Part shown: piece by piece, positions 1-64,000 of the stretch | Layout of the letters: each line of letters starts with the position of its first letter | How positions within the stretch are numbered: the first letter of the stretch is position 1 | NCBI RefSeq assembly: GCF_029227915.1 | Contig: NC_079882.1 | Span: 8,742,001 to 8,806,000 of the forward strand | Direction: 5' to 3' | Length of the DNA: 64,000 nucleotides | Origin: Hydractinia symbiolongicarpus | Taxonomy: Eukaryota; Cnidaria; Hydrozoa; Anthoathecata; Hydractiniidae | Notes under the pieces: model-generated | Told to the model about the DNA's origin: nothing | The model's database searches: none | The model's input: the letters and a program-made list of their open reading frames with translations, nothing else | Made by a program: the position numbers and the translations under genes

Positions 1-798
1 AATTTATGCTTCATTTTGAACAATATAACAGTTTTGGCACAAGTTATTACCCCGAAGTACATCTGGGATAATCGAGTCTAGACTATATAAGAAAAATATT
101 TTTCTCCATTGACCCATCTTATTATTGCAAACAGTCAAGTTGATATTTTTTTTAATTTTCAGTGAAGTGTGATGATGACATGATAGTTAAAAATACTTTT
201 TATTCTCCAAAAAAAAAATCGTTGTTTTGCAGTATGAGAGGTTTTAACGTCGTTGTTACCCGTCGGATTAATGTTTAGCGTAGGCTTTTTGATTTGTGAG
301 TTATCACTAAAAAGCTTAAAAATACAAATTCGTATTAACATTTTACACAGAAAGCCTTATTTGTGTGTTGTAGTATTTCGCGCGTGAAGTTTTATATAAG
401 TCGTGAACCAAATCAGATTACTTTGACTATTTTTTCTTTGTATTCGTTGGAAATGTTCTACCCTGTATACCCTGCACAAGCCTCAGCAGATCTCTCAGAA
501 TATTTAGAAGATTTAATAGACTTTAAAAAAGACGAAATTGAAATTGAAAAATTCAAGAAAAGCTTTTGCTTTGCCTTGTTTTATACACAGACTGTTTCAA
601 ACAATTTCATTTAACCAAGCACGCATTTTCTTTTTTCTTTATTTTTCTGTTAAGCTAATATTACAAAAAACGTCACAATAGAAAATAAATTCTGACACGT
701 TGAATTAAAGAAGTTTAAAAATTTAAAGAAAGTTTGAAAAAAGGAAGACAAGTTGTTGTTTGTTTGCAAAGTGTTTCTGAGTGAATGTGTTGTCAAAA
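1..798. other. Non-coding leader region with one small unexplained ORF
   Basis: No gene is recognised upstream of the FGF first exon. One ORF on the + strand, with its ATG at 453 and stop at 614 (53 codons), has a protein-like composition: an aromatic/proline start (MFYPVYPAQ) followed by an acidic, lysine-rich helical stretch. There is no supporting homology. It could be an exon of an unknown gene, an upstream ORF in the FGF leader, or chance. Confidence 0.3.
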
Positions 799-3700
799 AT
801 GTCCATCTATCTCGTTCCGCGAAGTACTCACATTCAACGAGTTAACGAAGAAAACGAATTAGCAAAATTGGTAAGTTTTTTAAGGTGCTTTTGGCTGTTT
901 TCATTTAAATTCTAATATTTTATTCATATTATCTTAACGACACCTTATGGTCACACAATAATCTGTTAACCCTTTTTGTCCAGAAAAGTCGTGCATTTTC
1001 TAAAACAGTAATTCAGAAGTTTTGCTGCGTCGCCTTGCTTGGGTTAGGCGATTTCGAAACCCCTTGAACTTGTAGGAAATTCAGCCTACTTTCAGAAAAA
1101 TCTATCTAGAGTGTTCACAAATCACAAGATTTGAAGGTAAAGCCTTTCCAAAATGGTAACCAAGACCACTGGGAATGAAAGTGTTAAGTAGGTGCGCGCG
1201 CGTTAAGCCGCGGGGTTACAATCAACATTTTTAAAGCAGATGCAGCAAAATTTTGTTCCACTGAAGAGTTTTTGCAGCATTTTATCCCTGCAGTAGTGTA
1301 GTTGGCCACATGTTGATGGTTATGAACCACGAGCAACATGCTTTACTGCAACAACATTTTATTGCGTTCGCTTAAATAATGTTGATGGTGGTCCTGCGAC
1401 CTTAGGGTGGCAGAAACCCTTTGTAGCCATTCAAACAGCTGCATCATTTACTCAGTGTTTTATGTACACAAATTTCCTTTACTATTTCTCGAAAATATGG
1501 ACCTTAAAATGTTGACTTATTATCTAATAAATTGCTGTGTCAGCAGAAATGTTCAGTTGAAAAAGGAAAATAAGCATGAAAAAATCATCTCTTTGCAACC
1601 TCGTGATTTTTTATTGATTTTATATGAACTTTGGGTTATAGCTGTATGACCTACCAAACTTGTCTAAAAAATTTTTAAGAGAAACAAAAATGCTATCTGA
1701 AGTTGGACCTCGTGCACTTCAGTACTATAACGATCGTCATAAATTTCTACGCGCAATCTTTGTTCTTATTTCTCAATTAATGTTTCTCTAAATACATCAT
1801 TTCTTTTATGTATAATTTTACAAGATCGTAGCACTAAAACTCGACGTTTTAGTTTTAAGAGGCATTGTTAAAATTGGTAAAAGATGTTATAGTGATAAAT
1901 ACAGTGATAGTATAACAGCTATCAAACAAATACAAATATATAGTCTGAGAATAATCTTTCTTAGAACTTTAAAAGAGTTACATCCACCTTAAATTAAGAC
2001 GGACTCTCCCGCATCATATTGAAATTACCGCCTCTTACCCAACCCCTTCCATTACCACCACCACCACATCAAATATCAGTAACACTTTGCTGTATACTGA
2101 TACAATGAGCATTTCCAAAACAAACATATTCAGACATCTCTATTATAATAGCCGTATTCCGTCTGTCTGTCTCTGCTCGGACCCCCCGCTGAGTTAGAAA
2201 ATGATGTTACGGAAACACGAATATCAAATGCGATATATTTTTATCCACTTTGTTGCGACGGGTAAATATAAAGGACGGGCGAACCCGTGGATTTTTCCAC
2301 GGGAAACGACTAGTCTATATTATAATACCCGTATACATCTGTCCGTCACGCAAGATGGTAAACGTAGCTATACACATGAAATGAGGTAAACGAAAGACGG
2401 ACAAAACCGTGAAATTTACCACGGGTCACCGACTAGTATGTTTCTATTTGCAGAAGAAGATGAAGATTGCCATCACACTCTGTAATATTTCGTGTTTTCA
2501 TCATGATTTTCGTTGAAATCACAACTTGCAAATTATAACAAACATAAGGCAGAGAAAAGAAAATGGAAAAAGTGAGAAAATTTCGTTGTGGGTTTTCTAA
2601 TGTGTAACCTTTTTGATTATATTACCTTTTCACTTTTTCTTTTTTGCTAAAAGAAACTTTTTTAGAAAAAAAAAAGAAAGAAACGCTTTATACAAATAAG
2701 AAAATTAAACTTTTTTCGCGCTTTTCTATATTTTCCATTTTTAGATCAAACTTCGACTTATGAAATACACACGATCAAGAAGACTGGTGAATAAGTCTGG
2801 ACTACTGCTTCAAATGTTACCAACAGGTGACATTTTTGCAACACATGACACTTTTACATTTCGTAAGACATGATATTTTCTTTGCTTTAATTCTAAGAAC
2901 CAGTATAAAAACCAGTATGAAAGACTAAAATTTTTTCATAGTTTAGACTAAAATATATGAACCAACCTTCTCCCCAGGGTTTGTTATTGTGCACTTTTAC
3001 GTGCGACTTGCGCAATTTATACGCTACATTTTAAAAGATAGCATTTCGTAAGTTGATGCTGTTTACAAGCTTTGTTAAAATGGCCAAAAAAGTGTCATTT
3101 TCCAATGTTTTTGTGAGGTATTGTTGGCAAGGGACTCTATAAAGAAGGTTTTTGCGTGGAAGCAACTAAGTTTTCTAAAGAGTAATATACAAAAGGATTC
3201 AAAGAGGTATATTTATTTCTTTATTAAAGAGACATTGTTTTGCTTACTGTCTAGTTGACTTACAAGTTATCTCTATTGGAGCAAACATGATCGCCTTTTG
3301 GGGAAGAGAATCAGAAAAATATCTTGCAGTAAACGAAAAGGGAGAAGTATACGCTTCGGTAAGTTTTTCTGATGCCCTTCCCCCACCCCCACCCCTCCCT
3401 CCCTTTGTCACGCAGGATAGACGCCTAAGGAGGAAGTTACAATAAATTAATTGGACACATAATGCAACTCTAATCTGGAGCACTTCGGGCCATCACATGT
3501 TTTCAACGAATAATTTTGACTATCTCCAAATACTTATGTAGCAATGTTAAAAGACCTTTGTAACGTTTGGAACCAAGAAAATGTTAGACAAAGAGCGAGA
3601 TAATTTAAAGCAAGGAGAAATGAAAAAATTTTCAACCATTTACTGAAAAAGTCACCGTCATATAGATATTTAACAGTTAGCTGGTTTTCATACAATACAA

Positions 3701-4309
3701 AGGTTTTTTAGGAAAAATCGCAGTGTCTTTTCGGTCCACCCATGTGTAGCATACTCCGGTTTACTGATTATAAACAAAAAAGTAGTAAATATTTCTTTTT
3801 TTGACTAATTTTAAATAACCCAATATATACAAGAATTTATAACATCTGCCATTTTAGCCAACTTTGTTTCCAGGATTGTTAGGCTTTTTATCCGTCTAAA
3901 TATATAAAAAATGTTTGCAACCATGTGTTACAAATTGGCAAAATATATTTCTTACTACCAGCGTGTAACGCAATCTCGTCCCAGAGCTTCTTTCACTTTC
4001 TGCTTAGCGTATCTAAACCACAAAAGAAGCCCTAGAACCGAGATTGCCGTGCAATGACAGTATATTTATGTCTTTGTGTCGTTATAGCAACAAGAATGTC
4101 GTGATTGTGTATTCATTGAAAAATTTACACCCACGTATTTCAATACATATGAAACGTACCACACAGTAAATAAATCAATAAAAAAATACTTAACATTGCA
4201 ATCCAATGGCAAGGTAACAACATGTGCGCATGCCTCGCGGGACTCGATGTTTTACTGGGAAATACCAAGCTCAAGAAGAAATAGTTTGGCAGTCTATGAA
4301 AATTTGTGA
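799..4309 (+). CDS. Fibroblast growth factor (FGF) family protein, four coding exons
   Basis: Exons 799-870, 2745-2862, 3255-3358 and 4088-4309 join with matching phases (0, 1, 0) into a 171-residue protein. All introns are GT-AG. Residues about 25-155 follow the FGF beta-trefoil: GLLLQMLPTGDIFATHD, then GRESEKYLAVNEKGEVYAS, then RDCVFIEKF and FNTY, then KKYLTLQSNGKV. The third exon is 104 bp, the usual length of the central exon in vertebrate FGF genes. The family signature around Cys105 is met except for Val where Leu/Ile/Met is usual and Phe where Tyr is usual. FGFs are secreted or intracellular ligands that signal through FGF receptor kinases with heparan sulphate. Exon 1 encodes no obvious signal peptide (MSIYLVPRSTHIQRV), so the product may be leaderless, or a further 5' exon lies upstream. 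The fold assignment is strong; the first exon is the weakest part. Confidence 0.85.
1404..1990. repeat. Dispersed TIR element, copy 1 (in FGF intron 1)
   Basis: The ends read AGGGTGGCAGAAACCC and, inverted, TTACATCCACCTT. The interior shares several blocks with the element at 54773-55261, such as TTACTCAGTGTTTTAT, a segment around ATGCTATC, a CTCGTGCA block and ATATATAGTCTGA near the right end. Two copies with the same inverted ends mark a non-autonomous DNA transposon family. No coding capacity is seen. Confidence 0.65.
2139..2313 (+). mobile_element. Helitron-like non-autonomous element, copy A
   Basis: It starts TCTATTATAATAGCCGT, carries a short GTCTGTCTGTCTCTG stretch and a TTACGGAAACACGAA block, and ends with the hairpin CCCGTGGATTTTTCCACGGG followed by AAACGACTAG. 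A TC start, a CTRR-type end and a hairpin just inside that end are the classical Helitron signature. The same layout recurs at several places in this window. No ORF is present. Confidence 0.65.
2314..2436 (+). mobile_element. Helitron-like non-autonomous element, copy B, head-to-tail with copy A
   Basis: It begins TCTATATTATAATACCCGTATAC directly after the CTAG end of copy A, contains CTGTCCGTCACGCAAGATGG, and ends with a decayed hairpin (ACCGTGAAATTTACCACGG) followed by CGACTAG. The direct abutment suggests tandem insertion at the terminus of the first copy. Confidence 0.6.
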
Positions 4310-4612
4310 AGCTTATGCGTATTCATCTGTGAACATCGCGGCACAGCCACGTAACTTCAACTATCTGTAGTTACGTAGCCAAAAAGTCACTTTTGTACTT
4401 TTGTGAGACTCAGAAGAAGAAATATAGTTCTCTTGACACGACGAAACCTTTAATAAATGTTTGCGTATGAAGAAAAGAGAAAGGAAGAGACAACTAGACT
4501 TTGAAACGAGTCTCATTGTGCAGGATTTTAAAAGAAGACAAACGTCGTTTCCAGCGAAACGAAACACATTAGCTTGAAATAAGATTTATCCTATCGAGCT
4601 TAAAAAAATTAC

Positions 4613-4649
4613 TTGTTGTTGTTGTTGTTGTTGCTGTTGTTGTTGTTGT
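4613..4649. repeat. (TTG)n trinucleotide microsatellite
   Basis: About twelve TTG units with a single TTGC interruption near the middle. Confidence 0.8.
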
Positions 4650-6212
4650 CCTCTGAAGCACTTTACTGGTGTTTTAATACAACCAAAAAATTTATCTCTA
4701 GGTTTGGTCATTATTTCAGGCCGGCGAACGGATTAAAGGCGTAAGATATCATTCGCCAAATCTATCCGTTAAGTATGCGAAAGTAGTAGGAAATCTTTTG
4801 CATTTAAGGTGAATGTCTTAACTAAACTAGAGTAGAAACTGATGCAAATCGTTGGATTTAAGAAATTCCTCCCGAAAAGTCAAAGCAGTAAAGCAGGCAT
4901 TTATTTACCTGACCTGAAAACGGAGTATGAAGCCTTCTTGTAAATTGGACAAGCTTATGTAACAACTGCTTAATTATTTCATTACAAAAAGTCTACTCTA
5001 CCTCGACGGTCTTTCAGTCATCACAAAAGTTTTCATGCTTTAGCTGCTCCAACGTCTAAAAAACTCTCATTGTTTTGGTAAAAATACTTTTCTTCTCAAT
5101 AAACAATTTTAGTTCTTAAGCCTATTTTTGTCGTTGTTGAGAAACATGCCTACAAAGAAACAGGTAAGGTATTAGCTTGATTGACGTAATTTTTGTTGTT
5201 GCAGCGGTTAACAAAACAAATTTTATACGAAACGCGTTGTTTATGTGGAAAATGTCCATTGCCTCGAAGTTGTACAGTTTAACTAGAATTTTATGTTGTT
5301 CAGGTTCCGTCCCAATATAAGAAACCTAACATAAAGTCTTCAGAATGAAAACATTTATAAACAAACTAGGCTTTGGTCCGCGGAAGAATCTATGTGTCCA
5401 CGGGTCCTTAGATTTTTGCCCGTTGTACATATCCAGGACATTAGTATTTCGTGCATTCGTAATACAAAGTAGCGATTTAACTACCATTTTAAGCAGAATA
5501 CGAGTAGTAGTTGGAAACATTCGTACTTTGACTCTATTCAGACCGAAGGAGCAAAATCCCCCTATCTGGCATATCTTTGTTATAACATCGGAAAGTTTTT
5601 GAAAAAGTTTTAACCTCGTTACGTCCATTTTAAAAGCTCTATTTCGTATTTTTCGAATTTTTTGATTTCTTAGTGATTCTTTTATTAAAGTTCTATATTT
5701 GAGGTTCGCAGTTCTAAAAGTAATTCAAATAGTTCCCGCCCTTGTAAAAAAACCATTCATGTGCCAAGGCAGTAATTTGTTTCCGGAGTTGCACCCATAC
5801 GCCCAGAGTTTTTTTTTTGTTTTGTTTTTTAAGAAATTTTTGTGGGTTGGCTCCCTGTAAAGTGGTTTATTTCTATTAGAAACAGTAAAATGCATCTTTT
5901 TAAAAAAGCGTATTAATTTTTCTCGGAATTCTTGTCTAATTAGCACCTCAACAAGTCAATGTAATACATATCATTCAAAGTAATAAAATAATACCTAATT
6001 TTAATATTTTTAAGTTTGTATCGACAAAAATATATGCTTAACAATAGATATTTGGAAAACTAGAATTTTCACAAACAATGGTGACGTCTGAAAAAAAGGC
6101 GGGATTTAATATCGCGGAAGAAGCTTTTGAGCGCCAATTAGACATAAGATGGAATTTCTAGGTTTAACTCCTCATTTTTAAATATGTACAGTAAATTTGT
6201 GTGTTCATTAGC

Positions 6213-6292
6213 TAACCCTCATTCCCAGGGATTTCTTCATTTTTGATATGAGAGAAGTCAAAATAGGCAAATATCCCCGGAAACGAGGGTGT
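6213..6292. repeat. Short palindromic MITE-like element (CCTCGTTCCCAGG family)
   Basis: The left end reads AACCCTCATTCCCAGGGAT; the right end is the inverse of AACACCCTCGTTTCCGGGGA. The whole is only about 80 bp. Single-ended or longer relatives occur near 6428, 6717, 10303, 16424, 21421 and 26050. Confidence 0.5.
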
Positions 6293-6427
6293 TCAGTCCC
6301 GTTAGAAGTGCTTAATTAAGTAGAATATATAAACCATGTTAAATATAATATATTGGATTTTCGAATATATATTTCTGCTACACGAGAGGGCCTGATATAC
6401 AGCACGATTTCGCATATGCGATTTTGA

Positions 6428-6509
6428 GCAAGCTCGACCCCAGCACCTTTAGAATTATTAGAGAGCGTAGCGCCGTTAAGAAGCAAATAGTCCTGGGGAC
6501 GAGGTTGCG
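6428..6509. repeat. Short palindromic MITE-like element (CCTCGTTCCCAGG family)
   Basis: It runs from GCAAGCTCGACCCCAGCACC to GTCCTGGGGACGAGGTTGCG. The two ends are imperfect inverted copies, about 82 bp overall. Confidence 0.5.
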
Positions 6510-6716
6510 ATTTTGACGAACTGGTTTTTCGAATACGAACTTTCAAACATTTACACGTCCTTTTTATTTTTTAACGTGAGATGAGGATGGAAGATAAAGA
6601 AGATGTACTAACGTTTGTTGTGATTGTCGGGGCAATAAAAAGTAAAAGAAAAAACAAAACAAAAACGCAAAACGAGGGGAATAGACAAAACAGTAGTTGT
6701 TAAGACGTCAATCTAA

Positions 6717-7173
6717 ATCAACCTCGTATCCAGGACTCTCTTTTTTCTCTCCAGGTTCCTCTTTTTACCAATCTGAGAAGGAGCAACCTCGTCCCTAGGA
6801 GTTTATGCTATGTTTATGCCGTCAAGTAAGCGCTAGTGGTTTTGACATCGGGCAACAAACCCTGGCGACAAGGATGATGAGGAGTTGGGTCTTTGTTATA
6901 CTTTAGTACAGTAACTTTACTTGCTAGTCGCCTTACTAATGCTAGTCGCCTTACTTTGAAGCCCCAACTTCTTTTTTCTTCTTCGTTATACTTGGGGCTG
7001 TATCCCAAGGATTCTTCAAATATCCAGTTTTAAATATTATTTATTGTTACTTTCTTGTCTATATAGAAGTTTGGGTACTAAATTGCCGCACGTCAACCAC
7101 CTCAAATCGCATACGACAAATTGTACCGGAAGGATGTCAGAAAAAATATAAGATGTCCTGGGGATGAGGTTGG
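6717..7173. repeat. Longer element with CCTCGT/CCAGG inverted ends
   Basis: It begins ATCAACCTCGTATCCAGGAC and ends GTCCTGGGGATGAGGTTG. An internal block (CGTCCCTAGGAGTT, then AAGTAAGCGCTAG, then GGCAACAAACCCTGG) recurs at about 16424-16550, which shows dispersal. Boundaries are approximate and the element may be nested. Confidence 0.4.
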
Positions 7174-7435
7174 CCCTTTTTACTTTAAAAAGGGACTAAA
7201 AGATTTAATGTTGTCACACTGGCATATACAAAATTTATAAAAACTGAGAAACATCTTCAGCTAAACAGCTATCCCAATTGTCAAAAAATAATAACAGCTG
7301 TTTGTGTCAATAACTATCATTTGTGTTGATTCAAATTTAAAATATAATATTTTTGCACAGTATTATTTGTTCTTAGTGTCAATTCTTTTTTACGAAATAT
7401 TTTTTACCTTACAACGACTGTCCCACAAGCCGTAT

Positions 7436-7580
7436 TTAAACAAACCGCTTAAACAAACCGCCAAACAACCTACCAGAGAAACCGCCGAACAAATCGCTAA
7501 AAAAACTGCCAAAACAAACCGCCAAACAAATCGCCAAAAACACCGCCGAATAACACGTTAAACAAACCGCCGTTCATGCC
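7436..7580. repeat. Degenerate CCGCC-containing minisatellite
   Basis: Imperfect units of roughly 12-16 bp resembling AAACAAACCGCC are repeated about ten times. The open frame across it (translated as Lys/Gln/Thr-rich sequence) is a product of the repeat. Confidence 0.6.
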
Positions 7581-8485
7581 GTTATGACCAGACAATCGTT
7601 ATTTTACCGTCACTGTCAAACACAAAAACTCGAGTCCGCTTAAATTTTACAAAATCAATTTTGCAAAAAAAGATGGAACACTCTTTATAATTGTTTTGTT
7701 TTAATCGAAATTAAATTTCTCTTAATTTATTGAACCAGCAAGTTTTTATGTCTTTTATGTTTCTGTTTGTTTTATTATTTTTCTACTATAATATTAAAGT
7801 TTGATAAGAAATAATTTCGCGCAAATATCGACTTAATATCGACAAGTTTACTTTCTGAATTCGATGTTAATCATTTTATATTCTCAGTGAAAAAATACCG
7901 CCATTACCACTTCTAAACAAAACCCTTTAAAACTGGGAGTGGCATCATGGAAGAAAAGTTATTTTTAAAAGTATTCCCAACCGAAAGAAAACAGATGGCA
8001 ATTTTGCTGGCTTACTTGACCGTAAGAGGTTGAGGTAGATGTTTTTTCTCACATTATTTTTTATCTTCTCACATTATTTTCTCACATAAATCTGATCCGC
8101 CTTAACGATTTTATGTGCGTTTGTTTGTTTATTTCGCGCCTTTTTTATCCCACGTATCTTTAGGAAATTTTTTAATCGGTACCAATTTTCTTAAATCTTA
8201 AATAAAATATGAATTATCACAAAAACTCTAATGAAGTCCAATGTTACACAGATTTTCCATGGAATTAAAAATAATACTGATCTGGCTTGAGTTTAAAAAG
8301 GGACAGGTTAAGGTTGCACTGAATAAGCTTAGACAATTGATGTTGGGGATCAACTTATAGATTAATTGTTATACTATTTTCTTTGTGCAGCTTACATGCA
8401 AGTCAAAAAAAACCTACCACTTTCGAAACTTACGTTCGAAATTCACTTTCTCGTTTGTCATTTTTTAGGAAATATATCGTTAGAG

Positions 8486-9561
8486 ATGGTACTAAATAAC
8501 ACAACCACAAATTCCGATCCGTTTTTGCCATCAATCCTGATCAGTCAAATCCTTGGAGGTTTCCTTCTCGTTTTGTCTGTGGTTGGCTTGGTAATATACA
8601 TCATATTCATCGTGCTCGTGTTCACAAGAAAACGCTTCCATCAGCAATCATTCTTTGTCATTGCCGGCTGGCTTGGTATCGCGGATTGCATCTGTTTGAT
8701 TTTAATGATTGGTTACGCCTCACCGTGTATAATATTGCAAGCAAGTCTAAGCACCAGCAGGGTCATTGGTGGTATCCTCAACATAGGTTGGTTCAGCGGA
8801 TTGCCGTTAGTCACATTAATGGCAGCAAATAGATATTTTTGCATTTGTGATCGCGAAAGATATAGAAAGTTTTTTACATTGAGAAATACGAAGTATTATT
8901 GCGTTGCATCATGGGTGTTTGGGACAATATACTCCACCCCATCATTTTTTGCGTGCTGTCCATTATTTTTTGACTGGATTTTGATGTCATGGGGATGGAA
9001 TTTAAATTACGATGGATCCACTTATCTTAGTTATGGAGAATTAACCATGGTTGTTTTCACCGTAATTGTTATATATAGTTTTAATGTACTTGTCTTCAGG
9101 TAAGTTAATCGTTAAATCCATACTTTCTATCACAGCCAGTAACTATGGTAACAGATTGGTGTATGTTTTCAAGGCCGTAACATTGGTATCTCAAAATTTT
9201 ATTTTTTAGAGATATTCAAAAAGTTAAGAAAGAAATTAACAGAGGGGAATTACAAGAACACGCCCATCAACTTCGAGAAAAAAAAATATTTATACAGTTC
9301 TTCATAACATCAATATGGTTGCTTATATTTGATGTCCCTTTCATTGCTATTGGCTATATTCCTAACCCCGCGTACACGCTGGGATATTTTGTGACAATTG
9401 CGTATGCAGTAAATTGTTCCATCAATGGTTTGGTATATATCCTTATCAATAAAACCATTCAAGTTGAAATAAAAAGAGTGATCGCTCGACACGTTACTGT
9501 TCATCCGAACTCGTTGCATACTTTAGTAACAGGTTTAAGATTGTCTGCCAAGCTGGCTTAG
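8486..9561 (+). CDS. Rhodopsin-like GPCR, Srx-like serpentine receptor (paralogue 1)
   Basis: Exons 8486-9099 and 9210-9561 join as AG|A (Arg) into a 321-residue seven-helix protein. The ATG is preferred because an acceptor (TTTTTTAG) sits 17 bp upstream and the paralogue at 17 kb starts equivalently. Exon 1 encodes an N-terminal NNTTT glycosylation patch and helices 1-5; exon 2 encodes helices 6-7 and the tail. NRYFCICDRERYRKF stands where rhodopsin-like receptors have the DRY motif. Helix 6 contains WLLIFDVPF, and helix 7 has NGLVYILINKT in place of NPxxY. There is no retinal-binding lysine, so it is not an opsin. The ligand is unknown. The similarity to nematode Srx-type receptors is from memory of family motifs and could equally mean a cnidarian-specific rhodopsin-like family. 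Confidence 0.75.
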
Positions 9562-10499
9562 CTTCTTTTTGCGCAAGATTTTAAAGTACTTTTATACTGA
9601 TTTTCAGATATCATTTTCCGATAACTTTTTCTAGTAACTTTCTCAATCTTATTCGATGAGGTAAGCCTCTTATTTACCCGTAGTAAAGACAAATCTATTT
9701 ATCATATGAGAAACATATGTGAAATTAGATCTCGGTTTATACCAAATCGCGGAACAAATCAATTTTTAGTTGTTCGGCTCTCGCTTGCCATGCTATTAAG
9801 TCGGAAAAACACATAGGACGATATTGACACGCCTTTTTCATATTAAAGGAAGAGGTAACGATAAAAATCAACGCAAACTCAAAAACAAAGGAGCAGTAAA
9901 AAGATAAGCAATTGATTTTCGTTTTATTGTTTTTAATGCTGAAATTTAAAAATCTATTTATTTTTTGTATCTTTACTAGACATTGATATTTTTATAAATC
10001 GTTTGAAATAAAAGACTCAATTATTGTACACGTCTGTTTTATAAGCAACGCCTTATAGACAGCATAAGGTTCAAATCCTTTAAGAAAACGAAACAATTGC
10101 TAAGCAACAGCCAACGTTAAGCCAAATCTCCACCTGGACGATTTTTGTGACAAAAAGTAGAAACCAATTCAACTTTTCGTCATGACGAAAACGGCGATCA
10201 AATTAAATTTAAGTATTCATGACAATCGTCGTAAAAATCGTCCTATGGAGATTCGCCTGTGAGTAAGTAAAAAAAAACAAAAAACAATCAACCCAACCTT
10301 GTTCCCAGGACTTTTTGTCTCTAATCAGCGCTGCGTTTATTGCTCGCTGTCCGACATGTAAAAAGAGACAACAGGTCCTGCTATCGAGGTTTCAATCAAC
10401 CTCAACCCCCGGGCTCTTCGTCACTTTTATTAAAATAGACAAAGAGCCTACGCGACTTACTGAGTTCCAATACTTCTCTATTAGACGCCTACATGCAAA
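9562..10499. other. Intergenic, with one small inverted-repeat element
   Basis: AT-rich sequence without recognisable coding. It holds the MITE at 10121-10260 and fragments of the CCTCGT/CCCAGG repeat family at about 10303-10440. Confidence 0.4.
10121..10260. repeat. MITE with about 25-bp terminal inverted repeats
   Basis: The left end carries AATCTCCACCTGGACGATTT and the right end, inverted, GAATCTCCATAGGACGATTT. The element is about 140 bp and has no coding capacity. Confidence 0.6.
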
Positions 10500-12515
10500 A
10501 TGTTTAGGTCCCATACCTTTCAGAGGCTTTGATATTGGCTATTCTCTCCGCAACAAGTTTGAATTTCTGCGTCAACAAATTGAAGGAAAAGTTGATATTT
10601 TACTTATATCTGAAACAAAATTAGATGAATCTTTTCCGATCTCGCAATTTTCTAGAAAAGGCTATAACCAAGCTGTACGACTTGATCGAGATCGTTATGG
10701 CGAGGGTATTGTGCTTTTTGTTAGGGAGATATACCTTCTGCAGAAAAAAACATCGAATACTTTTGAACTTGCGTAAAAAGAAATGGCTACTTTGCTGCTC
10801 TTATAATCCTAATAAATCCTTATTAAATTCACATTTGGAGGCGTTGACAAGAAGCTTGGACCTTCATTCAACCAAGCATGAAAATATTTTGATTTTAGGA
10901 GATTTCAATGAAGGTTTTGAGGCATCTCCATTAAACTATTTTGTGAAAACTACGGACTTTTAAGTCTTGTAAAAGCCCTGACTTGTTTTAAGAATCCGGG
11001 CAACCCCTCTTGTATTGACTTGATTTTAACTAATTCACCTAGAAGCTTTTAGAATTCTTGCGTGGTGGAGACAGGGCTGTCTGATTTCCATAAGATGACT
11101 GTAACTGTGATGAAGGCCACGTTCACAAAATTACCTCCCAAAGTAATTAACTATAGGGATTCAGAGGGTTTTCAAATGAAAATTATCGAATTGATTTCCT
11201 AAGAGAGTTATCTAAAACTACTCCCCAATTTGATGAAAAAGGTCTGAATGATTTTCTTACTACCGCAAAAACTTTTCTAGATAAACATGCTCCCACTAAG
11301 GAAAGGACTTTGAGAGGCAATCAATCTCCCTTTATAATTAAAGAAATTAGCAAGTCAATTATGAAGAAATCCCACTTGCACAACAGATATCTTAAAATAA
11401 AACAAACAAAAAGGAAATTAAGAGGCTTTACAGAAAACAAGGTAAATTATTGCGTTTCGTTAATAAGGAAAACAAAAAAGAATGTTACAATAATTTGGAT
11501 ATCAACGATGTTACTGACAATAAAAAATTTTGGTACATCGTAAAAAGCTTTCTCTCAGATAGGGTGACTAATTTAGGAAAAATTACACTAGTAGAATAGT
11601 GCCCAGAAATGCCTCCTTGTTATGCTCGAGAAATGGAAAAAGGTTGCTGACAAAGAAGATCACTTTGGAGCTTTGCTTACTGACTTATCAAAAGCTCTTG
11701 ATTGTCTCTCACACGAACTTTTAGTTGCTAAATTAAATGCCTATGGATTTAGTCTGCCATCCGTAAGACTTATCCATGACTATTTATCAAATCATAAACA
11801 GAGAACAGGGGCTAATTCGACTTTAAGTTATTAGCTTGAAATAATTTTCGGCGTACTAGAGGGTTCCTTATTGGTACCTTTGTTCTTTAACAACTTTTTG
11901 TGCGATATGTTTCTTATTACTAGTGATTTTGTGAGTTATGCAGACGATAATACCCCGTATATAACTGCTGAAACTATCAATTCTGTGCTAGCTTCACTAG
12001 ACAAAGCGTCAAAAGCTCTTTTTCAGTGGTTTAGCAGCAACGAAATGAAGGCAAACCCAAATAAAAGCCGTCTTTTACTCGGGAGTAAAGAAACAACTGT
12101 TGTGACTGTCAATAATACTCTCGTTGAAAGTAGTCAATCTGAGAGACTAATTGGAATTAATTTAGATACGAATTTATCTTTTACTTTGCATTTAGAAGAA
12201 ATGTGCAAAAAAGCTTCTCAAAAACTGAACGCAATTGCAAGGATAATACCTGTAATGAGTGTTGAAAAAAGAATAACACTCGTAAATACTTTCTTTAAGT
12301 CCTTGTTCAACTTGCCACCAGTTCTCGTAAGTCTTTGAATTAAGATCTGCATCGGCCTATAATTTCCAATTATTTAGCGAATTTAAAATTCCAAGGGTCC
12401 TAAAATCAAAATTTGGAACGGAAAGTTTAAGCTTTCTTGGTCCAAAACTTTGGGAAACGGTGCCCTCTTCAATTCGCGAGTTAGAAACAATTGGAAGTTT
12501 CAGAAAGAATATTAA
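10500..12515 (+). pseudogene. Decayed LINE (non-LTR retrotransposon): endonuclease plus reverse transcriptase
   Basis: Several frames on the + strand together recall one ORF2. First comes an apurinic endonuclease piece (KVDILLISETKLDESFP, then LILGDFN). A middle part follows with NPGNPSCIDLILTNSPRSF, then reverse-transcriptase blocks (LTDLSKALDCLSHELLVAKL, then VSYADDNTPY with the catalytic YADD, then MKANPNKSRLLLGS), and finally a C-terminal FGTESLSFLGPKLWETVPS. It resembles CR1-like LINEs. At least five frameshifts or stops break it, and the region between about 11580 and 11620 lacks the N-terminal reverse-transcriptase fingers, so it is also internally deleted. It is truncated at the 5' end and non-functional. 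Confidence 0.85.
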
Positions 12516-12519
12516 AACA

Positions 12520-13228
<709 letters not shown>

Positions 13229-14121
13229 CTCCAAATAACTGCCCTTGTCGATTATGTAGAAACTACGTAGAGGGTGTTGGTTTCCTTTAATTTGTTCTGT
13301 TTGGATTACGTAATTGAGTCGCTCTTTAAGTTTTTGTTTCTTAGTATTTAAGCCAGAGTGGCAAAAACAGAAAGCAAAAAAAAGTCGAATCCAGTGAAGT
13401 AACATATGTCATCAAGTCGTCTACTGTTGTTAACCAAAAGATGGCGACTGGTGTAGTGTCTGATCCTCCTGTAGTACACGACAACAAGCAAAAGCCTTGA
13501 TACAAGTTAAAGAATAATGCGCCATTATTTTCGGGTTGTTATTTGATGAAGCTACTTCGAGCCAAAGGAGTCTTCTTGAGTAACGGTAAAAATTAAGACA
13601 GATGTAAGGAACGTATTAAATTCAATTTCTTAGCAGAAACACGAAAACACCAAATGTCATCTTACCCGTCAATGCAGCCATGAATAGCAAAGCCGTACGG
13701 TTTAAGCTTATCGTTTCCATCGATATGCCATAAATAGTTCGGATCCTGAAAAAGACACGACGGGCAACAATGTTCGTGCTCTCATCAGATTTGTCAGTAA
13801 ATAAAAGTTTATAAATCACATACTTCACTAATGCACTCTTGCCTTTTTAAACGACGGTGTTTCCTCCTCTCTACGCCGACGGGGTCTACTTCTTTTAGAA
13901 TTTTTCGCACAGATTCACTTAAACAGAGGGTCAATCAATCCAATTATATATAGAATAACGGTTCTTTAAAAGAGACAAGTACAGCATGTGGAGACTTACG
14001 TGCTTTACCTTTGTCCGTACACAACTGACAACTTTTGGTGCATGGCTCTATAACCTAGATTACATCCATTACCCGATACTTCAAATTAAAATAAATAAAT
14101 AGAGAATATGCATAAAAAATA

Positions 14122-14153
14122 ATGCAGAAAAGGCATACATGCCTTTTCTGCAT
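14122..14153. repeat. Perfect 15-bp inverted repeat (hairpin)
   Basis: ATGCAGAAAAGGCAT and its exact reverse complement are separated by 2 bp (AC). No T-run follows and nothing else marks it as a terminator or an RNA gene. Confidence 0.7.
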
Positions 14154-14166
14154 CATTATTTAAGGC

Positions 14167-14212
14167 AAGAACTAATAATGACCTCAACTAAGAACTAATA
14201 ATGACCTCAATT
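14167..14212. repeat. Tandem duplication, 23-bp unit
   Basis: Two adjacent copies of AAGAACTAATAATGACCTCA plus 3 bp, differing at one position. Confidence 0.75.
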
Positions 14213-14599
14213 ACAGCTCTCACGTCCGCTTAAGTTGCATTTTTCCGTGTCAAGGCATTGGCTCTAAGAATCTTTTCAGTTGTCTCAAACTAAAAGTAAA
14301 ATAACATGTTTTGACCTTTTCTGATAAAGAAATACAAAGGGTGCTAACAAATGCGGAATGAAAAAAACACACCTCAAGCTGATATTATGTCGACCAAATA
14401 AACAATGAAAACCCCAACTCAAAGTAAGTTTTGATATACATCAATCCGAAATTTGTAATAAAACCAGTGCGACAGAATCATAATAACACAAGTGACAATA
14501 TCATTAAATGATCCAGTAACTTACTCGCTGTTTCAACGGCCATCTTGAATGTTTGAATGAGAGGACACAAGATCATGTGGATGAACCATGCTCAGCCAT

Positions 14600-14744
14600 G
14601 TGCACATATTAATATTTTGTGCACATAATAATATTATGTGCACATAATAAAATTATGTGCACAAAATAAAATTAAGTCGACATAATAATATTATATGCAC
14701 AAAATAAAATTATGTGCGCAAAATATTATTTTGTGCACATAATT
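14600..14744. repeat. 19-bp satellite with palindromic GTGCAC cores
   Basis: Seven and a half units of a 19-bp repeat with consensus GTGCACATAATAATATTAT. GTGCAC and ATAATATTAT are each self-complementary, so every unit can form alternating hairpins. Variants carry GTCGAC, ATGCAC or GTGCGC. Confidence 0.85.
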
Positions 14745-15042
14745 CACGGAGAATATAATTAAAAAAAAAAATTACCATGGCCGTAATATGCTTCCATAAT
14801 TGAGGGGGAGGGGGGCGAATTCCGGTCCCCCCTCCCCCGGTCATAATATGTTCGAAAACCCCCGGACTGAATAGGGTTAAACAACATTGAGTCTCAGCCA
14901 AAATTGTGTGTTGTTAAAAAAAAATTAGAAAACATGAAAAATGTGCACATGTTCACATTTCATCAGACGAAGGAATATCAACAAAATGTACTTATACGTA
15001 TTATTATCAACCCAAACAATGTTTGTCTTACTTATTGACTCC

Positions 15043-15183
15043 TAAATTGTCGTTGGCCTTAATTGTCGCCTCCTAAAATTGTCATCGGCCCTAATTGTCG
15101 CCACCCAAAATTGTCGTCGGTCTTATTTGTCGCCTCCTATAATTGTCGTTGGCCTTAATTGTCGCCTCCCTAATTTGTCGTCG
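15043..15183. repeat. 32-bp minisatellite
   Basis: About 4.4 units alternating AATTGTCGTTGGCCTT and AATTGTCGCCTCCTA. The two halves share AATTGTCG, so the unit is itself a decayed 16-bp dimer. Confidence 0.8.
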
Positions 15184-16395
15184 ACTCACTACCTCCTGAA
15201 GTTTTTGTCACTTTAGAATTCGCTTAGTCAATGAAATCATATCTCATTTGCTAATTCGTGTGTATGTAGCACGACATTCTTCTCACACACAGACAGACGA
15301 GGCGGTACGAGTTTAGTATGCTTTGTGTATACTGACCTTATGCTATCCATTTATAATAGACTTTTTTAATACGTTTGCCAAAAAGTAGAGCTTAGCATCA
15401 AAATAATATCAAAGTGGAATGCTCTTTAAGATCGACACTAAGGAGGAGTAAACGAACAAGTGACGATAAAGCAAAATGGCGTTAACTTTTAGCAGTTACC
15501 TATAATAATATAATAATATAATATGACAAACCAGGTTATAAAATAGTACTAGACTACCTAAAAATTGAAACCAGACCTCTTGGCACCAGACCTCTTGCTA
15601 GGTAGGTTATAAAAAAGTGTGGTTAATGACAAAAGAAAGAATTTTGACTACACGAAAGGCATATCTGTGCAAGACTAAAAGATGTTACAAATCACGTGTT
15701 TCATTTTACCACGAAATCTCAATTCTGGGAACGACTGTGTGGGAGAACAAGTAAGGAAAAAAAATGCACTTACCCGCAGAGATTACTTTCCTCTATAATC
15801 ATTTTTTACGAAATGCATTCCGATTAGAAATACCTGGAAAAATTAAGATAGGATGAGAACTGTAAATTATTGTAACATAGGAAAAAATAGAGGAAATGAT
15901 AAGTGCAGTCCAGAAAAAATACTTCTATTTTGAAGTATAATTTATTTTAATATCACTTTTTAATGTTAAAAAAAGATAGTTATATTAGTATTTCTAGCGT
16001 CGTTTAAATAAAATTTTCGCGTAAATATATTGTTTTGTTGTATTCAAAATAATAATGAAGAACAATGGATGTTTCATAACAAGGAACAAATAAATTATTC
16101 AAGACGAATCATTTGGAAAATTTTCACACTTTCGGCGTGCATAGAGATCCGCAAATGTTAATATGACTTGGATAAGTGAAAGAATAAGCAAGGGGAATAT
16201 ATTCCAGCAGGTAATAAATTGCTGGTATCATATTTTTTGACTTTTTGAGGTGTTTTTTTATTATTGTTTTTTTTTATTGTCTATCAGTTACTATCTGCCA
16301 GCGCAGTTAAAAGTTTGACTGTAAAAATTAAAAAAAAATTTTTTTCTAACTCTCCACAGTGGTTGCCATTTTTTAAAACTATCTTCTGACTTTCA

Positions 16396-16970
16396 AATAA
16401 GCGCCGCCCTCGTATGACAACCACTGACAACCTCATCCCTAGGAGTTCTTGCCTTTTTGACATCGATGCAGGCGCCGAAAAAACTTGTTAACCGTGAAGT
16501 AAGCGCTAGCAACTTTGTCATCAGGCAACAAACCCTGGGGACGAGGGTATCACACTGAACGAAACATGATTTTAAAGTAGGTTTTTGAGGATAAGTTGGA
16601 GGGATTTTAAAGAGAAAACGCTTTGATTATTGTTAACTAATGTATGACCATATTTTCTTGTAAGAAAACTGTACTTCTTTTTTTGTCTCCAATTCTTTAT
16701 GGACAACATCAGCGAGAAGAAACCTTTTGGTTAGACAAGTGAACATTGCTGGCACGATCAATCGATCCTCTCATTTTTTTTCCTGTTCACATTCGCACAT
16801 ATTTCATTTGAATCATCAGCTTTAACAAAGTTTTACTTTTTGAATCATCAGCTTCCATTACTAAATAAGCGCCACCCTCGACTAAGCACTGCTCTAGATT
16901 AGGCGCCGCCCGCTATTAAGCGCCACACTAAAAATCTTAAGTTTTAAATAAGCGCCGCGGCGCTCAATCA
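16396..16970. repeat. Dispersed repeat fragments (AAATAAGCGCC and CCTCGT/CCAGG families)
   Basis: AAATAAGCGCCGCCCTCG occurs at 16396, and variants (AAATAAGCGCCACCCTCG, AAATAAGCGCCGCGGCG) occur at 16864-16970. Between them, a block (CATCCCTAGGAGTT, then AAGTAAGCGCTAG, then GGCAACAAACCCTGGGGACG) repeats part of the element at 6717-7173. Boundaries are not resolved. Confidence 0.4.
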
Positions 16971-17072
16971 AGGATTTATGGGAATTAAAGATGCTGTGTT
17001 TATTGTGAGTGACACATAACTCCAGTGTTCGCCATTTGATCTTTTTTAGCAACATTATTGTTTATTGTAGAT

Positions 17073-18505
17073 ATGATGAATAACTTTACAAACACCACAA
17101 CACAAAACTCTCTAGAAGACACTAAAAGAATCCTTGGCAGTTTCCTTCTCGTCTTGTCTCTCTTTGGTTTGGTAACATACATCATATTCATCGTGCTCGT
17201 GTTCACAAGAAAACGCTTCCATCAGCAATCATTTTTCGTCATTGCCGGCTGGCTTGGTATCGCGGATTGCATCTGTTTAATTTTAATGATTGGTTACGCT
17301 TCGCCGTGTATAATATTACAAGCAAGTCTAAGCAGCAGCAGGGTCATTGGTGGTATCCTCAACATAGGTTGGTTCAGCGGATTGCCCTTAATTACTTTAC
17401 TAGCAGGAAATAGATATTTTTGCATTTGTGATCGGGAAAGATTTAGAAAAATTTTTACATCACAAAACACAGGATATTTATGTCTGGGATCATGGCTGTT
17501 TGGTGCAGCCTATTCCATTCCAACATTCTTTTCCTGCTGTTCTCTCAAATTTGACTCCACTATCATGTCCTGGAGTTGGAAGGCAAATCAGGATAAAACA
17601 ATTTATCTTGACTATGCAGAACTAGTCATGGTTGTATTGACGTTCATAATAATCTATGTGTTCAATGCATGTGTCTTAAGGTACGTGTGAGAAACATTTG
17701 TTGTTTTCTATGTTGCTTCTTAAGTACTAGGCAGCAGTCGCGACAACCGTGTTGGTCAAACCTCTGCAGAAAAAAAGTAAAATATTCAGATTAATTTTGG
17801 CGCGTTCTAGCAAAAACTGGCTTGTGAGCGAAATGTAGTCCAGAAATTGCACGCAAATTCTGTTGGGGGATTGATACATGATTGATACATGCAGAGATGC
17901 ATTTGAAATCATCTATACAAAAATACTCTAAGCATTATTATTTCACTTTTTATTTGTGGGGTATTTGAACTTGCGCAAAGATTAATACGCACAAAATACG
18001 TTCATATCGCTATTGCAAATTGTAACATATATTCATCACTAAAATATGTTTACTGTCTGGTGTTACAGACTTTGCATAGAAAACAATTTATTTTAGAAAA
18101 ATCCATCAAGTTGGTGCCCAAATGAGATTCAGCATGATTCGCGAACAAAGGCGACTTTTTTATGAGAAAAAAATCTTCTTTCAGTTTCTTATTACCTCAT
18201 CATGGCTACTTATTTTCGACGTTCCGTTCGTAGCCATTGGATATATGTCGAGCGTGACGTATAAATTTGGCATCTTCGTTACCATGGCTTACGTGGTCAA
18301 CTGTTCTATTAACGGATGGGTATACTTGTTTATGAATAAAACTGTTCAAGCGGAAATTAAAAGAAGCCTTTATAAGAGGGCGCCTGTTAGTCCAATCAAA
18401 AGCGTGACTTCAACTCGAATCTCTATCATCACATGGAAAAAACATACCGTGGAAATGAAGAGTTATTCGAAAGATAATTACGTAATACATGATCAGAATA
18501 AGTAA
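17073..18505 (+). CDS. Rhodopsin-like GPCR, Srx-like serpentine receptor (paralogue 2)
   Basis: Exons 17073-17680 and 18097-18505 join as AG|A (Arg) into a 338-residue seven-helix receptor, the paralogue of the gene at 8.5 kb with the intron at the same position and phase. An acceptor (TTTATTGTAG, ending at 17070) lies just before two consecutive ATGs. The N-terminus has NFTNTTT glycosylation sites. Helices 1-5 are in exon 1 with NRYFCICDRERFRKIF after helix 3; exon 2 holds WLLIFDVPF (helix 6) and NGWVYLFMNKT (helix 7), and a longer, Ser/Thr/Lys-rich cytoplasmic tail that could be phosphorylated. A block of exon 1 is almost identical in DNA to paralogue 1 while exon 2 is clearly diverged. The ligand is unknown. 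Confidence 0.75.
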
Positions 18506-21500
18506 TATAGATTGAGGAAGCCAGCGTATAATTGAGTTGGAATTCCATTTTGAAGTCATGTGAAATGTAGGGCCAACGTAAGTGTAACCTAAAAGGAAAG
18601 CAAGACAAGTATAAAATATGTTGGGAACTATTCTTATTAATCTGTAATATAGTTATTTAAAAGCATTAAAGAATTCATTAGACCGACACAAAGCTGTTTT
18701 AATACACAAAGGTTTAGGCTTCACCACTTTGCCAAATACTTTCTGTTAAAAGCAAGTTATCAGCGTTCCCAGGGTATTTTTGATGGATGTTAAAGTCGCT
18801 AGATTAAGCAGCATCCTTGTATCCAGCTTGGATAGATATCGAATCGCAAGATATCGAAATGCGCGACTCTCTCCTTCTCTTCATGCGTAAATACTGTTGT
18901 AAAAACCACATTTCTTTCCGCGAAAAAAGGATTTGAGGACAGGAAATATCATTTTTTTATGGTATTAGCCTAATAATTTGATGGACAATGATATTGTGTT
19001 TATAATTCTATAATCTCACAAAAATCTCAAGCATGTTTGCGGTATTGAACTAAAAAGAGTATTGTTTAGAAGGCTGGTGGCCAACGACCGCACCCTTGTC
19101 ACATTTGAGACCTACAAGACGGCACATAAGCCTTTGCCATGATGTTGTGGTTTGCCTATGAGACAGAATGCTGGAATGCTGAAAACATTTGTTGTTATTT
19201 TGTTCGGTTCAGGTTGTGAAGACATTTGGTTTTTTTTTAATTTTTCTGGAGATAAAGCATTTTTTTTGTAGTCTTCCCAGCGTTGTGCTATCCATTCGAA
19301 TACTGATTTGACCATTTTTTATTTGCTCGAGTTAAGTTTGTGTAGAGATTCCCCAATTTTGCCGGAAAAGGAGTCTTTTTGCCAGTGTCTTTTTGCTGTT
19401 GTTGTTTCTTGTTTCATAAGAAAAAATTTATACGAACACGGGCCCTAGATGATAACATAAATCATAAGTTTCAAAAGTAACAACAACCCGAGTTTAAATT
19501 TTTTTCATAAAAATAAGATAAATCCAGGATATGAGTTTAAGCTACCAATATTTGTTTGGTTGCGATCTCTCACCTACGATACCCGAGAAAGTATTTATAT
19601 TGGCGCGAATGTTCATAATTTTAAAGCTGCATCAGCAACAAAACATCCAATTTTCTCGTATAAACCCAAATTCCAGAGAAATTCCAGAAAAAGTTTCATA
19701 AAAAGAACAAATTACTCTCTCAGATCTCTCAGAAATGAAAATGTCTCACTCAGTAAATCTAAAACACAAAAGAAAACATTCACCAATACAACTTTCGTAA
19801 AAATATCAATAAAATTTTTGATTAAATTTAAAGATTACGCTGGTCATTTGAACAGTGTCCACCTTGTCCCCGGGTCTCGTGGTGGTTCCTGAGCCGTCAT
19901 TACGTAGCGGCGAACAATGTAATCAAATTCATCAAACAGGCGAAATGGCGTGGGAACGAGGTTAAAACATTGCTACAGTAAGAATACAATATTTTCGTTC
20001 AGGCTCATTCCGAGAGAGCTTCTTTTTTGATTCCTGAAATGCATGCTAGCGCTAAAAAATACACCATTAGCTTGAACTGAAGCTTTCAACTTGAAAGATG
20101 ATTTAAAGATTGTAGACAGAAAGCCTTTCGTTATGTTTGCCCGAGAGGTAATCCGCTAGGTTTTAACGGAATGTCTAACCTGATCGTGAATTTCAACGTT
20201 AAAGCAACCATAAATATTTCAAGGTTTTTCTCAAAATAACGTCGAATTTAGCCTAAAATGAGATTATCGTTCAAATTAAAGCGATTTGTTCAAGCGTTGG
20301 GGCAACATTTACCAGGAGAAGGTGCAATCTTGGCAATGAAAAATGCATACAAGTTTTTTGTAATTTTCCTTGACAGACAACATTATCTATCTATGTTGGT
20401 GGCCCGTGGAAAAATTCACAGGTTCGCCCGTCCCTTTTATACGGATTGCGTGTGTCTTGCTGCTTGTGGTAACATCTTGCGTGACAGACAGATGAATGCC
20501 GGTTTATTATCTATCTTTATTACATATCAGGGGTTACTAGAAACTCAAAAAAAAATTAAAATCTAACAATTATCTAGCCTTTGATTTCCTTTTCTCGAGT
20601 AAAAAGTTCGAGTTATCGGAAGAAATTAGCTTAAAAGAGGTACGAAAAATGGGTCAAGTTAACGAATGTTCGAGTTATCCATAGTTTAAAAAACGGCGTT
20701 TTTTATTAGAAAGTATTAAAGAAAGTTCAAGGGACCCAAGAGAATGGTTTGAGATAATAAATATTCGAGTTACCGGTATCATTGTGGATAACTGTACCAT
20801 TAACACACTATCGGACATAAACGCAATATTAAAAAAACATGTTATCAAATGAGTAACACAATATCGAATCAGTGCAATCTCTTTAAAAATTCAGTATTCA
20901 GTGACGTCGGAAGTAGCTACGATTTCGTTGCAGCATGTTGACTTACGAACAATTTTATAGAAACACGAGTCTCAGATTTCAAATATAGGAACAGAATTCA
21001 TAAGAGCCTCAAGGTTTATCGACAAAGAAGCCTATTTTTTTTTATATAAACACAAACTTCAGACCTCAGATGAATTTGAACAAAAAAATTCAAAAAAATC
21101 AATGAAGAAGAAAAAAACGATGCTGTGTTTTTAAGAATAAAATAAACATAAATCGGGCCTGAGAAATAAAAACAGCCAGCCTTGGGTAAGAAACGTGTTT
21201 TGAAAGGTAGGAGAAGGGTAATTTTTAGTTCGAATTTTCTTGATTTATACCAGATTTATTCGACTTTGTTGCTTAGTATCATCTCTGAAGATTTTGCAGG
21301 ACAGCCACCTAGTATTTTTGAAAAACACTGGTAAATGAGGATCCTTGTGTCCAAAATGTATGTATCACGTATACATCGACATTCCCTGGCTAATTTTCCT
21401 CACATAATTTTGGTTGACCTCAACCTCGTTCTCAGAGCTTCTTTTTGAGTTTCTAATAAGCGAGCTGGTGCGAAAAGAAGTACTTCTTTTACGCTACCCA

Positions 21501-21593
21501 AATATCCATCCGTTCCTGAGAAAAATGTGGCAGAGAGGATTCACGCACTACTGTATTAAATTCTCGAGGGCGTAGGGCGCTGGCACCTTTCCC
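18506..21593. other. Intergenic, no recognised gene
   Basis: AT-rich sequence. Open frames at 19560-19892 and 20258-20566 show no homology, and the second overlaps a Helitron-like copy. A CCTCGT-family fragment lies near 19862-19965 (CTTGTCCCCGGG ... GGGAACGAGG), and another single end lies near 21421. Nothing else is supported. Confidence 0.4.
20398..20515 (-). mobile_element. Decayed Helitron-like copy
   Basis: In + orientation it reads GGCCCGTGGAAAAATTCACAGG, then TTCGCCCGTCCCTTTTATAC, then TCTTGCGTGACAGACAGATG. This is the reverse complement of the family's 3' half with hairpin and microsatellite stub. The terminal CTAG is lost. Confidence 0.5.
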
Positions 21594-21597
21594 GGGC

Positions 21598-21785
21598 AAC
21601 GACTTCATTTAGCACCGGGCTAAGTGGTCCCGACACACGACGTACAACATAACTAACAACCTTCATACTTTATCGACATAAAAAGCCGACAGACGTCCAG
21701 TCATACTTCTCCAACCAAATGGACCCGACAAATGAAACCGCATTATCCGACATCCTCTCTATATAACAAATACATATTTTTTCTG
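21598..21785 (+). repeat. Left terminal inverted repeat, unique part
   Basis: About 188 bp, starting AACGACTTCATTTAGC and running into TCTATATAACAAATACATAT, where the satellite begins. One mismatch was seen against the right arm (GACAAATGAAACC versus GACAAATAAAACC). Confidence 0.85.
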
Positions 21786-23345
21786 TCGATGGTCATACCA
21801 ACGTAATATCGCATAATACTGCATAATACCTTCACAATACTCTCTGTCGCTACATAACAAATACATATTTTTTCTGTCAATAATCCATAACCAACGTAAT
21901 ATCGCATAATACTGCATAATACTGCATAATACCTTCATAATTCATAAAAAACACATAAATTTTCTGTCGATGGCCATACCAACGTAATATCGCATAATAC
22001 TGCATAATACTGCATAATACCTTCATAATTCATAAAAAATACATAAATTTTCTGTCGATGGCCATACCAACGTAATATCGCATAATACTGCATAATACTG
22101 CATAATACCTTCATAATTCATAAAAAATACATAAATTTTCTGTCGATGGCCATACCAACGTAATATCGCATAATACTGCATAATACCTTCATAATACTCT
22201 CTGTCGTTACATAAAAAATACATATTTTTTCTGTCGATGGCCATACCAACGTAATATCGCATAATACTGCATAATACTGCATAATACCTTCATAATTCAA
22301 AAAAAGTACATAAATTTTCTGTCGATGGCCATAACAACGTAATATCGCATAATACTGCATAATACCTTCACAATACTCTCTGTCGCTACATAACAAATAC
22401 ATATTTTTTCTGTCAATAATCCATAACCAACGTAATATCGCATAATACTGCATAATACTGCATAATACCTTCATAATTCATAAAAAACACATAAATTTTC
22501 TGTCGATGGCCATACCAACGTAATATCGCATAATACTGCATAATACCTTCATAATACTCTCTGTCGTTACATAAAAAATACATATTTTTTCTGTCGATGG
22601 CCATACCAACGTAATATCGCATAATACTGCATAATACTGCATAATACCTTCATAATTCAAAAAAAGTACATAAATTTTCTGTCGATGGCCATAACAACGT
22701 AATATCGCATAATACTGCATAATACTGCATAATACCTTCATAATTCATAAAAATACATAAATTTTCTGTCGATGGCCATACCAACGTAATATCGCATAAT
22801 ACTGCATAATACTGCATAATACCTTCATAATTCATAAAAAATACATAAATTTTCTGTCGATGGCCATACCAACGTAATATCGCATAATACTGCATAATAC
22901 CTTCATAATACTCTCTGTCGTTCCATAAAAAATACATATTTTTTCTGTCGATGGCCATACCAACGTAATATCGCATAATACTGCATAATACTGCATAATA
23001 CCTTCATAATTCATAAAAAATACATAAATTTTCTGTCGATGGCCATACCAACGTAATATCGCATAATACTGCATAATACCTTCATAATACTCTCTATCGT
23101 TCCATAAAAAATACAAATTTTTTTTGTCGATGGCCATACCAACGTAATATCGCATAATACTGCATAATACAGCATAATACCTTCATAATACTCTCAATCG
23201 TTCCATAACAATATTATATTTTTCTGTCAATAATCCATAACCAACGTAATATCGCATAATATTGCATGTTACCCTTATAATACTCTCAATCGCTACATAA
23301 CAAATGCATTTTTTTGTAGATAGGCTATAACCAACGTAATATGCC
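21770..23345 (-). repeat. Left satellite array (about 78-89 bp units)
   Basis: Roughly eighteen units, each containing CATAATACTGCATAATACC, CTGTCGATGGCCATACCAAC and GTAATATCG. Units differ by one or two copies of the 10-bp step CATAATACTG and by two alternative spacers (TTCATAATTCATAAAAA or CTCTCTGTCGTTACATAAAA). No stop codons occur in any minus-strand frame of a typical unit, which creates long spurious ORFs. The innermost units are diverged. Confidence 0.9.
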
Positions 23346-25330
23346 ACATTATTCCGCAGTAGAAACAAGTGTTCTCCCTGGAAATGACGTATCAAAATTT
23401 CTAAAGTAGACCAATTAATGCAAAGTGATCACATATTGAAAAAAACAACAATTGAGGTTGAGTATACATCCATTTACCAATAGAAATGATATTATGGCAA
23501 AATACTCTTCTGCGAAATGATACATCAAAAGTCCTACATTAAAAGTCCTCAAGCACGCCAATCAAGAGAAGACTTTATACTTTAAACTAAACAAACACTG
23601 ATGTTGGATACACGTCAATACACAAAGAGACACTATATTTTGGGCAAGTACCTTGCCGCGATATAAAAAAATGAAAGTTCTAAAGCAGACTAATCAATGT
23701 GTAGACTTTACACTGTAATTGAACAAATATTGAGGTTGGATACACATCCATCCACCAATAGAAGTCATATTTGACTAAATACCCTCCAAGAAAATGACAC
23801 ATCAAAAGTCCCAAAGCAGACCAATCGAAGGAAAAACTATTCACTATAAACCAAACCAACACTGATGTTGGATAACAATCCATTCACAAATAGACACTAT
23901 ACTTTGGACGAATACGCTTCCGCGAAAAGATGAAGCACGCCAATCAAGAGAAGACTTTACGCCTTAAATTAAACATTCAGTGAGGTTGGGTGCACATCTA
24001 TGCACCAATAGAAACAATATTCTGGACAAATACCCCCTCGCAAATGACACAGTAAAAGTCTTAAGCTGTTAGATTTGAGGAAAGATGTATAGTATGCACT
24101 AAAAAGGCGGTTTTGTTCTATACCTATGCACATGCAATAGAGACGACAGTGATAGCTTGGATAAGACTATTTAAAAAATGACCTAATAGATCTATTCAAA
24201 TAAAGCCTCCCTAAACCAGTAAGTAAATGGGATATTCTACAATACATGGCTAAAAAACAACCTGGATGAAAGTAAAGGTCGAAATCCTAGCAGAAAAATT
24301 AAAAGAAGTCTGTAAATGTGAGACACATCCATACGTCATTTAAGGTAACACTTTTAGAAGTTGAGGTATGTGCAAAATAAGATCTGAGATATTTTAAAAG
24401 ACCAATCAAAGAGAAAATTTTATACTTTACCCTTCACAAACACTTATGCTGGAAATACATCCATACACAAATAGAAACAATTTTATGGAGAAATACCCTC
24501 CCTGGAAATGACGCATCAACAGTCCTAAAGCAGACCAATCAATGCGAAGGCTTTACAATATAAACCAATCTGAGGGAACACGTTGCACTATAGAGGTATT
24601 GAGGTAGGGTACAAATCCATCCACTAATAGAACAGATATTTTGACAAAATACCAAAACTGCATTCTGGACAAATATCCTCTCGCGAAAAAACATATTAAA
24701 AGTCTTAAGGCAATACATTGAACAGACAGCAGTGTGCTATACCCACTCATACTTCATTAGAAGCGATTCTATGTTCATTCGAGCTGACATTATTAGATGT
24801 CCTAAAACATGACAATCTGAGGGAAGACAATATACTATACATTAAACAAGTGGTATTGTTCTATACTTATCTATACACCAAGAGATACGATGTTCTGGAC
24901 AAATACCTTCCTGCGTAATGACACATCAAAGGTCCGAAACCAGACCAATACACTACACAATATAGAATCTTAGATCCTTTAAAAGGGCAAATAAATTCAA
25001 AGGAAAACCATCTTCTGGTCAGTAATAAAGCAGAAATGCTGGACCCATTCATAAGTCAATGAAAAGGAAATTTTGCGAGAATTTTTAGCTCCATTGAAAT
25101 ATTAGATGCCCTAGCAGAACAAGACAAATAAAATATATGTACGATATATCACTAGAAAGATACTTTTAAGAAATATCGCGCGCGAAGAAGATAACGTTCT
25201 AGCAGACCATTTGAAGTAAATCTTTACTTTTGCAAAAAGGCAAATCGGATACCCATTCATAGCTACATCACTAAAGAGATATTCTGCGAAAGTAACCAAA
25301 CGCGGAATAAAGTATTAAATGCTCAAGCAC
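23346..25330 (-). repeat. Old degenerate inner repeat of the left arm
   Basis: About a dozen decayed units of roughly 130-170 bp, recognisable by ACATCCATACACCAATAGA, TTCTGGACAAATACCCTCC, AAATGACACATCAAAAGTC and AAGCAGACCAATCAA. The reverse complement of the same text occurs at about 33150-33960 in the right arm. No coding is seen. Confidence 0.7.
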
Positions 25331-27099
25331 AATAATTTAGTGCCCTAACCTCATAACTTCCCTTGTGTTAGGTTATAAATTATAAAACTTGGTATGGATG
25401 ATATCTGTCACATGACAATTAAAAATCATGATTCAAATGCTGACTTTGTCAGAATTTCTTTGCGGACGTCAGCATTATTTCTCTTGCATTTGTGTAGCTT
25501 ATGATAGATTTTTATTATTTTTTTTGTAAATATTGACAAAAATAATGTTAATTTTAATAATTATATAAACATTTTAGCTATTTTGGCTTACTTTAAGACC
25601 CTTCGTTTGAGGCGCCAACGCAGCAAATTTTATTCACATTTGAAAAGGGCAGTTTATTACTTTTATTTTATTTCATGATAGATTGATGTTTACTTTTTCC
25701 ATTTACAGTAACATAAATTTGTAAGGTTTAAACTTGACATATAGTTAGTTATAGTTACTTATAATAACTAAAAGAATATTTTTTACTTCAAAGAACTTTT
25801 TCCTACTTCAAAGAGAACTTTTTTACTTCAAAGGGGAAAATTTGTCATTGTTGCTTATTGAACATGTGTGATGATACTTCAAAGGGTTGATTGTAACAAT
25901 AGTCAACGTAATTGGATCAATTATATGCAATTACGTCGTGTATAAAATGTAAAAACATATTTCACCCATATAATTGGAGTAATTATATGATCGTAAAAAG
26001 GTTAAATATATATGCACACCACCTGGCGAAATTGTCAAAAAGAGAATAAGAGCCCTGGGGCGGGGTTGGATATCATATCTGAGAGCGCTAGGCCAACCAG
26101 AATAAATAACCAGCTATAAATAACAGTTCACAACGTTCTTCATAATTTAAAGTGGAAAAAGAAAAAGAAAAACATTAAAAATATGGTTTGTTTTGTTTTA
26201 ATATTACCTTTAAATTTAACGCAGGCAGACAGGGTGGTTTGGGGTTGTTTAAAATAATAACTCGGCAAACGATGTTTATCCGTTAAGTTACGATCGTTCA
26301 AAACTTTTTCTATTCATTAAATTTAGAAGTCCGTACGTTCCGAATTAAAATCAGGAATGACATACCTTATCAGAGAAATTACCAAAGGAACAAAATTAAC
26401 GACTACGAAATTAACACGAAAGAAATTAAAACAAGGAAAACATATATTATTTCTTTTGAAATATTTTTTATAGTGTTTACATATTTTAAACATTAGTTCA
26501 AACCATTATTATTCCAAAGTTAAGTTTGGTTCTCACAATAGGGATAACTCAGTTCCGTTTTCTTTTTACAAAATATGATAAAAACACTAAGAATTTTAGG
26601 GGTGCTGGCACTTTTTAAAAGATTTCCATCATATTTGGACTTTTTAAAATGTGCTGCCAGCCCCCTTAAAACATTCAGCGATTTTTATAATAATGATGAT
26701 TCGTATGATGCTGTTCCAACCTTTGAGATAATTGGTCTGAAAGGTAAATCGGCAACATCGTCTGTTTTAAGCTTGTGTACTTTGGCAGTACCATACAGTT
26801 TGCCAGGGGCTGAGTCAGTGGGATATACGCTCGTGGTGGAGAGCGGTCATGCACCAGTGACAAAGGACGATTCTACGATTCCTTTTAAAACCAAACAACT
26901 CAGCAATTATTACAAACTAGTCGTTAACCCGTGGAAGAATCCATGGGGTCGCCTGTCCTTTATATATCGCATTTCATGTTTTCGTAACAGGAAGCGTCTT
27001 TAATGGCAGACAGACAGACGACGGCTATTATTAAAGAGAAGAAGGACAACAGAAGCATTCCTTCACTTCTTACAGAATTTAAATGCTTCTAACCGCATT
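25331..27099. other. Transposon interior without recognisable coding
   Basis: AT-rich. Short direct repeats of TTTTTACTTCAAAG lie at about 25783-25840, and a fragment of the CCTGGG/GAGG repeat family (AGAGCCCTGGGGCGGGGTTG) lies near 26050. An ORF at 26575-27003 shows no homology and its 3' part is Helitron-like sequence. Confidence 0.4.
26917..27039 (-). mobile_element. Helitron-like copy nested in the giant transposon
   Basis: In + orientation it reads CTAGTCGTTAACCCGTGG, a hairpin partner ATCCATGGGG, GTCCTTTATATATCGC, GTTTTCGTAACAGG, then GACAGACAGACGACGGCTAT and TATTAAAGAGA. This is the reverse complement of the family consensus, with both ends recognisable. Confidence 0.6.
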
Positions 27100-27448
27100 T
27101 TTAACATGTCCACAACAGATTGTGCGTTTTTAACAGCTTTTGTAATTAAGATGCATCGAACCCGTTGATGATAATTTCTGCTTCGTTGCTTAAATAGTGG
27201 TAAAGTTGAACGATTCAGGAAGCGTGCACTGGTTTTAAATCTAACAACTTTGAGGAAATCTTCACATCCGCAGGATCAATGCCTCGTTTCAACTGAATTG
27301 CCACTTGATTTGAAAACTTTTCATTGTACAAACTTTGTTGTAATAAGAAATAACAAAAATCCAAAATAAACAAAATTTTCGTCGAACAAAATTTTTCGCG
27401 GACTAAAATGACGAAAACTTCAGGTGTCCGAAAAATTTTGTCGGACAA
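27100..27448 (-). pseudogene. KDZ-type transposase, C-terminal fragment
   Basis: The minus strand reads QVAIQLKRGIDPADVKISSK, then LLDLKPVHAS followed by a stop codon in place of the expected residue, then IVQLYHYLSNEAEIIINGF. The pattern (KP-x-HA-x-W, YHYL, GF) is typical of the C-terminal region of this group, where it precedes the end of the protein. Stops interrupt it. It lies downstream, on the same strand, of the N-terminal fragment at 31250-32600, so both probably belong to one decayed gene. Confidence 0.55.
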
Positions 27449-27488
27449 AAGTTAAAACACAGAAAACAGCCCGTCCAGCTAAAAAAAT

Positions 27489-28270
27489 CGCTCAGCAATT
27501 TTATTTTGCGGAATAAGTCTTCATAACAGTAATAAAAGGTGTAGCTACCTGCTTTTGGCATAAGAATTACTAATTAAGAATTTTGTTGTAGCTGGCTAAA
27601 CTGTATCACACATGCTTTTAGGCTTAATACGCTTTTCAAAAAAACTACATTGCATCTTTGGTTTACAGAACACAGAATACACTCTGTCAAAAGGCTAGGT
27701 AACTGTTACCCGCCGTTGAACACCCGGATGAGTAATTAATAAGAGCCGTCAACTGCGCCACATATTCAGATAAAGCGCTTTAGTAAAGTTATGTAGTATG
27801 TAGTAAATCAAATGAAGTGCACACAACTTTATGGTATGTCCAGTGTAATATGTTTTTCATCAATTAACTTTCTACAACTTAAGCTGAAATAAAAACACAG
27901 ATTACAATTTGTTGTTACCCCGTCATAGCAAAAACTTTCTGGCAAACCTTTTTTATTTTTCGGATAATGTTCCCGGTGAGTGTTAGCTGACCATTTAGTA
28001 CAGGTAAATAATGTGACACATCTATACAGATGTAATACCAGTTTACCATGTCACACATGAGTATAGGCGTAACACTATTTTTCAAAAGAACTTCATCGCA
28101 AATTCGGTTAAAAAAAGTCCAGGAAACCGCTGTTGTTATCATGTTCAGTTAAAAAAATACTCAGCAATTTTATTTTGCACCATAAGTTTTCATAACAGTA
28201 ATAAAAGTGGTAGCTGCCTAACTTTATTTAGCATAAGACTTAAGAATTGTGTTGCAGCCAAACTGCATTT
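27489..28270. repeat. Diverged direct duplication inside the giant element
   Basis: The block starting CTCAGCAATTTTATTTTGCG at 27490 returns at 28152 (CTCAGCAATTTTATTTTGCA), followed in both by CATAACAGTAATAAAAG, GTAGCT and CATAAGA. A second shared block (CACATG ... TTTTCAAAA ... CATCG) precedes it. The spacing is about 660 bp. The duplication is old. It may include transposase exon or intron sequence, since a minus-strand frame at 27915-28142 is open. Confidence 0.55.
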
Positions 28271-29101
28271 GACTACTTTCACTTTTTGGTCAGAAGTAGC
28301 TAAGGAGCTAGCTAGGTAAACACAACTTTAACATAAAAATAAATAATACTGGCTAGGATATAAAGCTGTTATACTAAACTGAATAGTAATAACCAAGGCT
28401 AGCTAGCTAGCTGATTGTAGAATGCTCCTTAAAAATCTTCGTTCCTAGCCAAAAATCAAGAAATTTTTGGGATTGAGATTTGTACTTAGCTACAAAACGT
28501 GAGAATATATTTATCTTAACATGTAAAAATATGTAAAAAAACAAAAATGAAAACCTTTTTGAAGACAAAAACAGAATAACCATCAATGCCACAGCTTCTA
28601 AAATGGCCGTAGCTCAGATTGCTTTATCTTTCCTTCACTGGTAAAAATCAGGTTCTGCGGGGTTTTTCCAAAATTTTCTGATAAAAGCCGCGCACAACCA
28701 TTTTGAATATACAGAATACGGCTATTATTAAAGAGAAGATGGACAACAGAAGTGATAACCATTAAAAGAAATAAACTAACACTAAATACACAAGAGAAAT
28801 CAGTGTCATTGAGGCTTTTTAACTAACTATACATAGATTTCCATAGATTGTAATGGCAATATAATATGTGTTACGGGTATGTTATGTGTGTTTGAGAATG
28901 TATTTACAGTCTCGGTGGATAAAGAAGTAAAAAAAATTGTTGGAAAAAAACTTCATAAAAGACTGCATGTAATGATTGCATGATCCTTCTCTAAAGTGAC
29001 CCTGTTCATTTAGGTGCAGTGATGGGTTGTATGAAGAAAAAAGTGCCAGTTTGTATAAGAATCGTGTTTTCAGTGTAAATTTAGCTGATTACTTATACAA
29101 G

Positions 29102-29640
29102 ACTAGTCGATAAAGCCCATGGGAAAATCCACTAAGGCAGAAGAACAATGGAAAAATAGGTTGCTTTAGATTTTTTGCTGACGTCAGCAGTGCATATACA
29201 AAAAGAAAATTGGTTAAAGTTAGTCATTCGTTGTCTGTAAGGTGTGGAGGTTGAAACGTTGACTAAAATAATGTATGGTATCGTATGTTTTTGAGAAACG
29301 CTTAGGGAGATATAAGGGCTTAAAAATTTTTCTGACGTCAGCAAAGTTCCTACCAAAAGTTCCAAAACAAATTTCTTCACAAATTCGTACACCCGTTGCA
29401 TTCATCGTGTAGATCTTAAAACGCTGATCAAGAAAATGTATAGGAACATGGACTTTTGACAAACGGTTGCAGAGAAATTGGGGTTTGAAGGTTTTGTGAT
29501 GACGTCCTCAACCTTTCCATTCCGAAACGGATTCGGGGACCCAGGCTTGGAAAACTTACCCAAATTGGTCCCGGGTGGTCCCTAGTTACTTACGCGGTGA
29601 AAAATCACTGACGTCACCACCTCGTTTTCAAGTTATTTGG
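29102..29640. repeat. Dispersed repeat with TGACGTCA motifs
   Basis: It begins with a Helitron-like CTAGTCGATAAAGCCCATGG, then shows imperfect direct repeats of about 170 bp carrying CTGACGTCAGCA, GAAACG(T/C)TGA and TTTTTGAGAAACG, and ends with a GTCCCGGGTGGTCCC-type block and CACTGACGTCACC. The minus-strand open frames here are repeat products. Confidence 0.45.
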
Positions 29641-29940
29641 CCTTAAAGCTTTAAGTGCACTGTAATGGCTTCATTTATTTAATATAGAATATTAACGTTA
29701 AAGTAGTCTTATTGACGTCGCGCCGTAACGTCCGAAAATTTAACATATTAGACATGCATTTTTCAGTTACTTCAAAGAAAATTTCGGTAAGATCATAGGA
29801 AAATTAACATATCCACTTTGCCTGTTATATATATATATATAATGTATATAAGATAAATGTTTATCATTCATTTATTTTTATGTTAAAAAATAATTATTTG
29901 AGGAAACTTATTTTTTTTAGGAAAATCTTTGTAAAACATT

Positions 29941-30990
29941 CACATAACTATTTAAGTAATTTTGTTTAGATAAATGCTGTAATGCCAAAAGGAAAATACT
30001 GGGTTAGGCAGCCAATGGTAAGTTTTTATTGAATTTGATTTGAGATTTGAAATTTGATTTGAGGTTTGATTTGAAAAAAAATATGAAAGTAATGTTGTGT
30101 AGTGGGTTGCACGTACTATTACTTTCAGTTAAAAAGTCCAAAAATCAACGTGACAGAAAATAATTAATTGGATATAACAATTTAATTGCTATGTTGTGCT
30201 TTTTTATGGTTTATAGAGAACAGACAAAAGATATTGCCGACAGAAACGATGGTGAAAGCATTAGAGAACAAAGAATCCTTACAACAAGTGAAGGTTAGTC
30301 CGAACATATTAACTGTTTTCATGTTAGAGAAATGCTCGAATGTTCGTTGTTATCAATCTCAAGAAACCCTTTCGTATTAACGAATAAGATTTGTTCCATT
30401 TTTATTTATCTTATCTTTAGTGAAGAAACTCAAAGTCGCGATAACCTAGATTCACAGCAAGCATGACGAATTCATGGTGGTTCAGTTAAGTTTAAAATAT
30501 GAAATTATTGATAGATTGACAATTTGTCAACCAGGCCTTAGCTTTTGCAATCTTAAAGTTAAAGTCCAATAGACAAGTAAAAATTAGGGCCTAAAAAATA
30601 CTTTTCCGTTCGACTTCCTTTTGAATATTTTTCATTTTGTGTCGCAGTGTAAAACGTTTGTAATATTTTTTTGCATATTGGGAAAAGCTGCCAAAAGGGA
30701 ACAAATCCATAGTTCAGCTTGTTTTGATTAACCACAAAAAAAGGTTAGGGATGAATTTCCCGTATTTAAAAGCAATCCATACACATTGTTTCATTGTTTC
30801 GGTCTTTGAAAAAAACACGTTTGGGGAGATAATTTACCCGCATTAAGAAGCAATCCATACAAGCAATCCATGATATTCAGTTCTTTTAGTAAATTCGGTC
30901 TTTAGAAAAAACATTTACGGAGATAATTTACCGTTATTAAGACGCAATCCATACATATAAAATTCAGTTGTTTTAGTAAATTCGATTTTT
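29941..30990. other. Transposon interior, possible short exons only
   Basis: A short ATG frame (MPKGKYWVRQPM) followed by GTAAGT at 30019, and an acceptor at about 30218 with MVKALENKES downstream followed by GTTAGT, could be small exons. Their phases do not join cleanly, and no protein family is recognised. Confidence 0.25.
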
Positions 30991-30998
30991 GAAATATG

Positions 30999-31230
<232 letters not shown>

Positions 31231-31249
31231 CACAGATAGAACAAGAAAA

Positions 31250-32600
31250 GGATGAAGCTATTCACAAATCGACGTAGCACGCTCGCGAAAAAAGAATGGA
31301 ATTTAAGTAAAATGCAGTGGTAAACTTATGAGTGTGAAAAAGCGCGTGTGTTGGTAGAATCTTGATTTTCTGTTCTGGACGTATTCGCTTAAAATGCACG
31401 CATGATCATAGAACATATCTAATGGGGCCTCTTCTAGATGTATATAAAAAGAAGTAGGTGCATCTTTTCGGCCTTCAATATGAAGTATGACGTGAAATCC
31501 ACAGCAGTGGCCATGTATTGGGTAGAACCAAAAGAACACAAACTTCATGTCTTGCTTGCTCACTTGTAGAAATGACTTTTGACAAACTTCAATAGGGACG
31601 TCGTCGTATTTGCTTGAGTTGCTGGAGTCGGCAGAAAATATCCTAACTTGCCGAATTTGTTTGCCATAATTTGAAGAATAAAAAACAAAGACCAAACTCA
31701 GCTGGATTGTAAGAACCTTCAAATAACTGCTCTTGTTGTATTTTAAAGGAATAAATTGTTTTCACAAAATATGCAGGGTACAAAGGTAAATTAATCACAT
31801 CGTTGCGTGGAAGACAATTTTGAGAGTGTTCTGAAGACTTAATAATTACATCTGCAATCTTTTGATAGAATTGTTGCTGGTAACAAAATTCCAGTACAGA
31901 CGAGCGAGTTCCCCTACCTACTTGACATGCAAATCTCAAATCTATAATAATGTTTACTGCACGGAATGGTATAAGAGTATCAACACAAGAATCGTTGGAC
32001 AACTGTTTAAAAACGGACGCTATTGCTTTTTTTTCATTTATGTTGGTATTATCAGATATCAAGCGGCAGTAAAGACCGACGGACATCGATGGCAAATGTG
32101 TGCGTAATTGCTCCTAATGGAAACATAATGCATCGTCACCTATTCGATTCTTTTCTGAGATCTCCCCAAAAACATTTTTTCGTACGTACAATAAGCTACG
32201 ATTAGGACGATATAATTCCCTATTATTGTCACTTTTGATGTTATAAAGCAACTGCCAAGCCTTCTAAAACGAGAAGAAATAACTTCGTCTGCTTGCAGGA
32301 TTTCTATTGGTTCTACAAATGCATTCTTGAACCCCATTCCATTCTTCCTACCGTCACATGAAAGCACGTTAGGTTTCCCATCACATTCTACGCATGTTTT
32401 CCGGAAATCAATATCCATGTGAGACGCTCAACCCAACTACTATGCTATGAATAATGGAACTGACATGAATTTTTCTTTTAGAACACGGCGACAATATCGA
32501 GCTTCCATTATTTTTATAACACCCCTGAAAGTAATTTTTTCGTTATTCACGGCCTCTGTAAACTCCCAACCTATTTCATAAACAGCGCAAATTTTAGAGA
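31250..32600 (-). pseudogene. KDZ-type transposase, N-terminal and catalytic-core fragment
   Basis: Read on the minus strand, in order: FTEAVNNEKITFRGV and FMSVPLFIA, MDIDFRKTCVECDGKPNVLS, CDGRKNGMGFKNAFVEPIE (the Cys-x2-Cys plus CDG motif), a segment ending NLPLYPAYFVK, the block FEGSYNPAEF, FVFFWFYPIHGHCCGFHVIL, EGRKDAPTSFYIHL, and FYDHACILSEYVQNR followed by RFYQHTRFF. The order Cys-cluster/CDG, HG-x-C-x-GFH, EGRKD, and YD-x-AC-x-L-x-EY-x-x-NR is that of Kyakuja-Dileera-Zisupton transposases, an RNase-H-fold group. At least three frameshifts and several stops near 32420-32460 and 31650-31720 break it. Confidence 0.75.
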
Positions 32601-33149
32601 ATCAATAATACCAACAGCATATTTAACTTAACATGTAAAAATATATAAAAAAACAAGGACAGACTTATCAACGTCAACGTTACGCAACTTTCAAAATGGC
32701 CGTAATAACACTGCTCTCTGCTTTACACATCCCTTTGTCGTGGCTGCCAAATCTCGGATTGGTTTTTCAAAAAAATCAGGCGTTGCAATTGAATGCTACA
32801 CGCGGGAGAATAAAACAAAGTCGGTAAATATATATCGCATTTGGTATTTTGTGCAGATAAAAGAATTTCGTGATTAATTAACAGGACGCGCTTTTCGCGG
32901 ACAAACAGGCAAAATACCGCTATTATTAAAAAGACTAACGATATCATACGTCTATTGGTTTTTCGGTCAGTTGCTCATAAAGTTGATCTTGTTAACTCAC
33001 CATATGATTTTTTAACAATAGCCAATAATACTTACATTATTTAGAACTATTCGCAGCTTTTGTACTCTGATCCTAACTTCAATGGAATATCAAATCTACG
33101 GAGACTCTTTAAATGAGATAAATTTTATACTTATGCCTTTTTGGAACAT
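32601..33149. other. Transposon interior, no coding recognised
   Basis: AT-rich sequence upstream of the transposase fragment on its own strand. A short repeat (ACCGCTATTATTAAAAAGAC, 32916-32936) resembles sequence at 27029 and 28718. No promoter could be identified. Confidence 0.3.
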
Positions 33150-33960
33150 CTTTGTTCCATGTAAATAGAAGTTTTGACTTTTAATTTGGAATTCTTCCAT
33201 ATCTGTTAAAAAAGTATTTTTTCTTTTTCCTAATGATACGTTATATTACTGACATGCCTTCTACAGAATTTCAGCCTAAGAGCCTTTGCCGATAAAAAGT
33301 TATGACCTGTGAAATTTTAACTACAAACAATGGAATAATTTCATCGTAAACGGCTCTAAACTTTAATGTGATATAGCTTCTCTACGGCAAGAGCTTCTTC
33401 AGTCGGACAAAAATCATTGGAACATTTAAATTTTTATGCATCTAAGAGATTTATTTGGTTTAAGAACTAATCAAGCTATACTATTGAAATACTGCCCCGA
33501 AAAAAAGACATAGAATTTACACTTTTGCATGGTCTGAAATAAAAAACACACGTAATGTCTTTGGATTGATTGGCCTGCTTTAGCGCTTTTGATGCGTCAT
33601 TTTCTGGGAGGACACTTGTTTCTACTGCTGCACGGATAAGTACATAACAGTAAAGCCCGGTAAATTTATAGTATAATGCCTTGCCTCAGATTGGCATTTT
33701 TTAGGACTTGTGATATGTAATTTCGCGGGGGTATTAGTCCAAAATATCTTTTCTATTGGCTATCGGTGGGCATAGAACACCACCGCCTGTTCAATATATT
33801 GTACAAAAACGCCTCTTTGTTTAGCCTGCAATAGGGCCGTTGTTATGTCTTGTTGCAAAAGGATATTTGAGCGAAATATCGTTTCTGTTTGTGTATGGAT
33901 GTGTATCCAACCTCAAACTTTGTCTACTTTATAAAAACAGCTTTCCGTAAATGGCAGTTA
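33150..33960 (+). repeat. Old degenerate inner repeat of the right arm
   Basis: Reverse-complement partner of 23346-25330. GGCCTGCTTTAGCGCTTTTG, GATGCGTCATTTTCTGGGAG and GACACTTGTTTCTACTGC match the left arm at about 23352-23420 in inverse. It is much shorter than its left counterpart, so the arms have evolved unequally. Confidence 0.65.
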
Positions 33961-36900
33961 TGCGAAATATTCTGGAATATTACGTTGGTTATGGCCATCG
34001 ACAGAAAAAATATGTAGTTTTTATGAAGCGACAGACATTATTATGAAGGTATTATGCAGTATTATGCGATATTACGTTGGTATGGCCATCGACAGAAAAT
34101 TTATGTGTTTTTTATGAATTATGAAGGTATTATGCAGTATTATGCAGTATTATGCGATATTACGTTGGTATGGCCATCGACAGAAAATTTATGTATTTTT
34201 TATGAATTATAAAGGTATTATGCAGTATTATGCAGTATTATGCGGATATTACGTTGGTATGGCCATCGACAGAAAATTTATGTGTTTTTTATGAATTATG
34301 AAGGTATTATGCAGTATTATGCAGTATTATGCGATATTACGTTGGTATGGCCATCGACAGAAAATTTATGTATTTTTTTATGAATTATGAAGGTATTATG
34401 CAGTATTATACAGTATTATGCGATATTACGTTGGTATGGCCATCGACAGAAAATTTATGTGTTTTTTATGAATTATGAAGGTATTATGCAGTATTATGCA
34501 GTATTATGCGATATTACGTTGGTATGGCCATCGACAGAAAATTTATGTATTTTTTATGAATTATGAAGGTATTATGCAGTATTATGCAGTTTTATGCGAT
34601 ATTACGTTAGTATGGCCATCGACAGAAAAAATATGTATTTTTTATGGAACGATAGAGAGTATTATGAAGGCATTATGCAGTATTATGCGATATTACGTTG
34701 GTATGGCCATCGACAGAAAAATTATGTGTTTTTTATGAATTATGAAGGTATTATGCAGTATTATGCAGTATTATGCGATATTACGTTGGTATGGCCATCG
34801 ACAGAAAATTTATGTGTTTTTTATGAATTATGAAGGTATTATGCAGTATTATGCAGTATTATGCGATATTACGTTGGTATGGCCATCGACAGAAAATTTA
34901 TGTGTTTTTTATGAATTATGAAGGTATTATGCAGTATTATGCAGTATTATGCGATATTACGTTGGTATGGCCATCGACAGAAAATTTATGTATTTTTTAT
35001 GAATTATGAAGGTATTATGCAGTATTGTGCAGTATTATGCGATATTACGTTGGTATGGCCATCGACAGAAAATTTATGTGTTTTTTATGAATTATGAAGG
35101 TATTATGCAGTATTATGCGATATTACGTTGTTATGGCCATCGACAGAAAATTTATGTACTTTTTTTGAATTATAAAGGTATTATGCAGTATTATGCAGTA
35201 TTATGCGATATTACGTTGGTTATGGATTATTGACAGAAAAAATATGTATTTTTTATGGAACGATAGAGAGTATTATGAAGGCATTATGCAGTATTATGCG
35301 ATATTACGTTGGTATGGCCATCGACAGAAAATTTTTGCATTTTTTATGTAACGACAGAGAGTATTATGAAGGTATTATGCAGTATTATGCGATATTACGT
35401 TGGTATGGCCATCGACAGAAAATTTATGTATTTTTTATGAATTATGAAGGTATTATGCAGTATTATGCGATATTACGTTGTTATGGCCATCGACAGAAAA
35501 TTTATGTACTTTTCTTGAATTATGAAGGTATTATGCAGTATTATGCAGTATTATGCGATATTACGTTGGTATGGCCATCGACAGAAAAAATATGTATTTT
35601 TTATGTAACGACAGAGAGTATTATGAAGGTATTATGCAGTATTATGCGATATTACGTTGGTATGGCCATCGACAGAAAAGTTATGTGTTTTTTATGAATT
35701 ATGAAGGTATTATGCAGTATTATGCAGTATTATGCGATATTACGTTGGTATGGCCATCGACAGAAAATTTATGTGTTTTTTATGAATTATGAAGGTATTA
35801 TGCAGTATTATGCAGTATTATGCGATATTACGTTAGTATGGCCATCGACAGAAAAAATATGTATTTTTTATGGAACGATAGAGAGTATTATGAAGGCATT
35901 ATGCAGTATTATGCGATATTACGTTGGTATGGCCATCGACAGAAAATTTATGTGTTTTTTATGAATTATGAAGGTATTATGCAGTATTATGCAGTATTAT
36001 GCGATATTACGTTGGTATGGCCATCGACAGAAAATTTATGTGTTTTTTATGAATTATGAAGGTATTATGCAGTATTATGCAGTATTATGCGATATTACGT
36101 TGGTATGGCCATCGACAGAAAAGTTATGTGTTTTTTATGAATTATGAAGGTATTATGCAGTATTATGCAGTATTATGCGATATTACGTTGGTATGGCCAT
36201 CGACAGAAAATTTATGTATTTTTTATGAATTATGAAGGTATTATGCAGTATTGTGCAGTATTATGCGATATTACGTTGGTATGGCCATCGACAGAAAATT
36301 TATGTGTTTTTTATGAATTATGAAGGTATTATGCAGTATTATGCAGTATTATGCGATATTACGTTGATATGGCCATCGACAGAAAATTTATTTATTTTTT
36401 ATGAATTATGAAGGTATTATGCAGTATTATGCAGTATTATGCGATATTACGTTGGTATGGCTATCGACAGAAAAAATATGTATTTTTTATGTAACGACAG
36501 AGAGTATTATGAAGGTATTATGCAGTATTATGCGATATTACGTTGGTATGGCCATCGACAGAAAATTTATGTGTTTTTTATGAATTATGAAGGTATTATG
36601 CAGTATTATGCAGTATTATGCGATATTACGTTGTTATGGCCATCGACAGAAAATTTATGTACTTTTCTTGAATTATGAAGGTATTATGCAGTATTATGCA
36701 GTATTATGCGATATTACGTTGGTATGGCCATCGACAGAAAAAATATGTATTTTTTATGTAACGACAGAGAGTATTATGAAGGTATTATGCAGTATTATGC
36801 GATATTACGTTGGTGTGGCCATCGACAGAAAAGTTATGTGTTTTTTATGAATTATGAAGGTATTATGCAGTATTATGCAGTATTATGCGATATTACGTTG

Positions 36901-37915
36901 GTATGGCCATCGACAGAAAATTGATGTGTTTTTTATGAATTATGAAGGTATTATGCAGTATTATGCAGTATTATGCGATATTACGTTGGTATGGCCATCG
37001 ACAGAAAATTTATGTGTTTTTTATGAATTATGAAGGTATTATGCAGTATTATGCAGTATTATGCGATATTACGTTGGTATGGCCATCGACAGAAAATTTA
37101 TGTATTTTTTATGAATTATGAAGGTATTATGCAGTATTATGCAGTATTATGCGATATTACGTTGGTATGGCCATCGACAGAAAATTTATGTGTTTTTTAT
37201 GAATTATGAAGGTATTATGCAGTATTATGCAGTATTATGCGATATTACGTTGATATGGCCATCGACAGAAAATTTATTTATTTTTTATGAATTATGAAGG
37301 TATTATGCAGTATTATGCAGTATTATGCGATATTACGTTGGTATGGCTATCGACAGAAAAAATATGTATTTTTTATGTAACGACAGAGAGTATTATGAAG
37401 GTATTATGCAGTATTATGCGATATTACGTTGGTATGGCCATCGACAGAAAATTTATGTGTTTTTTATGAATTATGAAGGTATTATGCAGTATTATGCAGT
37501 ATTATGCGATATTACGTTGTTATGGCCATCGACAGAAAATTTATGTACTTTTCTTGAATTATGAAGGTATTATGCAGTATTATGCAGTATTATGCGATAT
37601 TACGTTGGTATGGCCATCGACAGAAAAAATATGTATTTTTTATGTAACGACAGAGAGTATTATGAAGGTATTATGCAGTATTATGCGATATTACGTTGGT
37701 TATGGATTATTAACAGAAAAAATATGTATTTGTTATGTAGCGACAGAGAGTATTATGAAGGCATTATGCAGTATTATGCGATATTACGTTGGTATGGCCT
37801 TTGACAGAAAATTTATGTACTTTTTTTGAATTATGAAGGTATTATGCAGTATTATGCAGTATTATGCGATATTACGTTGGTTATGGATTATTGACAGAAA
37901 AAATATGTATTTGTT
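33961..37915 (+). repeat. Right satellite array (about 78-89 bp units, higher-order structure)
   Basis: About 45 units of the left-arm satellite in inverse orientation, each with GTATTATGCAGTATTATGCG, ATATTACGTTGGTATGGCC and ATCGACAGAAAATTTATG. Units alternate two spacers, ATGAATTATGAAG and a variant with ACGATAGAGAGTATTATG, in a higher-order pattern. Identical segments recur at exactly 886-bp spacing (for example from 35553, 36439 and 37325). All three forward frames are open across most of it, so overlapping ORFs of 60-164 residues are repeat artefacts. Confidence 0.9.
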
Positions 37916-38082
37916 ATATAGAGAGGATGTCGGATAATGCGGTTTTATTTGTCGGGTCCATTTGGTTGGAGAAGTATGACTGGACGTCTGTCGGCTTTTT
38001 ATGTCGATAAAGTATGAAGGTTGTTAGTTATGTTGTACGTCGTGTGTCGGGACCACTTAGCCCGGTGCTAAATGAAGTCGTT
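37895..38082 (-). repeat. Right terminal inverted repeat, unique part
   Basis: Reverse complement of 21598-21785; ends ...CTAAATGAAGTCGTT. Near-identity between the arms implies recent homogenisation or recent transposition. Confidence 0.85.
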
Positions 38083-38084
38083 CC

Positions 38085-39857
38085 CCTTTCTCGGCCTACG
38101 CTTTTCTCGTTTACTCAAACAAAATTGACGAAACGTTTATATAGCAAGTTAACAGAAGAGTTTGTTCTGATCTCGTTCATTTTAAATATTTTCTTTTCTG
38201 TTAATTTAATTATTTTTAGTTTGTTTTATCGTAATTTTTATATTTCGAGAGAGAATCTGTCTGAAATTTGTTCAGTGAAGGTGGTGATGTTAATATATCA
38301 TGCATAGCTAGCTATATCTAGAAAATTGTCTTCATTTGTTTTTAGCTAGCTATCAAGCTAGCCATCATCTATTACTTTCCCTTTTGATCATGCTTCTTTT
38401 TAGCACTGTGTGATGAAAAATATAAAAACATCAGTTAGATCCTTTTTATGAGAGAAATATTTAAGTGAAAACTCTTTGAGACTCATGGTAATTGAATAGA
38501 AAGTATTCTCCTGGAAAATATTGTTTCTAAATTTGAAGTGGATATTCGTTTGCACTTCAGTAATATATAGATGAATATTTTTTCAGCTATTCAACAGTAC
38601 TGCCTGTACAGCAGAAGAACTACAGTTTTAATTATTTGTCCGCATTTCTTTTAATCTTCTGTACAAAGAAATATTCAAAGTTTTTTGACAAGACGTTTGC
38701 ATTATTTTACTTTTCTTTTTCCAGTATTTTTCAACAGCTGCAGAACCAATACTTCGTTTTAGGAGACTTTTTCACTAAAACACATGACCAATGATGCCAC
38801 TTTAACAATTTTTTACATTGGATTTTTTTACAATGGAGAAGTACCCACACTCACATAATCTGGAACACATGCCTGTCTGTATAAAACAGTGTCATCCTCT
38901 GTGGTTACTTAGTTGTACAAACTGCGCAGGAAAGAAAAATGCGAAAATTTTTTGTCAGAGTATGGACAAATAGCTAAAAATTATCCGTCTGCATATTATT
39001 ATAACACAGAGAAATATCCATCGTTCCAAATTTATTTTATGATTTTAGGTTCATTCTTTCAGTTGTTATGAGAATTGTTTACTTGAAATTACTTTTGGGT
39101 TACTTTACAGATTCAATTTTACTGCAATGCAATGAATCTTATAGCCGGCTTAACACACTGAATTTCAAACCCTTTTACTTTTCAATGTGTAGCACAGTTA
39201 TATTTATCTTTTGCTTATTAATTTTCAGACCAGATGTATTGTGTCAATTAACTGTTTCTTGTGAAACTGAGCTGCTGTGTGAAAGCAATTTTGTGTGTTA
39301 TGATCCCTATAAGATGGTTGCCACATATATAAAACAACCAATTTTTCATAGGTAAAAGATTTGCTGTATGTGGTGTGACGTAGTGAAACTTTTATACAGC
39401 TATAGCCTTGTTTCCATATTATTTAATCAATGTAAGAACAACTTTATAAGGAGAAATTTGACATAAGTAAGGACAAGCCTCCTTTCCATGTTATTTGGTC
39501 ATTGACAAAAGAACATCATAACCTGAAGATTTGCTAAAATAACTTGCATAGGGGTGCATGTGCATGGAGAAATCAATCTGCATGCCCAGGAATATTTTAC
39601 TGGTTTCTAAGCTGCTAAAGTACCTTAAAAGTGAAGATTTTTTTAATGCAGCTTTAAGTACATATAGTATGTGCATTTTTTAAATTTTGTAAGCTTGGAT
39701 TTACTAGTATATGTTTTTTACATAGTTTTAAGACAATAGAGCCCAACCATTAAATTTGAAATTCTGATTTTGGGGCACAAAATATTGTTCTTATCATTTT
39801 TATATTTTTAGGTTAATTCATAAGTATATACTTTTTAATTAATCCTTGCCCTAAAAG
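38085..39857. other. Intergenic and 5' region of the Rab escort gene
   Basis: No gene is supported. ORFs at 38014-38307 and 39068-39355 have no recognisable homology. The acceptor-like TATTTTTAG at 39804-39812, followed by a short leader before the ATG at 39858, may be the splice site of a non-coding first exon of the next gene. Confidence 0.35.
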
Positions 39858-41816
39858 ATGGCAAAAAATGAAGTACTTCCTGATTCTTTCGACGTAATCG
39901 TTTGTGGTACTGGATTAACTGAGTCTATGATTGCAGCGTCCCTGTCACGTATTGGGAAAAAAGTACTCCATATAGACCGAAATGATTATTATGGCAGCCA
40001 ATGGGCAACATTCAACTTCAAAGCCTTGTTAGATTGGACAGAAAAATGTAAAAATAAGTCAAATGCTACTTCTTCGCAGGAAAATACTCAAGAAAGTGTG
40101 TTTAATGTTCCATTGCATGATTTTTGTGTTAGTAATATTGTTATTGAATCTTTTATTCCCACAGACAATGATTTAATAGAAAGTCATAAAGATGACAAAC
40201 ATGAGGAAGGTAGAACTACTACAACTTCAATTGAAACAAACGATTCACCTCCTGACATGGCTGGTGAGAGTGTTTTCGACAAAAATTGTCAAAGTGAAAG
40301 CAAGGAAAGCAAGGAAAACAGATCAGAATTAACTTCTCCAGAAGATGATGTTAAAGAGAAGGAATCCATGGATAATCAATTGACAATAGAGAATACATTA
40401 GATGACAATGTAAAAAATGAATTATCTGCAGCAGTAACAAAACCACCACAGAGTATTATTAGTCAAGCTAAAATTAAAGATGGCAGCTCCGACATATCTT
40501 TAAAAGATTTTGAAATTCTCTCAAGAAAGTTTAACTTGGACATCACTTCTAAATTTTTATTTTCGGCTGGTCCTTTAGTGCAAACAATAATCAAAGCTAA
40601 TATTGCACATTATGCTGAATTTAAAGTTGTCAACAGAATCTTAATGTGCACAAACAAAGAAATTATCGAAGTGCCCTGCAATCGTGCTGATGTGTTTAGC
40701 AGTAGTTTTTTAAGCATGATTGAAAAGCGCATGTTAATGAAATTTTTAACATTATGTGTAGAGTTTGATGCCGACTCTGAAGAAATTCAAAGTATGAAAG
40801 ATCAGCCTTTTCAAGAATATTTGAAATCCAAAAGACTGTCTGAAAGTTTACAGAAATTTGTGATTTATTCAATAGCTATGGTGAAACCGCAAACACCAAC
40901 GCTACTGGCATTGCATGAAACTCAAACTTTCTTGAAATCTCTAGGACGATTCGGAAAATCACCTTTTATATGGCCATTGTTTGGTGTGGGTGAATTGCCA
41001 CAAGCATTTTGTCGAATGAGCGCTGTATTTGGTGGGTTATATTGTTTACGTACTGATATTCAATCTATTGTTACAAATGTGGATTCTAATAAATGCACGC
41101 ATGTTATTGTTGATGAGCAGAAAATTGAATGTCAGAATGTTGTTATGGAATCAAGTTATGTTCCTCAAAAATTTTTAAAATCAAATGTGTCAACGATTTC
41201 AAAATGTATTTTAATAACAAACAAATCCCTTGTTTGTTCAGATGAAGAAAATATATCTTTCTTAACGATTCCACCACTACCAGGAAGAGACGAGCTTGTG
41301 CAAGTGATCGAGTTAGGTCCGGCGTCATCAGCTTGTCCCGCTGGGTTGTATGTGTTATACCTCACATGTGTATCAAACTCAGTTGCAATTAAAGATTTAA
41401 AGGATTATGTTAACCTTTTGACAGAACAGAATGGAACAACAAGCAAGCCAAAATTGCTTTGGTCTTTCTACTTTAACCACCTGCATGAAGTTTCGTTTAC
41501 TGCACTCCCAAAAAACGTCATGGTAACGCCAATGCCAGGTCCAACTTTGGGATTTTCACAATCCGTTGAAGCAGCTGAAAAAATATTTAAGTCAATATGC
41601 CCAGATGAAGAGTTTATGTTAAAGGTACCTGATCCTGAAGATATTATTTGGGAGCATGATGAAGTCACAAAGGAGGAGGAAAAACAAGAGGATGACAAAC
41701 AGAAAACAATCAATGAAAATAGTATTGATGGCCAAGTTGATGATTCGACAGAAAAAAATGCTTCAAGTAATACTTTGTGTGACAAAAATATTGAGAATCT
41801 TAGTGGAAATCCATGA
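39858..41816 (+). CDS. CHM: Rab escort protein (Rab GGTase component A), single exon
   Basis: 652 residues in one open frame, about the length of vertebrate REP-1/REP-2 (roughly 650). It presents newly made Rab GTPases to Rab geranylgeranyl transferase and delivers the prenylated Rab to membranes; the family is related to RabGDI. The N-terminus carries the FAD-like nucleotide fold (VIVCGTGLTES, residues 13-23) and the REP/GDI block HIDRNDYYG (38-46). A long acidic, Ser-rich insert (about 65-205) is followed by the second conserved region (FNLDITSKFLFSAG), PLLALHETQ-like and GRFGKSPFIWPLFGVGELPQ blocks (about 365-385), and an acidic C-terminal tail from about 590. A long insert after the first block distinguishes REP from RabGDI. 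There are no introns in a region where the neighbours are split. AATAAA at 42059-42064 could serve as the poly(A) signal. Confidence 0.93.
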   Translation: MAKNEVLPDSFDVIVCGTGLTESMIAASLSRIGKKVLHIDRNDYYGSQWATFNFKALLDWTEKCKNKSNATSSQENTQESVFNVPLHDFCVSNIVIESFIPTDNDLIESHKDDKHEEGRTTTTSIETNDSPPDMAGESVFDKNCQSESKESKENRSELTSPEDDVKEKESMDNQLTIENTLDDNVKNELSAAVTKPPQSIISQAKIKDGSSDISLKDFEILSRKFNLDITSKFLFSAGPLVQTIIKANIAHYAEFKVVNRILMCTNKEIIEVPCNRADVFSSSFLSMIEKRMLMKFLTLCVEFDADSEEIQSMKDQPFQEYLKSKRLSESLQKFVIYSIAMVKPQTPTLLALHETQTFLKSLGRFGKSPFIWPLFGVGELPQAFCRMSAVFGGLYCLRTDIQSIVTNVDSNKCTHVIVDEQKIECQNVVMESSYVPQKFLKSNVSTISKCILITNKSLVCSDEENISFLTIPPLPGRDELVQVIELGPASSACPAGLYVLYLTCVSNSVAIKDLKDYVNLLTEQNGTTSKPKLLWSFYFNHLHEVSFTALPKNVMVTPMPGPTLGFSQSVEAAEKIFKSICPDEEFMLKVPDPEDIIWEHDEVTKEEEKQEDDKQKTINENSIDGQVDDSTEKNASSNTLCDKNIENLSGNP

Positions 41817-43365
41817 CAACAATTATTTCTTTTAATATCTTCTTGTCCTTTACTATTATTAGCAGCTTTTATACAAATTTAATTAAACCCATTATAACTT
41901 ATTTTAATAACTATCATCTATCATAGCATGGTTGGTTGAAAATAAAAATATTGTTGGTTGGCTTTTCGTGTGAAAGATGAAATGTTTAAAATTTTACTAT
42001 AAATTGTCTTTCAAGAATGGGATTTATTTTATTTTTGGTATTGAAAAAAAATTGAATCAATAAATCAAATGGAATAAAATAATTACTAATAAATTGATAA
42101 TTTATTAAAATCCACAAAATGCTATCTGTGATGTCATATAAATAATGTATGATAAGAAATATCAGCTTTAGGGAAAATTTTTGTCTTCATGCTAGATTAT
42201 GTTGAATGGTTCATTTTTTTTGCAGCCACAGCAGAATAGGAAGTTTTTGACCTTTTGTTGACAATGCTTGTCATTATTAATCAATCAAGTTGTAAAAGAA
42301 CAATAAAATAACTTGTTTCTCTGAATGGTTTGTAAAGGTCAAAGAGCAGAGGAAAGAGTTTTTACTTTTAATGTTTGTATGCTTAGAATTTCTCTGCCAG
42401 CAGGGTTGAATGAAATTATTATTTCTAAAATTTTGCTTACTGTTGAATTTCTTATTGATATTTTCCTTTGACTTTGTATGCGAAAGTGAGTTGATTAAAT
42501 TCACAACGTAATGTTTATTCAGCTAAGTCACACAATTATGTAGTTGTTAACATGAAAAAAGGAAGCAAGTCGAGTAAAAGTGCACTATACACAATCCTTG
42601 ATTGTTTTCACATTCCTATGATGTTATTTTTACAGGTAAACGTGTGTCACTTTTTGTTTTGTAAGAATATATATTTCTGGAAGTTATTTTATATATGTTT
42701 TTATTTTTTTATTGTGGTGATGATTTTTTAAGTTTTTTTTGTATGAATAGAAAATCGTAAGTTTCTGTTTTGCAAGTTGAAACGTTAGGCGGATGTTTTA
42801 GTGAGAGTCTTCTAACCTTTTACACTTACTATAAAAAATAGAAAAAGCTTGTGACATTTGTTCCTTTAAACTACAGTGTATATGCTTTGATTTTATTTTG
42901 ATGTGTATTTGTTGAGAATAGGATAGAATATAGATATTGCTTTATATTTTGTTGTGAGATGCAAAAAACATGCATAATATGTTTGTGTCGTTCACCCAAC
43001 AGCTACTTTTGATTAATGGTAAAAAATTGACTAATTTTGATATGTTTTCTCAATTCCCATTTTCTACAGGTTTTTTCAATGATTTTTTTGACAGATTTAT
43101 GTTATTCTAAATTTTTAAAAAATATAGCAGCATTCATACCATATTTCTGGATTGGTAAAATGTGTCTCCTTTGCTAGTATATTTGCTTGCTTAGAATGTG
43201 CTTCATTTTCTAAAATGCATCATGTCCCTCTAATATGTCTCGATTAGTATAATTTGTAAAAAGATACAAAAAAGAATCGGTGTAGAATACACATGTTAAT
43301 TTTCTTTGTCTGTTAAATTTTTTAGATTTTGTAAATATATACTTTGACATGTGACCTTAGTAATA
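41817..43365. other. 3' UTR of the REP gene and intergenic spacer
   Basis: AT-rich, with several AATAAA/AATAAAA motifs within 300 bp after the REP stop (for example 42059-42064). No further gene is seen. The STIM promoter must lie here, but no element could be identified. Confidence 0.45.
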
Positions 43366-46300
43366 ATGGGTTACAAAAAATACATTCTCGTGTTTCTTTT
43401 ATTCAGCAAACGAGGTAAGAAATTATCTTCAACGCAAGTTATTGTTTTGTTTTTACTAAGAAAAATCCATGCAATAGTAATTTGACAGTGGATTGAAAGT
43501 CGGAGGACTGGACACTAATCTTTGTGTATGTTTTTGTTTAGTTCTGGCAGTGTCAGATACATCATTTGATGCCATCAAAGATGTACACCAACATTTAGAT
43601 GATGATCATGATGGAAATATTGATACCAAAGAATCTGCTAATGTATGTATCCCTTCTGTTAATACGTTTACAGGATGTTAGCTAGCCTTGTTCTTGAGTG
43701 TTAGAAGTTGAGAATACTTGTTCACATTTTTATCTATTTTTCACCATGGGATGTCTGGAGGGATATAAGAACCCCAATTGTGAATTTCTAGCGAACACTC
43801 ACCTGGTTTTATTACATGAGAATATAAGGTCTTATTTTTATTTTATTTTTTTATATTTAGTATGTGGAAACAGAATCAGAGGCTCCAGTGTCGTCATGGC
43901 AGTCTTCTTTTCATGAAGATGACTCCCAAGTATCTGTTGATGATTTATGGAGAAAATGGACGAAGAGTAAAGGTGAAAAAACAAACTTATTCTACTCTCC
44001 TTTATTATTTACCCAGAATATCTTCTTCAGATCCTAATAGTGCTGTTATCAATGAGTGTTTTGCGAAGAGGTCCTAGTGCATTTAAAGTTCCTATTTGAG
44101 CTATACGCGTGGAAGCAGAATAATCGCTCAACTAGATAACCCCCTAAGATATCAATCATATTCTCATGCTAAACGCTAAGTAGAAAGGATCGATTCACAT
44201 TTTTATAGTCTATGGCATGACTTGTCTGGGGAATAAACCAATGACCTTACGCACTGGAGGCGAACGCTCTGCCACAAGGCTACCAGTTCTTCCTAAACAA
44301 AAATTGATAATCTATCTTTAACTTTATTTAAAACTGGATACAAATGGGAAAAAGAAAGAATGTGAAAAAATATTTTGTTGTAGTTTATAAATGGAGTATC
44401 AATGACGTCATTCACTGGTTGAGAAATACTGTGAAGTTGCCAGAATATGAGAAATATTTTATTCAAAATAAAATTGACGGTACATTAATTCCAAGGTATA
44501 TATATTTTTATACTGCCATCTTTTGTGTTGTTGTATACAAAAAAGATTATTAATCTCTATATTAATAATAGCTGTCTGTCTGTATGTTTGCAAAAGAAAC
44601 TCCGTGTTACGGAAACACGAAATATTATTAATAATACTAATGGTAATATATTTCGACTCCAATTAAGATATACAAATTGGCTTTTCTTTCGAAATAGCGT
44701 ATAATATGTGTGTGTGATGGAAAAATAAATAATAAAGAAATGAAGAAATGCGATATATAAAGGACTGGCGACCCCGTGGATTTTTCCACCGGTGGCCATC
44801 AAGTCGTTATAATAATGGCCGTCGCCTGTCTGTTACGGAAACACAAAATGTGATATATAAAGGACGGGTGACACCGTGGATTTTTCCACAAGTCGACGAC
44901 TAGTCTATATTATAATACTTAACTTTTCCTCTGTGAGCAACAAAACATAGCAGATGCGAGAGCGGTAGGCGAATTCCCGTGTATTTTACCGACTGATGAA
45001 TTGCCGTGGATTTCCACGAGCTTTCGAATATTATGTAAATAATTATTATATTTAGTATGTAAAACGTATTTCTTTTCAGACTTGCAACTCCGAAAACAAA
45101 TTTTGTTCAAAAAGTGCTCAAAGTAGGAAACGCCAATCACCGTAAGAAGATCTATCTTCGTGCAACTGACCTGGTGTTGTTTGGACCTCCTGAAGGTAAG
45201 GGAAGCGTTCACTAAGTTGCAATAATGAATTACACAATAAAACTGATACATGAATGCCTAGCAAGGATAGTAACATCAAAATCTTTATTATTTTCATACT
45301 AATAATTACTTTGGTCTTCATGTCAGCCCCCTACATAAAGCGTTCCGCACTATTACTTTCTTTGTTCTGTGACAGCAAAAACTAATCCTAATTATCTAGC
45401 GTTATGTGAAAAAGAGTGAGTACGAAGTGCTATATATATATGTCAATACAAAGCTGCATAGCAAAATTGTTTACACAGGAGATAATGTCACTCTTGACTA
45501 GTCTTGTACAAGAGGGTAAGGGGGGAGTCTGTAATAAATGTAATAAATTAATGATATCTAATATTACATTTTTTGTTTTTATTTTAAACAAAAACAAACA
45601 CTTTGTTTTTCTTTGTTAGCATTCAGTCAATGACAATATCCAGATATGTCTTAAGGGATTAATTTTCGCGGGAATTAATTTTCTTGGATTTCGCAAGTTT
45701 TTGTCAATTTCGCGAAATTTATGTCCCGCGAAAATTACTGAAAAACTCGATATTCGCATTAGTTTTCTTTCTTTGTTGGAAAAAGTGGAAATTCCACTAA
45801 TTTTTTTCTTCTTATGCACCTAAGACATATAATGTGAATTCCAACTTCAGTAATCTTTATTTAATGTCTCTATATACACGCCCTTGAAAAAACAGGATAA
45901 ATTGAGAAACAAAATGTCATCAATTTTTTTTGCAGAATTTGCTAAATTTAATTGTGACGGAATATTAGGACGCGCCTACTTCACCCAAAATTATTTCCAT
46001 CGAAATCTATTTATTTTCAAAAAATTTCGCGCGAAAATTATGATGACGTCATAGATGCTAAGAAACAATCGCTTGTATAAATGACAATAGGGATAACTAA
46101 GTAATAATATCCATGTAAATATGTTTGAAATATTAAACTGGATAACTGAAAACATATTTTCGTCACAACATAAACCATTAAATACAACACTCTGATTTTA
46201 TGGGGCCTACGTAATTAGTGTAATTAGCAAGCTTGCGTTAACGAATCATTCATGCTTCATTTCCAAAATTTTCCCACATCATACATACCGTGGTAGTTAA

Positions 46301-49300
46301 AATTGGATATATCTAATGACGCTTTAAACTTTGTGCGCAGTTTCCATTGTTTGCGATTTGTTGTTGTTTAGATGAAAAAGTAGAGTCAACAAAATTAGAA
46401 ATGGATAAAAATTTTCTTGCTATCAAAGCTGTACATGCACACCTTGACGATGATAGAGATGGGAATATTGATACAGATGAATCAGTAGAGGTGCGTCACG
46501 TGATATAATTTTTGTAATTCCATAATTCACACTTTTCAACATCAAATATGTTCGTGTTCTTCTGAAAATATATGGTCGGATTTACGGCTGATGATGAATA
46601 TTTTTAGGCTGAAATAGATAATGTTAAATTTATCTTATTCGAAAAAAAATTAAAATTGTTCTAAGTAGTAGTAATTCTAGACTCGCATTCTTCTTATAAT
46701 CTTTAAAAGGTTTCAGGTTTAGTTTATTATTATATATATACTTTGTATTTAGCTAAATATCAACCTTCTACGTTCTGTTAAACTAGTTTTTTTAACAAAC
46801 TTGTGAAAAACTTGTATTTTATAAAAAATCTATATTATAAAGCCCGTATACGTCTGTCCGTCGGTCCGTCTGTCTGTCACGCAAAAAGGTAGCTTAGCTG
46901 CGACGGGCGAACCCGTGGATTTTTCCACGGGCTAATGACTATTATAAAGAAGGATATAGCATTCAATTCTTTAAATTGTTAACGCCCGGAAAGATAGCAT
47001 AAAATAAAGAGTTCAAAATGTAATAAAAAATAAAAAACCTAGCAAAAATATATATGTAGAACGGCTAAACAAGAATGATAGTCTTATCTACTAACACTCA
47101 CAATTTGAGAATTATGCTCAACTTGATCAGTTTATAATGAGTTTGAACTGTGAATTTAGTCTACAAATTTAAAATTTGACTTCGGTAGAGTTCGAATCAA
47201 CTTTTATTCTTTAGTACATGCGAGATGAGTTGGAAGAAACGAGCACGAAACGTATTTCCATCTTTCATAATAACGACAATGAAATATCTGTGGACGATTT
47301 ATGGAAAAGTTGGCAAAAAAGCGAGGGTAGGCAAGCATCCTTCTAGCTTCCCCTGTTCTCTGTGTTAGACTTGGTTTAACTTATTTTTATATCTTTTTTT
47401 TTTCAGTCTACAATTGGACAACAGATCAAGTTATTCAATGGCTGAAAATTACCGTTGGTCTTCCTCAATACGAGAAGAATTTTCGCGAAAAGAATATTGA
47501 CGGAAAGAGCATTCCTAGGTAAGGCACTGTTTGTGTGAAAATGACATCCAAAAAGTGTCCTGATTTGTTCTGCACACTTCCTTATATGGTCAATCTCTTT
47601 TAGAATTGCAACCGATACAACGCATTACTTACAGAAAGAATTAGGTGTGTCTAACCCAACGCATCGTCGAAAGATTTACTTGCGATCATCAGACATTATT
47701 CTATTTGGTGTGCCAGAAGGTTTGTGAAGCGATCGTTTCTTTTTGTTCTCATAATGCACACTTGTTGCTGGTCGTAATTGCATCGTTTTATGCTCCACCC
47801 GTTTTGTTCTAGTTCGCCAAAGTTATTTTAACGACACGATTGTACTCATCGTTGTTTTGCTCGCTTCTCTCGTGTGCGTGTACTCGTTTCGTGAACGCAC
47901 ACGCACGCGTAAGTTGATGGAGCATATGTCCAAAGATATGGAATCGCTGCAACAAGCTGAGTCGACCCTGAAGAATATGCAAGAATCGTAAGCTATATAA
48001 TTTTACAAGGTTTAGTCAAAATAAAGTAATAAAAAGTAACAAAGCTTTATTATGTATAATAAATTAAAACGTTTTTGTTTATGGTTTTTAGACTTGAAGA
48101 TCAAAGGAGACAAAGTGGAGAGGATAATTCTGATAGAGAACGCGAGCTGCTTGAAGAGATTGAATCAGCAAAAGTATGTCTTTTAAATCATAATACCGTA
48201 ATAAAGCTAGTGAGACGTCTAAAGGACACAGCAAATGTAAGCCTTCGGGTGTTTACGCTTGAATACGCTTTTTCACATCTCAGAATTAATCATTGACACC
48301 CAACCTGTTTTCTTGAGAAAATAAGAAGAGGAAATAGACGAAGCCTAGGATAAAACAGTGAAAGAAAAAGGCTGGTTGTCATTTCATTGCTCTTTGGTAA
48401 CAGCTACCGATGATTAATAGGCTCACTCTCCATAATACTAACGATGACAGAATTTTAAAATTTTAATTAGTTGCGAACAGTTTAAAAGATCAAAATGCAA
48501 ACAGTTAGGCGAGAAAAATTTTTACCTGCATGCCTATATACTTCCGGGCAAGAGCATTTTAATGGAAACTATCTGCAAGAATAAAACATAACAAAACTGG
48601 TCAGAAGAATAATGTGGACGAATAAAAAAACGCAGTTAACACCGAACGAGGAGGAGCTTATTGTTGTGTTTTGAACTTTGATACGGATTGACTTTAAGAT
48701 ATGTTTGTTTTGTAACATACACGAGACATTTTTCTTATCTGTTTATGTGTAATTTAAACTGATTTGTTTGTTTGTTTTTGTTTGTTTGTTTTTTTGTTTT
48801 GTTTGTTTCAGAACTGTAACACTAGGGCGTGTTTGATTTGCCAAGTCTGCGTGTAGCTGCACCTATATTGTCGTCTTTCAATGTTCTTGTAATTTTTATT
48901 CTCGTTAAATAAAAGGATACTGGACTAAATTCCTTCCGTTGCCATTTTTTTAGAAAGAAGCCGAAAGACTTCGCACAGAGAGAGGTAAAAATCAAGAAGA
49001 AAAAATTAAATTATCACTTGTCGAGCAAGAGCTCTCCGAAGTTCGGTTAGCGTTAGCTAAAGCTGAGTTGGAGATGAATCATTGCCGGCTGCGCTCACCG
49101 AAAGCGTTACAGCAGTGGCTTCAAATGACATACAAGAAAGAAGCGGAACATTTTCAATACAAAAAGCGAATCGCGCTTACTCAAATGGAGGAGGCGAAAG
49201 AAGCGGTGAGTTTTTTTTTCTCGAATTTATCAGTGTTTCGAGTTTCGATAACTTTGCAGTTTTTAGGGTTATTTTTTATTTGAGTAAACATAGTGCTTTC

Positions 49301-50465
49301 ATTTTATTTTTTTTAACGACATTTTCACACCTTACATGGTATTGTTTACATCTTATATGGTATCGTTCACACTTTCATTTTGTGTTTTTTCAAGTCCGCC
49401 TGTGTTATTTTGTTTTCTAAACAATTGCTTTTGTCTGGATTAGTGTGACAAAGTAAGCAAGACAAGACGCTCTGTTTTTGGTTCGTTACGTTTAGCGCAT
49501 GGTCAAACTATCGATTCTGTGGATCAAAAGATACTTGACGCGCGGTAGGATATTGTTGTCTTTCTACTTATTTTTATTTTAGTAAGTATGTATATCAAAG
49601 CGCTGTTTTTTCTAGGAGTGCTTTAGCAGAAGTAACGAACGACCTGCAAGAGCGTCAGGTCCGGTGGAGAAATATCGAAGAAATCTGTAACTTCAATATC
49701 GCTAATGATGGGTTGCTTGCTGCTAAAAAAATCTCTGAAAGGAAGAGTTCGATTGGCCAATATTTGGCAGACGTTGCATCTTTCGGTTTAAACTCTGTTC
49801 CATGTAAAGAATCTCCTCGGTCAATTCGTAGAAACAGTGGCCAAGAGAATAATTTAACTGATTCCGAGGTTGAAAACCTCACTTCGAAACGCGCTAATGT
49901 AAAGGAGACAGAATACACGTCGAGTCCTGAAAGTGAAAAATCTAGTAAGAACAATATATCAGAAGGTCCACAACCTTCTGCGTCGTTGATCCAAGAAAGT
50001 AAAACATTCAAAATAGGTCGAGACTCGCCAGTACAGTTCATCGAGAGCGGGAAAGACGAGTCGAACCAAGGGAGAGATATGTTGCGATCTGCTTCGGATT
50101 ATACACCACTTCATCGAAGCCCTGAGAGGGTGATAATGCGCGCGCAGACGGAACCGAATAACATGTCTCGGATGGCCTTTATGAATGGAAAATTTAGGCA
50201 AACATCCGAACAACGAAAAAACGAGAATAGAAAATCGCTTGATGCTGAAAAGGAGTACAGTGGTAGCAGAATTGCGGAATTTATAAGTTCGCAGGAACTT
50301 AATCGTAGTGCAAACAATTCTGATTGCGAAGACATTTCTTATTTATCGGATGACTCGATCTCGTCGAGTGCTTCAACGGTTCATTCGAAGAAGAAACGCG
50401 TGAAGGGATCATCAATCCGTAGATTGTTTAATCGCAAATCGAAGTCTGAGAAATTCGCTAGTTGA
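43366..50465 (+). CDS. STIM: STIM-family ER calcium sensor with two tandem EF-SAM modules, 14 coding exons
   Basis: Exons 43366-43414, 43542-43642, 43861-43972, 44384-44495, 45080-45195, 46372-46490, 47215-47326, 47407-47518, 47604-47719, 47813-47987, 48092-48173, 48954-49205, 49444-49544 and 49616-50465 join in frame (2409 bp, 802 residues). A signal peptide (MGYKKYILVFLLFSK) leads into EF-hand 1 (DDDHDGNIDTKE, 36-47) and SAM 1 (to about 163), then EF-hand 2 (DDDRDGNIDTDE, 189-200) and SAM 2 (to about 316), one membrane helix (about 325-342), and a coiled coil. The Orai-activating SOAR/CAD region follows, from SPKALQQWL (about 450) to VRWRNIEEICNFNI (about 545), then a Ser-rich tail ending in the polybasic KKKRVKGSSIRRLFNRKSKS. 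STIM senses ER calcium loss and gates Orai channels at ER-plasma membrane contacts. Vertebrate and fly STIM have one EF-SAM unit; two here is unusual. The only atypical donor is GTGAAA after exon 3. Confidence 0.88.
44219..44292 (-). repeat. tRNA-derived SINE fragment in a STIM intron
   Basis: On the minus strand: GGTAGCCTTGTGGCAGAGCG (A-box like), then CGCCTCCAGTGCGTAAGGTC, then GGTTTATTCCCC (a decayed B box). It cannot fold as a complete tRNA and lacks an acceptor stem, so it is a SINE head and not a tRNA gene. Confidence 0.5.
44557..45040 (+). mobile_element. Cluster of three Helitron-like copies in a STIM intron
   Basis: Copy 1 (44557-44799) has CTATATTAATAATAGC, GTCTGTCTGTATG, GTTACGGAAACACGAA, then CCCGTGGATTTTTCCACCGG. 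Copy 2 (about 44805-44903) has TTATAATAATGGCCGTCGCC, TGTTACGGAAACACAAAATG, GGACGGGTGACACCGTGG and ends CGACGACTAG. Copy 3 (44904 to about 45040) starts TCTATATTATAATACTT directly at that CTAG and ends in a decayed CCGTGGATTTCCACG hairpin. Confidence 0.6.
45199..46371. repeat. STIM intron between the two EF-SAM cassettes, with TTTCGCG-rich repeat
   Basis: At 45650-45745 a short element is rich in TTTCGCG/CGCGAAA (GGGATTAATTTTCGCGGG, then ATTTCGCGAAATTTATG, then CCCGCGAAAATTAC), and related CGCGCGAAAATT motifs lie near 46025. No second signal-peptide exon or ATG that would open an independent gene for cassette 2 is seen just upstream of 46372. Confidence 0.45.
46372..47719 (+). other. STIM EF-SAM cassette 2 (four exons, phase 1-1)
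   Basis: Exons of 119, 112, 112 and 116 bp; the last three lengths are identical to cassette 1. The first exon joins G|AT (Asp) to the end of cassette 1 without a frameshift. It encodes DDDRDGNIDTDE, ISVDDLWKSW, VYNWTTDQVIQWLKITVGL and KIYLRSSDIILFGVPE. It resembles classical STIM EF-SAM slightly more (LPQYEKNF). Roughly half of the residues match cassette 1, so the duplication is old. Confidence 0.85.
46829..46938 (+). mobile_element. Helitron-like copy in a STIM intron
   Basis: Starts TCTATATTATAAAGCCCG, has GTCCGTCTGTCTGTCACGC, CGACGGGCGAACCCGTGG and the perfect hairpin CCCGTGGATTTTTCCACGGG. It ends CTAATGACTA, one base short of the family's CTAG. It is the most compact well-preserved copy (about 110 bp). 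Confidence 0.7.
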
Positions 50466-51343
50466 TAGTTCATTCACTTCAGAGTTTACCGATATCAACA
50501 TTTTGTTGAATCGAACAGTGAGAAATTTTACATCCGATATGTTTTTAATAGGTTTTGTTCTGAAGTTTAAAGATAAAAAACTAGTAACTAAATTAGGACG
50601 AATACAAATTTTTCTTTTCGTTTGTTTTAATAGTTTTAACTTTAGAATACAATTGTTAATCAAATCATTGAATTTAAAAACGAGACTATTACAACATGTT
50701 TTTGTTTATACACTTTTATAACATTTCTCAATCGTATATTTTTGGAATTAAATTATATACAATTTGATAGATCGTTTGTAGTCTGCAAGAATCTCTTCGT
50801 CAATTTCTGCTGATTGACTTGCCTCAAAACTTTACGAAGCATGGAACTTTTTCATTAAGCAAGGCAACGCCCAATATCTGTGAGAATAAATAAAATCGTA
50901 GCGTAATCTATTTGTCAGACCAGAATAGCTATCATTTTTTTATTTGCAGGTATTTAATTTGGGAATATCGAGGAGGGCGCTTTTTCCATTTTTTTATTTG
51001 CAGGTATTTAATTTTGGAATCTCAAGGAGGGCGCTTTTTCAAGTAGGGCGCTCTTTCAAGAAGGCTGCCTATTCAAGAAGGGCGCATATTTAAGAAAAAA
51101 ATTAATTCAGTGCGCGGGTTTGGTCAGTTTACTGTTTTGTTTTGCATTGACGAAACAATGTATTTAATACGGTAGTGCATGTTTGTTACCCTTCTCCAGT
51201 ATTACTTGTTATTAACCAGTGGAAAATCCACAGAACTTCGCCGTCACCATTTTGGTTCGCAGATCAACAGGCGGACGGAAGTTCTGTGAGCATTGTAATA
51301 TAAATTTTCTGTTATATTAGATAAAATGCGAGATTCGGTAATA
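50466..51343. other. 3' UTR of STIM and spacer with tandem repeats
   Basis: The first 300 bp are AT-rich 3' UTR. At 50938-51060 a unit of about 55 bp (TTTTATTTGCAGGTATTTAA to GGAGGGCGCTTTTTC) is repeated twice, followed by shorter AAG-AGGGCGC units to about 51090. At 51219-51300 lies a decayed minus-oriented Helitron-like copy (CAGTGGAAAATCCACAG ... AGGCGGACGGAAG). Confidence 0.45.
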
Positions 51344-52048
51344 TCAAAAGAGGTTCGATTTAGCTTTACCGAGGCGTTTTTTATCTTCTTTATCACCTCT
51401 TCTATCTCTTATTTCTTTTATACGTTTGATCGTGTAGTCTAAAGATGTGCTTCGAAGTAATAAATTTTCTGTTTTGGTTGAGACATGAGGTAGAGAGAAT
51501 TGCGAAGACATTTTTTCTTTCAATAATTCTCTTTCGCGTTCTTGTTTTTCTTTTGTTAGATTCACTTCTTTCTGGATTGACGTGATCAGTCTTTGTGTGG
51601 GAATGATTTGCGAGCGAACAAAATTATTCCATCTCGGCCTTTTTTCTAAAATTTGATTACCCCTGAAATTATTTTCTGTATGTTCTCCAATCTTTTCGAA
51701 TTTCTCTGTTTCTTCTGCAATGACGTCATCGTTACAAATCAAATCATTTTTGTTCAGCGCCATGATGACAGTTTTCATTTCAGTGGACATTTTCGGTAAT
51801 GGTTCACTTCTTTTTCGAGCTACAGTTTTAACTTCCTCAAAAACTTCATCAAAAGCAGTTTTAACCTGCCCTTGTTGTTCTTCATTTTTTGCGCCTCTTT
51901 TCAAAGCTGTTTCTGCTGCCACGTATAAACCTAAGACTTTAAACGAGCGTATCTTATTGATATTTTCCTGTGCTGAACTAATTGCAGGACGTTTCTGAAG
52001 CAACTTTTTCCTCTTTCCCTCTTCAAGACCTTGTCTTTGAACAGCCAT
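51344..52048 (-). CDS. Unrecognised single-exon protein, 234 residues, highly charged
   Basis: An open frame from MAVQRQGLEEGKRKKLLQKR to KDKKRLGKAKSNLF. The composition is rich in Lys, Glu and Arg and predicts mainly alpha helix. There are likely coiled-coil stretches around residues 60-85 (KTAFDEVFEEVKTVARKR) and 165-190 (KEVNLTKEKQERERELLKEK). There is no signal peptide, membrane helix or zinc motif. Length and codon regularity support a real gene, but no family is recognised and no function is proposed. It converges with the STIM gene. It could also be the last exon of a larger gene. Confidence 0.55.
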   Translation of the reverse strand: MAVQRQGLEEGKRKKLLQKRPAISSAQENINKIRSFKVLGLYVAAETALKRGAKNEEQQGQVKTAFDEVFEEVKTVARKRSEPLPKMSTEMKTVIMALNKNDLICNDDVIAEETEKFEKIGEHTENNFRGNQILEKRPRWNNFVRSQIIPTQRLITSIQKEVNLTKEKQERERELLKEKMSSQFSLPHVSTKTENLLLRSTSLDYTIKRIKEIRDRRGDKEDKKRLGKAKSNLF

Positions 52049-54772
52049 TTATGAACATGTGTTCTCTCTTCACGAGTTTTTGCTCGATTTTGTTTTCGTG
52101 CTCCTCAACATCAATAAAAGATGAAGAAAAACAAAAACATGGATTACTCTTAAAAACTTTATCTTCTTTACTCCACAACTTATCTTCTTACGAAGGCATT
52201 AGAAAGATCCATCATAGATACTTTAAATCATCGACAGCTTTTCAAAATATTGAGTAAAATGTAATCCCCAATGACACAAGCTTCGTTATTTTTAAACTTT
52301 TTTTTCCATCTCAATATCATGTATATTCGATCGTTATATATTTTTTTTCGCAGGTGATTTCGAAACTACGGAGAAGCAGATATTACATTCACATCTCGAA
52401 AACATTTTGTGCAGATTTTACATTACAATAATTACACTACAGTTTTACATCAGTAATATTCTTATAAATCTCTTTCTTCACAACATTAGCTGATTCGACA
52501 ATTATAACTTTCAAAAGAGGATGTGTTATTAGACTTAGCGTGTGAAATTAAAATGGTTAGTATATTCATACACAGATCCGAAATAAGATCATTAATTTAA
52601 TTACGTCATTCCTAGCTGCAATATGATAATCCGAAATTTTACAAGAGCTTTTTATGACGCTCGTCCGTTTTCGGAGAGGTGTACATGTTTTATGGGCAAA
52701 CTACACTAAAATTTGCAAGATTGCTAAGCTACTTTCACATGTAATACTAGATGTAACAAATTATTTTCATGGAATAACAAACGTTAGGTTTTTAGCAAAC
52801 AATACATGGAATCACAGTCCCGATATTTACTTGCGCACGCATCTAAGTGATTACGTAATGCCCGATGCGCGCGCAGAAATGGAGGTAAAAATGTAAACAA
52901 ACTAAGCAGAAAAGTTACCTCCATTTCTGCGCGCGCAGGAAAAACACGCCACTACGATTGAGTGTATGGTGGAATGAAAAAATTAAATTTTTCGTTTACC
53001 GGCTATTTAAAAATGGCGATTTTTAAGTGATACGAAGATATCCCATTTCCATGTAAGGTTTTTATCGGTTTATTGGTTTTTTCATCATCTGGAAGGGTCA
53101 AATAAAATTAGAACTGATTCGTAATGCTGGATTTGATTCTTGAAGTTTTTAAACCCCTCAACAACATCGCTTCGTACAATTTCGCGCCGGTTCAGCTACA
53201 ATAAGATCTCGCCTGCTGTGATGTATTTATCTTGTGGATCTTCAGATCCAGAATATTTGCAGTTGGAGATTTTTGGATTCAAAGATAGGAGAATAAAACT
53301 GGCAAACATTTGTACATATCTTGATACTACTTGTGGCGAGTGTCAACGTCGCAAGGGTTTTATTGTTATGTTTGTTCTAACACGGTCACACAATGCTGAA
53401 ACGCTTTTTTTGAGATAAAAAATGGCACTATACGACCAGACAAAACTGATTACAACCTCAAGGAAAATCATTTTCGTAAATTTCGCGAGATTTTTTGAAA
53501 AATTCATTCTAACTGTAACTCATTGTTTTCAAAATTCGCCCAACATCGAAGGAAATACAAGGAAAGTAATACCTGGAACGAAATTCATCCTTCGCTTGCA
53601 AAACCTTTTTTTAACCGGGAATTCGGGATGAAACGACTACGTCTTGTTTAAGCGGGTGATTATGTAATTAGCCGCTTTAACTTCAGCAGGCTTCCTACAG
53701 AAAAACCCTTAAAACACGGTATAAAATGAGAGAAAATTGTCATCAAATTCTAAAAATTCAGGAAATTTAATTCCCACAAAATATCAGGACTTGCTAACTT
53801 GGTGAAAATTAAAAAAATTAAATGCTTGCAAAATTATTTTTTTTGATTTCAAAAACATTCCCGGCGAATGTTACTTAATTCCGTTGCATAAAAAACAACT
53901 GAAATCATAAAGCGATTCGTCGTGTATGAAAGCAAGATTTTCCTTTGAATCTTTTGAACTAACTCTATAGTCGACCAAGAGTCGACCAATCACAATTCGC
54001 AATTTTGTTCTTTCTGAGAAACAGCACTGGGACTACTGCCCAGTTTCATGATTCGTCCTCTCCCCTCTGTAATTTTTAAAGTTGTTTTACAATAGACATG
54101 AAAATAAGGACAAGTGTTGCTCAAGCCTTAACTAACAACTTGTAACAAAAACATCTGATGTCAGCATTTTTTCTAATGACGTCATTAAATTTACGGAAGT
54201 GGTTAAAAATTCGCCTAAATTTGAGATTTGTTTGTCACATTTTAAGTGAAACAAAAATTAATGTTTCATTATATTATAGGAAGCACCCCTAAAGCTTATA
54301 AAAACATTCTAAAAAACATCTTAAAAAAGAATTTGCGGAAAATTAATGCTGATATCAACGTTAACTACATAAAAGGTTATGGAGGAAAAGTTAACAGGTA
54401 GCACGAATAGGCCGAAATACACGTCGTTTTAAATGATCATTTAAAAATGATTATTGTGCAAACGACATAAAATAAAGAAAAGTACCTTTCACCATTTGAA
54501 AATAAAACTTTGAACATGTTTGATATTGACGCGTGACAGGCAGGAAGAAGAGTTTTTATGAAATATTATGTCAAAAAATTATGAAAGCAGAAAAAAGGGA
54601 AAGCGGGAAAAAAAATTACGTAAATCTTCCGTTGCTGTTATACGGTAATGTTTAGAAACCGAAAAAAATATGCTCAAATCTCTAGCATAAACAATAGCTC
54701 ATTAATCATCCTGTTAACTTCAATAGAAAACACTTAGCAAAAGTTGAACCATAGTTAATAGAAAACACTATT
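52049..54772. other. Intergenic, no recognised gene
   Basis: ORFs at 52654-52896, 53140-53418 and 53422-53631 have no recognisable homology and are probably chance. A perfect 22-bp inverted repeat lies at 52867-52936. Confidence 0.4.
52867..52936. repeat. Perfect 22-bp inverted repeat with GC-rich ends
   Basis: GCGCGCGCAGAAATGGAGGT plus AA (52867-52888) and its exact complement (52915-52936) flank a 26-bp spacer. It could be a very small MITE or a hairpin; no target duplication was found. Confidence 0.7.
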
Positions 54773-55261
54773 AAGGTGGCAGTAACCCTTTTTTAGCTGT
54801 CCAAATAGTTGAATTATTTACTCAGTGTTTTATTTATACCATTTTTTTCCTATTTCCTAGAAATATAGCATGTCTGAAAATTTTAGAGTAAAACGAAAAT
54901 GCTATCGAAAATTAAAGCTCGTGCAGCGTAGCATAACAAAGATCGTCTTAAATTTCTATGTAATGCGCCATCTTTGTTGTTATTAACGTTTCTCTTTAAT
55001 AATTACGTCGTTTCTGTACAATTTCGCAAGCACGACTTAAGCTATATTCGACAGAACTAATTAATTAATTATTCATGATTTTATTTTAAAGAGAAATTGT
55101 TGAAGCTGAATATTTTTGGTGAAAGATAATAGTATTTTAGCCATAAAATCGCGACAAGTGTGTTATAACAGAAAAAATACGGATATATAGTCTGAAAATA
55201 ACCTTTCGTAACTAATTAGGTAAAAAAAATTTCCGATTTTTGAAAGAATTACTGCCACCTT
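54773..55261. repeat. Dispersed TIR element, copy 2
   Basis: The ends AAGGTGGCAGTAAC and TTACTGCCACCTT are perfect inverted repeats over 13 bp. The interior aligns patchily with 1404-1990. It lies immediately outside the P-element-like transposon. Confidence 0.7.
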
Positions 55262-55462
55262 ATCTATGGTTGAACCATAGTCATAAGAAAAAGAGATAGT
55301 CTGGTGAATCGCGCGGCTCTATTGTTTATGTTTTTGTTAGCAGAATATACCTCGTACCCAGTGCTTTGACTGCACGCTCGTGTTGAAAAATGGCGCATTT
55401 AAGTGGTTAGTTACTGTAAACAACATATGATTAACAAACATTTAAACAGAATTATTTTCAAC

Positions 55463-57989
55463 ATGCCTGGCGAAAATTGCTCTATATACGGTTGCACAGT
55501 TTCACGAAGGGCTAAATATAAAGGTCTATCTATTTTTAAAGTTCCTGCTGGTGGAATCAATTTGACAAGTCGTGGAGAGAAAAGTTAGTTGATGTTGTGA
55601 TAAGAGATAGGGAAGTTGATCATGCTCTAAGGAATAGAATTCAAAGAAAGAAAATATACATTTGTGAAAAGCACTTCAGCGAAGATCAAATGAATCGTAA
55701 CCACTCTAGCAGAACCACACTTGTTCCCGGTGCTATCCCCACAATAAACCTTCCTATCAAAAGTTTTCCTTCATCCTCCACATCTTCTAAGCCTCGTCAA
55801 TCAGCACAATCAATTTTGCAGAAAAAAATTGAACCAGTGGAAAATGTCATTACTGATCAGTACAAGTCATTTACAGATTTTATTTCTAAAACTCAGTTAT
55901 TGAAATTAGTCGGTTGGAGTTTTACCTATACAAGTGATTGTGCTTCTTTTGCCTGTCATGATGCTATCCACTCAGTTCCAAAGTATGAGATATATGTTGA
56001 TAATAATCTTGTTTTTGCTGTTCGTGTTTTATTATGGTCTGTTCCTGCTAAACACGACATTTATTCTCAATCACTAAAACTTATTACAATCACATATTTA
56101 ACAAGATTAATTATGGATTTGAAATTATGCCCAGGTTTGACAGACCACTTTGCTGGTAGCTGTCTTGAGCACTGTGTTCCAAAAGTATTTAACATCAAGG
56201 ATAGTACTAGTGCACCTCTTCATCAAAGCAAATGGTATCGATCTCCAAATTGCATAGTTCTTATTCCACCTTCTTCTGAAAAATGCTTGGAATGTGTTAG
56301 GTTGTAGTCAAAAGAAAGCCTAAGTTTGAAAAGGAAAAGGGACAATTTAATTTCACCTGCCAAACTTAAAGCACCAATTTCCATGACTTCTCCAGACCGA
56401 ATCATAAAAACCCTTCAAAATCACCGGTTGGAAAATAAAGAATTAAAGGAAGAGTTAAAGAAAATGCAAGATGAAATTTCCACTTGTGCAGTTCCAGTCC
56501 AAAAAAGTCTTGGTGATGATTTCATAAAAATTATGTCAACAACTAATCGCAAGATACCACCATTCATGAAATTTTTTTGGGAAGAGCAGCAGAAATATTT
56601 ATCATCATCGAAAACTGGTGTTCGCTATCATCCTATGATCATTCGTTACTGCTTGGGTTTAGCTGCAAAATCCCCCGCCTTTTATGATGAGATTCGTGTT
56701 GACGATAAGAAAGACAGTGGTTTCTTGGTACTCCCTAGTAGACGTCGTTTAAGGGACTATAAGAACTATATTCGTCCAGAGCAAGGTTCTAACAAAGACG
56801 TTATCCAGGAATTGTGTAATATGGTCTCCAAATTCCAACCACATGAGAAATATGCAATATTATTAATGGATGAAATGAAAATTCAAGAAAGTCTTGTGTG
56901 GGATAAGCATAATGGTGATCTTATCGGTTTTGCTGACCTTGGTGATATTGATCTAAATTATGTTGCGTTGAAAAAGGTTGATGAAATTGCATCTCATGTC
57001 TTAGTTTTTCTTGTGAGAAGCATTGTAAATCCTTTAAAATTTTCATTTGCAAATCCAAACCGACGAATGTACCATATGCACCTAAACATGACCCGTGTAG
57101 CTGACATTAATGCAGGAGTGGACGTAACATACCGCACTTTGAATGTTATGGCGGATGAGGAACGGTACATCTACTTCATCTCAGATCCACCACACTTAAT
57201 TAAAACAGCCCGCAATTGCCTGAGTAATTCTCTTGCAGGAAGATGTATCAGAAGTATGTAGAATGATGGAAGTTATATCACCTGGAACCATATTTCAAAG
57301 TTATTCCTTGATGACTTAGACTGTGGATTACATCTTGTTCCTAAAATAACAAATGACCACATCAAGCTCACACCATATTCAGTCATGAATGTACGTCTGG
57401 CAGCACAAGTGTTAAGCGAATCTGTCTTTAACGCTCTTAAATTGTATGGACCACTAGAAGCTAATGCAACTGCCAAATATTGTAATATGTTCGACCAATT
57501 TTTTGACTGTCTTAACGTCAAGAATACCAAAGAAGCAGCAATTAAACGTAAACCATTTCTTAAACCGTACACATCTGTTGATGATGAAAGATTCTTATGG
57601 TTGACCGAAACATTTCTAGGATATTTCAAACATGGAAGGATTCAATTGCTGATAGGCCTGGTAATTTTACGGATAATGCTAGAGCAAATATGTTTATTTT
57701 ACGGCAAACCTACCAAGGAATCAAAATCACTGTCCATTCTACTGTTGAATTAATCCAGTATTTAATTAATAATGGAGTTCCATATGTACTGACAGAAAGA
57801 TTTTGTCAAGATCCCCTTGAAAACTACTTTGGTCGTCAACGTGCAATTGGTCATAGGAAAGATAACCCATTAATCCGTGATTTTGGTTATAACGACAACA
57901 CAATTAGAACACAAAAGATTTTCCGACCCATAGCTGGTAACTGTCATGAAATTGATATTGAAACTGTGCCATGCCGTAAGAGCAATTAA
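55463..57989 (+). pseudogene. THAP-domain P-element-type transposase, broken
   Basis: A zinc-binding THAP domain (CSIYGCTVSRRAKYKG ... IYICEKHF, a C2CH pattern) is followed by a spacer and a leucine-rich coiled coil (HRLENKELKEELKKMQDEIS). An RNase-H-like domain follows, with the likely acidic residues in LLMDEMKIQ, in FISDPPHLIK and in CQDPLENYFGRQRAIG near the C-terminus. Disruptions: a frameshift near 55565-55590, in-frame stops at 56305 and 57259, and a frameshift near 57610-57650. The catalytic acids are still recognisable, so decay is recent to moderate. Related to THAP9 and P-element transposases, which cut and paste DNA using GTP as cofactor. Confidence 0.85.
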
Positions 57990-58281
57990 ACACACTTGGA
58001 AGAAAGAAGAAACTAAAATCGGTTATTTTTATAGCCACACATTTATAAAAAACATTAAATTGGCTTAATAAGCAAGAACAAGCACTGTATTTCTGCTTAG
58101 CACAAACATTAATAAAAAATATTTTGAAATACCTTAAAACCTATATACACTACCTGGACCTTTTTGTAGACTTCCATAATTATTTATTATACCATGTGCT
58201 AAAATAATATTGTTTTAAAATTTGTTGCTATAAAAATAGCAGTTGTAACAGGTTTATGGTCACTGTTCTGGACTCTTAGTG
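57990..58281. other. Convergent 3' region between the two transposon genes
   Basis: AT-rich spacer with AATAAAA-type motifs on the + strand after the transposase stop (near 58108). No coding is seen. Confidence 0.4.
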
Positions 58282-59458
58282 TCAATGTCCATCTGAAAGA
58301 TTGCTTGAAGATTTCTTGATTTCAGTGCGTAGAGATCGAGCTTTTTTCTGTTTTGATGCAATTTTGTGCAGCTCACATTTATCTTTCACAAATGAAAAAA
58401 CACGAACACGAACATAAAGAATGATGAGATGCTCAAGTAAGTTCATTGCTAATTCTTTTGTGACTTTTTCAGTTGAGTGTGATGTTATTTTGTTGTAATT
58501 ACAAAGCACAACAGGGTTCTCAAGCAGGTCTGAAACAATTTTCTTACTATCAATTGTATGGTGAAAATTAGCAGTTGCAGCACGAACTTCAAGTTCTGCA
58601 CAACAAAAAATTCTGAAAACATCATCGGTTACTGACCATAACCCTCCTCTGTCCTTCATATTTACTAAATCAGAATTTTTATCATCTTCCACAAGACATG
58701 ACTTTCCAGCTAATAAGATGTCCAAACTTTGAACTCCAAGCATACTTCTTGATTTTTTTGATCTCCTAATGCGACGGGTACTAAATACATAACCACTTAG
58801 ATATTGAATTATGTTTCTTTCTTTGGGTGAAAAATTCACATGGGAAGAAAATTCTACAGTGTTTTCTTTTACAGTTGAATTAGTGAGATGAGCAAGTACG
58901 TGATTAGCCACTTCAAAACCAAGGAGAATAGAGCTTCGATTTGATAAATTTCTGAAAACAATATTTTCAGACACAGATTTATAGAAGGCCGGATAAAACT
59001 TTTCAGCATCGCCTTTAAAACTACCAATCACATCTCTGACAAAACTATAGGAAAAGTTTGTATCGTCGTTTGTAATAACATAATTGACAAATTCATTTCT
59101 GGTCTTCTCACTATAGCATTCATCTAGAAAGTTTACTTGCACTTAATTGGGTGTACTTCTTAAAGTATAACGGATGGAGCTTGGTTTCAGCAGTAGTGAG
59201 GCTGTCGTCATTTAACTGGTTTTGTGGCTGACGATGTTTCGCATTTTGGTGTCTTGTGAGTCCCCGTTGTGTTTTGCATGTTTTGGAGCATATATCACAG
59301 GAAAAACAGCTTTCAGAAGGGTCGTCAACTATTTCTTCAACAATTTCGGATAATTCTTTAGTTAAATCACGATTTTTCTCTAATAAATCTTCATCAATAA
59401 CAGCCAAGATTGCATCAAAATCATCTTCACCAAAGAAATCCTCCCCATGGGCAGCCAT
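58282..59458 (-). CDS. Convergent C2H2 zinc-finger gene of the P-element-like transposon
   Basis: Two overlapping minus-strand frames appear to be one gene. The first (59458-59120) starts MAAHGEDFFGEDDFDAILAV, is acidic, and has one C2H2 finger (CDICSKTCKTQRGLTRHQNA, ending KH). The second (59142-58282, 286 residues) contains NIIQYLSGYVFSTRRIRRSK, then LLAGKSCLVED, then MKDRGGLWSVTDDVFRIFCC. The blocks SGYV and KDRGGL resemble the C-terminal segment of P-element/THAP9-like proteins, which is recall and not proven. A single frameshift near 59140-59155, or a small intron, separates the parts. It is far less damaged than the transposase. Possible roles are DNA binding at the element's ends or a split-off transposase domain. 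Confidence 0.6.
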
Positions 59459-59686
59459 TATTGATAATTCCGTGCAGTCTTAAACTGGCCACTCCGATTT
59501 AAGAAACATATCTGCTTGTGAACAATAGGAACACATTATGGACGGCCCGGAATTACCAGACTATCTCTTTTTCTTATGACTATGGTTGAACATTTTCCCT
59601 GCGATTTCGAAACTACTGTAGGGGAATCCCAAACGAACATTATATGTGCATAGTAGCAACAATAACAAAGCATTCAAGGCTGAGAC

Positions 59687-60481
59687 ATGAGTGTTCAAAG
59701 CAGAATACAAATTATCCACTCGGGTAATAATAATGAAGAAAAATACATCAAACGTATGCAGCATTTTGATCCATCTACAAGCTACGAATCAATCAACTTT
59801 TACACACATCGTAACAAAGAATATCTTATACAGTTTACTTTGAAAAAATGCAACGAACAAAAACAGCCAGTGATTTTAATCAGTCAAGAATTCTTAGATT
59901 TGATTTGGTGTACGCCGTTGAAGGAATCGATACTTGTGCTTTTGACTTCGTACAGTTCCCTCATTCTTCATGTGTGGATGGAAGGGATTGAAGAATTGTT
60001 TTTAAAACGGTACAGTTCAAGATTGGTACGCCAAGTACCTGGTTTCTTCTCCAGAATAAAATTCGTCGAACTTAAAAATCAACCAGAAAAAAAACAAATC
60101 GACATTATACACAAACTTTTGCTGGACAGTCAAAATATAACAAGATTTAAAGATTTATGCCTCCAACTGCAAGACTCTGAACGGCAAGCAAAATCAACGG
60201 AGAAAAAATTATCCGAGACGTACGTGGAAGACGACATTGATCAACTCTCAAAAGAAAGCAGTAAAATGCAGATAACTGTTATGAAAAGCAGTGACAGAAA
60301 AACTGCCTTGATTAAAGATAAAACAGAAGAAGACGTACTGGTGCCTATGAAGAACAGAAAAGTTGTTAGTAGTGTGAACAAAACGAAGTTAAATGCACAC
60401 TCCAGCACGAAAAAGAAAGCGAGAAGAAAAAACAATAGCAATGTGAACGGACTGTATCATGAAGTCGCAGCTTTGGTGTGA
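59687..60481 (+). CDS. Unrecognised single-exon protein, 264 residues
   Basis: MSVQSRIQIIHSG to HEVAALV. Residues about 35-130 look like a beta-rich globular domain (YLIQFTLKKC, PVILISQEFLDLIW, SSLILHVWMEGIEELF, FFSRIKFVEL). A helical segment follows (about 135-185, HKLLLDSQNITRFKDLCLQL, DSERQ), then a charged, Lys-rich tail (STKKKARRKNNSN). This head-stalk-basic-tail layout is loosely like the XRCC4/XLF/PAXX group of end-joining scaffolds, but no diagnostic residue was recognised, so no function is claimed. The P-element-like transposon ends 103 bp upstream of the ATG. No introns. Confidence 0.5.
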   Translation: MSVQSRIQIIHSGNNNEEKYIKRMQHFDPSTSYESINFYTHRNKEYLIQFTLKKCNEQKQPVILISQEFLDLIWCTPLKESILVLLTSYSSLILHVWMEGIEELFLKRYSSRLVRQVPGFFSRIKFVELKNQPEKKQIDIIHKLLLDSQNITRFKDLCLQLQDSERQAKSTEKKLSETYVEDDIDQLSKESSKMQITVMKSSDRKTALIKDKTEEDVLVPMKNRKVVSSVNKTKLNAHSSTKKKARRKNNSNVNGLYHEVAALV

Positions 60482-60577
60482 ATAGTAATGATCTCTTAAA
60501 AACTTTAATTTAAAACTTATTACTGAAAAAAATTAGAGCACTTTACAATGTACCAAAGAAAAATATTTTCTTCCTTT

Positions 60578-60730
60578 TAAGGGGGATTTTCACGAAGCGA
60601 ATTGAACACGGCGAATTCGACGGCGAATCGTATCTGAGCATGCGCAGTTCGATGCAAAATCAAAACAAACAAAACTGCGCATGCTCAGATACAATTCTCC
60701 GTTTAATTCGCTTCGTGAAAATTCCCTTTA
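60578..60730. repeat. MITE with long terminal inverted repeats
   Basis: The left end AAGGGGGATTTTCACGAAGC and inverted right end AAAGGGAATTTTCACGAAGC match, and GTATCTGAGCATGCGCAGTT is shared further in. The element is about 150 bp, close to a full palindrome. It lies just downstream of the stop of the preceding gene. Confidence 0.75.
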
Positions 60731-60927
60731 CCCTGCACTCAGATATTCAGGGAAAATTAAGAAGTCTTTTGGTTATTTCCCTCCGTCTCTCAAACTAGCC
60801 CCGATTGTTTATACGAGAAACACCAGGCTATACATTATCTACTTATGAGATGTCGCACGAATCACCTGGCTGATTGCAACAGACAGTGCAGAGGAACAGT
60901 TGTATCATATATGATTAGTTATTGGAA

Positions 60928-60979
60928 AAAAATATTTATGTTGTAAATAACGTAAAAATATTTATGTTGTAAATAACGT
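60928..60979. repeat. Tandem duplication, 26-bp unit
   Basis: Two perfect copies of AAAAATATTTATGTTGTAAA plus TAACGT. Confidence 0.8.
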
Positions 60980-61563
60980 AGCTAAATATATGACATATTC
61001 AGCCTCAGCAAATATATACATTTTTAAATTCTGACAGTGGACACCAGGTGAAGCAAAGTCTTTTTCAGTCCATTTCTTCCTATAAAGTTGAAGTTAGGAA
61101 TTTGTATCAGAAGGTAGTATGAATCCTATAAATATTCAATAACAGTTTAAGTTGTAACAACAAAGTTTCGGTACAAAAAGATCTGCTGGAAAAACCTCTC
61201 TTTTAAGTTGTAGCATCTTTTTGCCTATAAAAGAGTCCCACCGATGGTCCTAAAATATGTGTAAAAATGGTCATAGCTAGACGTCAACAGCAAACAGCAC
61301 ATTTCCAGTTTGGATTTAACAAATAAACTTATGACCTAAAGTCCACTATGAATTTTGACAAGTGAACTTTTACAAGTTCAAAATGTGTGTATCTGACAGA
61401 TATACCCTATGAATAACTTTTAGCGACACATGCAGCATATATGCTATTCAAGAAATAATCTAATAATAGATCACTCTCCATGTATAATGTTTTGATTTTG
61501 TGAAAAAAAAATAGACAAGCATAATTCAATTAAATAAGTCATGTAGGCAGAGAATGTAGAAAA

Positions 61564-61669
61564 GACCACAAGTCAAATAAAAAAGATTCATTAATTTTAA
61601 CTGAATACCTTTGATAAGACCACAAGTCAAATAAAAAAGATTCATTAATTTTAACTGAATACCTTTGAT
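61564..61669. repeat. Tandem duplication, 54-bp unit
   Basis: Two adjacent near-perfect copies starting GACCACAAGTCAAATAAAAA and ending AATACCTTTGAT. Confidence 0.85.
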
Positions 61670-61810
61670 ATCTTTGATAATCTTTCAGCATTCTAGATTC
61701 CATCTACGTCAATGATGCTGGCGACTTCTGCTTCAAGTGTACTAAAAGTTAGAGCACCGAGAAGCAGCAGAGACATGTTGCATCAAATCAACTAGGCTGT
61801 TAGTATCAGC

Positions 61811-62560
61811 CACTCTTATTTTTTTGGTGGCCTGGTACGGAGGGCTCATCAGGAACAGTGGACAAGAATTCATCTACAAGGTTTTGTAAAGGAGTTCACC
61901 TCATCAGAATAGTCATGCAGATGTCTTGGTAGTGTATTGAAGAGTCTTGGGCCAAAATGACCCAGGCTACCGTACATTTTGGTTCTAATATTGAATTTGG
62001 GATTTGTGAAATAACAAAAGGAAGCTTGCATAATCTGCCTCCATGTGGTGAGATGTAATAGTTGATAGTTTTGTAAATGCCACCAAAATCTGGAACTAAG
62101 CCTTCTTTAATTTTCCAAGTGTATAGTTGATATTGCTCTCTATGTCGTTGTAGCTAATACATGTTTAATGTTTATGTGGCGGCGTAGATTAGTGGTTATA
62201 GCTCTCGTACTCTGTGCGGGAGACCGGGGTTCGATTCCTCTTGACAGCGATTCAACATGGGCGAGTGAATGTTACCATAGCCCCGGGTTAACCCAAGCCA
62301 TGTGAGGGAAATTGGGAAGATGGCACACTGTGTGGGTCGTTGGATGTTGCCGGGAGTTGTCTAGTAGAGCCCGGGCTCTAACTGGGTCTGCGTAGCTCAA
62401 AATGAGCATTAAATACTCTAGGACTCTCCATCTACGCCATGGCCCCTCCTGGAAATAATAGACAGGGTATATCCCTCGATATTTGTGAGGCTAGCCATGT
62501 AAAATATGCACATCTATCTATCTAATACATGTTTAACCATTGAATTTAAAAAAATAATTT
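61811..62560 (-). pseudogene. LINE remnant, C-terminal end of a reverse-transcriptase ORF (antisense)
   Basis: On the minus strand: LQRHREQYQLYTWKIKEG and LVPDFGGIYKTINYYISPHG, then GGRLCKLPFVISQIPN, a frameshift, KMYGSLGHFGPRLFNTLPRH, LHDYSDEVNSFTKPC, a further frameshift and LVDEFLSTVPDEPSVPGHQK. This is the tail of a non-LTR retrotransposon protein. It is interrupted by the SINE at 62169-62521 and by frameshifts. Confidence 0.7.
62169..62521 (+). mobile_element. tRNA-derived SINE with 15-bp target-site duplication
   Basis: The 5' head has an A box (TAGTGGTTATAGC near 62190) and a B box (GGTTCGATTCC, 62228-62238), the internal RNA polymerase III promoter. A body of about 270 bp and an (ATCT)n tail follow. 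The flanking CTAATACATGTTTAA is perfect on both sides (62154-62168 and 62522-62536), so insertion was recent and by target-primed reverse transcription. The head cannot be a working tRNA because the acceptor stem is absent. Confidence 0.88.
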
Positions 62561-63928
62561 TAGTGCCTTTTATGTTTTTTGCTTCTAAAAATTAGTATAA
62601 AGTTCAATTATGAGGCAAAACTTTTCAAATTTCTGCAGTAAAGATTTGTTTAGCACTGTCCCAATAACTAATTAAACTATCTTGGTGCATCTGAAATAAA
62701 AAGAGCAAGCTTAAAATGCAATAAGTCAAGAGGAGTTCAGTCTAAGAAAAAAGGAATAGAATGAACTTAGTGCAAGAAGGATTTCATTGCTAAAGTTAAG
62801 TTTTGAAACTAGTCCCACAATATGGCTGTAATGTTACGTCTTCATAATACATATAATTCTTTTACATCAAATTTTTGTCAATTCCGTCATTCCTGAAATT
62901 CATTTTTTTAAAACCTTGCTTTTAGCAAAATTTAAAAGTCATTGTGTTTGCGTAAGTTCATCAACTTTTTCTGACATTATGCCAGCTAGAGAAATGGAGA
63001 GTCATTAGTCTGTGGCTTCTTCCTCAAATTCTGAGAACCTTTACATCAATGATAGAAGAATATCTGGAATCTACTTACCATCATGGCTCTATGATTCACA
63101 TTGGCATTATATTTATTGTATTTGTTTTGCAACTGTACACTCCCGTACACAAACAACAGTGAAGTTTAGTGAGAAAACGAGAGCAAAGCCTTTGTATTTA
63201 AATTTGCCAACTTGTATTAAGTATTTGTGTTTCCACATCAGCATTCAACTTGCTGAGTGCCATCATGAATTAGAAAGGCTGAATTAGAATTTTGAAGAAA
63301 AACAAAAATACTATCAAAACTTAACTTTCATCTTGCATGTCATCTTTATTTGTATTATCATTTCTCTCTATTAACCATTAGGCCTATTGTGGGTCAGATC
63401 CAAAGACACAAAATAATCACTTAATTTTTTACCATAGACGGGCTAAATAAAGAAACTATAATCAAACAATCAATGATCTGCTATTGGCACACTAAGCCAG
63501 GCAGATAGCATTTAAAATTTGCTAGTCGCATACTCTAACAAAATAATCCAAATCAAGGTCCTCCAAAGCAAAATTTGTGGGAAATGGCCATGTTGACGTC
63601 ACCAACAATTAGAATCAGATATATAATTAGCTTATTCAGTTACTTGTGTGTGTGTGTGTGTGGGGGGGGGGGGGCACATCGTTGTGTCTCAACATAGTTT
63701 GACTATTATTGTGGGTGGCAAAATAGTACAAGGGACATTTAAAACTAAGATTACAAACAGAAACTTATAACTAAACTAAACACATACGCGTATAAAAACC
63801 AAAGAACCTAAGAAACAATATACACAAACCAATGAATCATAATCATAACATTGAATTAATAATTTCAGCTTTTTTATACAGAAACATAGCACTTTTATTG
63901 ATAAATTTCTGTAGTTATATATAAAATT
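62561..63928. other. Intergenic and 5' region of phosphoglycerate kinase
   Basis: No gene is recognised; the ORF at 63012-63287 has no homology. A (TG)n tract followed by a G-run lies at 63643-63674. The PGK promoter should be in the last few hundred bases, but no TATA box or other site could be singled out. Confidence 0.35.
63643..63674. repeat. (TG)n-(G)n simple repeat
   Basis: About ten TG units followed directly by twelve or more G. Confidence 0.85.
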
Positions 63929-63990
63929 ATGACTTTGAAGAAAGCCACTCTAACTCAACTTGATGTTAAAGGAAAGAAAGTTCTTATCAG
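63929..63990 (+). CDS. PGK: Phosphoglycerate kinase, first coding exon (cut by window end)
   Basis: ATG at 63929 gives MTLKKATLTQLDVKGKKVLI and then Arg split as AG|. It matches the N-terminus of eukaryotic PGK, where K-LTL-LDVKGK-V-MR is followed by VDFNVP. Reading on without splicing gives FEI in place of VDFN, so the exon most likely ends at 63990 before GTTCGA, the position where vertebrate PGK exon 1 also ends. The donor is weak. The enzyme converts 1,3-bisphosphoglycerate and ADP to 3-phosphoglycerate and ATP in glycolysis. Only 20 codons are visible. Confidence 0.75.
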
Positions 63991-64000
63991 GTTCGAAATA

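Follow-up and report, generated by a model that had tools for sequence, protein, structure and literature searches.

Gene structure and domain architecture

The window analyzed here (64,000 nucleotides of Hydractinia symbiolongicarpus contig NC_079882.1) contains, at 43366–50465 on the forward strand, a 7,100-base gene whose 14 exons join in frame, with no internal stop, to a predicted STIM protein of 802 residues. All 13 introns (13/13) have GT..AG boundaries. Two successive four-exon blocks, exons 2–5 (module A) and exons 6–9 (module B), each encode an EF-SAM region; within them, exons 3, 4, and 5 measure 112, 112, and 116 bases, as do exons 7, 8, and 9, with identical phases. Features are listed below in window coordinates.

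42410..42485, + strand: candidate alternative first exon from a scan; 25 residues, long hydrophobic run, phase-1 donor
43366..43414, + strand: exon 1; start codon and short signal-peptide-like run
43542..43642, + strand: exon 2; helix E of module A plus its canonical EF loop (residues 36–47), matched by Pfam EF-hand_STIM1
43861..43972, + strand: exon 3; region of the module A hidden EF-hand, absent from the genome-wide EF-hand profile matches
44384..44495, + strand: exon 4; opening portion of the module A SAM
45080..45195, + strand: exon 5; module A, remainder of SAM, C-terminal FGPPE
45196..46371, + strand: intron 5; 1176 bases separating modules A and B, without a convincing first exon
46372..46490, + strand: exon 6; linker, then the canonical EF loop of module B (residues 189–200), matched by Pfam EF-hand_STIM1
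47215..47326, + strand: exon 7; region of the module B hidden EF-hand
47407..47518, + strand: exon 8; opening portion of the module B SAM, including the NWT glycosylation sequon at residue 243
47604..47719, + strand: exon 9; module B, remainder of SAM, C-terminal FGVPE
47813..47987, + strand: exon 10; transmembrane helix (about residues 325–341) between a short linker and the start of CC1
48092..48173, + strand: exon 11; CC1 coiled coil, aligning to 6yel and 4o9b
48954..49205, + strand: exon 12; CC1, then SOAR (first half)
49444..49544, + strand: exon 13; SOAR apex (VFGSLRLAH)
49616..50465, + strand: exon 14; last portion of SOAR, followed by the variable cytosolic region, the basic tail, and the stop codon

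Pfam profiles for the STIM EF-hand (EF-hand_STIM1, PF25578), SAM (PF07647; cut-off 20.5 bits), and SOAR (PF16533; cut-off 25 bits) recover the domains expected of a STIM, with the luminal set present twice. The EF-hand profile scores 123 bits over two stretches, with modules A and B both above the cut-off; SAM is likewise found in two stretches (35.6 bits for module A alone, 50.8 for module B alone), and there is one SOAR (125.2 bits). The profile match to SOAR at 49438–49548 extends beyond exon 13 at both ends and includes two TAG triplets, which, given the exon edges, fall within the flanking introns or span their boundaries. Two canonical calcium loops are present, DDDHDGNIDTKE (residues 36–47) and DDDRDGNIDTDE (residues 189–200), and ligand positions 1, 3, 5, 7, 9, and 12 are retained in both. 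Against solved EF-SAM structures, module A aligns with E-values of 3.5e-33 (STIM2) and 1.3e-32 (STIM1), and the full protein, with its best stretch in module B, with 4.1e-36 (STIM2) and 3e-35 (STIM1); the CC1/SOAR region aligns to structures 3teq, 6yel, and 4o9b. About a dozen residues link module A to module B, and module B adjoins a membrane helix predicted from hydropathy only, as a single stretch of hydrophobic 19-mers scoring above 1.6 (residues 319–345, highest at 324–342). The C-terminal tail is basic, with 11 K/R versus 1 D/E in the final 30 residues. One EF-SAM per chain is the usual, though not strictly defining, STIM layout; the predicted product departs from it with two modules in one frame.

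A first-pass annotation of this DNA had described most of this architecture. Its call of a STIM agrees with the Pfam domains and the matches to STIM structures, and its model of 14 exons in one frame encoding 802 residues, with the same three exon lengths (112, 112, 116) in both copies, is reproduced by the joined exons. Exon joining and Pfam likewise uphold its two EF-SAM modules in one frame, its perfect calcium loops hold at every ligand position in both modules, and its single membrane helix and single SOAR are recovered by hydropathy and PF16533, respectively. The single signal peptide that it proposed is less certain: the hydrophobic run of exon 1 (43366) is present but short, at about 8 residues followed by SKR (with an upstream in-frame stop at 43345), and there is a second candidate first exon. 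Of these two candidates, as judged from hydropathy and inspection, that at 42410–42485 has the longer run; it would join exon 2 in frame, and an in-frame stop lies just 5′ of its ATG.

Profile searches of the 481-Mb assembly returned two matches for SOAR and three for the STIM EF-hand (two above cut-off), and all five fall in this gene. No second STIM was thus found in the assembly with these two profiles, which were scored exon by exon for the best candidates only; a second STIM of highly divergent sequence might have escaped them.

Origin and retention of the two modules

Modules A and B are 55% identical over 142 residues (E = 2e-57). Their codon positions one to three show identities of 64.8%, 74.6%, and 41.5%, only 4 of the 23 four-fold sites common to both modules match, and the NG86 method gives a dN of 0.38 with no finite dS. 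Because silent sites are saturated while the proteins remain alike, the duplication looks old, and selection appears to have retained both copies. Module A maintains 147 codons without a stop, for which the probability in random sequence of the same composition is 1.2e-5; a chance open frame is rejected on this basis. In a comparison with three EF-SAMs from the PDB, modules A and B group apart from the others in 81% of 200 bootstrap replicates. A tblastn search of the window did not identify a third EF-SAM, the only match outside the gene having an E-value of 0.63.

These data are best explained, and with fair confidence, by an old in-gene duplication of a four-exon EF-SAM block in which both copies were kept, the main product probably being one ER membrane protein with two sensors in series, module A outermost and module B nearest the membrane. 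Joint splicing, ER location, and the brake and avidity discussed below are the parts of this tandem-sensor explanation that we infer. The splice sites that would join the modules are consistent with it: the exon 5 donor and exon 6 acceptor rank among the best in the gene, and in a leave-one-out comparison only 0.2% of the window's GT sites, and likewise 0.2% of its AG sites, score as well as they do.

However, each cassette has phase 1 at its beginning and at its end, and skipping either preserves the frame, so that sequence alone does not place both modules on one chain; isoforms with a single module would be equally compatible with it. It is conceivable, if on balance unlikely, that A and B are alternative cassettes producing one-EF-SAM STIMs with different set points, the tandem form being rare or coexisting with them. 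Module A would be chosen by joining exon 5 to exon 10 and module B by joining exon 1 to exon 6, and one gene would fill the roles of both vertebrate STIM1 and STIM2. The predicted exon 5–10 join (FGPPE-VRQSYF) does resemble the normal exon 9–10 join (FGVPE-VRQSYF), and the 45% difference between A and B is of the order of that between STIM1 and STIM2 (40%). Equal phases, though, are not evidence of splice choice, since any duplicated in-frame block shows them, and the splice sites that would join A to B are strong. Additionally, skipping module A from exon 1 (43366) would drop VLAVS and leave a hydrophobic run ending SKRDEK, which we take to be a poor signal peptide; this objection is weaker if the first exon is that at 42410.

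A reading that overlaps the tandem-chain explanation, and that we consider rather improbable, treats module A as a decaying or structural spacer without sensing of its own. Module A is more distant than module B from other EF-SAMs, by a mean of 0.041 (97% of bootstraps above 0, with a 95% interval of −0.002 to 0.086), and it lacks the NWT sequon of B. Yet none of its calcium ligands is lost, its frame stays open, and of the 47 positions invariant among the three PDB EF-SAMs it keeps 34, as compared with 36 in module B.

Less probable still are two transcription units, in which the exons up to exon 5 would constitute a truncated or secreted EF-SAM gene and a one-EF-SAM STIM would start before exon 6. 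Translation continuing past exon 5 yields GPPEGKGSVH and then a stop, meaning that transcripts left unspliced there would encode a soluble EF-SAM of the lumen. When intron 5 was scanned loosely, one candidate first exon (45440–45515) with a phase-1 donor emerged; 41 other stretches of the window, each 1176 bases long and scanned alike, gave none. However, that candidate reads MSIQSCIAKLFTQEIMSLLTSLVQE, which is unconvincing as a signal peptide by eye, module A comes with neither a membrane helix nor a SOAR, and the exon 5 donor is among the gene's best. The separate upstream gene that the first-pass annotation had named as its own possible refutation is unlikely, given one weak intron-5 candidate and no other SOAR found in the assembly. 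The intron-5 and upstream candidate first exons, 76 bases each, are alike at 28 of 76 positions, a value reached by 95 of 2000 shuffles; this is borderline and weak as an indication of common origin, and aligning all three candidate first exons revealed nothing further on that point.

An assembly or haplotype artefact, the other refutation envisaged there, can be set aside as very unlikely: the A and B copies differ at 45% of residues, a repeat search over 43300–48000 showed that corresponding introns share no long repeat, and the HiFi reads from which HSymV2.0, an earlier published version of the assembly, was built have an N50 of 13,241 bases (PMC10411563), which exceeds the length of the gene.

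Comparison with known STIM proteins

Vertebrate STIM1 and STIM2 share with the Hydractinia protein a luminal EF-hand pair and SAM, one membrane helix, CC1, SOAR, and a basic tail, and the EF-SAM and SOAR regions here align to their solved structures. They differ in having one EF-SAM, as compared with two predicted in the Hydractinia protein, and in the lumen, which lacks cysteine in the 802-residue model. Of structures 6pw7 (EF-SAM) and 3ter (SOAR), which we take to be those of C. elegans STIM, 6pw7 aligns as one EF-SAM against two in Hydractinia, and 3ter shares Leu at the SOAR apex position. C. elegans has one STIM (PMC11506743), matching the single gene found in the Hydractinia assembly. 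At the position of STIM1 Phe394, alignment places Leu in the Hydractinia protein, as in STIM2, where the counterpart is L485 (PMC10616141). The idea that a heavy luminal brake compensates for a SOAR clamp made weak by Leu at the Phe394 position loses ground, since 3ter has Leu there as well.

Tandem SAM proteins such as AIDA-1 are scaffolds not known to carry a calcium-sensing EF-hand beside each SAM. The likeness to AIDA-1, a tandem SAM protein (PMC11506743), lies in the serial SAM domains within one chain.

The first-pass statement that other STIMs carry one EF-SAM agrees with the papers and structures compared. Among the matches listed from the open-licence literature, most of the longer sets being on other topics, no title or abstract opening describes a STIM with two EF-SAMs. 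In one set (27 of 31 listed), the wordings "tandem," "double," "duplicated," and "second EF-SAM" are absent, and the only mention of "two EF-SAM" refers to the two chains of a dimer and not to a doubled module. STIM1 and STIM2 splice variants are covered in one paper, the available passages of which name no doubled EF-SAM (PMC7795233); in those of a coral paper, STIM1 is named once, in a list of transporters (PMC8382919).

Proposed mechanism and significance

How the luminal domain restrains and triggers the channel is an active research question, and recent work describes EF-SAM as both brake and accelerator (PMC12718381). In that study, resting-state occupancy was 70% for STIM1, 59% with EF-SAM removed, and, when the larger MBP took its place, 91% (the legend gives 92%). 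By extension, with calcium bound, modules A and B of the tandem protein would both be compact and would together form a bulkier spacer holding the dimer's two membrane helices apart, a stronger resting brake than one EF-SAM. Once the store is emptied, the SAM of module B would pair across the dimer and zip the membrane helices and CC1 together, releasing SOAR to open Orai. The SAM of module A might add avidity within the dimer or form a bridge to neighboring dimers, favoring clusters; the two EF-SAMs would act as a bivalent accelerator after calcium loss. Pairing between the A and B SAM domains within one chain could instead keep the protein off. The first-pass annotation had itself raised two thresholds, altered valency, and luminal association within a chain as possible consequences of the doubled sensor.

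If full release requires calcium loss from both modules, activation would need deeper depletion. In an independent-site model, moving to two sensors shifts half-activation from 0.41 to 0.19 Kd and the effective Hill coefficient from 1.19 to 1.30; as this barely steepens the response, sharper switching would need cooperation. More tentatively, hydrozoans, and maybe more cnidarians, might rely on a sole STIM with two obligatory serial sensors, in which a heavier brake and a bivalent crosslinker give deeper and more switch-like activation, and to which cassette splicing may add single-sensor set points.

A natural double-EF-SAM STIM would provide a direct test of the brake and accelerator idea, because brake size, calcium sites, and SAM valency change together in it and could be separated by removing either module. 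As a case from a laboratory animal, it would also demonstrate that duplication of the sensor head can occur and persist. The switch that refills a cell's calcium store may depend on two sensors carried by a single chain.

Related sequences elsewhere

Querying a bacterial contig collection for relatives returned 45 stretches that fit the pattern, none of which was confirmed. In a viral contig collection, 3 of the 10 pattern matches encode a piece with similarity around the EF loop, extending over 42 residues or fewer; for one of these three, none of the listed frames of at least 60 residues reads through the match in its frame. The general SAM profile has 32 matches in the Hydractinia assembly, two of them in the STIM gene (44392–44496 and 47412–47519) and 30 elsewhere.

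Gene model and domain architecture

The single reading frame that the first-pass annotation proposed for the STIM gene was recovered in full: 14 exons (window 43366-50465, plus strand) join to 802 residues, laid out as follows.

Domain layout of the predicted STIM protein
N-terminal end, before residue 17: signal-peptide-like start
Residues 17-163, exons 2-5: module A, the outer EF-SAM (EF-hand pair and SAM)
Residues 164-317, exons 6-9: module B, the membrane-adjacent EF-SAM
About residues 325-341: membrane helix
Between membrane helix and SOAR: CC1
Residues 450-548: SOAR
C-terminal to SOAR: variable region, then basic tail

The doubled EF-SAM above one SOAR, also part of that annotation, is borne out by Pfam, with two matches to EF-hand_STIM1, two to SAM, and one to SOAR, every one over cut-off; the claimed repetition of exon lengths likewise holds, with 112, 112, and 116 bases in exons 3-5 and again in 7-9, and phases are equal as well. 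Three solved EF-SAM structures, from STIM2, from STIM1, and from a further STIM (6pw7), each match both modules, and A and B share 55% identity with each other across 142 aligned residues. Apart from the number of sensor modules, and with its signal peptide putative, the gene is a STIM in each feature tested.

Profile searches of the whole assembly (480,894,487 bases, 76 contigs) returned two SOAR matches, both within this gene (exons 12 and 13); that in exon 13 lists two stops because the match overruns the exon. The STIM EF-hand profile returned three, in exons 2, 6, and 7 of the same gene, that in exon 7 below cut-off. These searches score exon by exon and retain only the best candidates, and so do not prove the absence of divergent copies. 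If A and B are always spliced together, this would be an animal without any single-sensor STIM visible to either profile. HSymV2.0, an earlier version of the Hydractinia assembly, was built from HiFi reads with an N50 of 13,241 bases (PMC10411563); words beginning STIM, Orai, or calcium are absent from that paper.

Divergence and age of the duplication

Identity between modules A and B is 64.8%, 74.6%, and 41.5% at first, second, and third codon positions, respectively; 4 of 23 common four-fold sites agree, and NG86 gives a dN of 0.38 with a dS that is not finite. A copy drifting freely this far would be expected to hold stops (the chance of none in 147 random codons, the length of module A, is 1.2e-5), and we infer that both modules have been selected as protein. 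Module A diverges more than B from the PDB EF-SAMs, with borderline significance.

In a tree of only five sequences, A and B cluster together in 81% of 200 bootstrap replicates, with a path length of 0.85 substitutions per site as compared with 0.69 for STIM1-STIM2. The corresponding difference in raw distance, 0.054, is non-significant (95% -0.053 to 0.162), which, if rates were alike, gives the duplication an age comparable to that of the STIM1/STIM2 split. A doubled EF-SAM would then be expected in other hydrozoans, such as Podocoryna, whose separation from Hydractinia is placed at about 127 million years in the accessible part of PMC13119343. Scans of bacterial and viral sequence collections did not find STIM.

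Among the matches listed in literature searches, none was a STIM with two EF-SAMs. A comparison of about 70 STIM1 orthologues does not mention a doubled EF-SAM in the portion available, and words beginning cnidaria are absent from it altogether (PMC11506743). Database gene models may already contain a tandem EF-SAM STIM.

Splicing and the 5' end

Splice sites at the junction from exon 5 to exon 6, which joins A to B, are excellent. The end of exon 1, the start and end of each module, and the start of exon 10 are all in phase 1, and thus A-only and B-only products would also be in frame; equal phases are obligatory for a duplicated internal block and lend no support to module choice.

The 5' end of the gene adds doubt as to tandem use or choice. 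Exon 1 at 43366 encodes MGYKKYILVFLLFSKRVLAVSDT; a candidate alternative first exon (42410-42485) encodes MKLLFLKFCLLLNFLLIFSFDFVCE, with a long signal-peptide-like run, a good donor, and a stop directly before the ATG. The scan for start exons that identified this candidate required a hydrophobic run and a phase-1 donor, with signal cleavage assessed by eye. It also gave one candidate in intron 5 (weak as a signal peptide) and none when applied to 41 other parts of the window, each 1176 bases long.

Intron 5 also holds, between the modules, an imperfect inverted repeat (45660-45737; 37-base arms, 76% complementary). An interspersed repeat with a GTGGATTTTTCCAC core (44746-44916, 46902-46946) occurs twice in intron 4 and once in intron 6.

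Calcium sensing and proposed mechanism

The calcium loops described as intact are so: ligand positions are identical in the EF loops of A and B, and differences are confined to positions 4 and 11 (H/K vs R/D). Module B has an NWT sequon, absent from A, that aligns with the glycosylation-sequon Asn of STIM1, which we take to be Asn131. At alignment column 134, four residues ahead of the Leu in LFG, the three PDB sequences share a Leu (presumably STIM1 Leu195, which anchors the end of the SAM domain), and each module carries Thr or Ser instead. In the SOAR apex, Leu occupies the Phe394 position, as it does in another STIM (3ter); in STIM1, Phe394 to Leu raised the share of cells that cluster spontaneously from about 7% to more than 40%, according to the available text of PMC10616141.

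The STIM1 EF-SAM is described as a steric brake with calcium and an accelerator via SAM pairing when empty, and resting occupancy rose from 70% to 91% (text) or 92% (legend) when the larger MBP replaced it (PMC12718381, in part). We infer that two modules would impose a harder brake at rest and that, on emptying, their pairing would gain avidity or would link one dimer to another. Under a simple model of independent sites, all required to be empty, half-activation calcium would be about two-fold lower, with little steepening.

Other features of the window

39858-41816, plus strand: intronless 652-residue open frame of the Rab escort protein type, with matches to GDI and to RAE1/2 domain I; STIM exon 1 lies 1549 bases downstream
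8366-9103 and 17058-17690: a pair of seven-helix receptor pieces that resemble each other, scoring best against the Srx chemoreceptor model, a name that comes from nematodes
12595-13405: long (CTGT)n four-base tandem repeat with several frames open
55597-57261: successive THAP-domain and TNP-like RNase H frames, resembling a P-element-type transposon
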